This document shows positions 1-64,000 of a stretch of DNA of 64,000 nucleotides, piece by piece. The number at the start of each line of letters is the position of its first letter. The first letter of the stretch is position 1. The stretch is from Pseudomonadota bacterium. GTDB lineage: Bacteria > Pseudomonadota > Gammaproteobacteria > Burkholderiales > Ferrovaceae. The stretch is from assembly GCA_028873535.1 (NCBI GenBank), contig JAGWIJ010000001.1, positions 1 through 64,000 on the forward strand. Direction: 5' to 3'. Both the position numbers and the translations under genes were made by a program. Under the pieces are notes generated by a model. The model was not told the origin of the DNA and made no database searches. It was given only the letters and a program-made list of their open reading frames with translations.

Positions 1-468
1 GTGCTGCTGCCGCGCGCCGAACTCACACCGGGCGAAGCGCTGCCCGGCTGCAGCATTGCCGATCTCAAGCGCGCCGGCTACTCGCACAGCGTGCGGCCGT
101 CACCCGGCTACACGCGCCACCTGAAGCACGATCAGCTGGCGTCGGGCTACCAGGGACGCGGCCTGCGCTATTCCTGCGTCGAGGAGGACCACCTGATCCC
201 GATCGGCTGGTGCGGCAATCCGCAGTCGGCGCGCAATCTGTGGCCGCAACTGCGCGCCTCGTGCGGCGCGCCCGAAGGGCAGTCGGCCGAGGCCAAGGAC
301 GCCTGCGAATACCAGGGCTTCGCGCTGCTGCGCGCCGGCCAGCTCGAACTCGCCGAAGCCCAGCGCGGCGTGGCACAGAACTGGGTCAGCTACTGCCGCG
401 ACGTGGTCGCGCCCTTGGCCGAGAAATGGCATGTCGGCGCACCGCATGCGAACGGCGAAGCCGAGTAG
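1..468 (+). CDS. Hypothetical secreted-type protein with HNH/beta-beta-alpha-Me nuclease-like core (EEDHLIPIGWCGNPQSARNLWPQ); 5' end may lie outside the window
   Basis: ORF open to the window edge; DHLIP...NLWPQ pattern resembles small HNH-like proteins. Confidence 0.55.
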   Translation: MLLPRAELTPGEALPGCSIADLKRAGYSHSVRPSPGYTRHLKHDQLASGYQGRGLRYSCVEEDHLIPIGWCGNPQSARNLWPQLRASCGAPEGQSAEAKDACEYQGFALLRAGQLELAEAQRGVAQNWVSYCRDVVAPLAEKWHVGAPHANGEAE

Positions 469-481
469 GGCAGCGCAGGCA

Positions 482-1903
482 TCAACCGCGATCGGACTCG
501 ATGCGCGCGCAATAGCGCAGATAGTCGGCTTCCAGCGCCGGGTCGGGCGCGCCGCCTGCCACCGGCACCAGCTGCGGTGCCATGGCGCGGACCGCGGCGA
601 GCGGCATGCCGTCGGCGACCGCACCCAGCAGGGCGGCGCCGCGCGCTGACGCGTCCGCACAATCCACCGCGTCGAGCGGTGTGGCCAGCACGGTGGCCAG
701 CAGCTGGCGCCATTCGGCATGCACTGAACCGCCACCCGCCAGGCGCAGACGCGCAGGCGCCAGTCCCTGCCGGCGCAGTGCGTCGAGCCCGGCGCGGATG
801 CTGAACGCCACGCCCTTGAACGCGGCACGCATCATGGCGCCAGCGTCGTCGTCGACGCCCAGGTCCGACCAGCTGGCGCGCAGCGCGGGGTCCATCCAGG
901 GCGTGCGCTCGCCGCTCAGGTGCGGCACGAACAGCGCACGGCTCGCGCCAGCCGCCGGCTGGAATGCGAGTTCATAGGCGCGCGGCCAGCTCAAGCCCAG
1001 CAGGCGCCGCACCCATTCGAGCGCGATGCCGCAGTTCTGCATCGCCGCCATCGCATACCAGCCGGGCAGATCTTCGCAACGCACCGCGCAGAAGGCATTG
1101 AGTGCCGGATCGGCTGGCGGCGCCTGCGCACACATGACCACCAGTTGTGCACCGGATCCGGTGGTGAGCTGGGCGTCGCCGGCATGGTAGAGCCCGCCGC
1201 CAAACGCCGCCGCTGCCGTGTCGCCGGCACCACACGCCACCGGAATGCCGGCCGCCAGGCCGAGCAGATTGGCGCTGGCAGTGGCCAGACCGCCCGCCGC
1301 GCTGGCTGACGCCAGCACCGGATTGAGGATGGCCGGTGTCAGGCCCAGGCCTGCCAGCAATTCAGCATCCCAATTGCCCGCGCGGTCGGCGAGCAAGGTG
1401 CCGCTGGCATCACTGGGCTCGCTGGTCGCGACGCCGGTGAGCCGCAGATGCAGCCAGTCCTTGGCCTGCATGACCAGGGTGCCGGCCGGCAAGCCATCGG
1501 GCTGCTGCACCTGCCAGGCCAGGATGGCGGCCGTCATGCCCGCGCTGAAAGGATTGCCGGTGCGTTCCAGCAAGTCCTGCGGCAATGCCGCGCGCAAGCC
1601 GGCGGCGCGCCGGTCCAGCCACAGGATGGCCGGACGCAACGGGCGCGACTGCGCGTCGCTGAACACCGCGCCGTGCATCTGTCCGGACAGGCCGATGGCG
1701 CGCACTTGCGCGCGCAGAGCGGCCGGCAGCTCCTGCACGCAAGCAGCCACAGCGGCCCACCACGCTTCCGGATCCGATTCGGCGCGATCGGGCGCCGGAT
1801 GGTGCACAGCATAGGGGCGCGAAGCCTGTGCCAGCGCAATGCCGCGGTCCGACAAGAGCAGTGCCTTGGCGGAAGAAGTGCCGAGATCGATACCGAGATA
1901 CAT
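482..1903 (-). CDS. xylB: Xylulokinase / FGGY-family carbohydrate kinase
   Basis: N-term MYLGIDLGTSSAKALLLSDRG, GLSGQMHGAVF, AGGGSVHAEWRQLLATVL; start placed at internal ATG. Confidence 0.88.
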   Translation of the reverse strand: MYLGIDLGTSSAKALLLSDRGIALAQASRPYAVHHPAPDRAESDPEAWWAAVAACVQELPAALRAQVRAIGLSGQMHGAVFSDAQSRPLRPAILWLDRRAAGLRAALPQDLLERTGNPFSAGMTAAILAWQVQQPDGLPAGTLVMQAKDWLHLRLTGVATSEPSDASGTLLADRAGNWDAELLAGLGLTPAILNPVLASASAAGGLATASANLLGLAAGIPVACGAGDTAAAAFGGGLYHAGDAQLTTGSGAQLVVMCAQAPPADPALNAFCAVRCEDLPGWYAMAAMQNCGIALEWVRRLLGLSWPRAYELAFQPAAGASRALFVPHLSGERTPWMDPALRASWSDLGVDDDAGAMMRAAFKGVAFSIRAGLDALRRQGLAPARLRLAGGGSVHAEWRQLLATVLATPLDAVDCADASARGAALLGAVADGMPLAAVRAMAPQLVPVAGGAPDPALEADYLRYCARIESDRG

Positions 1904-2010
1904 GCAAATGGTCCTCAGGAAAGCGGCCGCACGGCCGTTAAGTGGCGAGCCGGCGGCGTGCCCTGCCAAGCCAGCCGGCATTCCCCCGTCTGCAGTCAGC
2001 GAAGGCCGAA

Positions 2011-3351
2011 ATGTCCGAGTCTATCGACACGCAACCCCTGCGCAAGCCTATCTGGATACTCGGCGTCACTGCCCTGTTGGGTGTGCTGTTCGCGATCTAC
2101 TGTGGCCTGGCACTGGCGCAGGCCAGCGCGGTGTCAGCCGGCTTGGGACTCGCGGCCGCCCTGATCAATCTGGCTTTGCTGGGCGTGCTGGCGACGCTGC
2201 CCGGCCGGCCCCAGGACAGGTCTGCAGCCGCTGCGGAAAGTGACGCAACACTGGCGCACGCGGTCGCGGAGCAGCGCGAAGCGCTTGCCACCATCGCGCA
2301 GATCCTCAAGCTTCCGCCGGGCCGCTTCAATGACTTCATCGACCAGGCGCGCATGCTCGCCGCCGAGAATCGTGACCTGATCGAAGCGCAGCAGCATGGC
2401 GACGCCCAGGTGCAGGCGACACTGTTGCGCAACATGCATGCTGTCCACGACCAGGCACGCAGCCATCAATTCGGCAGGGTCACGGCGGCTGCGTTCCAGG
2501 CCGGGCAGGGCTACGAGCGGCTGGCAGCGGCGCCTCGCGCCGAGGGAGCGCCAGCGCAGTTGCTGACCGAACTTGCGGCGGTGGAGGACGCGCTGGCGCA
2601 CCTGGTAGGCATCAACCAGGAGACCCTGGGCCGTGGCGGCCGCGCCGGCGAGCATTTCACGCCGCGCGGTACCTTTGTGCCGGCGGAGCAACTCGCCGAA
2701 TTGCGCGAACTGGTGACAGTGTCCGGCTCCGGTCTTGCCGCCCGTCTGCATGATCTGGTCGGCGGCCTGGGTCTGATACCACTGGAACGCCTGGTGGGCG
2801 GCGCCGCGGATGCCCTGCCGGCACCGGCGCGCGAGCTGGGCAAGCCGATACCCCAGGTGCGCGTGCAGGACGTGACACCGGGATTCCACAGCGGCTTTGC
2901 CGATGCGTTGAAGCGCGCGCTGCTGCAGATCCTGCGCAACGCCCTTGAGCACGGCATCGAGACGCCGGAGCAGCGCAGCGCTGCCGGCAAGCGCCCGCAA
3001 GGCGTCATCGAGGTCAGCAGCCAGCGCGTCCATGATGGCTACGAAATCAGCATCCGCGACGATGGCCGTGGCCTGCCCATGCACGCCCTGCATCGGCGCG
3101 CGGTCGAAAACGGAGTCCTGGGCCCGGAAGCCTGTTCCCTGGCCGATGAAATCGCCGAGCGAATCTTCCGGCCGGGCATTTCGACCGCCGCGGCGGACCG
3201 CGGTGTCGGACTGGATGTGGTGCGCACCCTGTTGGAGGAGCAAGGCGCGTCCATCCTGGTGCTGCTCGACAAACCTCACGTCGAGCAGGCTTTCGCACCC
3301 TTCCGGCTGATGATCCGGGTTCCGGCGGCCGCCTGCGCACCCGCAGCCTGA
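2011..3351 (+). CDS. Membrane-anchored CheA-like histidine kinase/ATPase with degenerate HPt-like segment
   Basis: Two N-terminal TM segments; N box LLQILRNALEHGIETPEQR, G1 DDGRGL, G2 GVGLDVV as in CheA HATPase. Confidence 0.7.
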   Translation: MSESIDTQPLRKPIWILGVTALLGVLFAIYCGLALAQASAVSAGLGLAAALINLALLGVLATLPGRPQDRSAAAAESDATLAHAVAEQREALATIAQILKLPPGRFNDFIDQARMLAAENRDLIEAQQHGDAQVQATLLRNMHAVHDQARSHQFGRVTAAAFQAGQGYERLAAAPRAEGAPAQLLTELAAVEDALAHLVGINQETLGRGGRAGEHFTPRGTFVPAEQLAELRELVTVSGSGLAARLHDLVGGLGLIPLERLVGGAADALPAPARELGKPIPQVRVQDVTPGFHSGFADALKRALLQILRNALEHGIETPEQRSAAGKRPQGVIEVSSQRVHDGYEISIRDDGRGLPMHALHRRAVENGVLGPEACSLADEIAERIFRPGISTAAADRGVGLDVVRTLLEEQGASILVLLDKPHVEQAFAPFRLMIRVPAAACAPAA

Positions 3352-3383
3352 GGCGTGCGCCCGGCGGCTGCCCTCCTGCAGCT

Positions 3384-3668
3384 TCAGGGGCGGCTGGTGG
3401 TTCCGCGCGCGCGCGCCAGCATCAGTGTGCCGACCAGCCAGGCATTGCGCCATTCGACTCCACTCGGCCAGGGCTGGCGCCGCACCACGCGGTTCCACAG
3501 CAGCAGCAGGCCGCCGGCCGTGACAAAGCGCGTGCCGGTCTGCACGAAGGGCGGCACGCTGGGCAGCGCCAGCCGGATCGCATAGTAGGTCGAGCCCCAG
3601 ATGAACCAGGTCGCCAGCAGGCAGGCCAGGATCACGGCGGGACGGGTGCTGCCGGGCGCGGGCTTCAA
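3384..3668 (-). pseudogene. Truncated EamA/DMT-family (YedA-like) exporter, N-terminal fragment only
   Basis: ATWFIWGSTYYAIRLALPSVPPFVQTGTRFVTAGGLLLL matches the start of YedA-type EamA proteins; ends at 94 aa versus about 300 aa expected. Confidence 0.65.
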
Positions 3669-3793
3669 GGTTGAGCGGGCGAATGAGAAGCAGACATGTC
3701 CAGCATTTTGCCCTGGATCAAGCCGATGTGCTGCGCTGCGGGTTACAGTGGCAATGAGCCGATCGGAGTCATCGGCAAGTGGAGGAATGTCAC

Positions 3794-4720
3794 GTGTTAT
3801 CCGCCTATGTCACGCATCCGGACTGCAGCCGTCACGAAATGGGTCGCGATCATCCCGAAAGCCCCGAGCGCCTTGGCGCCATCAATGACATGCTGCTGGT
3901 CAAGGGCCTGCTCGACTACATGATCCCTTACGATGCACCGCTGGCGACCGAGCAGGAGCTCGGTCGCGCACACACCCACCTGTACATCCGCGAGGTGCTG
4001 GCAATGGCCCCGAAGGAGGGTTATCTGCAGGTGGACCCGGATACGCGCATGAATCCCTGGACCGTGCCTGCCGCGCTGCGCGCGGCCGGTGCCGCGATCA
4101 AGGCCACCGACCTGGTGCTGGGCGGCAAGGTCAGTTCGGCCTTCTGCTGCGTCCGGCCGCCCGGCCACCACGCCGAGCGTGCCGCCACCATGGGATTCTG
4201 CTTTTTCAACAACGTCGCCGTCGGCATCCGCCACGCGCTGGACGTCTACAATCTGCGGCGCGTGGTGCTGGTCGATTTCGACGTGCACCACGGCAACGGC
4301 AGCGAAGACATCCTGGCCGATGACGACCGGGTGCTGATGTGCTCGATCTTCGAAAAGGGCCTGTACCCGTTCTGCGGCGAGAAGCCACGTGGCCGCAACA
4401 TGGTCAATGTACCCTTGGATCCGCGTTCGGGCAGTGAGGCCTTCCGCAAGGGGGTCACCGAGCACTGGCTGCCCGCCATCGACAGCTTCCAGCCCCAGCT
4501 GATCTACGTGTCCGCCGGCTTCGACGGCCACCGCGAAGACGACATGGGCAATCTGGGACTGGTCGAGGCGGACTACCTGTGGGTCACCCAGCAGCTGATG
4601 GCGCTGGCCAACCGCCATTGCCAGGGACGGGTGATCTCCTGTCTTGAAGGCGGCTACGTGCTGAGCTGTCTGGCACGTAGCGCGACCGCACACGTGCGCG
4701 CATTGATCGGAGCCGACTGA
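3794..4720 (+). CDS. Histone deacetylase family protein (class II / AcuC-like deacetylase)
   Basis: HDHPESPERL-like region, RPPGHHAERAATMGFCFFNN, VDFDVHHGNGSEDI, SAGFDGH, GGY; GTG start 8 nt after GGAGG. Confidence 0.9.
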   Translation: MLSAYVTHPDCSRHEMGRDHPESPERLGAINDMLLVKGLLDYMIPYDAPLATEQELGRAHTHLYIREVLAMAPKEGYLQVDPDTRMNPWTVPAALRAAGAAIKATDLVLGGKVSSAFCCVRPPGHHAERAATMGFCFFNNVAVGIRHALDVYNLRRVVLVDFDVHHGNGSEDILADDDRVLMCSIFEKGLYPFCGEKPRGRNMVNVPLDPRSGSEAFRKGVTEHWLPAIDSFQPQLIYVSAGFDGHREDDMGNLGLVEADYLWVTQQLMALANRHCQGRVISCLEGGYVLSCLARSATAHVRALIGAD

Positions 4721-4724
4721 AGGC

Positions 4725-7418
4725 ATGGAAAAGCACTACCTGAATCCCTTGTTCTGCCCGGAGTCGGTCCTGGTGTTCGCGGGCGACCACGAAAAGCCGG
4801 ATACGCTGACCGGTGCAGCGCGCAGCCTGCACGAATCGCTGCGCGCCCAGCACTTCGAGGGCAGCCTGCAGTTCCTCGACATCAGCACCAGCGGAACGCT
4901 GGCTGATCTGGCGCAGGCGCGCGCGGATCTGGCGATCATCGCCCTGCCGCACAAGGAGATTCCGTCCGCGCTGGAAATCGCGGGACGCATTGCGTGCCGC
5001 GCCGCACTGGTGCTGTCGGGCGGCATGACGGCGGAGCGCACCCAGGATCTGGCAAAGATCGCGCGCCACGAGAACATGCACCTGCTGGGCCCCAACTGCA
5101 TGGGTTTCCAGCGCCCGGCGCTGCGGCTCAATGCCAGCAATCTGGGGCCGCTGGCCAGGCCCGGATCGCTCGCACTGGTCTCGCAGTCGGGCGCGCTGAC
5201 CGCCTCGATGCTGGACTGGGCGAGCAACAACTCGGTCGGCTTTTCCTCGGTGGTGTCGCTCGGGCCCGGTTCGCCGGTGGATATCGCCCAGGTGCTGGAT
5301 TTCCTGGCCAACGATCCGCGCACCGACAGCATCATCGTCTACCTCGAAGGCATCGCCAACGCGCGCCGCTTCATGAGCGCACTGCGCTCCGCCGCCAATG
5401 CCAAGCCAGTGGTGGTGCTCAAGGCCGGCCGCCGGCCGGCCGGCAATCGGGCGGCCCAGACCCACAGCGGCGCGATTGTCGGCAGCGACGACGTCTTCGA
5501 AGCGGCGCTGCGTCGCGCCGGTGCGGTGCGCGTGCGTTCCTTTGTCGAACTGTTCTCGGCCGCGAAGTGCCTGGCTTCGCGCTATCGCCCGGTAGGACGC
5601 CGGCTGGCCATCGTCACCAATGGCGGCGGACCGGGCGTGCTGGCCGCCGACTGGGTCAACGAAATCGGCCTGCAGTTGGGCGTGCTCTCGGCCGAGACGC
5701 GCAGCAAACTGCAGCCGCACCTGCCGGTGCATGCGTCCCTCACCGATCTGATCGACCTGTCCGAGGAAGCGGATGCCGATCACTACCACCTCGCCATCGA
5801 AGCGGCCGCGCACGATCCCGGAGTCGATGGCGTGCTGGCGATCCATTCGCCCAAGGGCCACGTCGACTCGCAGGGCATCGCACGCGCGCTGCTCGACACC
5901 AAGGCGCGCCAGGGCAAGCCGCTGCTCGCGTGCTGGATGGGCGATGCCACCGTGGTCAGTGGCCGGGCGCTGCTCAGCGAAGGCGGCGTGCCGACCTTCC
6001 GCACCCCCGAAGCGGCGGTCGGCGCCTTCGGCAACATCGCGTCCTTCTACCAGAACCAGCGACTGCTGCAGCAAACGCCGCCGCCGCTGTCGACGCTGGC
6101 CAAGCCCGATATCGAGGGCGCACGTCTGGTGATCGAGAGCGTGCTCGCGGAGCGCCGCAAGGTGCTCACCGAAATGGAATCGAAGACGCTGCTGTCCTCC
6201 TTCCATATCCCCGTCACGCGCACCATCGTGGCGCGCAGCGCCAACGAAGCCATGATGATCGCCACCCAGCTGGGCTTTCCGGTGGCGCTCAAGATCGATT
6301 CGCCCGACATCAGCCACAAGTCCGACGTGCAGGGCGTGGCGCTCAACATCATCAGCGGTGCCGGCGTGCGCGACACCTACAACGACCTGATCGAGCGCGT
6401 CACGCATGCGCTGCCCAATGCGCGCATCAACGGCGTTGCCGTGCAGAAGATGGCGCGCTCGCGGCGCGGACGCGAGATCTACATCGGACTCGTCACCGAC
6501 GACCCCTTCGGACCGGTCATCGCCTTCGGCGCTGGCGGCACCATGATCGAACTCATGAACGACCGCGCCATGGAACTGCCGCCGCTCAACCAGTTCCTGG
6601 CGCGCCGCCTGATCGAACGTGCCAGGGTGGCCGAAACCCTGGGCGAATGGCGCGGTGCCACGGCCGCCAATGTGGACGCGCTCGAGCAGATCCTGCTGCG
6701 CGTGTCCGAAATGGTGTGCGAACTGCCGCAGCTGCGCGAGATGGACATCAATCCCCTGATCGTCGACGAGGAGGGCGCTGTCGCGGTCGATGCGCGCATT
6801 GTCATCGATCACGCCGCCACCCCGGCCGCTGGCATGCTGTCCACCTACAACCACCTGGCGATCCTGCCTTACCCGGCACGCTACGAGCAGGCCTGGCCGC
6901 TGCGCGGCGGTGGCGAGTACACGGTGCGCCCGGTGCACCCCGACGATGCCGAGATGCTGCAGGACTTCGTGCAGGGTCTGTCGCCGGAAAGCCGCTATTT
7001 CCGGTTCGTGTCGGCCCTGACCGAACTGCCGGCGTCGATGCTGGCGCGCTTCACGCTGATCGACTACGACCGCGAGATGGCGCTGGTGGCCGTGCAGAAG
7101 CAGCGCGAAACGCGCGCCGACGGCGAGGTGGTCGAACGCAGCCGCATCATCGGCGTGTCGCGCTATGTGACCAACCCGGACCAGACCAGCTGCGAGTTCG
7201 CGCTGGTGGTGGCCGACGAACTCAAGGGCAGGGGACTGGGCTCGCGGCTGATGGAGTCGATCATGGAGGTGGCGCGCGAGCGCGGCCTGGCCGAGATCGA
7301 CGGCCTGGTGCTGAAGAACAATCCCAACATGCTGAAGCTGATGCGCGACCTGGGATTCATGGTCAAGAGCTACGCCGAGGATCCGGATTTCATGCTGGTG
7401 ACGCGCAGTCTGCAGTAG
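4725..7418 (+). CDS. Bifunctional acyl-CoA synthetase (NDP-forming)-like / GNAT acetyltransferase, Pat/PatZ (YfiQ) type
   Basis: CoA-binding + succinyl-CoA-ligase-like + ATP-grasp regions (FPVALKIDSPDISHKSDVQGVALNI) followed by C-terminal GNAT (LVVADELKGRGLGSRLME). Confidence 0.9.
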   Translation: MEKHYLNPLFCPESVLVFAGDHEKPDTLTGAARSLHESLRAQHFEGSLQFLDISTSGTLADLAQARADLAIIALPHKEIPSALEIAGRIACRAALVLSGGMTAERTQDLAKIARHENMHLLGPNCMGFQRPALRLNASNLGPLARPGSLALVSQSGALTASMLDWASNNSVGFSSVVSLGPGSPVDIAQVLDFLANDPRTDSIIVYLEGIANARRFMSALRSAANAKPVVVLKAGRRPAGNRAAQTHSGAIVGSDDVFEAALRRAGAVRVRSFVELFSAAKCLASRYRPVGRRLAIVTNGGGPGVLAADWVNEIGLQLGVLSAETRSKLQPHLPVHASLTDLIDLSEEADADHYHLAIEAAAHDPGVDGVLAIHSPKGHVDSQGIARALLDTKARQGKPLLACWMGDATVVSGRALLSEGGVPTFRTPEAAVGAFGNIASFYQNQRLLQQTPPPLSTLAKPDIEGARLVIESVLAERRKVLTEMESKTLLSSFHIPVTRTIVARSANEAMMIATQLGFPVALKIDSPDISHKSDVQGVALNIISGAGVRDTYNDLIERVTHALPNARINGVAVQKMARSRRGREIYIGLVTDDPFGPVIAFGAGGTMIELMNDRAMELPPLNQFLARRLIERARVAETLGEWRGATAANVDALEQILLRVSEMVCELPQLREMDINPLIVDEEGAVAVDARIVIDHAATPAAGMLSTYNHLAILPYPARYEQAWPLRGGGEYTVRPVHPDDAEMLQDFVQGLSPESRYFRFVSALTELPASMLARFTLIDYDREMALVAVQKQRETRADGEVVERSRIIGVSRYVTNPDQTSCEFALVVADELKGRGLGSRLMESIMEVARERGLAEIDGLVLKNNPNMLKLMRDLGFMVKSYAEDPDFMLVTRSLQ

Positions 7419-7566
7419 CCGGCCGTGCGGCACGATGGTGGCGTCGAATGCGCCATGCCGTCACATCCGCTGACACTTCTCCGTAGCGTGCCGCGCCCAG
7501 AATGGAAACCCGACGGGTGTTTTCCCGGTCACTGCTGCAGTGCAAACCCCTTTGCGGAGATCGACC

Positions 7567-8307
7567 ATGACGGCAGCTGAAGTCCGGGCACGCGCCTTTG
7601 CCATGCCCCTCCACAGTCCGGCGTTCCCGCCCGGCCCCTATCGTTTTGTCGACCGCGAATACCTCATCATCAGCTACCGCACCGACCCCGAACGCCTGCG
7701 TGCGCTGATTCCGGCGCCGCTGGAACTGGTCGAACCGGTGGTCAAGTACGAGTTCATCAACATGCCGGACTCCACCGGTTTCGGCCACTATTGCGAATCC
7801 GGGCAGGTGATCCCGGTGCGCTTCGGCGCGGAGCAGGGCGGTTTCGTGCTCTCGATGTACCTGAACGACCATCCGCCGATTGCCGCCGGCCGCGAGCTGT
7901 GGGGCTTTCCCAAAAAGCTCGGCCAGCCGGAACTGCGCGTGCACATGGATACCCTGATGGGCACGCTGGACTACAGCGACTTCCGCGTCGCCACCGGCAC
8001 CATGGGGTTCAAGCACCAGACCCTCGATGCTGCCAAGGTGCTGGCATCGATGGCCGCACCGAGCTACCTGCTCAAGATCGTGCCGCATGTCGATGGCAGC
8101 CCGCGCATCTGCGAACTGGTGCGCTACTGTCTGAGCGACATCACCATCAAGGGCGCCTGGACCGGCCCAGGTGCGCTCGACCTGCACAGCCACGCGCTGG
8201 CGCCGGTGGCCGACCTGCCGGTGCTGGAAGTGCTGTCTGCCGTGCACATCCTGGCCGATCTCACGCTGCCGCTGGGCACTGTCATCCACGATTATCTGGC
8301 CGCCTGA
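7567..8307 (+). CDS. adc: Acetoacetate decarboxylase
   Basis: [44 protein letters not shown] with catalytic-type Lys context. Confidence 0.88.
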
Positions 8308-8334
8308 ACGCGGCCCCATCCAAGGAGATTCCCC

Positions 8335-9117
8335 ATGCAACTCAAGGACAAGGTCGCCATCATCACCGGATCGGCCAGCGGCATCGGCAAGGAGATCGCC
8401 ATCGAATACGCGCGCGAAGGCGCCAAGGTCGTGATCGCCGACCTGTCGCTGGAAGCGGCCACCGCGACCGCCGCGGAGATCACGCAAAGCGGTGGTACGG
8501 CCATGGCCGTGGCCATGAACGTCACCGACGAAGCCCAGGTGGATGCCGGTGTCGCCCAGGTGGTGGCGCAATTCGGCGGCGTCGACGTGCTGATCAGCAA
8601 CGCCGGCATCCAGATCATCAGCGCCATCGTCGACTTCAAGTTCGAGGACTGGCGCAAGCTGACCGCCATCCATCTCGACGGCGCCTTCCTGACCACGCGT
8701 GCCTGCATGCGCGCCATGGTGGCCGGCAAGCGCGGCGGCTCGATCATCTACATGGGCTCGGTGCATTCGCACGAGGCCTCGCCGCTGAAGGCGCCGTATG
8801 TCACCGCCAAGCACGGCCTGCTCGGTCTGGCCAAGGTGGTGGCCAAGGAGGGCGCCAAGGACGGCATCCGCGCCAATGTGATCTGCCCGGGGTTCGTGCG
8901 CACGCCGCTGGTCGACAAGCAGATTCCGGAGCAGTCCAAGGCGCTGGGCATCAGCGAGGCCGACGTGATCCGCACCGTCATGCTGAAGGACACCGTCGAC
9001 GGCGAGTTCACCACCGTGCAGGACGTGGCGCAGACGGCCGTGTTCCTGGCGGCCTTCCCGACCAATGCGCTGACCGGACAATCGATCACCGTCAGCCACG
9101 GCTGGCACATGCAGTAG
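8335..9117 (+). CDS. 3-hydroxybutyrate dehydrogenase (SDR family)
   Basis: [18 protein letters not shown]-x3-K (YVTAKHG); full length 260 aa with C-terminal SHGWHMQ. Confidence 0.88.
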
Positions 9118-9190
9118 GACAAGCCTTCGGTCGCATTTACAGACAGGGCAGGGCGGCGGCAGCATGTCGTGAATCCTCCGGAGGTGTGTC

Positions 9191-10783
9191 ATGGCCGAAC
9201 GCAAATCCTTTCCCAGGAGCATCATTCCGCTGCCCGCTATCGGCGCCCTCGCCAGCCATGAGCTGACCGTCAGCACCGCCACGGCGCAGCACCGTCGCGC
9301 GCTCATGCACCTGCATTTCAGCCTGGGCATCCCGGCCGCGCGCCTGCAGGATCTCGAAGCGCGCGTCGCGCGGGGCGAGCGCGTGCCGCTGGACGAACAG
9401 GCGGCCCACTATGGCGTCGATCCCGCCGCCGCCACAGCGCTGGCCACCTGGCTCGGACAACACGGATTCAAGGTGAGCCATGTCAGTGGCGACCACACCT
9501 CGGTCTACGCCAGCGCCGACGCGTCCGCAGTCGAGGCCGCTCTCGGCGTGCACGTGGTCTGCGTCACGCGCCACGGCAAGGAATACATGGCGGCGCGCGA
9601 CGAACCCAGCCTGCCGCCGGACATCGGTGCTGCCGTCAGCCATATCGGCGGACTGCAGCCCTTCCTGCACGCCCACCGGCACAGCCGCATCGCGCCCATG
9701 GCAGTGGCGGCGCAAGCGCCTGCTGCCAGCGCCTTCAGCCCGCCCTTCAGCGTCGCCGCGATCCTCAAGGCCTATGGCGCGGATGCCCTTGGCGTGAGCG
9801 GCGCCGGACAGGAGATCGCGATCCTGATCGACACCGCCCCCCTGCCGGCCGATCTGACCGCGTTCTGGCAATTCAACGGCATCAATGCCGACGGCACACG
9901 CGTCACGGTGCTCAACGTGGCCGGGGGCGCGCTGCCGCCGCAGGAAGGCGAAGAATCGCTGGATGTGGAATGGACCAGCGGCATCGCACCGGGTGCCGCC
10001 ATCCGCGTCTACGCCTCGGGTTCGCTCGAATTCTCGGCGCTCGATCGCGCGCTCGACCAGATCATCGCCGACGCCGCGAAGCGCCCCGGCCTGCGCCAGG
10101 TCTCGATCAGCCTGGGCCTGGGCGAGACCTTTTTCGGTGGCGCCGGCGGCGAGGTGGCGACCCAGCACCAGAAGTTCCTGCAGCTGGCCGCGGCCGGCAT
10201 CAATGTGTTCGTCTCCACGGGCGATGCCGGTTCCAATCCCGACCAGTCCGGCCATGCCGGTGGCGGTCCGCTGCAGCCGGAGTACGAGGCCTCGGACCCC
10301 TGCGTGGTGGCCGTCGGCGGCACTTCGCTCACCATGGACGCCAAGGGTGCTGTCACCAGCGAAGTCGGCTGGCCGGGCAGCGGCGGTGGCGTCAGCCACT
10401 ATTTTCCGCGTCCCGCCTGGCAGGTCGCCCAGGGCATTCCGGCCGGCAGCCAACGCACCGTGCCGGACGTCGCATTGGTGGCCGATCCCAACACCGGTGC
10501 CGTGCTGTTCCTGCAGGGCAAGAAGGAACAGATCGGCGGCACCAGCTGGGCCACGCCGGTCTGGGCAGCCTTCTGCGCCCTGATCAACGAAGCCAGAACC
10601 AAGAAGGGCCTGGATGCGCTGCCCTTCCTGAATCCGCTGCTGTACCCCCTGCAGTCCAGCCCCGCCTTCCGCGACATCGTGAGCGGCAGCAACGGCCAGT
10701 ACGAGGCCGCCAGCGGCTACGATCTGGTGACGGGACTGGGTGTGCCCAACGTGGCGGGCCTGATGCAGAAGCTGGTGGGGTAG
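9191..10783 (+). CDS. S53 family (sedolisin/kumamolisin-like) serine-carboxyl peptidase
   Basis: Pro-kumamolisin-like N-term; GEESLDVEWTSGIAPGA (E/D) and GGTSWATPVWAAF (Ser) motifs. Confidence 0.88.
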   Translation: MAERKSFPRSIIPLPAIGALASHELTVSTATAQHRRALMHLHFSLGIPAARLQDLEARVARGERVPLDEQAAHYGVDPAAATALATWLGQHGFKVSHVSGDHTSVYASADASAVEAALGVHVVCVTRHGKEYMAARDEPSLPPDIGAAVSHIGGLQPFLHAHRHSRIAPMAVAAQAPAASAFSPPFSVAAILKAYGADALGVSGAGQEIAILIDTAPLPADLTAFWQFNGINADGTRVTVLNVAGGALPPQEGEESLDVEWTSGIAPGAAIRVYASGSLEFSALDRALDQIIADAAKRPGLRQVSISLGLGETFFGGAGGEVATQHQKFLQLAAAGINVFVSTGDAGSNPDQSGHAGGGPLQPEYEASDPCVVAVGGTSLTMDAKGAVTSEVGWPGSGGGVSHYFPRPAWQVAQGIPAGSQRTVPDVALVADPNTGAVLFLQGKKEQIGGTSWATPVWAAFCALINEARTKKGLDALPFLNPLLYPLQSSPAFRDIVSGSNGQYEAASGYDLVTGLGVPNVAGLMQKLVG

Positions 10784-10828
10784 GGAGGTCTCACCGGCCG
10801 TCGTCGCCTTCGTCGTCGCCGGCCGGGC

Positions 10829-11269
10829 TCAAGAGATGGCATGAACGCTGGCGTACGGGAAACCGTCCAAGGTGCGCAGCTCCCGTCTTCCCGTATCCGA
10901 GCTCCACACGAAGGCACGCCCGGTAGTCCCTGGGAGGGAGACGCCGGAATCAACTGTTGATCCTGCAACCTGGCCGCGATCATTCAGGGCCAGCCCTTGA
11001 GCAAACAACTGCCCTGGCAACGGAGGCGGCAGTTCGACCACCGGTATGGTCACGTCACCTGATCCGCCACCACCGGGGTTGGGCGGCGGAGCGATGTTCG
11101 CTGGCAAGCTTGATGGCCAGACCAACTGACGCAATGGCCCCGAGCCAACCCGCGCCGTGTAGACCTTGATCGCGCAACGCAGAGTCCTGAGGCCTTGTGC
11201 GTCTGGTGTGACGACGTCAAGGACAGGATGCTTGACCAAATGGGTTTGTGGCGATATCGTTGATATCAT
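10829..11269 (-). pseudogene. Remnant of HAF-repeat (probable extracellular repeat) protein
   Basis: GLALNDRGQVAGSTV...AFVWSSDTGRRELRTLDGFPYASVHAIS then stop; only one repeat unit, no signal peptide. Confidence 0.5.
11253..11267. promoter_or_regulatory. Inverted repeat GATATC-GTT-GATATC upstream of antitoxin gene (candidate TA operator)
   Basis: Two palindromic GATATC half-sites 3 nt apart, 25 nt upstream of the fitA-like ATG. Confidence 0.4.
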
Positions 11270-11292
11270 TCACTCGATCGGGAGAATGGAGC

Positions 11293-11529
11293 ATGGCAGA
11301 TTTGCTGGTTCGAGGCGTCGGGGACGACATCATCAAGGCACTCAAAGCGCGCGCGGGCGCTCATGGCCGTAGCGCTGAAGCTGAGCATCGGGAGATATTG
11401 GCTGCCGCGCTGATCCACCCACGTCGGCGTAGCCTTGTCGAGGTTCTGACCTGCATGCCAGATGTCGGAATTGACTCGGATTTCCAGCGTTCGGACGAAC
11501 CTGCCAAGGCACCAAGTGTTCTTGATTGA
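11293..11529 (+). CDS. FitA/VapB-like ribbon-helix-helix antitoxin
   Basis: MADLLVRGVGDDIIKALKARAGAHGRSAEAEHREILAAAL typical FitA-like RHH; overlaps downstream PIN toxin. Confidence 0.85.
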   Translation: MADLLVRGVGDDIIKALKARAGAHGRSAEAEHREILAAALIHPRRRSLVEVLTCMPDVGIDSDFQRSDEPAKAPSVLD

Positions 11530-11938
11530 TACCAACGTGATCAGCGAGGCTCGCAAGACTGAACGCGCGAATCCTGGCGTGGTCGCGTTCTTCCGCGAAG
11601 TCGAGAGCGACCAGGCAAGTGCTTTTCTCTCAGCCGTCACGATAGGTGAACTCCGTCGCGGCGTTGAACTGATCAGGCATCGTGGCGACCACGCGCAGGC
11701 GCAGCTGCTCGAGGCCTGGCTTGGCGATCTGGCCCGTGAATATCAGGACCGCGTATTGAGCTTTGACGCCGATGCTGCCCAGATCTGGGGGCGCCTCAGC
11801 GCCCCCAATCCCCAGCATGCGATTGACAAACAGATTGCCGCCACCGCCTTGCTGTACGACTTGATCCTGGTCACGCGGAATGTGGCCGACTTTGAGGGCA
11901 CTGGCGTAAAGCTGAGGAACCCGTTCGTCGAGAAGTGA
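11516..11938 (+). CDS. FitB/VapC-like PIN-domain toxin
   Basis: VFLIDTNVISEARK, SAVTIGELRRGVEL, DKQIAATALLYDLILVTRNVADFEGTGVKLRNPF; probable GTG start inside antitoxin (alternative ATG at 11462). Confidence 0.85.
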   Translation: MFLIDTNVISEARKTERANPGVVAFFREVESDQASAFLSAVTIGELRRGVELIRHRGDHAQAQLLEAWLGDLAREYQDRVLSFDADAAQIWGRLSAPNPQHAIDKQIAATALLYDLILVTRNVADFEGTGVKLRNPFVEK

Positions 11939-12026
11939 CTCCGCCTCAGTCTTGCATCGGATAAGCGCATAATATGTATTATGTAAAGTCTCCTGTCGAA
12001 TGAACTGCCCGCTGACGGCGGGCGTG

Positions 12027-12720
12027 TCACGTTTGCGGCGGATTGAGGCGCGGATCCAACGCCAGCGGCTCTTGAGCCAGCAGCCTGTACCTGCCCTCCG
12101 CGCACGCTGGATGGAACAGCAGATTCCAGCTGTGGCGGGACACGGTGCTCGGGAACGCCACGAATGCGTGAGAAGCAAGGAGATCTTGTCCGTATGCCTG
12201 CTGCGCTGCGCTGTTTGCACAAGGGAGCAGCCAAAGTGGATTCGGGACGCTCGCCGGGTCCATGACATGCACGTTGCTCCAGGGAACGAGCAACTCTGCT
12301 GACGTCAGAACGTGCGGCACGGCATTTTTGGAGCCCACCGACCGCCAGTCCGCTGGGACCCCTCACCGCTGTTCCAGGTGCGATGGAAGCGAGCGTCGTC
12401 GAGTCGCCAGAACACGGCTTGGAGAACGCCTCGGCATAACGCCAGAGCCGGGCGCTTTGATTGGAGTCCAGTCGTCCATCTGGATCGGTTTTCAGACGTG
12501 CCCAGGTCCGTGCACTGATTCCAAACACCGGGAGCAGGTCCTCTGCCGCAATGCCGCCTGATTTGGCCGCCATGAACAACGCGCGCCTTGGCAACCCAGC
12601 ATTGAGATACTCATGCAAGCCGACTGCCGATTCGAGGCTCTGTTGCGCCTTTCTTGCCAGCCCCAACAGGTCGGCAGTCCTGCTTGCAGCCCTTAGAATG
12701 TCTCCCGGGTCGGCTGCTGC
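12027..12720 (-). pseudogene. Decayed RES-Xre toxin-antitoxin locus: Xre/MbcA-like antitoxin N-part followed by frameshifted, internally deleted RES-domain toxin
   Basis: Antitoxin: GLHEYLNAGLPRRALFMAAKSGGIAAEDLLPVFGISARTWARLK...RLWRYAEAFSK. Toxin pieces in two frames: VFWRLDDARFHRTWNSGEGSQRTGGRWAPK (12415 down to about 12326) and NAVPHVLTSAELL...GQDLLASHAFVAFPSTVSRHSWNLLFHPACAEGRYRLLAQEPLALDPRL (about 12326 to 12030). Confidence 0.65.
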
Positions 12721-12758
12721 CGTACACTTGCGCAATTGCAAGATTCGGATCGACTTCC

Positions 12759-14123
12759 ATGTTCCCTGGCCTTGCGCCCTATTCCGGCATGCTGATCGCC
12801 ATTCTGTGTGCTCTGATCGTGCTGGGGCTGGTCGCGGCCTTGCGCTTGGAATCGGTGCGTGCCTGGATCGCGCGTGGCCCATCGAAGCAGACGGCGGCCG
12901 GATCGCAGACCGAACGGAGCCCGCATGGTGTGCTGGCGTCGGGCGCAGGCTCGCTGCCCCACGTCCCGGCCTGCCTGCTCAGTGTCGACGCCTCCGGCCG
13001 GGTTGTGGACGCCAATCCGGCATGGACCGAAGCCTTCGGCTATCCCTTGATCACACTGCGGGGTCACAAGCTGCAGGACATCGTCGATCCCGGCTCACAC
13101 GAGGTGTGGCACTGGCTGCTCGGTGTCGTGCGCGAACGCAGCTTCGCGTCATCCATCGAATTCCGCATGGTTCACCACAGCCAGCAACTGCTTGATGTGG
13201 CCGTCACGGCCGAGCCCCTGGCGCCCGCGGCAGCGCCGGAATCGCGGGTGCTGCTGTCGTGCTTCGACCTGACGCATCTGCGGCGGACCGAACGCGCGCT
13301 GGCGCAGCGCGAAGAGCGCTTCAGAACGCTGGTCGAAGACCAGACCGACCTGGTATCGCTGGCGTCCACTGATGGCATCCTGACTTTCGTGAATCACGCC
13401 TATGCCAGGCACTTCGGCATGAGCATCGGCGCCATGGTCGGGCGCAGCCTGTTCGACTTCATCTCGTCAGAGGATGAGCCGGTGGTGCGTCGCCATCTGC
13501 GCGCCGTGATCGAGACCGGCAAGCCTGCCGGCGGACAGAACCGCCTGATCGCAGCCAATGGAAAACAGATCTGGGTGAACTGGCACAACCGCATGCTGCC
13601 GGATGCCGAGGGTCGGCTGCGCATCCTCCATTCGGTGGGGCGTGACATCACCGAACGCATGCAGACCGAGCACGCCATGCAGATCCTGAGCCACGAGCAG
13701 GCAGCGATCATCAATACGGAGATGATCGGATTTGCCAAGATCCGTGATCGCCAGTTCCTGTGGGTCAGCACCGGCCTGGCAGGTCTGCTCGGCTATACGG
13801 TCGAGCAGCTCACCGGGGCGTCGACACGACTGCTGTTTTTCGATCAGTATTCCTATGAGCAGCTCGGCAGTCAGTCCTATCCCTTGATCCGCTCCGGCAA
13901 GACTTTCCGCGGCGAGCTGGACGCGCGCCACGCCAGCGGCAACCATGTCTGGCTGGAAGCAAGCGCCGTCATCTTCGATGCCAGCCGCGACGAATCGCTG
14001 TGGGTGTACTCCTCGATCACGGCACGCAAGCAGGCGGAACTCGCGCTACGCGAGAACCTGGCGCTGGCGGAGCAGCAACGCGCGGAACTGGAGGCGCTGC
14101 GTTCCGGTCGCGAGCGCGCGTGA
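12759..14123 (+). CDS. Membrane-anchored multi-PAS domain sensor protein without recognisable output domain
   Basis: N-term TM helix; three PAS/PAC-like segments (SVDASGRVVDANPAWTEAFGYPL; SLASTDGILTFVNHAYARHFGMS; third ending VYSSITARKQAELAL). Confidence 0.75.
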   Translation: MFPGLAPYSGMLIAILCALIVLGLVAALRLESVRAWIARGPSKQTAAGSQTERSPHGVLASGAGSLPHVPACLLSVDASGRVVDANPAWTEAFGYPLITLRGHKLQDIVDPGSHEVWHWLLGVVRERSFASSIEFRMVHHSQQLLDVAVTAEPLAPAAAPESRVLLSCFDLTHLRRTERALAQREERFRTLVEDQTDLVSLASTDGILTFVNHAYARHFGMSIGAMVGRSLFDFISSEDEPVVRRHLRAVIETGKPAGGQNRLIAANGKQIWVNWHNRMLPDAEGRLRILHSVGRDITERMQTEHAMQILSHEQAAIINTEMIGFAKIRDRQFLWVSTGLAGLLGYTVEQLTGASTRLLFFDQYSYEQLGSQSYPLIRSGKTFRGELDARHASGNHVWLEASAVIFDASRDESLWVYSSITARKQAELALRENLALAEQQRAELEALRSGRERA

Positions 14124-14149
14124 CAGCAGCGGCAGTTGCCCTCCTCCGC

Positions 14150-15169
14150 TCAGGCCATCATGGCAACCTGGTTGCGCCCCCTGTTCTTGGCCCGGTACAT
14201 CGCCGAGTCCGCGCGCGCGATCATGTTGGCGGGGGTGTCCTGCGGACGCATCACCGTCACACCGGCCGATATCGTGACCTTGGCGGTGCCGGCAGACGGC
14301 CCCCGTTGCTTGAGTTCGCCGCGCTCGATGCTGGTGCGCATCTCCTCGGCGACGTGCTGGGCAGTGGCGCCATCGGTGTGCGGCAGCACGATCAGGAATT
14401 CCTCGCCGCCCAGGCGAGCCACCAGATCGCTGCCGCGCGCGCGGCGCCGCAGTTCCATGGCCACTTTCTTCAGCACCTGGTCACCGAACACGTGACCGAA
14501 GTTGTCATTCAGGCGCTTGAAGTGGTCCACGTCCACCAGGATGGCGCTGCACGGTGATCCCGATTCGAGGGCGTGCTGGTAAATCTGCGCGAAGGCGGGA
14601 TCGAGGCCGCGCCGGTTGCACAGGCCTGTCAGGGGATCGGTCATCACCTCGGAATGCAGGCGCTGGAGTTCGGAGCGCAGGCGGCGCGTTTCATCGACGC
14701 TGGCCTGGAGTTCGGTGCGCAGTTCATGCACGGCGCTGCGCATGCGCAGACCGGACTGGACGAGGTCGCTTGCCAGCTGATCGCGCATCTCGGCCGGTGC
14801 CGCCCCCAGCTTGTGCTGGAATTCGCCCCAGCTCGCGTTGAACTGCTCGGCGTCGGCGCAGGCGCGCTCGGCTGAAAGTTCGAAGGTGCTGACCAGCCCT
14901 TCCAACTGGTGATTGACACTCAGGCTGCGCGAGCTCCAGGCATCGAGGATGTACTCTCGATAGAGTGCGTAGGCCAGGTCGTCGTCAATGGTGCGCCCTT
15001 CGGCCAGCAGGGCGTCGAGGCGCTCTTTCAGGGGCGGATTGATCCCTGCGGCGTACTCGTACCACAGCGCGTAGCTGATCGGATGGTAGGCCGCCGTGTG
15101 GCGCGGAAAATTGGGAAGCACCATGCGCAGGATCTCCGCACTCTGATGCACGCTGTGTTCGTAACGCAT
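14150..15169 (-). CDS. Diguanylate cyclase (GGDEF family, GGEEF signature)
   Basis: DPLTGLCNRRGLDPAF, DVDHFKRLNDNFGH, RARGSDLVARLGGEEF with RxxD I-site 5 aa upstream. Confidence 0.92.
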   Translation of the reverse strand: MRYEHSVHQSAEILRMVLPNFPRHTAAYHPISYALWYEYAAGINPPLKERLDALLAEGRTIDDDLAYALYREYILDAWSSRSLSVNHQLEGLVSTFELSAERACADAEQFNASWGEFQHKLGAAPAEMRDQLASDLVQSGLRMRSAVHELRTELQASVDETRRLRSELQRLHSEVMTDPLTGLCNRRGLDPAFAQIYQHALESGSPCSAILVDVDHFKRLNDNFGHVFGDQVLKKVAMELRRRARGSDLVARLGGEEFLIVLPHTDGATAQHVAEEMRTSIERGELKQRGPSAGTAKVTISAGVTVMRPQDTPANMIARADSAMYRAKNRGRNQVAMMA

Positions 15170-15509
15170 GACAAATACGTCTCCGTGCTTTGCCCAGTCG
15201 GTGGATAGCGCGCCAATTATCGGTTTGGCTGTATGGGTGGCACCGCAATGCCTTAGTGCTGTGATCTTAAGTACTTCGCGCACACTCCTGAATAAGAAAT
15301 ACACTTATTTACAGTGGAAAAAGCGATTTAGCTCGCCAGTCCCGCCAAAGCGGGCGGTCAAATGGCACTGCCATCCCTCTCTTTCGCTGCAAACGCTCGC
15401 ATCGATCCCAAAGCAGACAGCTGCCCGCAGCGCCACCGTCTGGGCGATGCACCAGAAAAAATGCTTAAAGTTAACGCGTTCCTGTTCGTAAGAATGGGGG
15501 TCTACTCTG

Positions 15510-16037
15510 GTGCCCACAGCGATGTCCCGACTCCATTCCTGCCTGACCCGGTTCCTGTTCCTGTCAGGCTGCCTGCTGCAATCGCCGGGTGTCGCACTGG
15601 CTGTCGATGCAGCCGCAAGCCATGCACCCGCTGACAGCGTGCCAGGCCAGGCCAGCAGTGGCGGCAGCACCTTGTGCGCCGAGGCCACGCTGTGCGCACG
15701 GCTTGGCGGGGTGAGCGCAGTGCGCGAAATTGCCGCCACGCTGATCGACCGGGCGGTCGACGATCCGCGCACCCACGATCACTGGCAGCGTGTCGACCTC
15801 AAGCGCGTCAAGTCCAAGCTGGCCGATTTTCTGTGCGTGCTCACCGGTGGGGCGTGTCCCTATGAGAACGATGACCTGCGGACCATCCACGCTGGCCTGC
15901 ACATCCGGTCTGGCGAGTTCTACGCCCTGGTCGAACTCCTGCGCAGCGTGCTTGATGCGCGCGGCGTGCGCAGTGCGGACAAGAACGCCTTGCTCGCTCT
16001 GCTTGCCCCGGATCTGCGTGACGTGGTGCAACCGTGA
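15510..16037 (+). CDS. Secreted group-1 truncated-hemoglobin-like protein
   Basis: Signal-peptide-like N-term; LCARLGGVSAVREIAATLIDRAVDDPR..LKSKLADFLCVLTGGACPYENDDLRTIHAGLHI with proximal His context. Confidence 0.72.
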   Translation: MPTAMSRLHSCLTRFLFLSGCLLQSPGVALAVDAAASHAPADSVPGQASSGGSTLCAEATLCARLGGVSAVREIAATLIDRAVDDPRTHDHWQRVDLKRVKSKLADFLCVLTGGACPYENDDLRTIHAGLHIRSGEFYALVELLRSVLDARGVRSADKNALLALLAPDLRDVVQP

Positions 16038-16642
16038 GCACGGCCCTGCCCCGTGCGCTTGCCGGCCTGGCAGCCATCTGCGCCGTCCATGCCTGCGCCA
16101 CCGATCTGGAAGTCCACCTGCCTGCGGCCCCGGACGCCTCCGGACTGCCAGGGGTGATCTATCTGCTGGCGGCCGGCGGCCACGCAGTGGCGCATGGCGC
16201 CAGCGGCGCCGTCATCGATCAGGTCAACCGGCAGTTCGTGCCACAGGTGTCGGTGATCGAGACCGGTGCCGCGGTGACATTTCCCAACAAGGACAACATC
16301 CGTCACCACGTCTATTCCTTTTCGCCGGCCAAGCCTTTTGAACTCAAGCTCTATTCGGGGCGACCAGCCAATCCGGTGGTGTTCGATCACGCCGGTCTGG
16401 TCACTCTGGGCTGCAATATCCACGACGTGATGCTGGGCTACGTGCTGGTCGTCGACACGCCTTATCACACCGTGTCCCAGGCCGACGGCACGGCCGTGTT
16501 GCATGACGTTCCGGCGGGCGACTGGCAGCTGCACGCCTGGCTGCCGGGTCTGCACGAACCGGGTCTGGTACCCCGCAACGTGCATGTGCCGCCGACCGGC
16601 AAGCTGCGCATCGACGTTTCAGCAGCGGACGCGCACTCCTGA
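16034..16642 (+). CDS. Periplasmic cupredoxin-like protein (methylamine utilization/plastocyanin-like)
   Basis: AVTFPNKDNIRHHVYSFSPAKPFELKLY ... LGCNIHDVMLGYVLVVDTP type-I copper-like ligands; GTGA overlap with upstream gene. Confidence 0.75.
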   Translation: MSTALPRALAGLAAICAVHACATDLEVHLPAAPDASGLPGVIYLLAAGGHAVAHGASGAVIDQVNRQFVPQVSVIETGAAVTFPNKDNIRHHVYSFSPAKPFELKLYSGRPANPVVFDHAGLVTLGCNIHDVMLGYVLVVDTPYHTVSQADGTAVLHDVPAGDWQLHAWLPGLHEPGLVPRNVHVPPTGKLRIDVSAADAHS

Positions 16643-19092
16643 TGGCCTACCGCGCGCGCGCGCTGCGCTTTCTGCAGTCGCTGCAGGGCCGCATTGCCAC
16701 TGCCCTGGTTTGCATGGTGCTGTTCACCCAGCTGGTGGGCTCAGGCGTGCTGTATCTGGTCGGTGGTGCCGTGGCACGCAGCAATGCCAGCGAAGCGATG
16801 GGTACGGCCGGCCGGGTCGCAGCCGAGGTCCTGGAGACGCGCGATCACCAGTTGCACCTGGCTGCCAGCGTGCTGGCGGCCGACTACGGGCTGCGCGGAG
16901 CACTGGCCACCCGGCATCTTGAAACGCTCGCTTCTGCGCTCCAAAACCATGCCGCACGGATCAAGGCCGACGTCGCCTTGATGCTGGACGACGCCGGCCA
17001 TCCGCTGGTCGCCGTGCCGGAGCTAGACGCCCTGCATCTTGCGGCGATCGGCGCTGCGGTGAACGCCGACACGGCGCGCCGCCAGGGCGTGGCCGTGCTC
17101 GAATGGGCCGGTCGGCTCTACCAGGTGGTGCACGTGACGGTGAATGCGCCCCTGCCAGTCGGCTCGGTCGTGCTGGGATTTGCGCTTGACCGCGGGATCA
17201 CCCAGGGCATCCAGGACATCACCACCACCGATGTCACGGTGATCGACACCGACAGCCATGGCAAGGTCACGGCACATGCCAGCACGCTTCCGGCGGACGC
17301 TGCCGCCACGCTGGCCGGGGTCGTCAACGCCGACACGCGCCACGCCCTGCCCGAACAGGAGCTGCGTCTGGCCAGCGGCCTCCATCTGGCCACTGTCGCC
17401 CCGGTCGGCAACAGCCTGGGCGGCGACCGGCGCATCGCACTGGTACTGACGCGTTCGGTCACGGCCGCCATGGCACCCTTCTGGCGCCTGTGGCAGGTCC
17501 TGCAGATCGCGGCCCTGCTGGTGCTGCTGCTGGCCATCGTGCTCGGCATCGGCCAGGCGCGGGGCATTGCGGCACCCTTGCGCGAACTCAGCCGCTTTGC
17601 GCGTCGCCTTGAAGCCGGCCACTACGACGCCCTGCCCCCCGTGCAGCGCAGCGACGAAATCGGCGAACTCGGCCAGGCTTTCGAACACATGCGCGACGGC
17701 ATCGCCTCGCGCGAGCGGCATATCCGGGCCTTGGCCTACCAGGATTCGCTGACCGGCCTGTCGAACCGCATTGCCCTTTCGGAGACCGTGGCAGCGCAGA
17801 TCGAAGCCAACCCCGGTCAGCCGCTGGCCGTTTATCTGCTCGATCTGGACCGCTTCAAGTTCGTCAACGAGGTGATGGGGCATCCGGTGGGTGACACCGT
17901 GCTGCGCCAGGTCGCCGAGCGCCTGCGCGGTCTTGCGCAATATGGCGTGATCGATGTGGCGCGCCTGGGTGGCGACGAATTCGCGCTGGTCGCGCTGTTG
18001 GGCCACGCGGAGCTGGCACGCGCGCTTGGCGAGCACATCGTCGAATTGCTGCACGTGCCGATCGTGATCGACGAGGTCGAAGTGGATGCCTGCGCGAGTG
18101 TGGGCGTTGCGCTCTACCCCGCCCACGGATCCGATGCCCTGAGCCTGCTGCGCTGTGCCGACTTGGCCATGTACCACGCCAAGGACCGCCGCGGCGGGAT
18201 CACGGTGTTCGAACCGGCGCACGCGCGCACCAACTCCTCCAGTCTCAACCTGCTCTCCGAACTGCGCCGCGCGGTCGAGAACGACGAACTGGTGCTCTAC
18301 CTGCAACCCAAACTGTCCCTGTCCAGCAACGGCAAGCGGGCGGTCGAAGCGCTGGTGCGCTGGAACCATCCCACGCAAGGCTTCATGCCACCGATGAACT
18401 TCATCCCGTTTGCCGAACAGACCGGATTCATCCGGACCATCACGCTGTGGGTGCTGCGCGAGAGCATGAAGATCTGCGTCGACTGGCAGCAGCGCGGCCT
18501 GCCGGTGCAGATTGCGGTGAACCTGTCAGCACGCGACCTGGTCAAGCCCGAACTGCCGGCCGAGTTCCGCGCCCTGCTCGCGGAGACCGGCTGCCTCGCG
18601 CAGGCCATCCTGCTCGAAGTGACCGAAAGCGCGCTGGCCGATGACCCGGATCTGGTGCTGGCCAATCTGCTGGACCTGCGTTCGCTGGGCTGCGATATCG
18701 CCATCGATGACTACGGCACCGGCTATTCGTCGCTGGCGTACCTGGAACGCCTGCCGCTCACCGAGCTCAAGATCGACAAGGGCTTCGTGCTCAACATGCT
18801 GGCGTCGCCCAGCGACGAGTCCATTGTGCAGTCCACCATCGATCTCGCGCACCGCCTGGGGCTCAAGGTGACCGCCGAGGGCGTCGACTCGCTGGCGGCG
18901 CTCGAACTCCTGCGCACCTATGGATGCGACACCGCGCAGGGCTTCTTCCTGTGCCGGCCGGTGGCCCCGGCGATGGCCGAGTCCTGGTATCGCGACGGTC
19001 GCGACCGCGAACTCCTGCAGGACCTGCTGCGCAACGCCTCCCACCGGGCTGCGGCCGGCGACTGGCGCCCGGTCCTGGCGATTGCCTCCTGA
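16642..19092 (+). CDS. Sensor domain-HAMP-GGDEF-EAL protein (c-di-GMP turnover)
   Basis: Periplasmic sensor between TMs, HAMP, VARLGGDEFALVAL, VEALVRWNHP...DDYGTGYSSLAYL; TGATG overlap with upstream gene. Confidence 0.93.
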   Translation: MAYRARALRFLQSLQGRIATALVCMVLFTQLVGSGVLYLVGGAVARSNASEAMGTAGRVAAEVLETRDHQLHLAASVLAADYGLRGALATRHLETLASALQNHAARIKADVALMLDDAGHPLVAVPELDALHLAAIGAAVNADTARRQGVAVLEWAGRLYQVVHVTVNAPLPVGSVVLGFALDRGITQGIQDITTTDVTVIDTDSHGKVTAHASTLPADAAATLAGVVNADTRHALPEQELRLASGLHLATVAPVGNSLGGDRRIALVLTRSVTAAMAPFWRLWQVLQIAALLVLLLAIVLGIGQARGIAAPLRELSRFARRLEAGHYDALPPVQRSDEIGELGQAFEHMRDGIASRERHIRALAYQDSLTGLSNRIALSETVAAQIEANPGQPLAVYLLDLDRFKFVNEVMGHPVGDTVLRQVAERLRGLAQYGVIDVARLGGDEFALVALLGHAELARALGEHIVELLHVPIVIDEVEVDACASVGVALYPAHGSDALSLLRCADLAMYHAKDRRGGITVFEPAHARTNSSSLNLLSELRRAVENDELVLYLQPKLSLSSNGKRAVEALVRWNHPTQGFMPPMNFIPFAEQTGFIRTITLWVLRESMKICVDWQQRGLPVQIAVNLSARDLVKPELPAEFRALLAETGCLAQAILLEVTESALADDPDLVLANLLDLRSLGCDIAIDDYGTGYSSLAYLERLPLTELKIDKGFVLNMLASPSDESIVQSTIDLAHRLGLKVTAEGVDSLAALELLRTYGCDTAQGFFLCRPVAPAMAESWYRDGRDRELLQDLLRNASHRAAAGDWRPVLAIAS

Positions 19093-19117
19093 ATCCGATT
19101 CCTCCGGACCGCCCACC

Positions 19118-19996
19118 ATGAGACCAAGGACCTTGAGCCGGCCGCTTTGCTTGCGATGGACGCTTGGCGTGCTGAGCTGCACGGCCTCCCTGCTGGCGTG
19201 CGCCGGCGATCGCCTGACCGCCACGGGAGGCATCAGCGATGTCGACGGTGCCGGCGGCGGCGGCCTGACCCCATGGGCGCTGATCACCGGCTACGGCACC
19301 GACGGGCAGGTGGGTGGCAACGCCCACATCACGCACCTCGAGATATCGGACTTCCGCCTGGACAGCAGCGGTGTGGCGATCGGCATCGACGACCGGCTCG
19401 AACTCAGCCTGAGCCGCGTCATCCTGGGACTGGGAAGCACCGTTCCGGGGGAGTCGATCCGCGAAGACGTCGCCGGCATCAAGCTGCGCCTGGCCGGTGA
19501 CGCCGTGTTCGAACCCGATCGCGCCCTGCCGCAAGTGGCGATCGGCGCCGAGTACAAGCACAACCTGGACGCTGCGCCGATACCGCGCGCACTCGGCGCG
19601 CGTCGCGATGCCGACTTCGACTACTACCTGTCGGCCACCAAATTGTGGTTTGCGGCGGTCGGCGGCCGCAATCTGCTGGCCAATCTGACCCTGCGCGCGA
19701 CGCGCGCCAACCAGATGGGGCTGCTGGGCTTCGGCGGTGACCGCAGCGACACGCGCCGGCTTGAACCCGAGGGCTCGCTGGCCCTGTTCCTGCGCGACGA
19801 CCTCGCAGTCGGCGCCGAATTCCGCCGCAAGCCCGACAACCTGTCGGCGTTCCATGAGGACACGTTCTACGACACCTTTGTGGCCTGGTTTCCGCTGAAG
19901 TCGGTCTCGCTGACGGCGGCCTGGACGCATCTCGGGCGCATTGCCGACAAGACCGACCAGCGTGGCGTGCTGCTGCAGTTGCAGATCGATCACTGA
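19118..19996 (+). CDS. DUF3034 family protein (predicted outer-membrane/secreted)
   Basis: TATGGISDVDGAGGGGLTPWALITGYGT ... DDRLELSLSRV; start ATG just after GGDEF-EAL stop. Confidence 0.72.
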   Translation: MRPRTLSRPLCLRWTLGVLSCTASLLACAGDRLTATGGISDVDGAGGGGLTPWALITGYGTDGQVGGNAHITHLEISDFRLDSSGVAIGIDDRLELSLSRVILGLGSTVPGESIREDVAGIKLRLAGDAVFEPDRALPQVAIGAEYKHNLDAAPIPRALGARRDADFDYYLSATKLWFAAVGGRNLLANLTLRATRANQMGLLGFGGDRSDTRRLEPEGSLALFLRDDLAVGAEFRRKPDNLSAFHEDTFYDTFVAWFPLKSVSLTAAWTHLGRIADKTDQRGVLLQLQIDH

Positions 19997-20065
19997 GCGC
20001 GGGCGTCAGCAAGCGGCACCGGCGCGGTGCGATAATCGCAGCAGCCCACTCGCACGCGATCGCCG

Positions 20066-21742
20066 ATGCCCTCGACCTCCCCCGCCCTTGATTTCGACTA
20101 TGTTATCGTCGGCGCCGGCACTGCCGGATGCCTGCTTGCCAATCGCCTGAGCGCTGATCCCACGTGCCGGGTGTTGCTGGTCGAGGCCGGCGGTCCCGAC
20201 AACTACCACTGGATCCACATCCCGGTCGGCTACCTGTACTGCATCGGCAACCCGCGCACCGACTGGTGCTACCAGACCGAAAGCGAAGCCGGTCTGGGTG
20301 GCCGCAGCCTGCGCTATCCGCGCGGGCGCGTGCTGGGCGGCTGCTCCAGCATCAACGGCATGATCTACATGCGTGGCCAGTCGCGCGATTACGACGGCTG
20401 GGCCGCGTTCACCGGCGATCCGCGCTGGCGCTGGGAGCACTGCCTGCCACGTTTCCTGCGCCATGAGGACCACTGGGCCGGGGAGGACGCGCTGCATGCC
20501 GCGCCTGGTTTCGATCCGACTGGCCGGCGTGCCGGCGGTGAATGGCGCGTCGAGCGCCAACGCCTGCGCTGGGAGATCCTGGAGGCCTTCGCTGCCGCTG
20601 CGCAGGCAGGGGGCATCCCGGCGACGACCGACTTCAATCGCGGCAGCAACGAGGGTGTCGGCTATTTCGAGGTCAACCAGCGCGCCGGCTGGCGCTGGAA
20701 TGCCGCCAAGGCTTTTCTCCACCCGGTGCGCGGACGCGCCAACCTGCAGGTCTGGACCCATGCCGTGGTCGAGCGCCTGCATTTCGGCACCGATGCCAAT
20801 GGCAGCCTGCGTTGCGAGGGCGTCGGCCTCGTCCGCCAGATTCCCGGCCAAGCCCGCGAGGCGATCGGCGTGCGTGCCGCGCGCGAAGTGCTGCTGTGCA
20901 GTGGCGCTGTGGCCACGCCGGCCCTGCTCGAGCGCTCCGGTGTCGGTCAGGGTGAACGCCTGTCTGCGCTCGGCATCGATCCGGTGCTGGAATTGCCTGG
21001 AGTCGGCGAGAACCTGCAGGACCACCTGCAGCTGCGCATGGTCTACCGGGTGAGCGGCACCTCCACCCTGAACACGCGCGCAGCGCACTGGTGGGGCAAG
21101 GCCGGCATCGCGCTCGAATACCTGTTGCGCCGCTCGGGGCCGATGAGCATGGCACCTTCGCAGATGGGTTGCTTCACGCGGTCAAGCCCGGGCCTGGCCT
21201 GGCCGGATCTGGAATACCACGTCCAGCCCTTGTCGCTGGAGGCCTTCGGCAAGCCGCTCGACGGCTTCAATGCCTTTACGGCCAGCGTCTGTCACCTGAA
21301 TCCCGCTTCGCGTGGCTCGATCCATATCCGGTCGGCCAAGGCCGATGCGGCGCCGCTCATCCAGCCCAATTACCTGTCGACTGCCAGCGACCGCAGCGTG
21401 GCAGCCCAGGCTCTGCGGCTGACCCGACGCATCGTGGCCCAGGCGCCGCTGACGCCGTTTCAGCCTGAGGAAGTGCGCCCGGGACCGCAGTTGCAGTCGG
21501 AGCAGGATCTGCAGGACGCCGCCGGCCGCATCGGCACCACCATCTTCCACCCGGTTGGCACCACGCGCATGGGCCCGGCCGGCGATCCCGGCCGGGTGGT
21601 CGACAGCGAACTGCGCGTCTGCGGGATTGCCCGGCTGCGCATCGTGGATGCCGGCGTGATGCCCACCATCACCAGCGGCAACACCAACGCGCCGGTGCTG
21701 ATGATTGCCGAGCACGCCGCGGAACTGATCCGCGGCGTCTAG
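20066..21742 (+). CDS. GMC family oxidoreductase (choline/alcohol dehydrogenase-like)
   Basis: FDYVIVGAGTAGCLLANRLS, GRVLGGCSSINGMIYMRG, SGAVATPALLERSGVG, GTTRMG...NTNAPVLMIAEHAA. Confidence 0.92.
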   Translation: MPSTSPALDFDYVIVGAGTAGCLLANRLSADPTCRVLLVEAGGPDNYHWIHIPVGYLYCIGNPRTDWCYQTESEAGLGGRSLRYPRGRVLGGCSSINGMIYMRGQSRDYDGWAAFTGDPRWRWEHCLPRFLRHEDHWAGEDALHAAPGFDPTGRRAGGEWRVERQRLRWEILEAFAAAAQAGGIPATTDFNRGSNEGVGYFEVNQRAGWRWNAAKAFLHPVRGRANLQVWTHAVVERLHFGTDANGSLRCEGVGLVRQIPGQAREAIGVRAAREVLLCSGAVATPALLERSGVGQGERLSALGIDPVLELPGVGENLQDHLQLRMVYRVSGTSTLNTRAAHWWGKAGIALEYLLRRSGPMSMAPSQMGCFTRSSPGLAWPDLEYHVQPLSLEAFGKPLDGFNAFTASVCHLNPASRGSIHIRSAKADAAPLIQPNYLSTASDRSVAAQALRLTRRIVAQAPLTPFQPEEVRPGPQLQSEQDLQDAAGRIGTTIFHPVGTTRMGPAGDPGRVVDSELRVCGIARLRIVDAGVMPTITSGNTNAPVLMIAEHAAELIRGV

Positions 21743-22290
21743 CCGGCGCGCGCGAATATGCAGGCTAACAGTCGCGCAGTGTTGCGCGCATCATCCACGC
21801 CACGGTGGTGCCGGCCCTCCCACTGCAGGCCGCTGCGCTTGACCGCCGGGTACAGCCCGATCGCCTTGGGCAGGCCCATGCGCAGAGCGTACAGCGTCTT
21901 CAGGTTGAGGTGGTCCGCGCTCATTGGATAGTCGAGGCCGAAGTCCCGGCATTGCTGCATCAGCACGTGGCGGTCGAAATTGCCCCACGACGCCCACGGG
22001 TACGAGGCACTGCGAAAGCGCTCGCGCAGGATGGCCAGCGCATCCTGGAAGTCGAGGCCGTGGTCGACCATGGCCTGGCTGATGGAGGTGAGCTTCTCGC
22101 AGAACGGGCTGACAGTCGATCGCGTGGGCCGCACGATCAGGCTGTCGGCTGCCGCCACCGCGCCGCGCTGCATGTCGAACAGGCAGATGCCGATCTCGAT
22201 GATGTCCTGGCGTTCATCGTTGCCCGCGACCTCATGCTCCCAGCAGGTGCATTCGAGGTCGATCACCAGCAGCTTGTCGAGTTCCAGCAT
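21739..22290 (-). CDS. 3'-5' exonuclease (DEDDh, ERI1-like)
   Basis: LLVIDLECTCWE, SWGNFDRHVLMQQC, HHRGVDDARNTARL. Confidence 0.87.
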   Translation of the reverse strand: MLELDKLLVIDLECTCWEHEVAGNDERQDIIEIGICLFDMQRGAVAAADSLIVRPTRSTVSPFCEKLTSISQAMVDHGLDFQDALAILRERFRSASYPWASWGNFDRHVLMQQCRDFGLDYPMSADHLNLKTLYALRMGLPKAIGLYPAVKRSGLQWEGRHHRGVDDARNTARLLACIFARAG

Positions 22291-22398
22291 CGCGAGGCGC
22301 GGCGCAAGCGTCGCAGGGGGTCAAAGGGGGAAGGCGCAGGGTACGCAGGGTGCATGCTACGCTATCGCCCCCTCCAATGATCCGAAAGGACCCGACAC

Positions 22399-22788
22399 AT
22401 GTCAAACCAGCGCACCCGCATTTCCTCCGGTTCGAGCTTCGAGAAGCTGGCCGGCTATTCCCGGCTGGTGGTCGATGGCGAGTGGGTGTTCGTCTCCGGC
22501 ACCAGCGGCTTCGACTACACCACCATGACCGTCTCGGACAGCGCCGAAGAGCAGGCGCACCAGACCTTCCGCAACATCTCGGCGGCGCTCGCGCAGGCCG
22601 GTGCCACGCTGGACGACGTGGTGCGCGTCACCTACCTGCTCAGCGACGCCGCCCTGTTCGGTGAGCTCGCGCCGATCTTCGGCCAGTACCTCGGCGTTGC
22701 GCGCCCGGCCTGCACCGCCATGGTGGTCGGCATGGTCGACACGCGCATGAAGATCGAGATCGAAGTCACGGTGCGCAAGCAGGGTTGA
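22399..22788 (+). CDS. RidA/YjgF family protein
   Basis: SSFEKLAGYSRLVVDGEWVFVSGTSGFD ... YLGVARPACTAMVVGMVDTRMKIEIEVTV. Confidence 0.87.
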   Translation: MSNQRTRISSGSSFEKLAGYSRLVVDGEWVFVSGTSGFDYTTMTVSDSAEEQAHQTFRNISAALAQAGATLDDVVRVTYLLSDAALFGELAPIFGQYLGVARPACTAMVVGMVDTRMKIEIEVTVRKQG

Positions 22789-23292
22789 TCAGCCGCCAAG
22801 GAAGTCGGCCTTGCCCAGCGGCACCCCGTTGTGGCGCAGGATTCCGTAGGCAGTGGCAACGTGGAAATGCAGGTTGGGCAGCACGAAATGCAGCAGGTAG
22901 TCCTGCCCCGAGAATTCCAGCGTGCGTGTGCGCAGCTTGAGCACGATCTGGCGCGTTTCGCTGCCGTCGAATTCTTCCGGACGGAAGTCGGCCAGGAAGT
23001 CGAGGGTGCGCCGCAGTCGGGCTGAAAGCTCACCCAGACTGGTCTCCACATCCGGGTAGGCGGGGATCTCGCGCCCCGCCAGCCGCGCCGCCGCACCCTT
23101 GCACGTATCGGCAGCAATGAAGACCTGCGCGGTCAGCGGCAGCATGTCCGGATACAGGCGCGCTGTGGTCAGCACCATGGGATCGAAGCCCTGCGTTTCC
23201 GCATGTGCCTCCGCCTTGAGCAGGATGGCGTCGAGGTTGCGCAGCATGCGCTGAAAGACGGGAATGCTTGCGGCGTGGATGTTGAAGGCCAT
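22789..23292 (-). CDS. DUF1993 family protein
   Basis: ASIPVFQRMLRNLDAILLKAEAHAE...LYPDMLPLTAQV...YLLHFVLPNLHFHVATAYGILRHNGVPLGKADFLG. Confidence 0.83.
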   Translation of the reverse strand: MAFNIHAASIPVFQRMLRNLDAILLKAEAHAETQGFDPMVLTTARLYPDMLPLTAQVFIAADTCKGAAARLAGREIPAYPDVETSLGELSARLRRTLDFLADFRPEEFDGSETRQIVLKLRTRTLEFSGQDYLLHFVLPNLHFHVATAYGILRHNGVPLGKADFLGG

Positions 23293-23620
23293 TCGGGAGG
23301 TTCTCCTGATCAGGAAATTCGTGTGGTCCGGCGGTTTCGGGACCGGCGCCATCAGCGCGGCATGGTCACCCGCCGGGACGGCCAAGGTCAATGTGGGGGA
23401 TGTGCCAAGCCACGGAACGGTCACAAGGTTTTGCTCCTGCAGTGTTCACGCTGCGTGCGACCATGACAGTAAAAGCCAGATGTGCTAGGGCTTCCCGACA
23501 ACTTTACCTTGCAGATTGCGAGAAATCTTGCGTAGAGTAGGCGGGTGCCGCGCTTTATTTTCCAGCGTGAATGTCACAACGATCCCCGTTCGACAAATTT
23601 CCCCAAGGAGGACGTTCGCT

Positions 23621-23908
23621 TTGAACAAGTCTGATCTCGTCAAGGTTGTCGCCGACGCTGGCGAGCTTTCCAACGCTGCCGCCGGTCGCGTGCTGGACGC
23701 ATTGCTGGATTCCATCGTCAAAGCGGTTGCCAAGGGCGACTCCGTTGTGCTGACCGGCTTCGGCAGCTTCGAGGCGACCAAGCGTGCCGCCCGTCAAGGA
23801 CGCAATCCGCAGACCGGCGAAACGATCAAGATCGCCGCTGCGACGCTGCCCCGTTTCAAGCCGGGCAAGGGTTTCAAGGAATCCGTCAACGCCAAGAAAA
23901 AGAAGTAA
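23621..23908 (+). CDS. HU family DNA-binding protein (TTG start)
   Basis: LNKSDLVKVVADAGELSNAAAGRVLDALLDSIVKAVAKGDSVVLTGFGSFEATKRAARQGRNPQTGE; AAGGAGG upstream of TTG. Confidence 0.9.
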   Translation: MNKSDLVKVVADAGELSNAAAGRVLDALLDSIVKAVAKGDSVVLTGFGSFEATKRAARQGRNPQTGETIKIAAATLPRFKPGKGFKESVNAKKKK

Positions 23909-23955
23909 GACCGACCTGCGCGGGCGGTCTGCTTCGGCAGCGCCCAAGCACCGCG

Positions 23956-23994
23956 CGGCCCGTCCGGGACCTCCCAGGCGGGCCGTGTTTCTTT
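23956..23994 (+). terminator. Probable Rho-independent terminator after HU gene
   Basis: CGGCCCG ... CGGGCCG stem followed by tgtttcttt. Confidence 0.5.
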
Positions 23995-24015
23995 CTGCAC
24001 TGATCAGAGACCGGC

Positions 24016-24468
24016 ATGCCTTCCCTTCTGGCCCTCAAGCACCTGCACATGGCCCTGGCGGCGCTCAGCCTGCTCGTTTACGCGCTGCGCGGCGTCTGGA
24101 TGATGCGCCAGTCGCCAATCGCCGGGCGACGCTGGGTACGCGTGCTGCCGCACGTCCTCTATACCCTGTTGATCGTGGCAGGTGCCGCGCTGGCGACCTT
24201 GACCGGCCAGTGGGGCGCGCTGTGGATCTGGCTGAAACTGGCGCTGCTGGCGGCGTTCATCGCCATCGGCACGATCGCCTTTTCGCCACGCAACAGCCTG
24301 CCGCGTGCCCGGCGCATGAGCGTCTGGGGCATGGGGCTGGTCCTTTTCCTGATGGTCTTCGCCGTTGCCGCCTATCACCACGCGGTGATGACAGCCGGCG
24401 TGCCGCCAGCCACCATGGCGCCCGCGGCGCCGTCCCAGCCTGCGCAGCAGGCGCACCCAGGCCAGTAG
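24016..24468 (+). CDS. SirB2-like integral membrane protein
   Basis: LKHLHMALAALSLLVYALRGVWMMRQSP..LPHVLYTLLIVAGAALA, four TM helices. Confidence 0.72.
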   Translation: MPSLLALKHLHMALAALSLLVYALRGVWMMRQSPIAGRRWVRVLPHVLYTLLIVAGAALATLTGQWGALWIWLKLALLAAFIAIGTIAFSPRNSLPRARRMSVWGMGLVLFLMVFAVAAYHHAVMTAGVPPATMAPAAPSQPAQQAHPGQ

Positions 24469-24499
24469 CGCCGGGATTCGAATCTTCACGGAGTTGAAC

Positions 24500-24733
24500 A
24501 TGCCCTACTACGATTATCGCTGTCCCGACTGCGGTCCTTTCGATTGCCGCCGCCCGCTGGCCGAGTCCGCACTGCCCGGTACCTGTCCCAAGTGCGGCAA
24601 GGAGTCGCCGCGCATGCTGAGCGCACCCCATGTTGCCGGCAGCAGCAGCGGCGAATACGCAGGCCCTGGCGGTGGCGCCGGCTTCCCGACCGGTGGCGGC
24701 TGCGGCAGCGGCGGTTGCGGGCACATGCACTGA
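24500..24733 (+). CDS. FmdB-type zinc ribbon protein
   Basis: MPYYDYRCPDCGPFDCRRPL ... CPKCGKESPRM; Gly-rich C-term GGGCGSGGCGHMH. Confidence 0.85.
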   Translation: MPYYDYRCPDCGPFDCRRPLAESALPGTCPKCGKESPRMLSAPHVAGSSSGEYAGPGGGAGFPTGGGCGSGGCGHMH

Positions 24734-24766
24734 AGGCGCTTCCGCGCCGCTCCGGAACCCGCGCCT

Positions 24767-25711
24767 GTGCTCGATCTGCTGCTGCGCCAGTTCAGCCTGG
24801 CGGCACCGCTGTTCCTGCTGATCGCACTCGGCTACGCGCTGATGCGCTGGGGTGGCTGGAACGAGGCCGTGGCACGCGGCATGAATACCTTCGTATTCAA
24901 TCTCGCACTGCCCGCCCTGCTGTTCAACCTCATGAGCGGCGTCGGCAGACTGCCCAGGGTTGACGGCCGCCTGCTCGGGGTATTCTTCGGCGCCTGCCTG
25001 CTCACCTTCCTGGTGGGCCGCATCGTTGCGGCCAGCCTCCTGCACCTGGACGGCACGGCAGCTTCGATCCTGGCGGTGAGCGGCATCTTCTCCAACAACG
25101 TGCTCCTGGGCCTGCCGCTGGCCAGGGTGGCCATCGGCCCACACGCCGTGCCCGCGGTCGCCTTGATCCTGGTATTCAATGCCTTGAGCCTGTGGACCCT
25201 GGTGTCGGTGTCGATCGAATGGTCGCGCCATGGCAGCCCCAGTCTGGCCGGCTTTCGCGCCACTTTGCTGGCGCTGCTGCGCAACCCGATCGTGATGTCG
25301 ATCATCGGCGGCACCCTGTTCGGGCTCAGCGGTGTGCACTTGCCCGGCGTGCTCGACGCCACCTTGCGGCAGGTCGCCGAACCGGCGGCTCCGCTGTCGC
25401 TGATCGTGCTCGGCATGGGACTCGCCGAGTATGCCGTGCACGCGCAGGCCTCGCTGATCGTAACGATCTGTGTACTCAAGCTGCTCTGCCAGCCGCTGCT
25501 GGTATGGGCGCTGGCACGCGCAACCGGACTGCCGACACTCGAAAGCGAAGTGGCCGTGATGCTGGGTTCGCTGCCCGTCGGCGCCAACGTCTATCTCATG
25601 GCAGCGCAATATCAGAGACTTGAAGGCACCGTCGCGGCCAGCCTGGTCATTTCGACGGCGCTTTCGGCGCTTTCCACACCGCTCTTCCTGGTCCTGCTCC
25701 AGGCCGGCTGA
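24767..25711 (+). CDS. AEC family (auxin efflux carrier-like) transporter
   Basis: About 10 hydrophobic segments, FVFNLALPALLFNLM, GIFSNNVLLGLPLA, GANVYLMAAQYQ. Confidence 0.85.
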   Translation: MLDLLLRQFSLAAPLFLLIALGYALMRWGGWNEAVARGMNTFVFNLALPALLFNLMSGVGRLPRVDGRLLGVFFGACLLTFLVGRIVAASLLHLDGTAASILAVSGIFSNNVLLGLPLARVAIGPHAVPAVALILVFNALSLWTLVSVSIEWSRHGSPSLAGFRATLLALLRNPIVMSIIGGTLFGLSGVHLPGVLDATLRQVAEPAAPLSLIVLGMGLAEYAVHAQASLIVTICVLKLLCQPLLVWALARATGLPTLESEVAVMLGSLPVGANVYLMAAQYQRLEGTVAASLVISTALSALSTPLFLVLLQAG

Positions 25712-25808
25712 ACGCCAACGGCAGCGCTGCGTTCACGGCGCTTGGCCTCAAGAAATCCGGGGGGCCGCCGAATGAGCCTACGACCGGGCGATTTGCACGT
25801 CCGGCGCA

Positions 25809-26663
25809 TTGCAGCCAAGGAGTGCTCCTCTGAGTACGCTCTACGATCCGCAGGCCACGATCAGCGACAGCGAATTCGCCGCCTTCCAGCGCCTGATCCA
25901 GCAGCTGACGGGTATCCACCTCTCCGACGCCAAAAAGCAACTGGTGTTCGGTCGCCTGCGTGCACGCGTGCGCCAACTGGGTCTCGACAGCTTCGAACAG
26001 TATTTCCGTCTGGTCAGTGCCAGCACCCAGGCCGACGAACGCCAGATGGTGGTGGACCTGCTCACCACCAACGAAACCTATTTCTTCCGCGAGCCGCGTC
26101 ACTTCGACCTGCTGCGCAACGAAATCCTGCCGCAGCGCCAACGCAACCGCCCCCTGCGCGTGTGGAGCGCGGCCAGCAGCAGTGGCGAGGAGGCCTACAG
26201 CATTGCCATGGTACTGGCCGATGCGCTCGGTGCCAGCCGGCAGGCCGCCTGGGAAGTGCTGGGCTCCGACATCAGCCGGCGGGTGCTCGACAAGGCACGC
26301 ACCGGGCGCTACCCGCTGCAGCGCATCGACGGCATTCCGAGCCACCTGATGACGAACTGGTGTGCCAAGGGCAGCGCGGCACAGGAAGGCACGCTGCTGG
26401 TCGATGCGGCAATCCGCGAGCGGGTCCGTTTCCAGCAGATCAACCTCAACGAGCGCCTGCCGGATATCGGGCGCTTCGAGGTGGTCTTCCTGCGCAACAT
26501 GCTGATCTATTTCCAGCCTGCCGCCAAGAACGAGATCGTGCGGCGGGTCGTCGACATCATGCATCCGGGCGCCTGGCTGATCGTGGGCCATTCGGAAAGC
26601 GTCAAGGGCAGCGACGAGCGTCTGCAGGTGCACTCCCCTTCGGTCTACCGGGTTGCCCGATGA
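25809..26663 (+). CDS. cheR: CheR-type protein-glutamate O-methyltransferase (first copy; non-ATG start)
   Basis: TNETYFFREPRHFDLL, WSAASSSGEEAYSIAMVL, VVFLRNMLIYF, LIVGHSES; start uncertain (TTG 25809 or CTG 25830). Confidence 0.88.
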   Translation: MQPRSAPLSTLYDPQATISDSEFAAFQRLIQQLTGIHLSDAKKQLVFGRLRARVRQLGLDSFEQYFRLVSASTQADERQMVVDLLTTNETYFFREPRHFDLLRNEILPQRQRNRPLRVWSAASSSGEEAYSIAMVLADALGASRQAAWEVLGSDISRRVLDKARTGRYPLQRIDGIPSHLMTNWCAKGSAAQEGTLLVDAAIRERVRFQQINLNERLPDIGRFEVVFLRNMLIYFQPAAKNEIVRRVVDIMHPGAWLIVGHSESVKGSDERLQVHSPSVYRVAR

Positions 26664-26807
26664 TCCTGATGGCGCTGCCGCCCGCATGACCCCGAAGCCG
26701 TGCAAATGCCTGACGCTCGGCAACACAAAATCTCAAGTCCTCCGGCAAGCCTGCCGTAATACCGACTGGTGCTCCAGGCACTGCCTCAACCGGAAAGCAC
26801 GCCCAGA

Positions 26808-27896
26808 ATGATCATCCTGATAGTCGTCGCCATCCTCTCGGCCACCGCCGGCCTCGCAGCCGGATGGCAGTTGGCCATACGCCGGGCGTCAAAGGCCGCC
26901 ACTGTGGTTGCGGACACGCAGGCGATTGCCGACACCGTGGTCCCGCCGCGGCTTGCTGGCGCACTGGTCGCGGCAGCACGCGTAAGCCGCCGCGTCGAGG
27001 CCGACGCCTCGACGGACATGGGGCGCCTGGCGGGCATTCTCGACGACACCATCGTGCGTCTGACCAAGCATTTCCAGGCCCTGGACCAGAACCACAAGGT
27101 CCAGAGCGCGATCCTGCAGCGCCTGCTGCGGCGTGAACTCGATGACGATGCCGCACAGCAGGTGCGTTTCGAGGATTTCGTCAATACCACCTCCGAGACC
27201 CTCGACATCTTCGTGCGCGCCACGGTCGAGACCAGCGAACTCTCGATCCAGCTGGCCACGCTTTCCGAGGAGGTCGTCACCAAGGTGAATCGCATCCTGG
27301 GCAGCCTGTCCGAGATCGAGGAGATCGCCAAGCGCACCAACATGCTGGCACTCAACGCCGCGATCGAAGCCGCTCGCGCCGGCGAGGCCGGCCGCGGATT
27401 CGCCGTGGTCGCCACCGAGGTCCAGCAGTTGTCCTTCGCCTCGCGTGGCTTCAGCGCCGGCATCCGCGGCGCGATCGGCGAAGTCGTCGACACCATCCAC
27501 AAGTCCGACGAGGCCATCGCCAGACTCGCTTCGCGCGACATGAACTTCGCGCTCACCAGCCAGCGCCGCGTGCAGGACTTCATGAGCGACGTGGCGCGCC
27601 TCAATGAATCCTTCGAGAGTTCGACGCGTGAACTCGACGGCCTTGCCGACACGTCGTCGCGCCATGTCGCCGGTGCCATCACCGCGCTGCAGTTCAATGA
27701 CATTGCCACCCAGCTGATCGGCACCACTTGCAAGCGCCTGAACTCGCTGCAGCAGCTGTCCGAGGCCCTCGATGGCGCCGGGCGCACCGAGATCGATGCG
27801 CTGGCGGCGCGACTGCGTGACATCGACGACAGCATCCACACCCACACCCCCGTTTCGCAACAGTCCGTCGACAGCGGCAGCATCGAAATGTTTTGA
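26808..27896 (+). CDS. Methyl-accepting chemotaxis-like protein with N-terminal TM and no periplasmic sensor
   Basis: [41 protein letters not shown] hairpin tip; [12 protein letters not shown]. Confidence 0.83.
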
Positions 27897-27909
27897 GGAA
27901 GGATCCGCC

Positions 27910-28215
27910 ATGAGCCTGAATGTCGTGTCACGCAATGCAAGTTCCAGCATCGAACTGCCCAAGACCTTCAACTATTCCAACCACAAGGACTTCAAGTCGG
28001 CCTACAGCGGCCTGCTCGAGGATGGTGGCGTGCGCGAAGTCGAGGTGGACTTCCGCGCCACCTCCTACATCGACAGCGCAGCGCTCGGCATGCTGCTGAT
28101 GTTGCGCAGTTGCGCCGAGGCCGCGGGCAAGACGGTGGCGCTGATCAATGCCAGTGGAACCGTGCGCGACATCCTCGAGATCGCGCATTTCGAGACGCTG
28201 TTCGCGTTCCGCTGA
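27910..28215 (+). CDS. STAS domain anti-sigma-factor antagonist
   Basis: VEVDFRATSYIDSAALGMLLMLRSCAEAAGKTVALINASGTVRDILEIAHFETLF with phosphorylatable Ser context. Confidence 0.9.
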   Translation: MSLNVVSRNASSSIELPKTFNYSNHKDFKSAYSGLLEDGGVREVEVDFRATSYIDSAALGMLLMLRSCAEAAGKTVALINASGTVRDILEIAHFETLFAFR

Positions 28216-28224
28216 TCACGCATC

Positions 28225-30015
28225 ATGCTTGACCGAAGTCTGTTTGCCGACCACTGCGCGCTGGTCCTCGAGGACGATCCGCGCGTACGTGATCGTCTGA
28301 TTGCAGCGCTCGCGCAACTCGGCCTGACCGCGGAACCGATCACCAGCACTGACGCGGTCCAGGATCTGGTCGACCAGAGCCCGCCCGATCTCATCGTGAT
28401 CGGGCGCGAGTTTGCCGGCGTCGACTCCCTGGACCTGGTCCGTCAGGTGCGCCGTACCGACCCGGCGCACTGGATTCCGATCCTGATGCTGGGCCGCGAC
28501 CGCGAAGGCAGCGCCGAGGTCGAGGCACTTCAGGGCGGCTGCGACGATTATCTGGTGCACGGCTTCGACACCGAGGTGCTGTTCGCCAAGCTCACTTCGC
28601 TGATGCGCATGCGCAAGCTGCGCAAGTTCTCCGAATTCCAGCGCGCCGAACTGGCGGCTTTCCGCGACCGCGCCGAGAGCGAGGCGGACCTTGCGCGCTT
28701 CCTGCTGTCGCGCCTGTCGCGCGTCGAGCATCTGGACGCTGTCGGTGTCGCCTATCACTGGCTGCCGGCCGAGGGCTTCAGCGGCGACCTGCTGGCCGCC
28801 ACGCGTTCCAGTTCCGGGGACCTTTACGGCCTGCTGGCGGACGCCACCGGCCACGGGCTCGCGGCCGCCATCAACCTGATTCCGCTGACCACGGCCTTCT
28901 ACGCCATGGCCACCAAAGGCTTCAACCTGCAGGCGATCAGCGAGCAGCTCAACAAAGTGGTCAAGGACTACTCGCTGCCCGACCGTTTCGTGGCCGTCAC
29001 CCTGGTGCGCTTTGCCGCACGCGAGCGGCGCCTGGAGGTGGTCAATGCCGGCAATCCCGCCGCCCTGGTGGTGGACCGCGAGCGTCGCGTCGTACGCGAG
29101 ATCCCTTCCGGCAGCATACCGCTCGGCATTCTCGACCGGCCCTTGTTCTCGCCCAAGGTCGAAGCCTTCGAACTCGCTGGCGACGAGGAGCTGCTGGTAT
29201 TCTCCGACGGCCTGATCGAGGCCTGCAACTTCGAAGGTGAACTGTTTGGCCGCGACCGCATCCTGGAGGCGATCGCCGAGGCCGACCCGGCGCACGATGG
29301 GCTGGTGCTGTCGCTGCAGACCTCGCTGGCGGCGCATTGCATCGGTGTCTCGCCTTCCGACGACATTTCGCTGATGGTGCTGCGCGCCCCCGAAGCCGAC
29401 CACCACCTGGTGCCAGGCCTGCCCGCCGCGAACGAGGCCGCGACAGCCGCCCCTGTGGCGGCGCCGGCGTCTCCGGACGCCGCGCAGGCAAGCACGCGCA
29501 GCCATCCCCAGAAGCGCTGCGTGGTCGAGGTCAGTTTTTCCAGCATAGAACTCCAGCGCATCGACGTGGTTCCGGTGATCGTCGACCTGACGCGCAGCAT
29601 CGGCTTGCGCAAGGCGCTGGAGTCACGCTTCTTCACCGTGCTGAGCGAGCTCTACGTGAATGCCCTGGATCACGGCCTGCTGGCGTTGGACTCCAGCCTC
29701 AAGGCCCAGCCCGACGGCTTTGAGCGCTACTTCGGCCTGCGCAGCGAACGCCTGGCCAGCCTCGACGATGGCGAAATCACGATCCGCCTCGACCACCGCT
29801 ACCTGCGCGAAGGCGGCGGCACGCTGCAGGTCGAAGTGACCGACACCGGTCCTGGCTTCGACCACCAGCGCTGCATCCGCGCGCTGCTCAATCCCGAACT
29901 GGGCGACAGCAGCATTCCGTCGGGACGTGGCCTGGGCCTCTTGCTCACCCTGTGCGACAAGGTGAAATTCAACGAGACCGGCAACTCGGTCTGTGTCGAC
30001 ATCAACTACGGCTGA
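28225..30015 (+). CDS. Receiver (degenerate)-SpoIIE/PP2C phosphatase-HATPase_c (RsbW-like) fusion, HsbR-like
   Basis: N-term REC; FSGDLLAATRSSSGDLYGLLADATGHGLAA, FSDGLIEACN, SPSDDISLMVL; C-term HATPase SELYVNALDHGLL, VEVTDTGPGFD. Confidence 0.88.
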   Translation: MLDRSLFADHCALVLEDDPRVRDRLIAALAQLGLTAEPITSTDAVQDLVDQSPPDLIVIGREFAGVDSLDLVRQVRRTDPAHWIPILMLGRDREGSAEVEALQGGCDDYLVHGFDTEVLFAKLTSLMRMRKLRKFSEFQRAELAAFRDRAESEADLARFLLSRLSRVEHLDAVGVAYHWLPAEGFSGDLLAATRSSSGDLYGLLADATGHGLAAAINLIPLTTAFYAMATKGFNLQAISEQLNKVVKDYSLPDRFVAVTLVRFAARERRLEVVNAGNPAALVVDRERRVVREIPSGSIPLGILDRPLFSPKVEAFELAGDEELLVFSDGLIEACNFEGELFGRDRILEAIAEADPAHDGLVLSLQTSLAAHCIGVSPSDDISLMVLRAPEADHHLVPGLPAANEAATAAPVAAPASPDAAQASTRSHPQKRCVVEVSFSSIELQRIDVVPVIVDLTRSIGLRKALESRFFTVLSELYVNALDHGLLALDSSLKAQPDGFERYFGLRSERLASLDDGEITIRLDHRYLREGGGTLQVEVTDTGPGFDHQRCIRALLNPELGDSSIPSGRGLGLLLTLCDKVKFNETGNSVCVDINYG

Positions 30016-30059
30016 GTCGCGGCAGCCGCCCTGACCGAGGCCACCGGGCGGCCGATCCT

Positions 30060-31127
30060 TCAGTGCACGTGCTGTACCAGATGCCCCGCGATGTGCTGCA
30101 GGTCGAGTACGCTGCCGGCGGCACCGATCGCGATCGCCGCGCGCGGCATCCCGAATACCAGGCACGACTGCTCGCTCTGGCAGACCGTGGCCGCGCCAGC
30201 CTCATGCAGCGCCAGCATGCCCTGGGCACCGTCACGGCCCATGCCGGTCAGCAGCACGGCATGCGCGCGCTTGCCCAGCCCCAGGGCAGACTCGAACAGC
30301 ACGTCGACCGAGGGCCGATGGTGATTGCGCTTGGCCGATGCCTCGAGCTGGCAACGCCACTGCCCGCCATGCTGCGTGAGCATCAGGTGGCTGTGCCCGG
30401 GTGCGACCAGCACGCGTCCCCACTGCAGGCTGTCGCCCGTGGCTGCCTCGCGCACCTGCATGGCTGAAGCCTGGTCCAGGCGTTCGGCAAAATGGCGCGT
30501 GAAGGTCTCTGGCATGTGCTGCACCACCAGCACCGGCGGGAAGCTGGCCGGCAAGGCGGCCAGCAGCAGTCGCAGGGCCTCGGTACCGCCGGTCGATGCC
30601 CCGATCAGGACCACCGGGTCATGTCCGCCGAGCACGCGTCCGGGGGCCTTCACGGCCGGCACGCGCGGCACGGCAGCGGGCGCTGCCGGCGCGGCGCTGG
30701 CGGCACACGCAAGCGGATTGCGACAGGGAATGTTGGTCTTTGCAGCCATACGGATGCGCTCCACGATGCGTGCGGCATACTGTTCCCAGGCTTCGGCATC
30801 CTGCAGGGCCGGCTTTTCGATGATGTCCACCGCCCCCAGGCTCAAGGCCTCGAGTGCCGCACGCGATCCGCGCTCGGTGAGCGAAGACACCATGATCACG
30901 GGCAGCGGATGCAGGCGCATCAGACGCTCCAGGAATTCGAGTCCATTCATGCGCGGCATCTCGATGTCCAGGGTGAGCACGTCCGGCTTCGCCACCTTGA
31001 TCATCTCGCGTGCCGCATAGGGATCCGCCGCCGAGCCCACGCACTGCATGTCGGGCTCGTGGTTGATCAGTTCGCGCAGCACCGCACGGATGCTCGGCGA
31101 ATCATCGACAACGCCTACTCGGATCAT
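30060..31127 (-). CDS. cheB: Chemotaxis response regulator protein-glutamate methylesterase CheB
   Basis: MIRVGVVDDSPSIRAVL, LTLDIEMPRMNGLEFL, LIGASTGGTEALR, VVQHMPETFTRHFAERL, LLTGMGRDGAQGM. Confidence 0.94.
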   Translation of the reverse strand: MIRVGVVDDSPSIRAVLRELINHEPDMQCVGSAADPYAAREMIKVAKPDVLTLDIEMPRMNGLEFLERLMRLHPLPVIMVSSLTERGSRAALEALSLGAVDIIEKPALQDAEAWEQYAARIVERIRMAAKTNIPCRNPLACAASAAPAAPAAVPRVPAVKAPGRVLGGHDPVVLIGASTGGTEALRLLLAALPASFPPVLVVQHMPETFTRHFAERLDQASAMQVREAATGDSLQWGRVLVAPGHSHLMLTQHGGQWRCQLEASAKRNHHRPSVDVLFESALGLGKRAHAVLLTGMGRDGAQGMLALHEAGAATVCQSEQSCLVFGMPRAAIAIGAAGSVLDLQHIAGHLVQHVH

Positions 31128-31729
31128 GCGAACAGCTCCACATCGCCGGCGACCGGCGCATTGCGCAGGCTCTCGGCATAGGCGCGCTCGGCATTGCGGA
31201 CCAGGTCGCTGTCGACCTTGCGCAGCTTGCGCACCATGACCCTGGCAGTGCCAGGAAAGAAATAGATCTTGCGCGGAAAGACGTCCAGCAGGTCCTGCGC
31301 CACCACCGGGATGCCCTCGGTGCGCAGGTAGGTCAGGGCGAACTCGGCATTGCGTTCGCCTACATTGCTGGCGGTGAGCCCCTGCAGTACGGCACCTCCG
31401 CCGAAGATCTTGGCGCGCAGCGAGCTGCGCCGGGCGCCCTGGCGCACCAGCGCATTGATCAGCAGCTCCATTGCGTGGATGCCGAGCCGCGCAGGGACGC
31501 TGCCGCCCGTCGCGCCGCCCAGCTCGCTCGACGGCAGCATGAAGTGGTTCATGCCGCCGATGCCGGCACCGCTGTCGTACAGGCAGGCCGAGACGCAGGA
31601 ACCCAGCACCGTGACCAGCATCGCTTCGCGTCCACCGACGTGATACTGGCCAGGCAGCAGCTTCCACGCCCGGCACTGGAAGGTGCGGTCGAAATAGGAT
31701 TCGGGTTCGAGCAGCTCGCTGGCAGTCAT
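31124..31729 (-). CDS. cheD: Chemoreceptor glutamine deamidase CheD
   Basis: VTVLGSCVSACLYDSGAGIGGMNHFMLP, KIFGGGAVLQGLTASNVGERNAEFAL. Confidence 0.94.
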   Translation of the reverse strand: MTASELLEPESYFDRTFQCRAWKLLPGQYHVGGREAMLVTVLGSCVSACLYDSGAGIGGMNHFMLPSSELGGATGGSVPARLGIHAMELLINALVRQGARRSSLRAKIFGGGAVLQGLTASNVGERNAEFALTYLRTEGIPVVAQDLLDVFPRKIYFFPGTARVMVRKLRKVDSDLVRNAERAYAESLRNAPVAGDVELFA

Positions 31730-32571
31730 GCTGCGCGTCCGGCAGCGCGTGCCAGAGCGAAGATGGTCTGGCCCTCGTTGTCGAAGGGCAGCGAGCCGGC
31801 CCGGATGGTTTCCGAGTGGCCCAGGAACAGCCTGCCCTCCGGATGCAGCAGCGGCACGAAGCGGCTGAGCAGCCGGTGCTGGGTGTCACGGTCGAAATAG
31901 ATCATGACGTTGCGACAGAAGATTGCCGCCAGGGGCGCCTTGATCTGCCAATCGGGATCGAGCAGATTGATCTGCCTGAATTCGACCAGGCGCTGCAGTT
32001 CGCTGCGGACGCGCACGCGCCCCTGCTGACGGCCCTTGCCGCGCAGGAAGAAGCGCTCCAGGCGCTGGCGTCCCATGGCCTGGGCGGCCTCGAGTTCGTA
32101 GACACCGGCACGCGCCGTTCCCAGCACATTGGTGTCGACGTCGGACGCCAGGATCCGTACCGGGGGGCTCAGGCTGTCGAACGCCTCGGCCGCCGTGATG
32201 GCCAGGCTGTAAGGCTCTTCGCCGGTCGAACTGGCCGTGCACCAGATGGTCACCGGCCGCGGCAGGCTCGGCAGCAACTGCGCCAGGCGCACGAAATGAT
32301 GCGGCTCGCGGAAGAAAGAGGTCAGGTTGGTGGTGAGTGCGTTGACGAACTGCTCCCATTCCGCGCTGCCGACTGCCAGCGCTTCGAGGTAGGAAGCAAA
32401 GTTCGCGTGTCCCGTCACGCGCAGGCGCCGCGACACGCGCGAATAGACCAGTTCGGTCTTGACCGCGCTGAGCGAGATGCCGATGTTCTGATGCAGCAGG
32501 CCGCGGATGCGCTCGAAGTCGGCAGGCCGGAAGTCGAACTCGCGTTCACCGGCGCCCACGGCGTCGTTCAT
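31726..32571 (-). CDS. cheR: Chemotaxis protein methyltransferase CheR (second copy)
   Basis: LTTNLTSFFREPHHFVRLAQLL, WCTASSTGEEPYSLAI, IFCRNVMIYFDRDTQ, LFLGHSETI. Confidence 0.94.
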   Translation of the reverse strand: MNDAVGAGEREFDFRPADFERIRGLLHQNIGISLSAVKTELVYSRVSRRLRVTGHANFASYLEALAVGSAEWEQFVNALTTNLTSFFREPHHFVRLAQLLPSLPRPVTIWCTASSTGEEPYSLAITAAEAFDSLSPPVRILASDVDTNVLGTARAGVYELEAAQAMGRQRLERFFLRGKGRQQGRVRVRSELQRLVEFRQINLLDPDWQIKAPLAAIFCRNVMIYFDRDTQHRLLSRFVPLLHPEGRLFLGHSETIRAGSLPFDNEGQTIFALARAAGRAA

Positions 32572-32572
32572 G

Positions 32573-35488
32573 TCAGAACTCTTCCCATTCGTCGTCGAGC
32601 GGGGCAGCATCGAGACTGCGGATCGCCTCGGCAGCCGGACGCTGCGGCTCGGCAGCGGTGTCCGGACGCGGCGGGCGTGCACCCTCGCCCGCCGCCTTGC
32701 GGCTTTCGGGCCGGGTGGCCGGCGCATTTGCCGCCGCGCGCTGGACGGCAGCGCCACCCGTGCTGCGCGCCTTGGACGTGGCCGGCTTCGCGGCCGGCTT
32801 CGCACCCGGCATCATCGCCGCAGGCCTGCCTGCCGGCATGGCGGTCACGCCGCCGTTGCCGGAAATGCGGAAGACTTCCACCGAGGCCTTGAGACGCTGC
32901 GACTGCTCGGCCAGCGATGCCGCCGCAGCCGCTGCCTGCTCGACCAGCGCGGCGTTCTGCTGGGTGCCCTCATCCATGTTGGTGACGGCGGTGTTGACCT
33001 GGCTGATGCCCGTGGCCTGTTCGGTCGAGGCATCGCTGATCTGACGCACCAGGGTGGACACGTTCTGCACGGCCGCGACCAGGTCGGTCATGGTGGAACC
33101 GGCTTTCGCGACCTGCTTGGCGCCGAGTTCGGCGCTTTCGACCGACTCGCCGATCAGACCCTTGATCTCCTTGGCAGCGGTCGCGCTGCGCTGCGCCAGG
33201 CCGCGAACCTCGCTCGCCACGACCGCGAAACCGCGCCCTTGTTCGCCGGCGCGTGCAGCCTCGACCGCGGCATTGAGCGCCAGGATGTTGGTCTGGAACG
33301 CGATGCCATCGATCACGCCGATGATGTCCACGATCTTGCGCGCCGAGGCGTGGATCTGGTCCATGGTCGCCACGACTTCCTGCACCACCTGGCCGCCCGA
33401 GAATGCGACGCTGGCGGCTTCGCCGGCCAGCCGGTCGGCATCGAGCGCATTGTCGGAGTTCTGCTTGACGGTGCTGGTGAGCTCTTCCATGCTCGCCGCC
33501 GTTTCCTGCAGGCTGGACGCCTGCTGCTCGGTGCGGATCGACAGGTTCTGGTTGCCCTGGGCGATCTCGCCTGCAGCGGTGTTGATCGCATCGGTGATGG
33601 TGCGGACCTCGCCGACCAGCCGGGTGAGCGCGGTCGCGGTGCCGTTGCAGTTGTCCTTGAGCGCACCGAACACGCCGGCCAGATCGCGCTCGATCCTGTA
33701 GCTCAGGTCGCCCGCAGCCAGCTTGTCGAGCGCAACGCGGACTTCGCCCAGGCCATCCGACGCGGTCTCGAGCAAGGCGTTGATGTTGCCCGCCACCAGC
33801 CGGAAGAATCCGCTCTTGCCGTCCACGGCGATGCGCTTCTCGAAATCACCCTGTGCCGCGGCCGCGATCACCGTGGCGATCTCCTCTTCCGCTTCGATCT
33901 CGACCGTGCGATCGGCCCACTGCACGACCGTGCCGATGCGCGCGCCTGCAGTGTCCGTGACCGGCGCGACGATCAGGCGCATGCGCAGCCGGCCCACCTT
34001 GATGTCGCTGGTCTGGCTTGCCTTGAGATTGCGCAGCATCCCGGTCTGATGCGCAGGATTGGCGTGGAACTCGTCGATGGAGCTGCCCAGGATCTTCGCC
34101 ACCGAGAAGCGCGGCAAGGCGGCACGCAGGTCGGATTCGACCCCGCCGAGCAGGCTGATGACGGCCGGATTGCAGTACACGATGCGATTGTCGGCATCGG
34201 CCACCATCACGCTTGCCGACACCGAATCGAGGGCGGTGCGAATGCGCAGATTGACGGCAGCGGCCTCCTGCTCGCGCGTCAAACGCGATTCCAGGTCGGC
34301 ACGCATGCCCTCGAGGCCCTTCATCAGACGCGCCATTTCGTTGTCGCCGCGGATCTTCTCACCGTCGCTGGCCAGATCGCCGCCCGCAATCCGTGCAGCG
34401 CGCGCCAGCAGGCGGCTCACCGGGACAGTGATCGAGCGCGTCACGGCCACGCTGATCATCAACAGCAGCATGACCAGCCCGGCGACCAGCGCGCCGATGC
34501 CCATGCGCTGGCGGCCCAGGCTGTCGATGCGTGCCTTCAGGCTGTCGCCGAACACGGCCAGGGCCTTGTCGCTCAGGGTGCCGCCGAGGGCCACGCTTTC
34601 ATCGAGATGCTTCAGGGCGGCCTCGATATCGGCTGGCTGGATGCCATGTGGTGCACCTGCGCGAACGGGTCCATGGCCGGATCTGGCCACCAGTTCGCCA
34701 ACCGCGGCAAGGCTGCCGCCAGTGGACTGTTCGAGCTGCATCGACAGATCGCCGAGGGCCTTGCTCGCGTCGGCATCGGTGGAGGCCGCAGCGGCCGCCT
34801 TGACGGCGAGCTGGACACCGCGCAGGCGGTTTTCCACGCTCAGTTTCAGCAGCCGCAGATTGCCGATCGCGACCTGTTCATCGATCGCATGGCCGCCGAG
34901 CAGGATCACCGTGCCGCGCAGGCGGCCGACATCGTCGAGCAGCGGCGCCACGCGGTTGCTGACGGCATCGAACATGAAGTAGCTGGCAGCCTCGGGATCG
35001 AGACTGATGGTCGATGCGTTGGCGACTTCGCTGACCAGTGCCAGCGAGTCATCGGCCAGCTGGAAACCGGACAGCGCAAGGTCCTGGGCCAAGGCGTTCG
35101 GCGCCATCGCCGTCTGCGCGAAGGCCTCGACGCGCTTGCGCCGCGCGGCCACGGCTTCGCCCAGTCCGGCGATGCCGCTGGCTTCGCTGCTGCGTTCCAG
35201 GTCGCTGATCGCCTGATCGGTCTTGCGGCGTGCCTCTTCCACGGCAGCCGCCGGCGCGCCTCCCGCCAGATGCAGCAGGGCAGTGCCACGCAGGGCGCGC
35301 ACCGCTGACACCAGGTGCACGGAATCGACCAGCGGCGGGGTACCCGCCTGCTCGCGCCGCGCCTGGTCGAGGTTGCTGCCGGCCTCGTTCCACAAGGTGC
35401 TGGCGGGAAGCAGCAAGGCGCCGAGCGCGACCCCAGCCAGCAGGCTCAGCTTGGACTTCAGTCCAAGGCGGTAATAGAGGGCATTCAT
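32573..35488 (-). CDS. Methyl-accepting chemotaxis protein with PAS domain and C-terminal WEEF pentapeptide
   Basis: TM helices, HAMP, PAS ([28 protein letters not shown]), [44 protein letters not shown], ends DEWEEF. Confidence 0.94.
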
Positions 35489-35512
35489 CGACAGGGCTCC
35501 AGCGCTTCCCGC

Positions 35513-36025
35513 TCAGGCGGTCGCGACTTCGGATTGGATGGCGGTTTCGGGATTGCTCAGGCCCATTTCCGGACCTTCGAGCAGGCAGGCGATGTCGACC
35601 AGGATCACCATGCGATCCTCCAGGGCGCCGAGCCCGAGCAGGTACTCGGTGCCCAGCGTGGACGAGAATTCGGGCGCCGGCCGGATCTGCTCGGCACGCA
35701 GCGTCATCACGTCAGACACGCTGTCGACGACGATCCCCACGATGCGCGTGCCGATGTTCAGGATGATCACCACCGTGAAAGCGTCGTAGCGCGGCTCGCT
35801 CAGCCCGAAGCGGATGCGCAGGTCGACGATGGGTACGATGTGTCCACGCAGGTTGATCACGCCCCTGATGAATTCCGGCGTGTTGGCGATATGCGTGACG
35901 GCATCGTAGCCCCGGATCTCCTGCACCTTCAGGATATCGATGCCGTATTCCTCGCGACCCAGCGTGAAGGTGAGGAACTCGCGGGCAGAGCCCGCAATGG
36001 CGGAATTGTCGAAGGCGGTTTCCAT
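35513..36025 (-). CDS. cheW: Chemotaxis coupling protein CheW
   Basis: [59 protein letters not shown]. Confidence 0.95.
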
Positions 36026-36045
36026 GGCAATCGTCCCGGTGGCAA

Positions 36046-38004
36046 TCAGTGACGTGTGGCGTGCTGCACCAGCGCGTCGGTATCGAGGATGAAGGCGACG
36101 CGACCGTCGCCCAGGATCGTGGCGCCCGAAAATCCTTCGGTGCGCCGGAAATTGGTTTCCAGACTCTTGATGACGAACTGCTGCTGTCCGATCAGGGCAT
36201 CGACCGACAGCGCGATGCGGCGTTTGCCGTCATCGAGCAGCACCAGGATGCTGTCCTGCACGCCATGGCTGCGCGCCGGAATGTTGAGCACCTGATGCAG
36301 CTTGACCACCGGCAGGTAGGCGCCGCGCACCTCCACGACCTCGTCGTGTCCGCCGATGGTGCGCAAGGCACCCTGCTGCGGCTGCATCGATTCCGAGATC
36401 GCGGCCAGGGGCAGCACGAAGACTTCCTCGCCGACAGCGACCGACATGCCGTCCAGGATGGCGAGCGTGAGCGGCAGGCGGATGGTGATCCGCGTGCCCT
36501 GTCCCGCCTCGCTGCGGATCTCGACCCGCCCACCCAGGCTCTGGATGTTGCGCTTGACCACATCCATGCCGACACCGCGGCCGGACACGTCGGTCACCTC
36601 GGCCGCGGTCGAAAAGCCCGGCGCAAAAATGAGGTCCCACACCTGTGCGTCGCTGGCATTGGCGTCGACCGGAATGCCGCGCTCGGCGGCCTTGGCGAGG
36701 ATCCGTTCGCGATTCAGGCCGGCACCGTCGTCCGACACCTCGATCACGATTGCACCGCCCTGATGGCAGGCGTGCAGGCGCACCAGGCCCGTCTCCGACT
36801 TGCCCTGGGCAAGACGGCGCTCGGCCGTCTCGATGCCATGGTCGATGCTGTTGCGCACCAGATGGGTCAGCGGATCGGCCAGCTTCTCGACCAGGGTCTT
36901 GTCGAGTTCGGTCTGCTCGCCGCTGATGCGCAGATCCACCTTCTTGCCGAGCTTGGCCGACAGGTCGCGCACCAGGCGCTGGAATCGGCTGAACACGGCA
37001 TTCATCGGGATCATGCGCATGGACATGGTCGCTTCCTGCAGATCGCGCGTGTTCCGCATCAGCTGGGTCATGCTGTTGAGCAGATTCTCGTGCGCGCTCG
37101 CATCCAGGGCCGCCATGCCCTGGGCCAGCATCGACTGCGTGATCACCAGTTCGCCGACCAGATTGATCAGCAGGTCGACCTTCTCGATGCCCACGCGGAT
37201 CGAATTGTCGTTCTCGCCACCCGTCTTGCGCCGCGGTGCGCGTGCCTGTGCCGCTTCTTCGGCGGCGTTGACCGGCGCGCGTGCGCTGCCGGGCGACACC
37301 GCCGCGGGCACACCGTCAGCGCCAGGCAGCGGCTGCGGGGGGGATGCTTCAGAGGGCGTGTCGAACAGGCCGAAGCTGTCGTCGACCTCGCCCGCAATCC
37401 CTGAATGTGCGAAGGCCCGGCCAGGCGCCGCTTCCGTGGGCTCGAACAGGCCAAAGCTGTCATCTTCGGCGGCAGGGTACGCCGTGGCTTCGAACAGGCC
37501 AAAGCTGTCATCCTCGGCCGCAGGGTCCGTCGTGGCTTCGAACAGGCCAAAACTCTCATCCTCCAGCGGCGCGCTCTCCGCGGCCTGCTCGCCCGGCCGA
37601 GGGGGCATGCCGGCATCGCCGTTCGTCAGGGCGTCGAGTTGAGCCCCGAGAGCGGCAATCCGCTCGGCGCCGGCCTCGCTGCCGTGCTGATGATGTTCGA
37701 CCAGCCCCAGCAGCGCATCACCGCTCGCCAGGAACACGTCAATCATCTCGGAACGCAGTTGGCGTTCACCCTTGCGGATGCCGTCGAGGATGTTCTCGAG
37801 CTTGTGCGTGAACGCGGCGATATCCGCGAAGCCGAAGGTCGCCGCGCCGCCCTTCACCGAGTGTGCAGCCCGGAAGATGGCGTTGAGTTCCTCGGCATCC
37901 GGCGCTGCCGGGTCGAGGTCAAGCAGCAGCCGTTCCATGGCGGCGAGGTGATCGCGCGCCTCGTCGAAAAACAGCTGATGAAATTGCGAGAGGTTCTTGG
38001 CCAT
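36046..38004 (-). CDS. cheA: Chemotaxis histidine kinase CheA
   Basis: HPt [16 protein letters not shown]; dimerization/HATPase [31 protein letters not shown]; CheW-like C-term. Confidence 0.95.
37357..37563 (-). repeat. Four copies of DDSFGLF(E/D) linear motif inside CheA linker, partly as 48-nt tandem repeats
   Basis: [47 protein letters not shown]...[12 protein letters not shown]. Confidence 0.85.
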
Positions 38005-38055
38005 CGGCAGGGGAAGTCCGGTTTACGGGGTGGATGGCTGCAAGGTGGCAGCCGG

Positions 38056-38418
38056 TCAGCCGATCAGCTTCTGCACCACCGCGACCAGCTTGACCGGATC
38101 GAAGGGCTTGACCAGCCAGCCAGTCGCGCCGGCCGCCTTGCCCTGCGCCTTCATCGCATCGCTGGTCTCGGTGGTCAGCACCAGGATCGGCGTGCTGCGA
38201 TGCTGAACCAGGCCGCGGATGTTCTTGATCATGGTCATGCCATCCATCTGGGGCATGTTCTGGTCGGTCAGCACCAGCTGGACCTGCGAGCCCTTGGCCT
38301 TGGCCAGGCCTTCGACGCCATTGGCGGCCTCGATGACGGCGTAGCCGGCATCTTTCAGCGTGTGCGTCACCAACTGGCGGATCGACGGGGAATCATCAAC
38401 AGCAAGAATGGTTTTCAT
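38056..38418 (-). CDS. cheY: CheY-like single-domain response regulator
   Basis: ILAVDDSPSIRQLV, LVLTDQNMPQMDGMTMI, VKPFDPVKL. Confidence 0.94.
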   Translation of the reverse strand: MKTILAVDDSPSIRQLVTHTLKDAGYAVIEAANGVEGLAKAKGSQVQLVLTDQNMPQMDGMTMIKNIRGLVQHRSTPILVLTTETSDAMKAQGKAAGATGWLVKPFDPVKLVAVVQKLIG

Positions 38419-38440
38419 GGCTTGAGCGCTTCACTCGGTT

Positions 38441-40654
38441 TCAATTCAGGGAAAACAAGGACACTGCGTCCACCAGGGCACTCGCCTGTTCTTCAAGGCT
38501 TTGTGCGGCTGCGGTGGCCTCTTCGACCAGCGCGGCGTTCTTTTGCGTGGTGTCGTCTATTTCACTAACGGCAGTTGCCAGCTTTTCCACACCCAGACTC
38601 TGTTCACCGGAAGCCGTTGCGATTTCCGAAACGTATCCCGTCACCGAGCGGAAGCTGTCCACCACTTTGCGGATCGTGTCACCGGTGTCATTCACCAGGG
38701 TAGCGCCGTGATCGACGTGTTCCCCCGAACTGCTGATCAGCGCTTTGATTTCGCGCGCCGCTTCGGCGCTGCGTTGGGCGAGGTTGCGCACCTCGGCGGC
38801 CACCACGCTGAAGCCGCGCCCTTCCTCGCCGGCCCGCGCGGCTTCGACTGCTGCATTGAGCGCCAGGATGTTGGTCTGGAAGGCAATCGAATCGATCACC
38901 CCGACGATTTCACCGATCCTGCGGCTGGACTCCTGGATGGCGCCCATGCTGCGCACCAGTTCGTTCATCTGCTTGCCACCCTGCTCGGTGGTCTGTGCCG
39001 ACTGGCGCGCCAGTTCATTAGCCTGGTTCGCGTTGCTGGCGTTGCGGCGGGTGCTCGAATTGATTTCCTCGATGGCGCTGGCCATACCCTCGATGCCGCT
39101 GGCCTGGCGCTCGGTACGCAGTGAAAGGTCGTTGTTGCCTGACGCGATTTCGCGTGCAGCAATGTGGATCACGTGCGCCGCACCCTGGATCTGCCCGACC
39201 ACCTCGCGCAAGCGCTGCACGGTGGAGTTGGCGTCGTCGCGCAAGGTTGCCAGCGTGCCCTGGTAATCCCCCTGCATGGCCACATTGAGATCGCCACGTG
39301 CCACCGCACCCAGCACGCGCCCCAGCTCGCTCATGCCCGAAGCGGTGTTCTGCATCAGGCCGTTCAGCATGTTGACGAGATCAAGGTAGAAGCCCTGCTT
39401 GCCGTCGGCATCCAGCCGCTTTTCATAGTTGCCGCTGGCTGCCGCCGCGATCAGGTCCTTGAGTTCCTGCTCGACCCGGAGTTGCTCGGTGCGATCCACC
39501 CATTCGCCAACCGTGCCGATCTTGCGACCGTCGGCATCCAGGATGGGATTGGTCACCACGTCGAAGGTGCGCCCGCCGATGTCCATGCGCGTCGATACCG
39601 CGCTGTTGAGGTTGCGCAAACGTACCAGTGCAGCCTGCGGGTCGGCGTAGAAGATCCCGATCGAGCGACCGATCACGGTATCGACGCTGAAATCGGGGAT
39701 GGTCTGCCGCAATCGTGGCGTGACCTCGTGCAGGGTCGCGCGCAGCGCCTGGTTGATGTAGATGATGGTGCCTTCATTGTCGACGATGCGCACATTGGTG
39801 CGCGCGCAGTCGAGTGCGCTCAGGATGCGCTGGTTGCCGAGCAGCACCGCGTGCTCCGCGTCGTGCCGCTCGCGCAGGTTCTGGCACATGCGGCCCAGCG
39901 CCTGCAGCATGCGTGCCGGTTCATCGTTCCCGTCGGCATGCATGTTGCGGCTGAGATCCCCTGCTGCCACGGCATCGGCGAATTCCGCCGCCTGGCGCAG
40001 GCGCGTCGTGATCTGTGCCGCCAGCACCCAGCCCAGACCGATCAGCAGGCCACTGATGCCGATCAGCCACGGCGCCAGGTGGCGCACGTCGGCCCAGAAT
40101 GCCGCATCGACGTCGTCGACGTAGACGCCCGAACCGACGATCCAGCCCCAGGACGCCAGGCCCTTGACGTAGGAGATCTTGGGCACCGGAGCCTCGGAGC
40201 CGGGGCGCGGCCAGACGTAGCGGATGTAGCCGCTGCCATTCCGGCGCACCATGTCGGCGATTTCGACAAACAGGGCCTTGCCTTCCGGTGTGCGCATGGC
40301 CGCCAGGTTCTGCCCGTTGAGTTCGGGCTTGGTGGGATGCACCACCATGCGCGGCTCGGCATCGTTGATCCAGAAATATTCCTTGGCGCCGTAGCGCGCC
40401 GCATTCACGGCGGCGATGGCACGCGTGCGTGCCTCCTGCTCGCTGATGGCGCCGGAGGCAGCCTGGCGCTGATAAAGATCGAGCGTTGACCACATCGACT
40501 CGACGGCGGCGGCAACGGCGTTCTTGCGTTCCTCCAGCAGGCGCTCGCGCTTGCCCTCCAGCATCAGCAGGCTGACTGCCAGCACCGCCAGGACACACGA
40601 CGCAATCAGGAGGGAGAGTTTCGCGCGCAGGCTGACGCGATTCAGGAGAGACAT
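38441..40654 (-). CDS. Methyl-accepting chemotaxis protein with single-Cache-type periplasmic domain and PAS
   Basis: EYFWINDAEPRMVVHPTKPELNGQNL...[80 protein letters not shown]. Confidence 0.94.
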   Translation of the reverse strand: MSLLNRVSLRAKLSLLIASCVLAVLAVSLLMLEGKRERLLEERKNAVAAAVESMWSTLDLYQRQAASGAISEQEARTRAIAAVNAARYGAKEYFWINDAEPRMVVHPTKPELNGQNLAAMRTPEGKALFVEIADMVRRNGSGYIRYVWPRPGSEAPVPKISYVKGLASWGWIVGSGVYVDDVDAAFWADVRHLAPWLIGISGLLIGLGWVLAAQITTRLRQAAEFADAVAAGDLSRNMHADGNDEPARMLQALGRMCQNLRERHDAEHAVLLGNQRILSALDCARTNVRIVDNEGTIIYINQALRATLHEVTPRLRQTIPDFSVDTVIGRSIGIFYADPQAALVRLRNLNSAVSTRMDIGGRTFDVVTNPILDADGRKIGTVGEWVDRTEQLRVEQELKDLIAAAASGNYEKRLDADGKQGFYLDLVNMLNGLMQNTASGMSELGRVLGAVARGDLNVAMQGDYQGTLATLRDDANSTVQRLREVVGQIQGAAHVIHIAAREIASGNNDLSLRTERQASGIEGMASAIEEINSSTRRNASNANQANELARQSAQTTEQGGKQMNELVRSMGAIQESSRRIGEIVGVIDSIAFQTNILALNAAVEAARAGEEGRGFSVVAAEVRNLAQRSAEAAREIKALISSSGEHVDHGATLVNDTGDTIRKVVDSFRSVTGYVSEIATASGEQSLGVEKLATAVSEIDDTTQKNAALVEEATAAAQSLEEQASALVDAVSLFSLN

Positions 40655-40750
40655 TGAGCGGCTCCAGTGGCAGGGAGTAAAGACGGTGGCCATGGGATCT
40701 ACGGCACGGTGGCGCGAATCTTCAACAAATATCAGTCCTGCCTGCGCGCA

Positions 40751-40780
40751 AAAAAAAACCACGGACCGAAGTCCGTGGTT
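40751..40780 (-). terminator. Rho-independent terminator with C(UUCG)G tetraloop for the upstream DUF5666 gene (minus strand)
   Basis: aaccacggac-cgaa-gtccgtggtt: 10-bp perfect stem, UUCG loop on minus strand, T-tract (A8 on plus). Confidence 0.82.
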
Positions 40781-40837
40781 CATTGGCCTGTCAGGCCCCC
40801 GCCGCCAGAGGCGGCGGGGGACTCAGTCCGAAGGCGC

Positions 40838-42538
40838 TCAGTCGCCGTGCATGGGGTTGTTGCCGAAATCCTTGATCGTGCTGGCGCTCACCCCGGTCAC
40901 GCTGCTGCCGGTGAGCGTCTCGCTGCCAGTCACAAGCACGAAGTCCCCGACTGCGATCGACGCCGCAGTGCCGGCCATGCCGGTGACCGTGGTGCCGCTG
41001 CCGACCGCGACGGTGAGGCCGTCGACCTGCAGGCTGCTGCCGGTGCCCAAAGCGCCGGTGACCACCCCGCCCAGGCGGACGTTGCTGGTGGGCGCGACCA
41101 CCTCAAGGGCCACCGCATGGAAGGTTGCCGGGGTGGTGCTGGTGTCCTGATAACCCACCACCACCACACTCGGGCCGCTCAGACCATTGAGGTAGCTGCC
41201 CGCCGTCATCACGTTGAAGGGATTGCTGCCGGACATCATGCTCATCGATGCCGTGCGATCGATGAAGCGCGTGTGTGCATCCAGCACCACATGAGTCCCC
41301 AGGATGGACAGGTCATACGGCGCGGCGCTGCCGGTCACGGCCCCGCTGACCAGGGTGTCCTGGATCAGGAAGGGAGTGCCCTGCTGCGCGTGGCTTTCCT
41401 CGGTGCTGATCGAGGTGGCCGTGATGCTGAGATCGCTGTTGACCGTGCCCAGCACTTCCACGCGGTCGCCCGCCGCCGGCAACGTCAGGCCGCTGCCAAC
41501 CTGGATGGTGACGCCATCCAGGGTGAAGGTTGCCGGCGTCGCGGTGCTGACCACATTGGCGGCCAGTCCCTCGAGTTCAACGGTAGAACCACTGGTCAGG
41601 GTGGCGGCATGGCGCGCCATCATGACGTCGGGCTTGAAAGCCACGTTGATGGCAGCGGGACCGCACGTGATGGTCGGCATGGCCGAGCCACGCGCGGCGA
41701 TCAGGGCGCCAGCGCTGAAGGCGCAGCTGCCCGCCGCAGTGCAGGCAACGGAAGGGTCAAGGCTCAGGCCCCCCATCATGAAGCTTGCCGGCGGCGTGCC
41801 CATGCCCACGGCCGTGACACTGCCTTCAGCCTTGAACACCGGCGTGGCCCCGGCGTCCAGGAAGCGCACCAGCGTGGCCTGGATGGTCGAGGCGCCGCTG
41901 CTGCTGGTGCTGAGCAGGCCGAACACCTGCGCATAGCGGCCGGGCGTGAAGGTGCTGCCGCCGCCCTGGTTCTGGAAGCCGCTGCCCGAAACCGCACACG
42001 ACTGGTCGGTCGCCAGCAGTTGGCTCTGGGCCGTGATGGCCGTGCACGTGCTGGCGCTGACACAGGCACGGTCATCGCGGAACACCGTGCTGCTGGAGAG
42101 GGCAACCGTCTGCCCCATGATCTGCAGGGTGCCGGCGCTCGTGTTCGAAGCGTCGATGTAACCGCGCGCCAGCGGATGGATATGGATTTCGCCGGCATGC
42201 GGAGCAGCCGAACTGCTGTCGTCAGCGGCTTTCACGTCCACGGTCATGCCGACTGTCAGACCGTTGCTGCTGGCGTTGGTGTTGCTGAGGGTGGCCGTGC
42301 TGCTGTTGCTGACGTCGTCATCGAACACCTTGGCCGATGCCGTGCTGAACTCGTGCCCGTTCACGAACACGCTGCCAAACGCGGTCAGCGTGCCCGAGGA
42401 CGTGGATCGGGCTGCGGCGGCCGTGGCGGCCGGCGCGCTGCTGGTGGCGGAACTGCCGCTGCCGGAACCGCCGCCACAGGCGGCTAGCACCAGCGCAGTC
42501 GTCATACAGATCACTGCATGGTTAGTGGTCAATCGCAT
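40838..42538 (-). CDS. DUF5666 domain lipoprotein
   Basis: Lipobox TTALVLAACGGG; FGSVFVNGHEFSTASAKV and repeated DGVTIQVGSGLTLPAAGDRVEVLG-type units. Confidence 0.78.
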   Translation of the reverse strand: MRLTTNHAVICMTTALVLAACGGGSGSGSSATSSAPAATAAAARSTSSGTLTAFGSVFVNGHEFSTASAKVFDDDVSNSSTATLSNTNASSNGLTVGMTVDVKAADDSSSAAPHAGEIHIHPLARGYIDASNTSAGTLQIMGQTVALSSSTVFRDDRACVSASTCTAITAQSQLLATDQSCAVSGSGFQNQGGGSTFTPGRYAQVFGLLSTSSSGASTIQATLVRFLDAGATPVFKAEGSVTAVGMGTPPASFMMGGLSLDPSVACTAAGSCAFSAGALIAARGSAMPTITCGPAAINVAFKPDVMMARHAATLTSGSTVELEGLAANVVSTATPATFTLDGVTIQVGSGLTLPAAGDRVEVLGTVNSDLSITATSISTEESHAQQGTPFLIQDTLVSGAVTGSAAPYDLSILGTHVVLDAHTRFIDRTASMSMMSGSNPFNVMTAGSYLNGLSGPSVVVVGYQDTSTTPATFHAVALEVVAPTSNVRLGGVVTGALGTGSSLQVDGLTVAVGSGTTVTGMAGTAASIAVGDFVLVTGSETLTGSSVTGVSASTIKDFGNNPMHGD

Positions 42539-42789
42539 GAGTTCTCTCCTCAAGCCGTGGGCCTTGTTGATTCGGCGTACGAAGCCGCGGACATGCGCGG
42601 CATCGCATCGTGCCGGATTGTAAACACGAAACCCGGTGCGAGGGATAGTTTCCCACGCCATTTACATCAATTTTCACCTTCCAGAAACTGGCACTGAATC
42701 CATTTATCACTCATAATTCATGCATCAACAGGGCATTTCTCCTGTTTCACTTAATATATTGAGCCGCGCCGAACGGTTCGGGACAAACC

Positions 42790-43176
42790 ATGAAAAAGAT
42801 GCTGGATGGCCTCTATGTCGTGCTTGGTACCCTGTTCATGTTCGGCCTGCCATCGGCAGCCCTGGCACTGTCCGCCTGGTTTGGAGATGGCGTGATCGCC
42901 ATGCTGCACACCAGTTCCTCGGCGATGCACTCCATCACTTTCCAGCTCGAAGCCATGGCCATCGTGTTCGGAACCAGCGCCGGCGGACTCGCCGCAGCCC
43001 TGGCACTCTTCACTGCCCTGTGGCTGGGTGCACGCACTGTCAAGCATATGGCCGAACGCATGGCGGAGGCGCCGGCGCCGCGCGTCAGCGCCGCCACGCG
43101 CACGCCGGAAGCGGCAACGGTCGGCCGCATCGACCATTCCGGCACCCACCAGCGGCGCCGTCAGCGCGCCGCCTGA
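42790..43176 (+). CDS. Small hypothetical membrane protein
   Basis: Two predicted TM segments (LYVVLGTLFMFGLPSAALALSAWFG; GGLAAALALFTALWLGA). Confidence 0.6.
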   Translation: MKKMLDGLYVVLGTLFMFGLPSAALALSAWFGDGVIAMLHTSSSAMHSITFQLEAMAIVFGTSAGGLAAALALFTALWLGARTVKHMAERMAEAPAPRVSAATRTPEAATVGRIDHSGTHQRRRQRAA

Positions 43177-43192
43177 ACGCCCTCCCCTCGAC

Positions 43193-43858
43193 TCAGCCGC
43201 CGGCGCTGTAGCGCCGCGGCACGGCCAGGGTCGCGGCCGAGATCTGCTCCTCGCTGAGTTCCGGCGATGCGATCGAGAGCCCCAGATCGTGCACCACTCC
43301 GTCCGCCAGCCCGTAGCACCAGGCATGCACGGTCACCGACTGGCCCCGGGCCCAGGCATCCTGAAGCACCGTGGTGCGCGTCGTGTTCATCACCTGTTCC
43401 AGCACGTTGAGTTCGCACAGTGCATCGAGGCGCGTCTCAGGCGGCAGGCTCTCCAGCAGCCCGGCATGCTTGTACTTGACATCCTGCACGTGCCTCAGCC
43501 AGTTGTCGCTGAGACCCAGGCGGCGATCCACCAGCACGCAATGGACGCCGCCGCAGCCGTAGTGCCCGACCACCATGATGTGGCGCACCTGCAGCACATC
43601 GACCGCGAACTGCATCACCGACAGGGCATTCAGGTCGCTATGGTTGATGACGTTGGCCACGTTGCGATGCACGAACAGCTCGCCTGGCAGCAGCCCCACG
43701 ATTTCATTGGCCGGAACCCGGCTGTCCGAACAGCCGATCCACAGGTATTCGGGCGCCTGCTGGCGCGACAGGGTGGGAAAAAATTCCGGATCGCTGCGTC
43801 GGATATCATCCGACCAGCGGCGGTTGTTCTCGAACAGATGCTGGAGATCAGCGCTCAT
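43193..43858 (-). CDS. can: Beta-class carbonic anhydrase
   Basis: YLWIGCSDSRVPANEI, GELFVHRNVANVI, HIMVVGHYGCGGV. Confidence 0.94.
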   Translation of the reverse strand: MSADLQHLFENNRRWSDDIRRSDPEFFPTLSRQQAPEYLWIGCSDSRVPANEIVGLLPGELFVHRNVANVINHSDLNALSVMQFAVDVLQVRHIMVVGHYGCGGVHCVLVDRRLGLSDNWLRHVQDVKYKHAGLLESLPPETRLDALCELNVLEQVMNTTRTTVLQDAWARGQSVTVHAWCYGLADGVVHDLGLSIASPELSEEQISAATLAVPRRYSAGG

Positions 43859-43945
43859 GGGTGTCGTTGATGTCGTCAAAGGAGAAACGCGAAGCTACCC
43901 GGACTTGCGTTTCGAGTCCATCGCCCGCACTCTGCGCTGTCCCCG

Positions 43946-45394
43946 ATGACCGACGCTCCCCGGATGGCCAACCGCGAACAGATCGCAAACTTTGCGCGCC
44001 GACTGAAGAGCAGCCGCGACAGCCTGATGCGCATATCCCCGAGTTACCTCGCAGCCGTCATCCTGCCACCGTTGGCCGTGGCTGCGCTGGTGCTCTTTCT
44101 CACCTTCCACTTCCTGCGGCCACTGCCGCCACGCGACATGTCGATCGCGGTTGGCAATCTGCGCGGCAGCTACGCGCGCTACGGCGCGCGCTACCAGGCG
44201 GCATTCAAGCGCGCCGGCATCCGGCTGCATCTGGTGCCCACCGAGGGCGCCAGCGATGCGCTCCAGCTGCTGCATACGCCAGGCTCGGGTGTCGATGCCG
44301 CCATCCTGCAGGACGGGATTGCCGACGGACAGACCGAAGGCCTGGCATCCCTGGGAGCCATCGGCTATGAACCGATCTGGGTGTTCTACCAGTCACACCA
44401 GGACTGGACCCGACTGTCGGACCTGGCGGGGCGCCGCATCAATATCGGCCCCTGGGGCGCCGGCACCCAGCCTTTCGCGATCGAACTGCTGCGCGAAGGC
44501 GGCCTGGACTACAACGTCGAAGCCTTCGATCCGCCCGGCCACAACGTCCACCTCGCCATGCTCTCCACCCTCGACGCCCTGGACGAACTCAAGGCGCATC
44601 GCATCGACGCGCTGGTGACGCTTGGCGAGCCCGATTCACCCGCGATCCAGGCGCTCTTCCACATGCCAGGCATCAAGGTCATGCCTCTGCTGCAGGCAGA
44701 TGCCATCGCGCGCCACCGGCCGTTCCTGCACGCCATCCGCATTCCGCGTGGCGGCATCGACCTGCACACGGCACTGCCCGCGCAGGACCTGCCGACGCTG
44801 GCAACCACTTCGGTGGTGTACGTGCGCGAGAATCTGCATCCGGCACTGGTGAGCCTGCTGACCAGCGCCATGGTCGAGACCCACCAGGAAGGCAACCTGC
44901 TGTCCGCCAAGCACGAGTTCCCGTCGGACATCGACGTCTCGACACCCGAGCATCCTGTCGCGGCGCGCTACCTGAAGAACGGCCCGTCTTTCCTGTCGCG
45001 CTACCTGCCATTCTGGCTGGCGACCTTGCTCGACCGCACGCTGGTCGTGCTGCTGCCGCTGTTCGCGCTGTTGCTGCCAGTCAGCCGGGTCATCCCGCAG
45101 GTCTATGCCTGGCGCATCCGCCGTCGCCTGGACCGCTGGTACGCGGAACTCAAGTTCCTGGACGACGAACTCGATCGCAACGACAGCGCCACTGACCGCG
45201 GCATGCTGCTCGACCGCATCGCCTGGATCGAGCAGCAACTCTCGCAGCTCAAGCTTCCGCTGTCCTTTGCCAATCAGCTCTATGTGCTCAAGGAACACCT
45301 GGACCTGGTGCGCCGGCGCATTCTGCGCGTGCGCCGCAACGTGACCTCGACGCCCGCCGGGAACGCTAGCGAAGCTGGCGTGCTGGCCGACTGA
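43946..45394 (+). CDS. TAXI family TRAP-type solute-binding protein, membrane anchored
   Basis: N-term TM; GARYQAAFKRAGIRLHLVPTEGASDALQLL; IGPWGAGTQPFAIELL; C-term TM LLDRTLVVLLPLFALLLPVSRVIPQ. Confidence 0.82.
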   Translation: MTDAPRMANREQIANFARRLKSSRDSLMRISPSYLAAVILPPLAVAALVLFLTFHFLRPLPPRDMSIAVGNLRGSYARYGARYQAAFKRAGIRLHLVPTEGASDALQLLHTPGSGVDAAILQDGIADGQTEGLASLGAIGYEPIWVFYQSHQDWTRLSDLAGRRINIGPWGAGTQPFAIELLREGGLDYNVEAFDPPGHNVHLAMLSTLDALDELKAHRIDALVTLGEPDSPAIQALFHMPGIKVMPLLQADAIARHRPFLHAIRIPRGGIDLHTALPAQDLPTLATTSVVYVRENLHPALVSLLTSAMVETHQEGNLLSAKHEFPSDIDVSTPEHPVAARYLKNGPSFLSRYLPFWLATLLDRTLVVLLPLFALLLPVSRVIPQVYAWRIRRRLDRWYAELKFLDDELDRNDSATDRGMLLDRIAWIEQQLSQLKLPLSFANQLYVLKEHLDLVRRRILRVRRNVTSTPAGNASEAGVLAD

Positions 45395-45412
45395 GCCCGG
45401 CCATGGCGCGCT

Positions 45413-45607
45413 TCACGCCTCCGGCGGCAGCTCGCGCCAGCGGCGCATGGCCACGCGCATCAGCTCAAGCTGACGCCTGAAGCGCGGACAGGCACCGCAC
45501 ACCAGCAGGTGCCCCCACAGCAGCACGCGTTCGGCGCGGCCCAGCGCGCGGTCCTCGCCGGCCACCATCACGGCGACCGCCTCTTTGCAGCTCAGTCTGA
45601 ATGTCAT
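45413..45607 (-). CDS. Zinc-finger (zf-HC2) anti-sigma factor-like protein
   Basis: LSCKEAVAVMVAGEDRALGRAERVLLWGHLLVCGACPRFRRQLELMRVAMR. Confidence 0.8.
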   Translation of the reverse strand: MTFRLSCKEAVAVMVAGEDRALGRAERVLLWGHLLVCGACPRFRRQLELMRVAMRRWRELPPEA

Positions 45608-46167
45608 GGCATGGCGTGGTTGAACCACTTGATCTCAAGGCAGGCCCGCAAACGCAGACGGGCCCGGTGCAGCAATACCCACAAGTTGGTCGTGGTGATG
45701 GCCAGCTCCTTACAGATTTCATCGCTGTCCAGTTCCAGCCACTCGCGCATCAGGAAAACGCGTCCCATCTGTGTCGGCAGGTCCTCGACACAGGCCTCCA
45801 TGACCTTGAGGAACTGTCCCTCGCGCGCCGCGGCCTCCGGATCGCCCCAGTCGGCCGGCGGATGGGCAAAATGACCGTCGGGAAGGAATTCGATCAGTTC
45901 CTCGTGATCCGCCTCGACCTCCCAGCTCAGCGGCTCTTCGCGTGCGCGCCGTCGCAGCTGGTCGATGATCTTGTGCTTGAGAATGCCCACCAGCCAGGTC
46001 GACAGCTGCGAGCGCCCGGCAAACGACTGCGGACGCTCCAGTGCGGCGAGCACGGTTTCGGACACCGCATCCTCGGCCCAGGCATCATTGCGCAGCTGCA
46101 GGCGCGCAAAGCGCAGCAGCATGGCACGCTGAGCCTCCAGCTGGCGCGCCAGTCCCACATCGGTCAT
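45604..46167 (-). CDS. ECF-type RNA polymerase sigma factor
   Basis: AEDAVSETVLAALE, STWLVGILKHKIIDQLRRR, LPTQMGRVFLMREWLELDSDEICKELAITTTNLWVLLHRARLRLRACLE; ATGA-type overlap with anti-sigma gene. Confidence 0.92.
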   Translation of the reverse strand: MTDVGLARQLEAQRAMLLRFARLQLRNDAWAEDAVSETVLAALERPQSFAGRSQLSTWLVGILKHKIIDQLRRRAREEPLSWEVEADHEELIEFLPDGHFAHPPADWGDPEAAAREGQFLKVMEACVEDLPTQMGRVFLMREWLELDSDEICKELAITTTNLWVLLHRARLRLRACLEIKWFNHAMP

Positions 46168-46263
46168 GCCTCGTCTCCAGAGGGCGGCGTCCGCTGCGTC
46201 TTCCCCAGGCGGCGCCAAACCGGCAAAGTGTAAGCGATGCCCACCCTGCAACGACAGAGGCGC

Positions 46264-46857
46264 ATGAACATCACCGTGCAATTTCATCCGATCTGGCTGC
46301 GTATCAACCACTGGCTCAATGCCGTGGCCTTCCTGGTGCTGATGAGCAGCGGCTGGCGCATCTACGACGCCTCGCCCTTTCTCGGGTTCCGCATCCCTTC
46401 CAGCCTGACCCTGGGCGGCTGGCTCGGCGGGGCGCTGCTGTGGCACTTTGCGGCCATGTGGTTGCTCGCTGCCAATGGCCTGGCCTACCTGCTGAGCGGG
46501 ATTGTCAGCGGCCGGCTGCGGCAGCGCCTGTTGCCGATTGGCGTGACGGCCCTGCTGTCCGACCTGCGCGCCGCGCTGAGCGGCCAGTTGGCGCACGAGC
46601 GGCTCGACCACTACAACCAGGTGCAGCGCCTGGCGTATCTGGCGGTGATCCTGGACCTGCTCGTGCTGGTGCTGTCGGGACTGGTACTGTGGAAGTCCGT
46701 CCAGTTCCCGCTGCTGCGCACGCTGCTGGGCGGCTATGAACAGGCACGCCGCATCCACTTCCTGGCCATGGCCGGCGGCGGTCTCTTCCTGCTGCTCCAT
46801 CTGCTGATGACCGCGCTGCATCCGCGTACCCTGCTTGCCATGCTGCGCGGCCACTGA
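46264..46857 (+). CDS. Cytochrome b561-type membrane protein
   Basis: FHPIWLRINHWLNAVAFLVLMSSGWRIY, HFAAMWLLAANGLAYLL, RRIHFLAMAGGGLFLLLHLLMTALHP. Confidence 0.83.
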   Translation: MNITVQFHPIWLRINHWLNAVAFLVLMSSGWRIYDASPFLGFRIPSSLTLGGWLGGALLWHFAAMWLLAANGLAYLLSGIVSGRLRQRLLPIGVTALLSDLRAALSGQLAHERLDHYNQVQRLAYLAVILDLLVLVLSGLVLWKSVQFPLLRTLLGGYEQARRIHFLAMAGGGLFLLLHLLMTALHPRTLLAMLRGH

Positions 46858-46878
46858 TCACGTCCTGCCGGAGAAAAC

Positions 46879-47667
46879 ATGCGCACACCACCCACCGCCT
46901 CCCGCCTGGACCTCAGCCGCAGCGATCGTGCTGACCTGCTCGCCGAAGCGCGCCGGTTGCTGCCATCGCCGCTGCGCCGTCACCTGTTGGGCAGCTCGCT
47001 CAGCCTGGGCGGCCTGGCCATGCTCACCGGCTGCTCGCTGTCCGGCGGCGCCAGTGCCGAGACACTGCTGCGTGCCGTCTCGCGCCTCAACGACGACGCC
47101 CAGGCCTGGCTGTTCGATCCCTCGCGGCTGGCGCCGGTCTATCGCGAAGCCGACGTCGCGCGCCCCTTCCCTTACAACGCCTACTATGGCGTCGAGCAGA
47201 TCCGGCGCGTCGACGACCGCAACTGGCGCCTGGAACTCGGCGGGCTGATCGCGCACAAGGCCAGCTGGACCCTGGCTGGCCTTGCGGCCTTGCCGCAGGA
47301 CGAGCAGATCACCCGGCACATCTGCGTGGAAGGCTGGAGCGCCATCGGACGCTGGGGCGGGGTGCGCTTCAGCGACTTCCTCAAGCGCGTGGGCGCCGAC
47401 CTCGGCGCGCGCTATGTGGGCTTCCGCTGCTTCGACGACTACTACACCAGCATCGACATGGCCACCGCCCTGCATCCGCAGACACTGCTGGCGCTGAGCT
47501 TCGACGGACAGCCACTGCCGGCCGAGTTCGGCCATCCGGTCAAGCTGCGCATGCCGACCAAGCTCGGCTACAAGAACCCCAAGTACCTGGCGGAAATCTT
47601 CGTCAGCAATGTCTACCCTGGCGGATACTGGGAGGACCAGGGCTACAACTGGTTTGGCGGCAGTTGA
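46879..47667 (+). CDS. Molybdopterin-dependent oxidoreductase (sulfite oxidase/MsrP-like catalytic domain), Tat-lipoprotein-like
   Basis: RRHLLGSSLSLGGLAMLTGCS; ITRHICVEGWSAIGRWGGVRFSDFL; PVKLRMPTKLGYKNPKYLAEIFVSN. Confidence 0.87.
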   Translation: MRTPPTASRLDLSRSDRADLLAEARRLLPSPLRRHLLGSSLSLGGLAMLTGCSLSGGASAETLLRAVSRLNDDAQAWLFDPSRLAPVYREADVARPFPYNAYYGVEQIRRVDDRNWRLELGGLIAHKASWTLAGLAALPQDEQITRHICVEGWSAIGRWGGVRFSDFLKRVGADLGARYVGFRCFDDYYTSIDMATALHPQTLLALSFDGQPLPAEFGHPVKLRMPTKLGYKNPKYLAEIFVSNVYPGGYWEDQGYNWFGGS

Positions 47668-47679
47668 AGCCCTGCTGCA

Positions 47680-48348
47680 TCAGGGGCTGACCTTGAGCCA
47701 CTTCTGCGTGCAGGTCGGGACCTCCGGGTAGTAGCCCTTGTCCGGACAGTACCAGCGCGATTCGCCGCTGGGGGTGGGCGCGGCCTGTGGTGCTGCCTGC
47801 GGCGCACTGCCAGCCGGCGGCACAGTGCTGGCAGGCGCCGGTGCGCTGCCCGGCGGCGGCGGCGCAATGTTCAGCGCCGAACCCGCAGCGACCTTGGTCA
47901 CCCGGGTCACGCCACCGCCCGAGGTGACCATCACGCGGTCACCGACCTTGAAACTCTCGTCGGCGCCCTGCGTGATGGCGGACAGGCGCCCGTTGTCGTA
48001 CTGGACCGTCACTTCGACACCGTTCTGGCCGGTCGAACCCTGCTCCACCGCAGAGCCAATCAGTGCGCCGGCAAGGGCGCCACCGATGGTGGCGATGTCA
48101 TTGCCACGCGCCTGGCCTACCGTATGTCCCGCCAGCCCGCCAACCGCGGCACCAGTCAAGGCACCGGCACCACTGTGCGTGCCTTCGATGCGTACCGTAC
48201 GCACGCTCATCACCGTCGCAAGTCGCACACTCTGTTCGCCGCGCACCGCACCGCGGTCATAGTCGCCACCACCCAGGCCGGGCGTGGTACATGCGCTCAG
48301 GCTTGCACATCCCACGGCAACGGCGAGCGCCATCATCCTGATCTTCAT
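47680..48348 (-). CDS. Glycine-zipper 2TM domain lipoprotein
   Basis: Lipoprotein-like signal (CASLSACTTPG), GAGALTGAAVGGLAGHTVGQARGNDIATIGGALAGALIGSAVEQ, C-term WYCPDKGYYPEVPTCTQKWLKV. Confidence 0.78.
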   Translation of the reverse strand: MKIRMMALAVAVGCASLSACTTPGLGGGDYDRGAVRGEQSVRLATVMSVRTVRIEGTHSGAGALTGAAVGGLAGHTVGQARGNDIATIGGALAGALIGSAVEQGSTGQNGVEVTVQYDNGRLSAITQGADESFKVGDRVMVTSGGGVTRVTKVAAGSALNIAPPPPGSAPAPASTVPPAGSAPQAAPQAAPTPSGESRWYCPDKGYYPEVPTCTQKWLKVSP

Positions 48349-48360
48349 CTCGAAACCTCT

Positions 48361-48726
48361 TCAGTGAACGGAACCGTCCGGCACCACCCGCAGCCAGGGC
48401 TGGTTGCAGGTCGGCACGGCCGGATAATACGCGTTGCTGCCAGGACAGTAATACTGGTAATACACTTCGGATGGCGCCTGCTGCACCACGATCGGCTGCT
48501 GCACGATGACCGGCCGCGGCGGCGCGTAGTAGTACGGCGCAAAGGGCGCGTAAGGTGCGTAGGGCGCGTACGGGTAGTAGGGATAGCCCGGGTAATAGGG
48601 GCCGAATCCCAGACTCAGTCCGAACTGCACCCGCGGACCACCGTCATGCGCCTGTGCCACGGCGCTGGCCCCCAGCATGGTCAAGGCCAGCAGCTGCAGC
48701 AAGCTGTTCCTGACGGTCTTCATCAT
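48361..48726 (-). CDS. Secreted Tyr/Pro-rich hypothetical protein
   Basis: Signal peptide; YYPGYPYYPYAPYAPYAPFAPYYYAPPRP; C-term YYCPGSNAYYPAVPTCNQPWLRVVP. Confidence 0.68.
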   Translation of the reverse strand: MMKTVRNSLLQLLALTMLGASAVAQAHDGGPRVQFGLSLGFGPYYPGYPYYPYAPYAPYAPFAPYYYAPPRPVIVQQPIVVQQAPSEVYYQYYCPGSNAYYPAVPTCNQPWLRVVPDGSVH

Positions 48727-48966
48727 CGTGTCCCTCGTCTGAACGGCCGTGGCCGCGGGAACGGACGTGCCCTGCAAGGTCGCCCTGTGCGCTACAACGT
48801 ATGTGACCACCATTCAGGTTGACAGGTCCTGAAGCCGCCCGGAGGCTTGTAACAGAATATTGCAGGCTGACGCGAGGTCCACAAGTTTTGGCGCACCACG
48901 GCCAGTCCTGATACCCTCAGCGACCGGGAATCGCACTCCCCTGCCCCTCTTCTTTCAGCACATCCG

Positions 48967-54871
<5,905 letters not shown>

Positions 54872-55029
54872 CAGAAGCCCGACACCCACAATACGGCAGA
54901 CATAACCGGATAGTGTACATCAGCACCGTGACGAACCTCATCGCTGCGGCCGGGGCCGCTTGCCAGCGCGGCGACTGCCCGCCTACCATCGGGGAATTGC
55001 CGCCACGGGGACTGCGCAGAGCGCGAAAC

Positions 55030-55827
55030 ATGGAAAATCTGGTCGAGATCGAGGGTCTGCATTTTGCCTATGGCGAACGCCAGGTGCTGCGCGGACTCGA
55101 CCTGGTGGTGCCGCGCGGCAAGGTGATCGGCATCCTCGGCACCAGCGGCAGCGGCAAGTCCACGCTGTTGCGCCTGATCGGCGGCCAGCTGCGCCCCGAT
55201 CGCGGCACCGTGCGCTTCAAGGGCGCCGATGTGCATGCCCAGGACACCGACGGTCTGTACCGGCTGCGCCGTGACATGGGCATGATGTTCCAGGCCGGCG
55301 GGCTGTTCAGCGACCTCAGCGTTGCCGAGAACGTGGCCTTTGCACTGCGCGAACATACCCGGCTCGACAACCGGCTGATCCAGGCACTGGCGGCAATGAA
55401 GCTCGAATCGGTCGGGCTGCGTGGCGCAGCCGGGTTGATGCCGGGCGAGCTGTCCGGCGGCATGGCACGGCGCGTCGCGCTGGCACGCGCCATTGCGATG
55501 GACCCCCTGCTCACCATGTATGACGAGCCCTTCGCCGGACTCGACCCGATCTCGCTCAATGCCGTCGCGCGGCTGATCCGTCGCCTCAATGATGCCCTCG
55601 GCACGACGTCGATCGTGGTCACCTACGACGTCACCGAATCGCTCAAGGTAGCCGACTACATCTACCTGATCGCCGACGGCAGCGTGGTGGCGCACGGCAC
55701 GCCGGACGAGCTTGCGAAATCCGGGGACCCCTATGCCAACCAGTTCATCCACGCGGAGCCCGAAGGCCCGGTCCCCTTCCACCTGCCGGGCGTCGCGCTG
55801 GGCCAGGACCTCGGCCTGCGCCGCTGA
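55030..55827 (+). CDS. mlaF: MlaF-like phospholipid ABC transporter ATP-binding protein
   Basis: LGTSGSGKSTLLRLIGG, ELSGGMARRVALARAIAMDPLLTMYDEPFAGLDPI, C-term QFIHAEPEGPVPFHLPG as in MlaF. Confidence 0.8.
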   Translation: MENLVEIEGLHFAYGERQVLRGLDLVVPRGKVIGILGTSGSGKSTLLRLIGGQLRPDRGTVRFKGADVHAQDTDGLYRLRRDMGMMFQAGGLFSDLSVAENVAFALREHTRLDNRLIQALAAMKLESVGLRGAAGLMPGELSGGMARRVALARAIAMDPLLTMYDEPFAGLDPISLNAVARLIRRLNDALGTTSIVVTYDVTESLKVADYIYLIADGSVVAHGTPDELAKSGDPYANQFIHAEPEGPVPFHLPGVALGQDLGLRR

Positions 55828-55971
55828 CGCTGCCGTTGCCGCACTGCGGCAAGCTTTGTTACAAATCGGCCAGGGGCAGCACAGCGTTGTGAGTGCGCAC
55901 GATGGCATGATCCGCTGCGCGTCGTTGCTCGCCCTGGACGTCCGCGTCTTCCCATCCAGAGATTCCCTTCA

Positions 55972-57270
55972 TTGAGCAAGCTCGCCAACGACGCCGTCGC
56001 CCCGCCTTCCCGCAGCGGTCACGGCCGCATCCTTGTCCTGGCCGTCACGCTGATCGCCGCTGCAGCCGGCACCGGATGGTGGTGGACCCATCGCACAGCG
56101 GCCGCCGAAGCCGGCGGCACCGCCACTCAGGCGAAGCCTGCCCCCTCCGGCACGGCTGGCGCCAGCCCGTCCGCCAACGGCAACGCCGCGCGCAAATCCG
56201 GGCGCGGCGGCGCACCCAGCGTGGTGGTCGCGCGGACCCGGCGTGGCGCGCTCGACATCTGGTCCGACGCCCTGGGGACCGTGACACCGCTCGCCAACGT
56301 GACCATCCACAGCCGCGTCGACGGCCAACTGATGCGCGTGCTGTTCCATGAAGGCCAGCAGGTCAGAAGCGGCGATCTGCTGGCGGAAATCGATCCCCGT
56401 CCCTACCAGGTGATCCTCGACCAGGCGTTGGCGCAGCAGGCGCGCGACCGCGCCCTGCTCGACAATGCGCGCGTCGACCTGAGCCGCTATCACGACCTGG
56501 CAGACCATGATGCGGTGCCACGCCAGCAACTCGACACCCAGATCTCGCTGGTGGCGCAATACCAAGCCGCCGTGCGTACCGACCAGGCGGCCATTGACAG
56601 CGCACGCCTCAATCTGGAGTTCTGCCGCATCGAATCGCCGCTCGCCGGACAGGTCGGCCTGCGCCAGGTGGATCCCGGCAACATCGTGCATGCCGCCGAC
56701 ACCACTGGCCTGGTGGTCGTGGCCCAGATGGACCCGATCAGCGTGCTGTTCAGCCTGCCGCAGGACCAGCTGCCGCAGTTGCAGCAGCGCCTGCGCAGCC
56801 ATCAGGCGATCGCGGTGCAGGCACTCGATCGCAGCGGCGCGCGCGTGCTGGCCGACGGCAGCCTGGCGAGCGTCGACAATCAGATCGACACCACCACGGG
56901 AGCGATCAAGCTGCGCGCGCGCTTCAGCAATCGCAGCGGCGCGCTCTATCCCAACCAGTTCGTGAACCTGCGCGTGCTGCTCGACACGCGCACCGGCGTC
57001 GTGATCGCGCCGACGGCCGCGCTGCAGCGCGGTGCCCAGGGCACCTATGTCTACGTCTTGAAAGTCGACCATACCGTGACCGTGCGGCCGGTCACCACGG
57101 GGCCGGTGAACCGCGGCGACATGGTGATCGATGCCGGGCTCGCCGACGGCGAACAGGTGGTCATCGACGGCATCGACAAGCTGCGCGAAGGCCTCGCCGT
57201 CGAGGTCGCCGACGCTGCCGGCGGCGGCGCCGCCCCCGCGCCCGGCAAGGCGGCACGGGGATCGCGTTGA
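55972..57270 (+). CDS. mdtA: RND efflux periplasmic adaptor subunit, MdtA-like (TTG start)
   Basis: [79 protein letters not shown]. Confidence 0.88.
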
Positions 57271-60200
57271 ACCCATCGGCGCCGTTCATCCTGCGGCCGG
57301 TCGGCACCGCGCTGCTGATGGTGGCGCTGCTGCTGAGCGGGCTGGTGGCACTGAACTTCCTGCCGCTGTCGGCACTGCCCGAGGTCGACTATCCGACCAT
57401 CCAGGTGACCACGCTGTATCCCGGCGCCAGTCCGGACGTCACCACCTCGTCGATCACCGCCCCGCTGGAGCGCCAGTTCGGCCAGATGCCGGGGCTGAAG
57501 CAGATGCTGTCCACCAGTTCCGGCGGTGCTTCGGTGGTCACGCTGCAGTTCTCGCTGCTCACCAGCCTGGACGTTGCCGAACAGGAGGTGCAGGCCGCCA
57601 TCAACGCCGCCACCAGCCTGCTGCCCGCCGACCTGCCGCTGCCGCCGGTGTACAGCAAGGTCAATCCTGCCGACGCGCCGATCCTGAGCTTCTCGATCAC
57701 CTCGGACACGCTGCCGCTGCCGCGCATCTACGATCTGGTCGACACGCGCATCGCACAGAAGCTGTCGCAGGTCTCCGGCGTCGGCCTGGTGAGCATCGCC
57801 GGCGGGCAGCGTCCGGCCGTGCGCGTGCAGGTCAATCTGCCCGCGCTGGCCACCCTCGGCCTGGGCCTGGAGGACGTGCGCACGGCCATCGGCAATGCCA
57901 ACGTCAACAGCGCCAAAGGCAGCTTCGACGGCCCCCAGCGCGCGTCCACCATCGATGCCAATGACCAGATCAAGTCGGCTGCCGAGTACGCCGACGTGAT
58001 CGTGGCCTGGCGCAACGGCGCCGCAGTGCGCCTGGGCGACGTCGCCCAGGTGGTCGACGGCGCCGAGAACAGCCGGCTGGCCGCCTGGGACGGCCGTCAC
58101 GCGGCGGTGATCGTCGATGTGCAGCGCCAGCCCGGTGCCAACGTGATCGCCGTGGCCGACCGCATCAAGACGCTGTTGCCCGGTTTGCAGGCAACGCTGC
58201 CGGGTGATCTGCACATCACGCCGCTCAGCGATCGCACGGTCACCATCCGGGCCTCGGTCACCGATGTCGCCTACGAACTGGCGCTGGCGGTCGCGCTGGT
58301 GGTGCTGGTGATCTACATCTTCCTGGCCGACCTGCGTGCCACGATGATCCCCGGCGTGACGGTGCCGCTGTCCCTGATCGGCACGCTGGGGGTGATGTAC
58401 CTGGCGGGCTACAGCATCAACAACCTCACGCTGATGGCGCTGACCATTGCGACGGGCTTCGTGGTCGATGATGCCATCGTGATGATCGAGAACATCAGCC
58501 GCTATCTCGAGGCCGGGGAGCGTCCGCTGCAGGCGGCCCTGCGCGGCTCCGCACAGATCGGCTTCACGATCATCTCGCTGACCTTCTCGCTGATCGCGGT
58601 GCTCATTCCCCTGCTGTTCATGGGCGATGTGGTGGGACGCCTGTTCCGCGAATTTGCCGCCACGCTGGCGGTGGCGATCCTGATCTCGGCGGCCATCTCG
58701 CTGACCCTGACGCCGATGATGTGCGCACATTTGCTGCACGCCCGGCCGCGCCATGGCAAAGGCAAGGGCGAAGCAGCTACCGGCGGCGTGGAGCCGGCCG
58801 AGGAAGGCAACGAACCGCTGGGCGGCCGCCTGATGCAGACCACCATCCGCCTGTACGCACGCATCCTGGACCGCGCGCTGCAGTTCCGCTCGGTGACCCT
58901 GCTGATCGCCGCCGCCAGCTTCGCCCTTACCGTGGCACTGTACCTGTCAGTCCCCAAGGGATTCTTCCCGGTACAGGACACCGGCCTGCTCTCCGGCGTC
59001 ACCGAGGCCCCGCAAAGCATCTCCTTCCAGGCCATGAGCCAGCGCCAGCAGGCGCTGGCCGCCGCGTTGCTGGAGGATCCCGCCGTGGCGCGGGTGTCCT
59101 CGACGGTCGGTATCGACGGTGTCAATGCCACGCTCAACACCGGACGCATGTCGATCAGCCTGAAGCCGCTCGACCAGCGTCCGGGCATCAGCATCTCCGC
59201 TTTGATCCGGCGCCTGCAGGCCAGGATGGACGGCGTCGCCGGCATCCACGCCTATCTTCAGCCGGTGCAGGACCTGTCGGTCGAAGACCGTGCCACCCGC
59301 TCGCAGTACCAGCTCACGCTGGAAGATCCCGATGCCACCGAACTCGCCACTTCGGTGCCGCGACTGGTCGAGCGGCTGCGGCAGTTGCCTGAACTGGCCG
59401 ATGTCGGCAGCGACCTGCAGAACGAGGGGCTGCAGGCCTACGTGAGCATCGATCGCGATACCGCCGGCCGGCTCGGCATCAGCGCGGCGGCCATCGACAA
59501 TGCCATCTACGATGCCTTCGGCCAACGCCTGGTGTCCACCATCTTCACCCAGACCAACCAGTACCGCGTGATCCAGGAGGCGGGCCCGGATTTCCAGCAA
59601 GGCATGGCGGCGCTGGCCTCGCTCTATGTGCCCACCGCCAGCGGCACCCAGGTCAGGCTGGACAGCGTGGCACGCATCAGCGAGAGCAGCGGGGCCCTGG
59701 TGGTGAACCACCTGGGCCAGTTCCCGGCCGCCACCGTGAGCTTCAACCTCGCGCCGGGCGTGGCCCTCGGTGACGCCGTCGCGGCGATCGAGCGCGCACG
59801 CTCCGGGCTGGCACTGCCGGTTTCGCTGCAGAGCGATTTCCAGGGCGCCGCGCTGGCCTACCAGGCCTCGCTGTCCAATACCCTGCTGCTGGTGCTGGCA
59901 GCCGTGGTGACCATGTACATCGTGCTCGGCGTGCTCTACGAGAGCTACATCCATCCGGTGACCATCCTGTCCACGCTGCCCTCGGCCGCCGTGGGTGCGC
60001 TGCTGGCGCTCAAGGTGAGCCGCAGCGATCTCGGCATCCTCGCCGTGATCGGCATCATCCTGCTGATCGGCATCGTCAAGAAGAACGCCATCATGATGAT
60101 CGACTTCGCGCTCGACGCCCAGCGCCGGCGCGGCATGACGCCGCTCGAAGCGATCCGCAGCGCCTGCCTGCTGCGTTTCCGGCCGATCCTGATGACCACC

Positions 60201-60419
60201 TGTGCCGCGCTGTTTGCCGCCATCCCGCTGATGCTGAGCCACGGCGTGGGCGCCGAGCTGCGCCGCCCGCTGGGCATCACCATGGTCGGCGGCCTGCTGG
60301 TGAGCCAGGTGCTGACCCTGTTCACCACCCCGGTGATCTACCTGGCTTTCGATGCCATCGCGCGGTGGCTCGGAATGGCCGAGAGGCCACCCGCCAATGC
60401 CGAAGCCGACGCCGCCTGA
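57267..60419 (+). CDS. mdtB: RND efflux transporter permease, MdtB-like
   Basis: [70 protein letters not shown]; 4-nt overlap with adaptor. Confidence 0.92.
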
Positions 60420-60426
60420 GACCGTC

Positions 60427-63400
60427 GTGAACCTGTCCCGACCGTTCATTCTGCGCCCGGTGGCGACCACCCTGCTCACCCTGGGCATCTTCCTGGTCGG
60501 TCTGGTCGCCTTCTTCCTGTTGCCGGTGTCGCCGCTGCCGCAGGTGGATTTCCCGGTGATCTCGGTGGCCGCCTCGCTGCCCGGCGCCAATCCGGAGAAC
60601 ATGGCTGCGACCGTGGCGACCCCGCTCGAAAGGGCGCTCGGGCGTATCGCCGGCATCAACGAGATGACCTCGCAGAGCACGCTCGGCAACACGCGCATCA
60701 ATGCGCAGTTCGACCTGGCGCGCAACATCGACGGCGCCGCGCGCGACGTGCAGGCGGCGATCAACGCGGCGCGCACACTGCTGCCCACCGGCCTGCCCAG
60801 CAATCCCAGCTACCACAAGTTCAATCCGGCCGATGCGCCGATCATGGTCATGGCGCTGACCTCGGGTTCGCTGAGCCAGGGCCAGCTCTACGATGCCGCC
60901 TCCACCATCCTCGCGCAGAAGCTGTCGCAGATCGACGGCGTCGGGCAGGTGCAGGTGGGCGGCAGTTCACTGCCGGCCGTGCGCGTCGATGTCAATCCGC
61001 AGGCACTCGCGCGCATGGGACTGTCGATGGAGGCGGTGCGCGCCACCGTCGTCCAGGGCAACGTCAACCGGCCCAAGGGCGTCCTCGAGGAGGGCGACCG
61101 GCGCTGGCAGATCCAGGCCAATGACCAGGCAATGCGCGCACGCGACTACCGGCCGATGATCGTGGCGTGGCGCAACGGCGCCCCGGTGCGTCTGCAGGAC
61201 GTCGGCACCATCAGCGATTCGGTGCAGGACATCCGCAATGCCGGCCTGTTCAACGGCAAGGACGCGGTGCTGCTGATCATCTCGCGCCAACCGGGCGCCA
61301 ACATCATTTCCACGGTCGATCGCGTCACCGCGTTGATGCCGGTGCTGCGCGCCGAGATCCCGCCCGCTGCCACGCTGTCGATCGTGATCGACCGCACACC
61401 GACCATCCGTGCCTCGCTGCGCGACGTCGAACGCACGCTGGTGATCTCGACGGTGCTGGTCATCGGCGTGGTGTTCCTGTTCCTGCGCAGCCTGCGCGCC
61501 ACGCTGGTGCCGATGGTGGTCGTGCCGGCCAGCCTGATCGGCACGTTCGCGGTGATGTACCTGCTCCACTACAGCCTCGACAACCTGTCGCTGATGGCCC
61601 TGACGGTGGCCACCGGCTTCGTGGTCGACGACGCCATCGTCGTGCTGGAGAACATCCAGCGCCACATCGAAGGCGGGCAGACGCCTGTCCAGGCGGCCCT
61701 GCGCGGTGCGCGTGAGGTCGGTTTCACGGTGCTGTCGATCAGCCTGTCGCTGATTGCCGTGTTCCTGCCGATCCTGGCCATGGGCGGACTGGTCGGCCGA
61801 CTGTTCCGCGAATTCGCCGTGGTGCTTTCGGCCGCCATCCTGGTATCGCTGCTGGTCTCGCTCACCACCACCCCGATGATCTGCGGCCGCCTGCTGCGCC
61901 GGCCGGCCGGCCCGGTCGAAACCGAACACGGTGCCGCCATGGTGCTGGCCAGGACGGGTGGCGCGTTCGGCTGGCTGCTGCGCGGCTATGCGCACAGCCT
62001 CGAATGGGCCCTGCGGCACCGGCGCCTGGTCCTGGTCGGTCTGCTCGCCACGGTCAGTCTCAACATCTGGCTCTACACCATTGTGCCCAAGGGCTTCTTC
62101 CCGCAACAGGACACCGGCCGCCTGATCGGCCAGGTGCAGGCCGACCAGAGCATCTCTTTCCAGGCCATGCGCGAGAAGCTGGCGCGCTACATTGCCATCA
62201 TCGGCAAGGATCCGGCCGTGGAGAACGTGATCGGCTTCACGGGCGGCGGTCAGCGCAACGGGGCCACGGTCTTCGTCGCGCTGCGTGAGCAGCGCCAGCG
62301 CAAGCTCAACGCCGACGCGGTGATCAATCGGCTGCGCAAGCCACTGGCCATGGTTCCCGGCGCCAGCATCTACCTGCAGTCGGTGCAGGACCTGCGTGTC
62401 GGCGGGCGGCCGGGCAACGCGCAGTACCAGTACACCCTGCAGGGCGAGGATCTGGACCAGCTCAAGCAGTGGGCGCCGCGCATCCTCGCCGACCTGCAGC
62501 AGGACCGGCGTCTGGCCGATGTCAGCGCCGACCAGCAGGATCGCGGACTCAGCAATTCGCTGCACATCGACCGCGACAGTGCCAGCCGGCTCGGCATCAC
62601 GCCGGCCATGATCGACGCCGTGCTGGGTGACTCCTACGGTCAGCGCCAGATCTCGGTGATCTACAACACCCTCAACCAGTACCAGGTGGTGCTGGGCAGC
62701 AGTCCGGACCAGTTGCAGAGCCAGCGCAGCCTGGACGACACCTACATCGTGACGGCCGCCGGCCTGTCCGTGCCGCTGCGCGCGATCGCGACACGCAGCG
62801 TCTCTGCGAGTGCGCTCACCGTCAACCACCAGGGCCAGTTCGCCGCCACCACCTTCAGCTTCAACCTTGCGCCCGGCGTGGCACTGGGCGAGGCTACCAA
62901 GGCGATCGACGGCGTGATGAACCGGCTCGGCGTGCCTGCCACCATCATCGGCGGCTTCCAGGGCACAGCCAAGGTATTCCAGGATTCACTGGCCAACCAG
63001 CCGCTGCTGCTGGTGTGCGCGCTGCTCGCGATCTACATCGTGCTCGGCATCCTGTACGAGAGCCTGATCCACCCCGTCACCATCCTGTCGACCCTGCCCT
63101 CCGCCGGCGTCGGCGCCCTGCTGGCACTGCTGGCCAGCCACGTCGAGTTCAACCTGATCGCGCTGATCGGGGTGATCCTGCTGATCGGCATCGTCAAGAA
63201 GAACGCCATCATCATGATCGACTTCGCACTGTCCTGGCAGCGCGAGCATCAGGGCAGCGCCTTCGAGGCCATCCGCGAGGCCTGCATCCTGCGCTTCCGG
63301 CCCATCATGATGACCACCGCTGCCGCCATGCTGGGCGCGGTTCCCCTGGCCGTCGGCTTCGGCGAAGGCGCCGAGCTGCGTCAGCCGCTTGGCATATCGA

Positions 63401-63495
63401 TCGTCGGCGGCCTGCTGGTCAGCCAGTTGCTGACCCTGTACACCACCCCCGTGGTCTATCTCTACCTGGACCGACTGCGCAGGAACCGGACATGA
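60427..63495 (+). CDS. mdtC: RND efflux transporter permease, MdtC-like
   Basis: [69 protein letters not shown]; start GTG 60427 or ATG 60397. Confidence 0.92.
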   Translation: MNLSRPFILRPVATTLLTLGIFLVGLVAFFLLPVSPLPQVDFPVISVAASLPGANPENMAATVATPLERALGRIAGINEMTSQSTLGNTRINAQFDLARNIDGAARDVQAAINAARTLLPTGLPSNPSYHKFNPADAPIMVMALTSGSLSQGQLYDAASTILAQKLSQIDGVGQVQVGGSSLPAVRVDVNPQALARMGLSMEAVRATVVQGNVNRPKGVLEEGDRRWQIQANDQAMRARDYRPMIVAWRNGAPVRLQDVGTISDSVQDIRNAGLFNGKDAVLLIISRQPGANIISTVDRVTALMPVLRAEIPPAATLSIVIDRTPTIRASLRDVERTLVISTVLVIGVVFLFLRSLRATLVPMVVVPASLIGTFAVMYLLHYSLDNLSLMALTVATGFVVDDAIVVLENIQRHIEGGQTPVQAALRGAREVGFTVLSISLSLIAVFLPILAMGGLVGRLFREFAVVLSAAILVSLLVSLTTTPMICGRLLRRPAGPVETEHGAAMVLARTGGAFGWLLRGYAHSLEWALRHRRLVLVGLLATVSLNIWLYTIVPKGFFPQQDTGRLIGQVQADQSISFQAMREKLARYIAIIGKDPAVENVIGFTGGGQRNGATVFVALREQRQRKLNADAVINRLRKPLAMVPGASIYLQSVQDLRVGGRPGNAQYQYTLQGEDLDQLKQWAPRILADLQQDRRLADVSADQQDRGLSNSLHIDRDSASRLGITPAMIDAVLGDSYGQRQISVIYNTLNQYQVVLGSSPDQLQSQRSLDDTYIVTAAGLSVPLRAIATRSVSASALTVNHQGQFAATTFSFNLAPGVALGEATKAIDGVMNRLGVPATIIGGFQGTAKVFQDSLANQPLLLVCALLAIYIVLGILYESLIHPVTILSTLPSAGVGALLALLASHVEFNLIALIGVILLIGIVKKNAIIMIDFALSWQREHQGSAFEAIREACILRFRPIMMTTAAAMLGAVPLAVGFGEGAELRQPLGISIVGGLLVSQLLTLYTTPVVYLYLDRLRRNRT

Positions 63496-64000
63496 AGCTG
63501 CTACCCGTCACCCTCGTGTTGCTGCTCGCTGCCTGCGCCGGTGCGCCGGTGCTCCAGCGCCCGACGCCACTCGGCGTGGCGCCGGCATGGCACGTGCCCG
63601 AGGGCTTCAAGCTGGCCCAGCCGGGCACGGCCAGGCTGCCGCCAGACTGGTGGCGGGCTTATGGCGATGCCCTGCTCGACGAACTCGAGCAGGCGGTGGC
63701 GCCGGCCAACCAGACCCTGGCGCAGGCCGACGCCCAGTACCGCCAGGCACTCGCCGCCGTCGGCACGGCACGCGCCAGCCTGTATCCGGGTGCCACCCTG
63801 AATGCCGGCGCCGCGCGCTCGCAACAGCCGATCCTGACCAACGGCGGCGGCCTCGCCGCCAGCCAGCCGGCGAGCAATCTCTATACGCTCACCGGACAGG
63901 TGAGCTGGGAGCCCGATCTGTGGGGCGCCATCCACGCCAACGTCAGTTCGGCCGAGGCCAGCGCCGAAGCCAGCCTCGACGCGCGTGACGCCATGCTGCT
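63492..64000 (+). CDS. RND efflux outer-membrane lipoprotein (NodT/OprM family), 3' end outside window
   Basis: MKLLPVTLVLLLAACAGAPVLQRP lipobox; FKLAQPGTARLPPDWWRAYGDALLDELEQAVAPANQTLAQADAQYRQA. Confidence 0.87.
   Translation, partial: MKLLPVTLVLLLAACAGAPVLQRPTPLGVAPAWHVPEGFKLAQPGTARLPPDWWRAYGDALLDELEQAVAPANQTLAQADAQYRQALAAVGTARASLYPGATLNAGAARSQQPILTNGGGLAASQPASNLYTLTGQVSWEPDLWGAIHANVSSAEASAEASLDARDAML

Follow-up and report, generated by a model that had tools for sequence, protein, structure and literature searches.

The protein encoded at positions 28225..30015 (+ strand) of the window, meaning the whole stretch of 64,000 nucleotides analysed, probably acts as an HsbR/CrsR-like partner switch on the STAS protein encoded next to it, with its N-terminal receiver serving as a phosphorylation-independent structural input, a reading to which we give a rough probability of 0.55. 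The protein is a fusion of 596 aa, in which the receiver is followed by a helical linker, a SpoIIE/PP2C domain and a HATPase_c_2 domain. As proposed here, the HATPase and PP2C domains would respectively add and remove a phosphoryl group on the STAS protein whose gene lies immediately upstream, and the phosphorylation state of this protein would control how much of a sigma factor, most probably RpoS, is available. The pseudo-receiver would dimerise or dock via its retained alpha4-beta5-alpha5 face, and the PP2C switch would sense the state of this contact through one continuous helix formed by alpha5 and the linker. The receiver may be permanently dimerised, or it may dock a chemosensory partner, for which a component of the adjacent chemosensory array (the short MCP, CheA/CheW or CheY) would be the likeliest candidate.

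Domain organization and the receiver pocket

All three domains of the fusion gave Pfam matches exceeding the curated cut-offs, in the receiver-PP2C-HATPase order that is required for HsbR/CrsR response regulators. The Response_reg match covers residues 13-123 (42.3 bits, E 9e-11, cut-off 30.2), and the pseudo-receiver as delimited by Pfam, alignment and AlphaFold2 spans aa 13-130 (28261..28614, + strand). Structure prediction, which the first-pass annotation had proposed as a check, returned a (beta-alpha)5 fold with a mean pLDDT of 88, from an input alignment of only five sequences, and this fold and the Pfam match together indicate that the N-terminus is a real receiver-family domain. In the monomer model, alpha5 and the linker form one continuous predicted helix (116-149), followed by a second predicted helix (153-164), within the segment that leads from the receiver to PP2C (aa 116-165; 28570..28719, + strand); this continuity supports the reading of the receiver as a structural input. 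The best Foldseek matches of the receiver are ordinary OmpR/PhoB-type receivers, BeF3-activated and inactive alike, and therefore do not indicate which state the domain mimics.

The output domains appear intact. The SpoIIE/PP2C domain (aa 200-388 by Pfam; 28822..29388, + strand; 114.9 bits) has all of its motifs, including the metal motifs: FSGD (aa 185), DATGHG (206), FSDG (326) and SDD (378). The HATPase_c_2 domain, which is of kinase/anti-sigma type (aa 455-591; 29587..29997, + strand; Pfam 36.8 bits), likewise possesses its N, G1 and G2 boxes (ELYVNALDHG, DTGPGF and GRGLGL). A sequence search of solved structures gave no match to the PP2C-HATPase part.

The receiver, on the other hand, has lost its phosphorylation chemistry. 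Translation of 28225-28620 reproduced the strings PDLIVIG, PILMLG and DDYLVHGFD, from which the first-pass annotation had read an Asp to Gly change at the phosphoacceptor, Gly at the Thr position and a Lys to His change, and alignment bears out all three. Gly60 (GGG, 28402..28404), Gly90 (GGC, 28492..28494) and His112 (CAC, 28558..28560), all on the + strand, occupy the positions matching CheY D57, T87 and K109, where 113/126 aligned receivers have Asp, Thr or Ser, and Lys. The acidic pair is retained, as had been claimed, but was misplaced by one residue, since the pair aligned to CheY D12/D13 is E16-D17, a normal PhoB-like E-D pair that D18 follows, rather than D17-D18. The loss is also wider than the three signature residues originally described, as G42, P64, G68 and P113, all invariant in canonical relatives, have gone as well (G to T42, P to A64, G to S68 and P to G113, the last in the codon following His112).

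The fusion therefore lacks the phosphorylatable receiver (D, T/S and K) that HsbR/CrsR response regulators need, and there is strong support for the earlier view, in which Asp phosphorylation of the HsbR kind was judged unlikely; the receiver is probably unable to accept a phosphoryl group. That it might still be phosphorylated somehow, weakly or on Ser/Thr by another kinase, is considered very improbable: the acidic pair and the switch aromatic Tyr109 do remain, but none of D, T and K survives, nor do the Pro and Gly of the loop or the Pro that follows the Lys, and there is no Asp at or beside the phosphoacceptor position. Even less credible is a sequencing or assembly error, or a pseudogene, which the draft state of the genome (193 contigs) would allow for and of which the sequencing error had been named as a possible refutation. 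Restoring the seven codons would need at least 12 base changes, and the GC3 of the receiver (0.82) is like that of the rest of the fusion (0.85 and 0.87), which excludes both a sequencing slip and a broken frame as explanations of the receiver; the ORF also has no frameshift and its catalytic motifs are intact.

Origins of the loss and the retained face

HsbR-like fusions were gathered by order-, class- and phylum-level searches, and the order and class finds were aligned with the window receiver (126 receiver-bearing rows, 125 of them relatives). Six rows have lost all three residues. The window receiver reads G/G/H; in another genus, represented by four genomes, the residues are A, C or G / P / L or M; and the sixth row, a single additional protein, reads A/A/E. 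A quick IQ-TREE tree of the catalytic part alone, rooted at the midpoint, needs three separate origins for this triple loss, and a loss shared by ancestry with the other decayed receivers was ruled out by this quick method. Of the receivers in the same genome, 20 of the lowest-scoring were fetched, and within this set D, T and K are jointly missing only in the window receiver. Two others in this genome have a changed Asp with T/S and K kept (L201, C98:1859-2188, Asp to Gly; L204, C24:2171-2509, Asp to Glu). Partly or wholly decayed receivers occur on other HsbR-like fusions too (L106, in which only the Asp is changed, to Gly, and L036, L088, L128, L133 and L135), forming a graded series that would be of use for experiments. 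At one locus (L100), a STAS gene is flanked by two HsbR-like fusions on one strand, in neither of which could a receiver be recognised in the alignment.

HMMs built per domain from the 113 canonical relatives gave the window fusion 58 bits for the receiver (canonical minimum 119, median 162), 221 bits for PP2C (minimum 207, median 286) and 159 bits for the HATPase (median 183), where the canonical rows score slightly high through having trained the HMMs, a bias that is the same in all three domains. As judged from these scores and motifs, the loss is confined to the receiver, a specificity that supports the structural-input reading.

What the receiver has kept is not evenly spread. Counting positions conserved in at least 80% of canonical receivers, with the active-site Lys and Pro excluded from the face, the window receiver keeps 7/7 positions of the alpha4-beta5-alpha5 face (G105, D107, D108, L119, A121, K122 and R128) and 6/21 elsewhere (Fisher p 0.0014 against the face, with segments chosen after seeing the data); in the beta3-alpha3 pocket loop the figure is 1/8. 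The independently decayed genus, which together with the lineage of the window receiver is among the two most decayed, agrees, with 6/7 face positions and 0–1/8 loop positions kept, and this retention in two independent lineages supports a structural role for the receiver.

No closer ortholog was found by the order-, class- and phylum-level searches, with none outside the genome itself above 38% identity and most at around 35%, and a single-protein scan of the genome contigs returned only unrelated canonical receivers. This lack of close relatives makes dN/dS impossible on the window receiver, and the independent decayed clade was therefore used instead (L016/L098, L081, L095 and L097, a genus-wide clade of the same order, with receivers that score 14–29 bits and are barely recognisable, evidently under partial purifying selection, and with CheB/CheD and STAS genes adjoining). 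By simple NG86 counts, dN/dS in this genus is 0.22–0.53 for the pseudo-receiver and 0.08–0.18 for its own PP2C domain, with 0.03–0.11 in canonical receivers. In this genus the receiver, normally the slowest or near-slowest domain, is now the fastest, yet still constrained. The constraint favours the structural-input reading; the several-fold excess over canonical receivers weighs against it, being compatible also with the gradual decay of a domain no longer needed.

The genome encodes a paralog (G000:C86:13141-14547, L022) with 54% identity to the fusion over aa 119-595, the input of which is not a receiver but PAS (PAS_3 at 222-306 by Pfam; another stretch, upstream of this, looks PAS-like by eye). 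In the quick IQ-TREE tree the two proteins pair with full support, and their branch is long, at 1.4 changes per site. Modular exchange of input domains has been argued previously (PMC12143880), and the same output joined to a non-receiver input in one genome is in line with a linker that serves as the shared transmission element; a PAS on the homologous linker thus supports the reading of the receiver as an input. It cannot be claimed that the STAS protein is uniquely common to both switch proteins, as the genome has two other STAS frames (C51 and C42). Just downstream of the paralog lies an ORF (L022, 3055-4374) similar by eye to a DUF5666 protein found near the chemosensory cluster of the window (40838-42661).

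The main rival to this reading is that regulatory control has been taken over by another component, such as the PAS paralog, and that the receiver is an inert tether in slow decay, leaving an enzyme that is constitutive and set by its expression level. We regard this as unlikely but to be taken seriously, as the paralog exists, the pair sits on its long branch, the comparable pseudo-receiver of the other decayed clade evolves at several times the canonical rate, and many pocket positions are lost; an inert tether would not, however, be expected to retain one face selectively in two independent lineages, to hold dN/dS below 1 in the other decayed clade, or to have a receiver fold predicted intact. 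It is less likely again that, as in ShkA, CikA or KaiA, a small molecule such as c-di-GMP or a quinone is bound in the emptied beta3-alpha3 pocket or elsewhere on the domain and so controls the linker. Ligand-binding pseudo-receivers have been described, often using regions unlike those of true receivers, including the beta3-alpha3 loop (PMC12632262), which is remodelled in the window receiver. Against this, neither a ligand motif in the window receiver nor a metabolic gene nearby was observed, and the nearest folds are those of ordinary receivers.

Gene neighbourhood and the candidate partner

The fusion is the last of four + strand genes, following a CheR methyltransferase that begins the cluster (25809..26663; Pfam), a short MCP of 375 aa (26769..27896) and an HsbA/CrsA-like STAS anti-sigma antagonist with an IDSAALGMLL phospho-site region (27910..28215), and the adjacent STAS gene that HsbR/CrsR response regulators need is thereby present. 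Facing these genes is a – strand operon in the order CheY, CheA, CheW, MCP, CheR, CheD and CheB, with CheB and CheD at 30060..31729 and the remainder at 31726..38421. The CheA possesses an Hpt, and the CheY (38074-38409; D/T/K) and CheB (D/S/K) of the cluster both retain canonical receivers. No Hpt gene adjoins the fusion, and a stand-alone Hpt frame is found elsewhere in the genome (C138).

A STAS gene lies on the same strand within 400 bp of 131/148 fusion ORFs (sampled loci, duplicates included), and many of the sampled loci adjoin CheB/CheD or the short MCP. This association, the match of the cluster to Shewanella che1 and the presence of an RpoS gene in the genome (418.6 bits) support the partner-switch reading; FlgM, on the other hand, was not found in the genome (~93% complete), which weighs against the proposal. 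The decayed genus has the same chemosensory neighbourhood (L098 and L162), suggesting that the link between the fusion and the Che cluster is independent of a phosphorylatable receiver.

The short MCP, in which a single N-terminal TM segment is apparent by eye and Pfam finds no sensor domain, belongs to a family found in 8/41 relatives; all eight are also fusion carriers, which favours the proposed reading. Control by binding, or via an MCP-like protein, had been suggested in the first-pass annotation, and the support for it is circumstantial, consisting of the position of the MCP in the operon, the co-occurrence of the two families, and the selective retention of face and linker. More tentatively still, and on balance doubtfully, HsbR/CrsR-type receivers may repeatedly have become phosphorylation-independent docking or dimer modules, such that a chemoreceptor array would control a sigma-factor switch by contact; the pocket would have been discarded and the alpha4-beta5-alpha5 output face kept, with contact replacing CheA phosphotransfer.

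Proteins of the short-MCP family and the CheDs of these clusters were also observed to have in common a C-terminal peptide, approximately G-[DES]-[VI]-[ED]-L-F, located at the very end of the chain or a few residues before it. It is present in nearly all short-MCP homologs and in ~20/22 CheDs with the stop in view (among them L087, L102, L105, L147 and L160-L163). In the window the MCP has a divergent version (GSIEMF) and the CheD (31124-31729) ends GDVELFA. The peptide suggests a common docking partner; a literature search for such a peptide in MCPs and CheDs found nothing.

Comparison with known partner switches

HsbR of Pseudomonas aeruginosa (HptB-HsbR-HsbA) has the same receiver, PP2C and HATPase order and a STAS antagonist as partner; HsbR acts as a kinase of HsbA when it is itself unphosphorylated and as the phosphatase of HsbA when it is phosphorylated (PMC6482189). 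The HsbR receiver is, however, the target of HptB (PMC6482189), whereas the window receiver has neither phosphoacceptor, Thr and Lys nor an adjoining Hpt gene. The CrsR-CrsA pair of Shewanella oneidensis matches in context as well, with the same three domains, a STAS partner, MCPs and a Che set in one locus (PMC6482189; PMC9855816), che1 comprising CheA/Y/W/R/D/B, two MCPs, CrsR and CrsA (PMC9855816). CrsR and HsbR both bind RpoS, the described target of CrsR (PMC6482189), and the genome of the window has the gene. CrsR is described as a receiver-bearing regulator, and is likened to the fusion here by that description, its domains and its locus. Because its receiver lacks the residues for phosphorylation, the fusion is not classed as a genuine HsbR/CrsR response regulator, but at the output level it should, judging from its domains and motifs, work like one.

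For the transmission step, the fusion resembles RsbU, RsbP and RssB in having an N-terminal module, a helical linker and a PP2C/PPM domain. In these proteins it is the coiled-coil linker that, by dimerising, activates the PPM phosphatase, with inputs from receiver, PAS or partner-bound N-domains (PMC12143880). They differ in their modules (an RsbT-binding bundle, PAS or a receiver) and in having no HATPase in the same chain, and an RsbU-like mechanism would be consistent with the continuous helix predicted for the fusion.

The window receiver falls within the published definitions of both pseudo-receivers, in which any of five conserved residues is missing (PMC12632262), and aspartate-less receivers, in which the phosphoacceptor Asp is missing, here as Gly60 (PMC12632262; PMC4395418). 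Pseudo-receivers are common, at several percent of PF00072, and how bacterial ones switch has been called unsolved (PMC12632262). The kind is therefore known, but the window receiver differs from those described in having lost D, T and K together while keeping the face. No pseudo-receiver of HsbR/CrsR type with complete pocket loss and the face kept was found in the open-licence literature searched, and this combination, with more than one origin, appears to be an undescribed variant. The fusion may be seen as a known kind of switch in an uncommon form that lends itself to testing. One family holds a natural series of canonical, partly decayed, pocket-dead and receiver-free (PAS) forms that share one PP2C/HATPase output and in most cases have the same STAS gene as a neighbour, and the role of an unphosphorylatable receiver is therefore testable with STAS phosphorylation as the readout.
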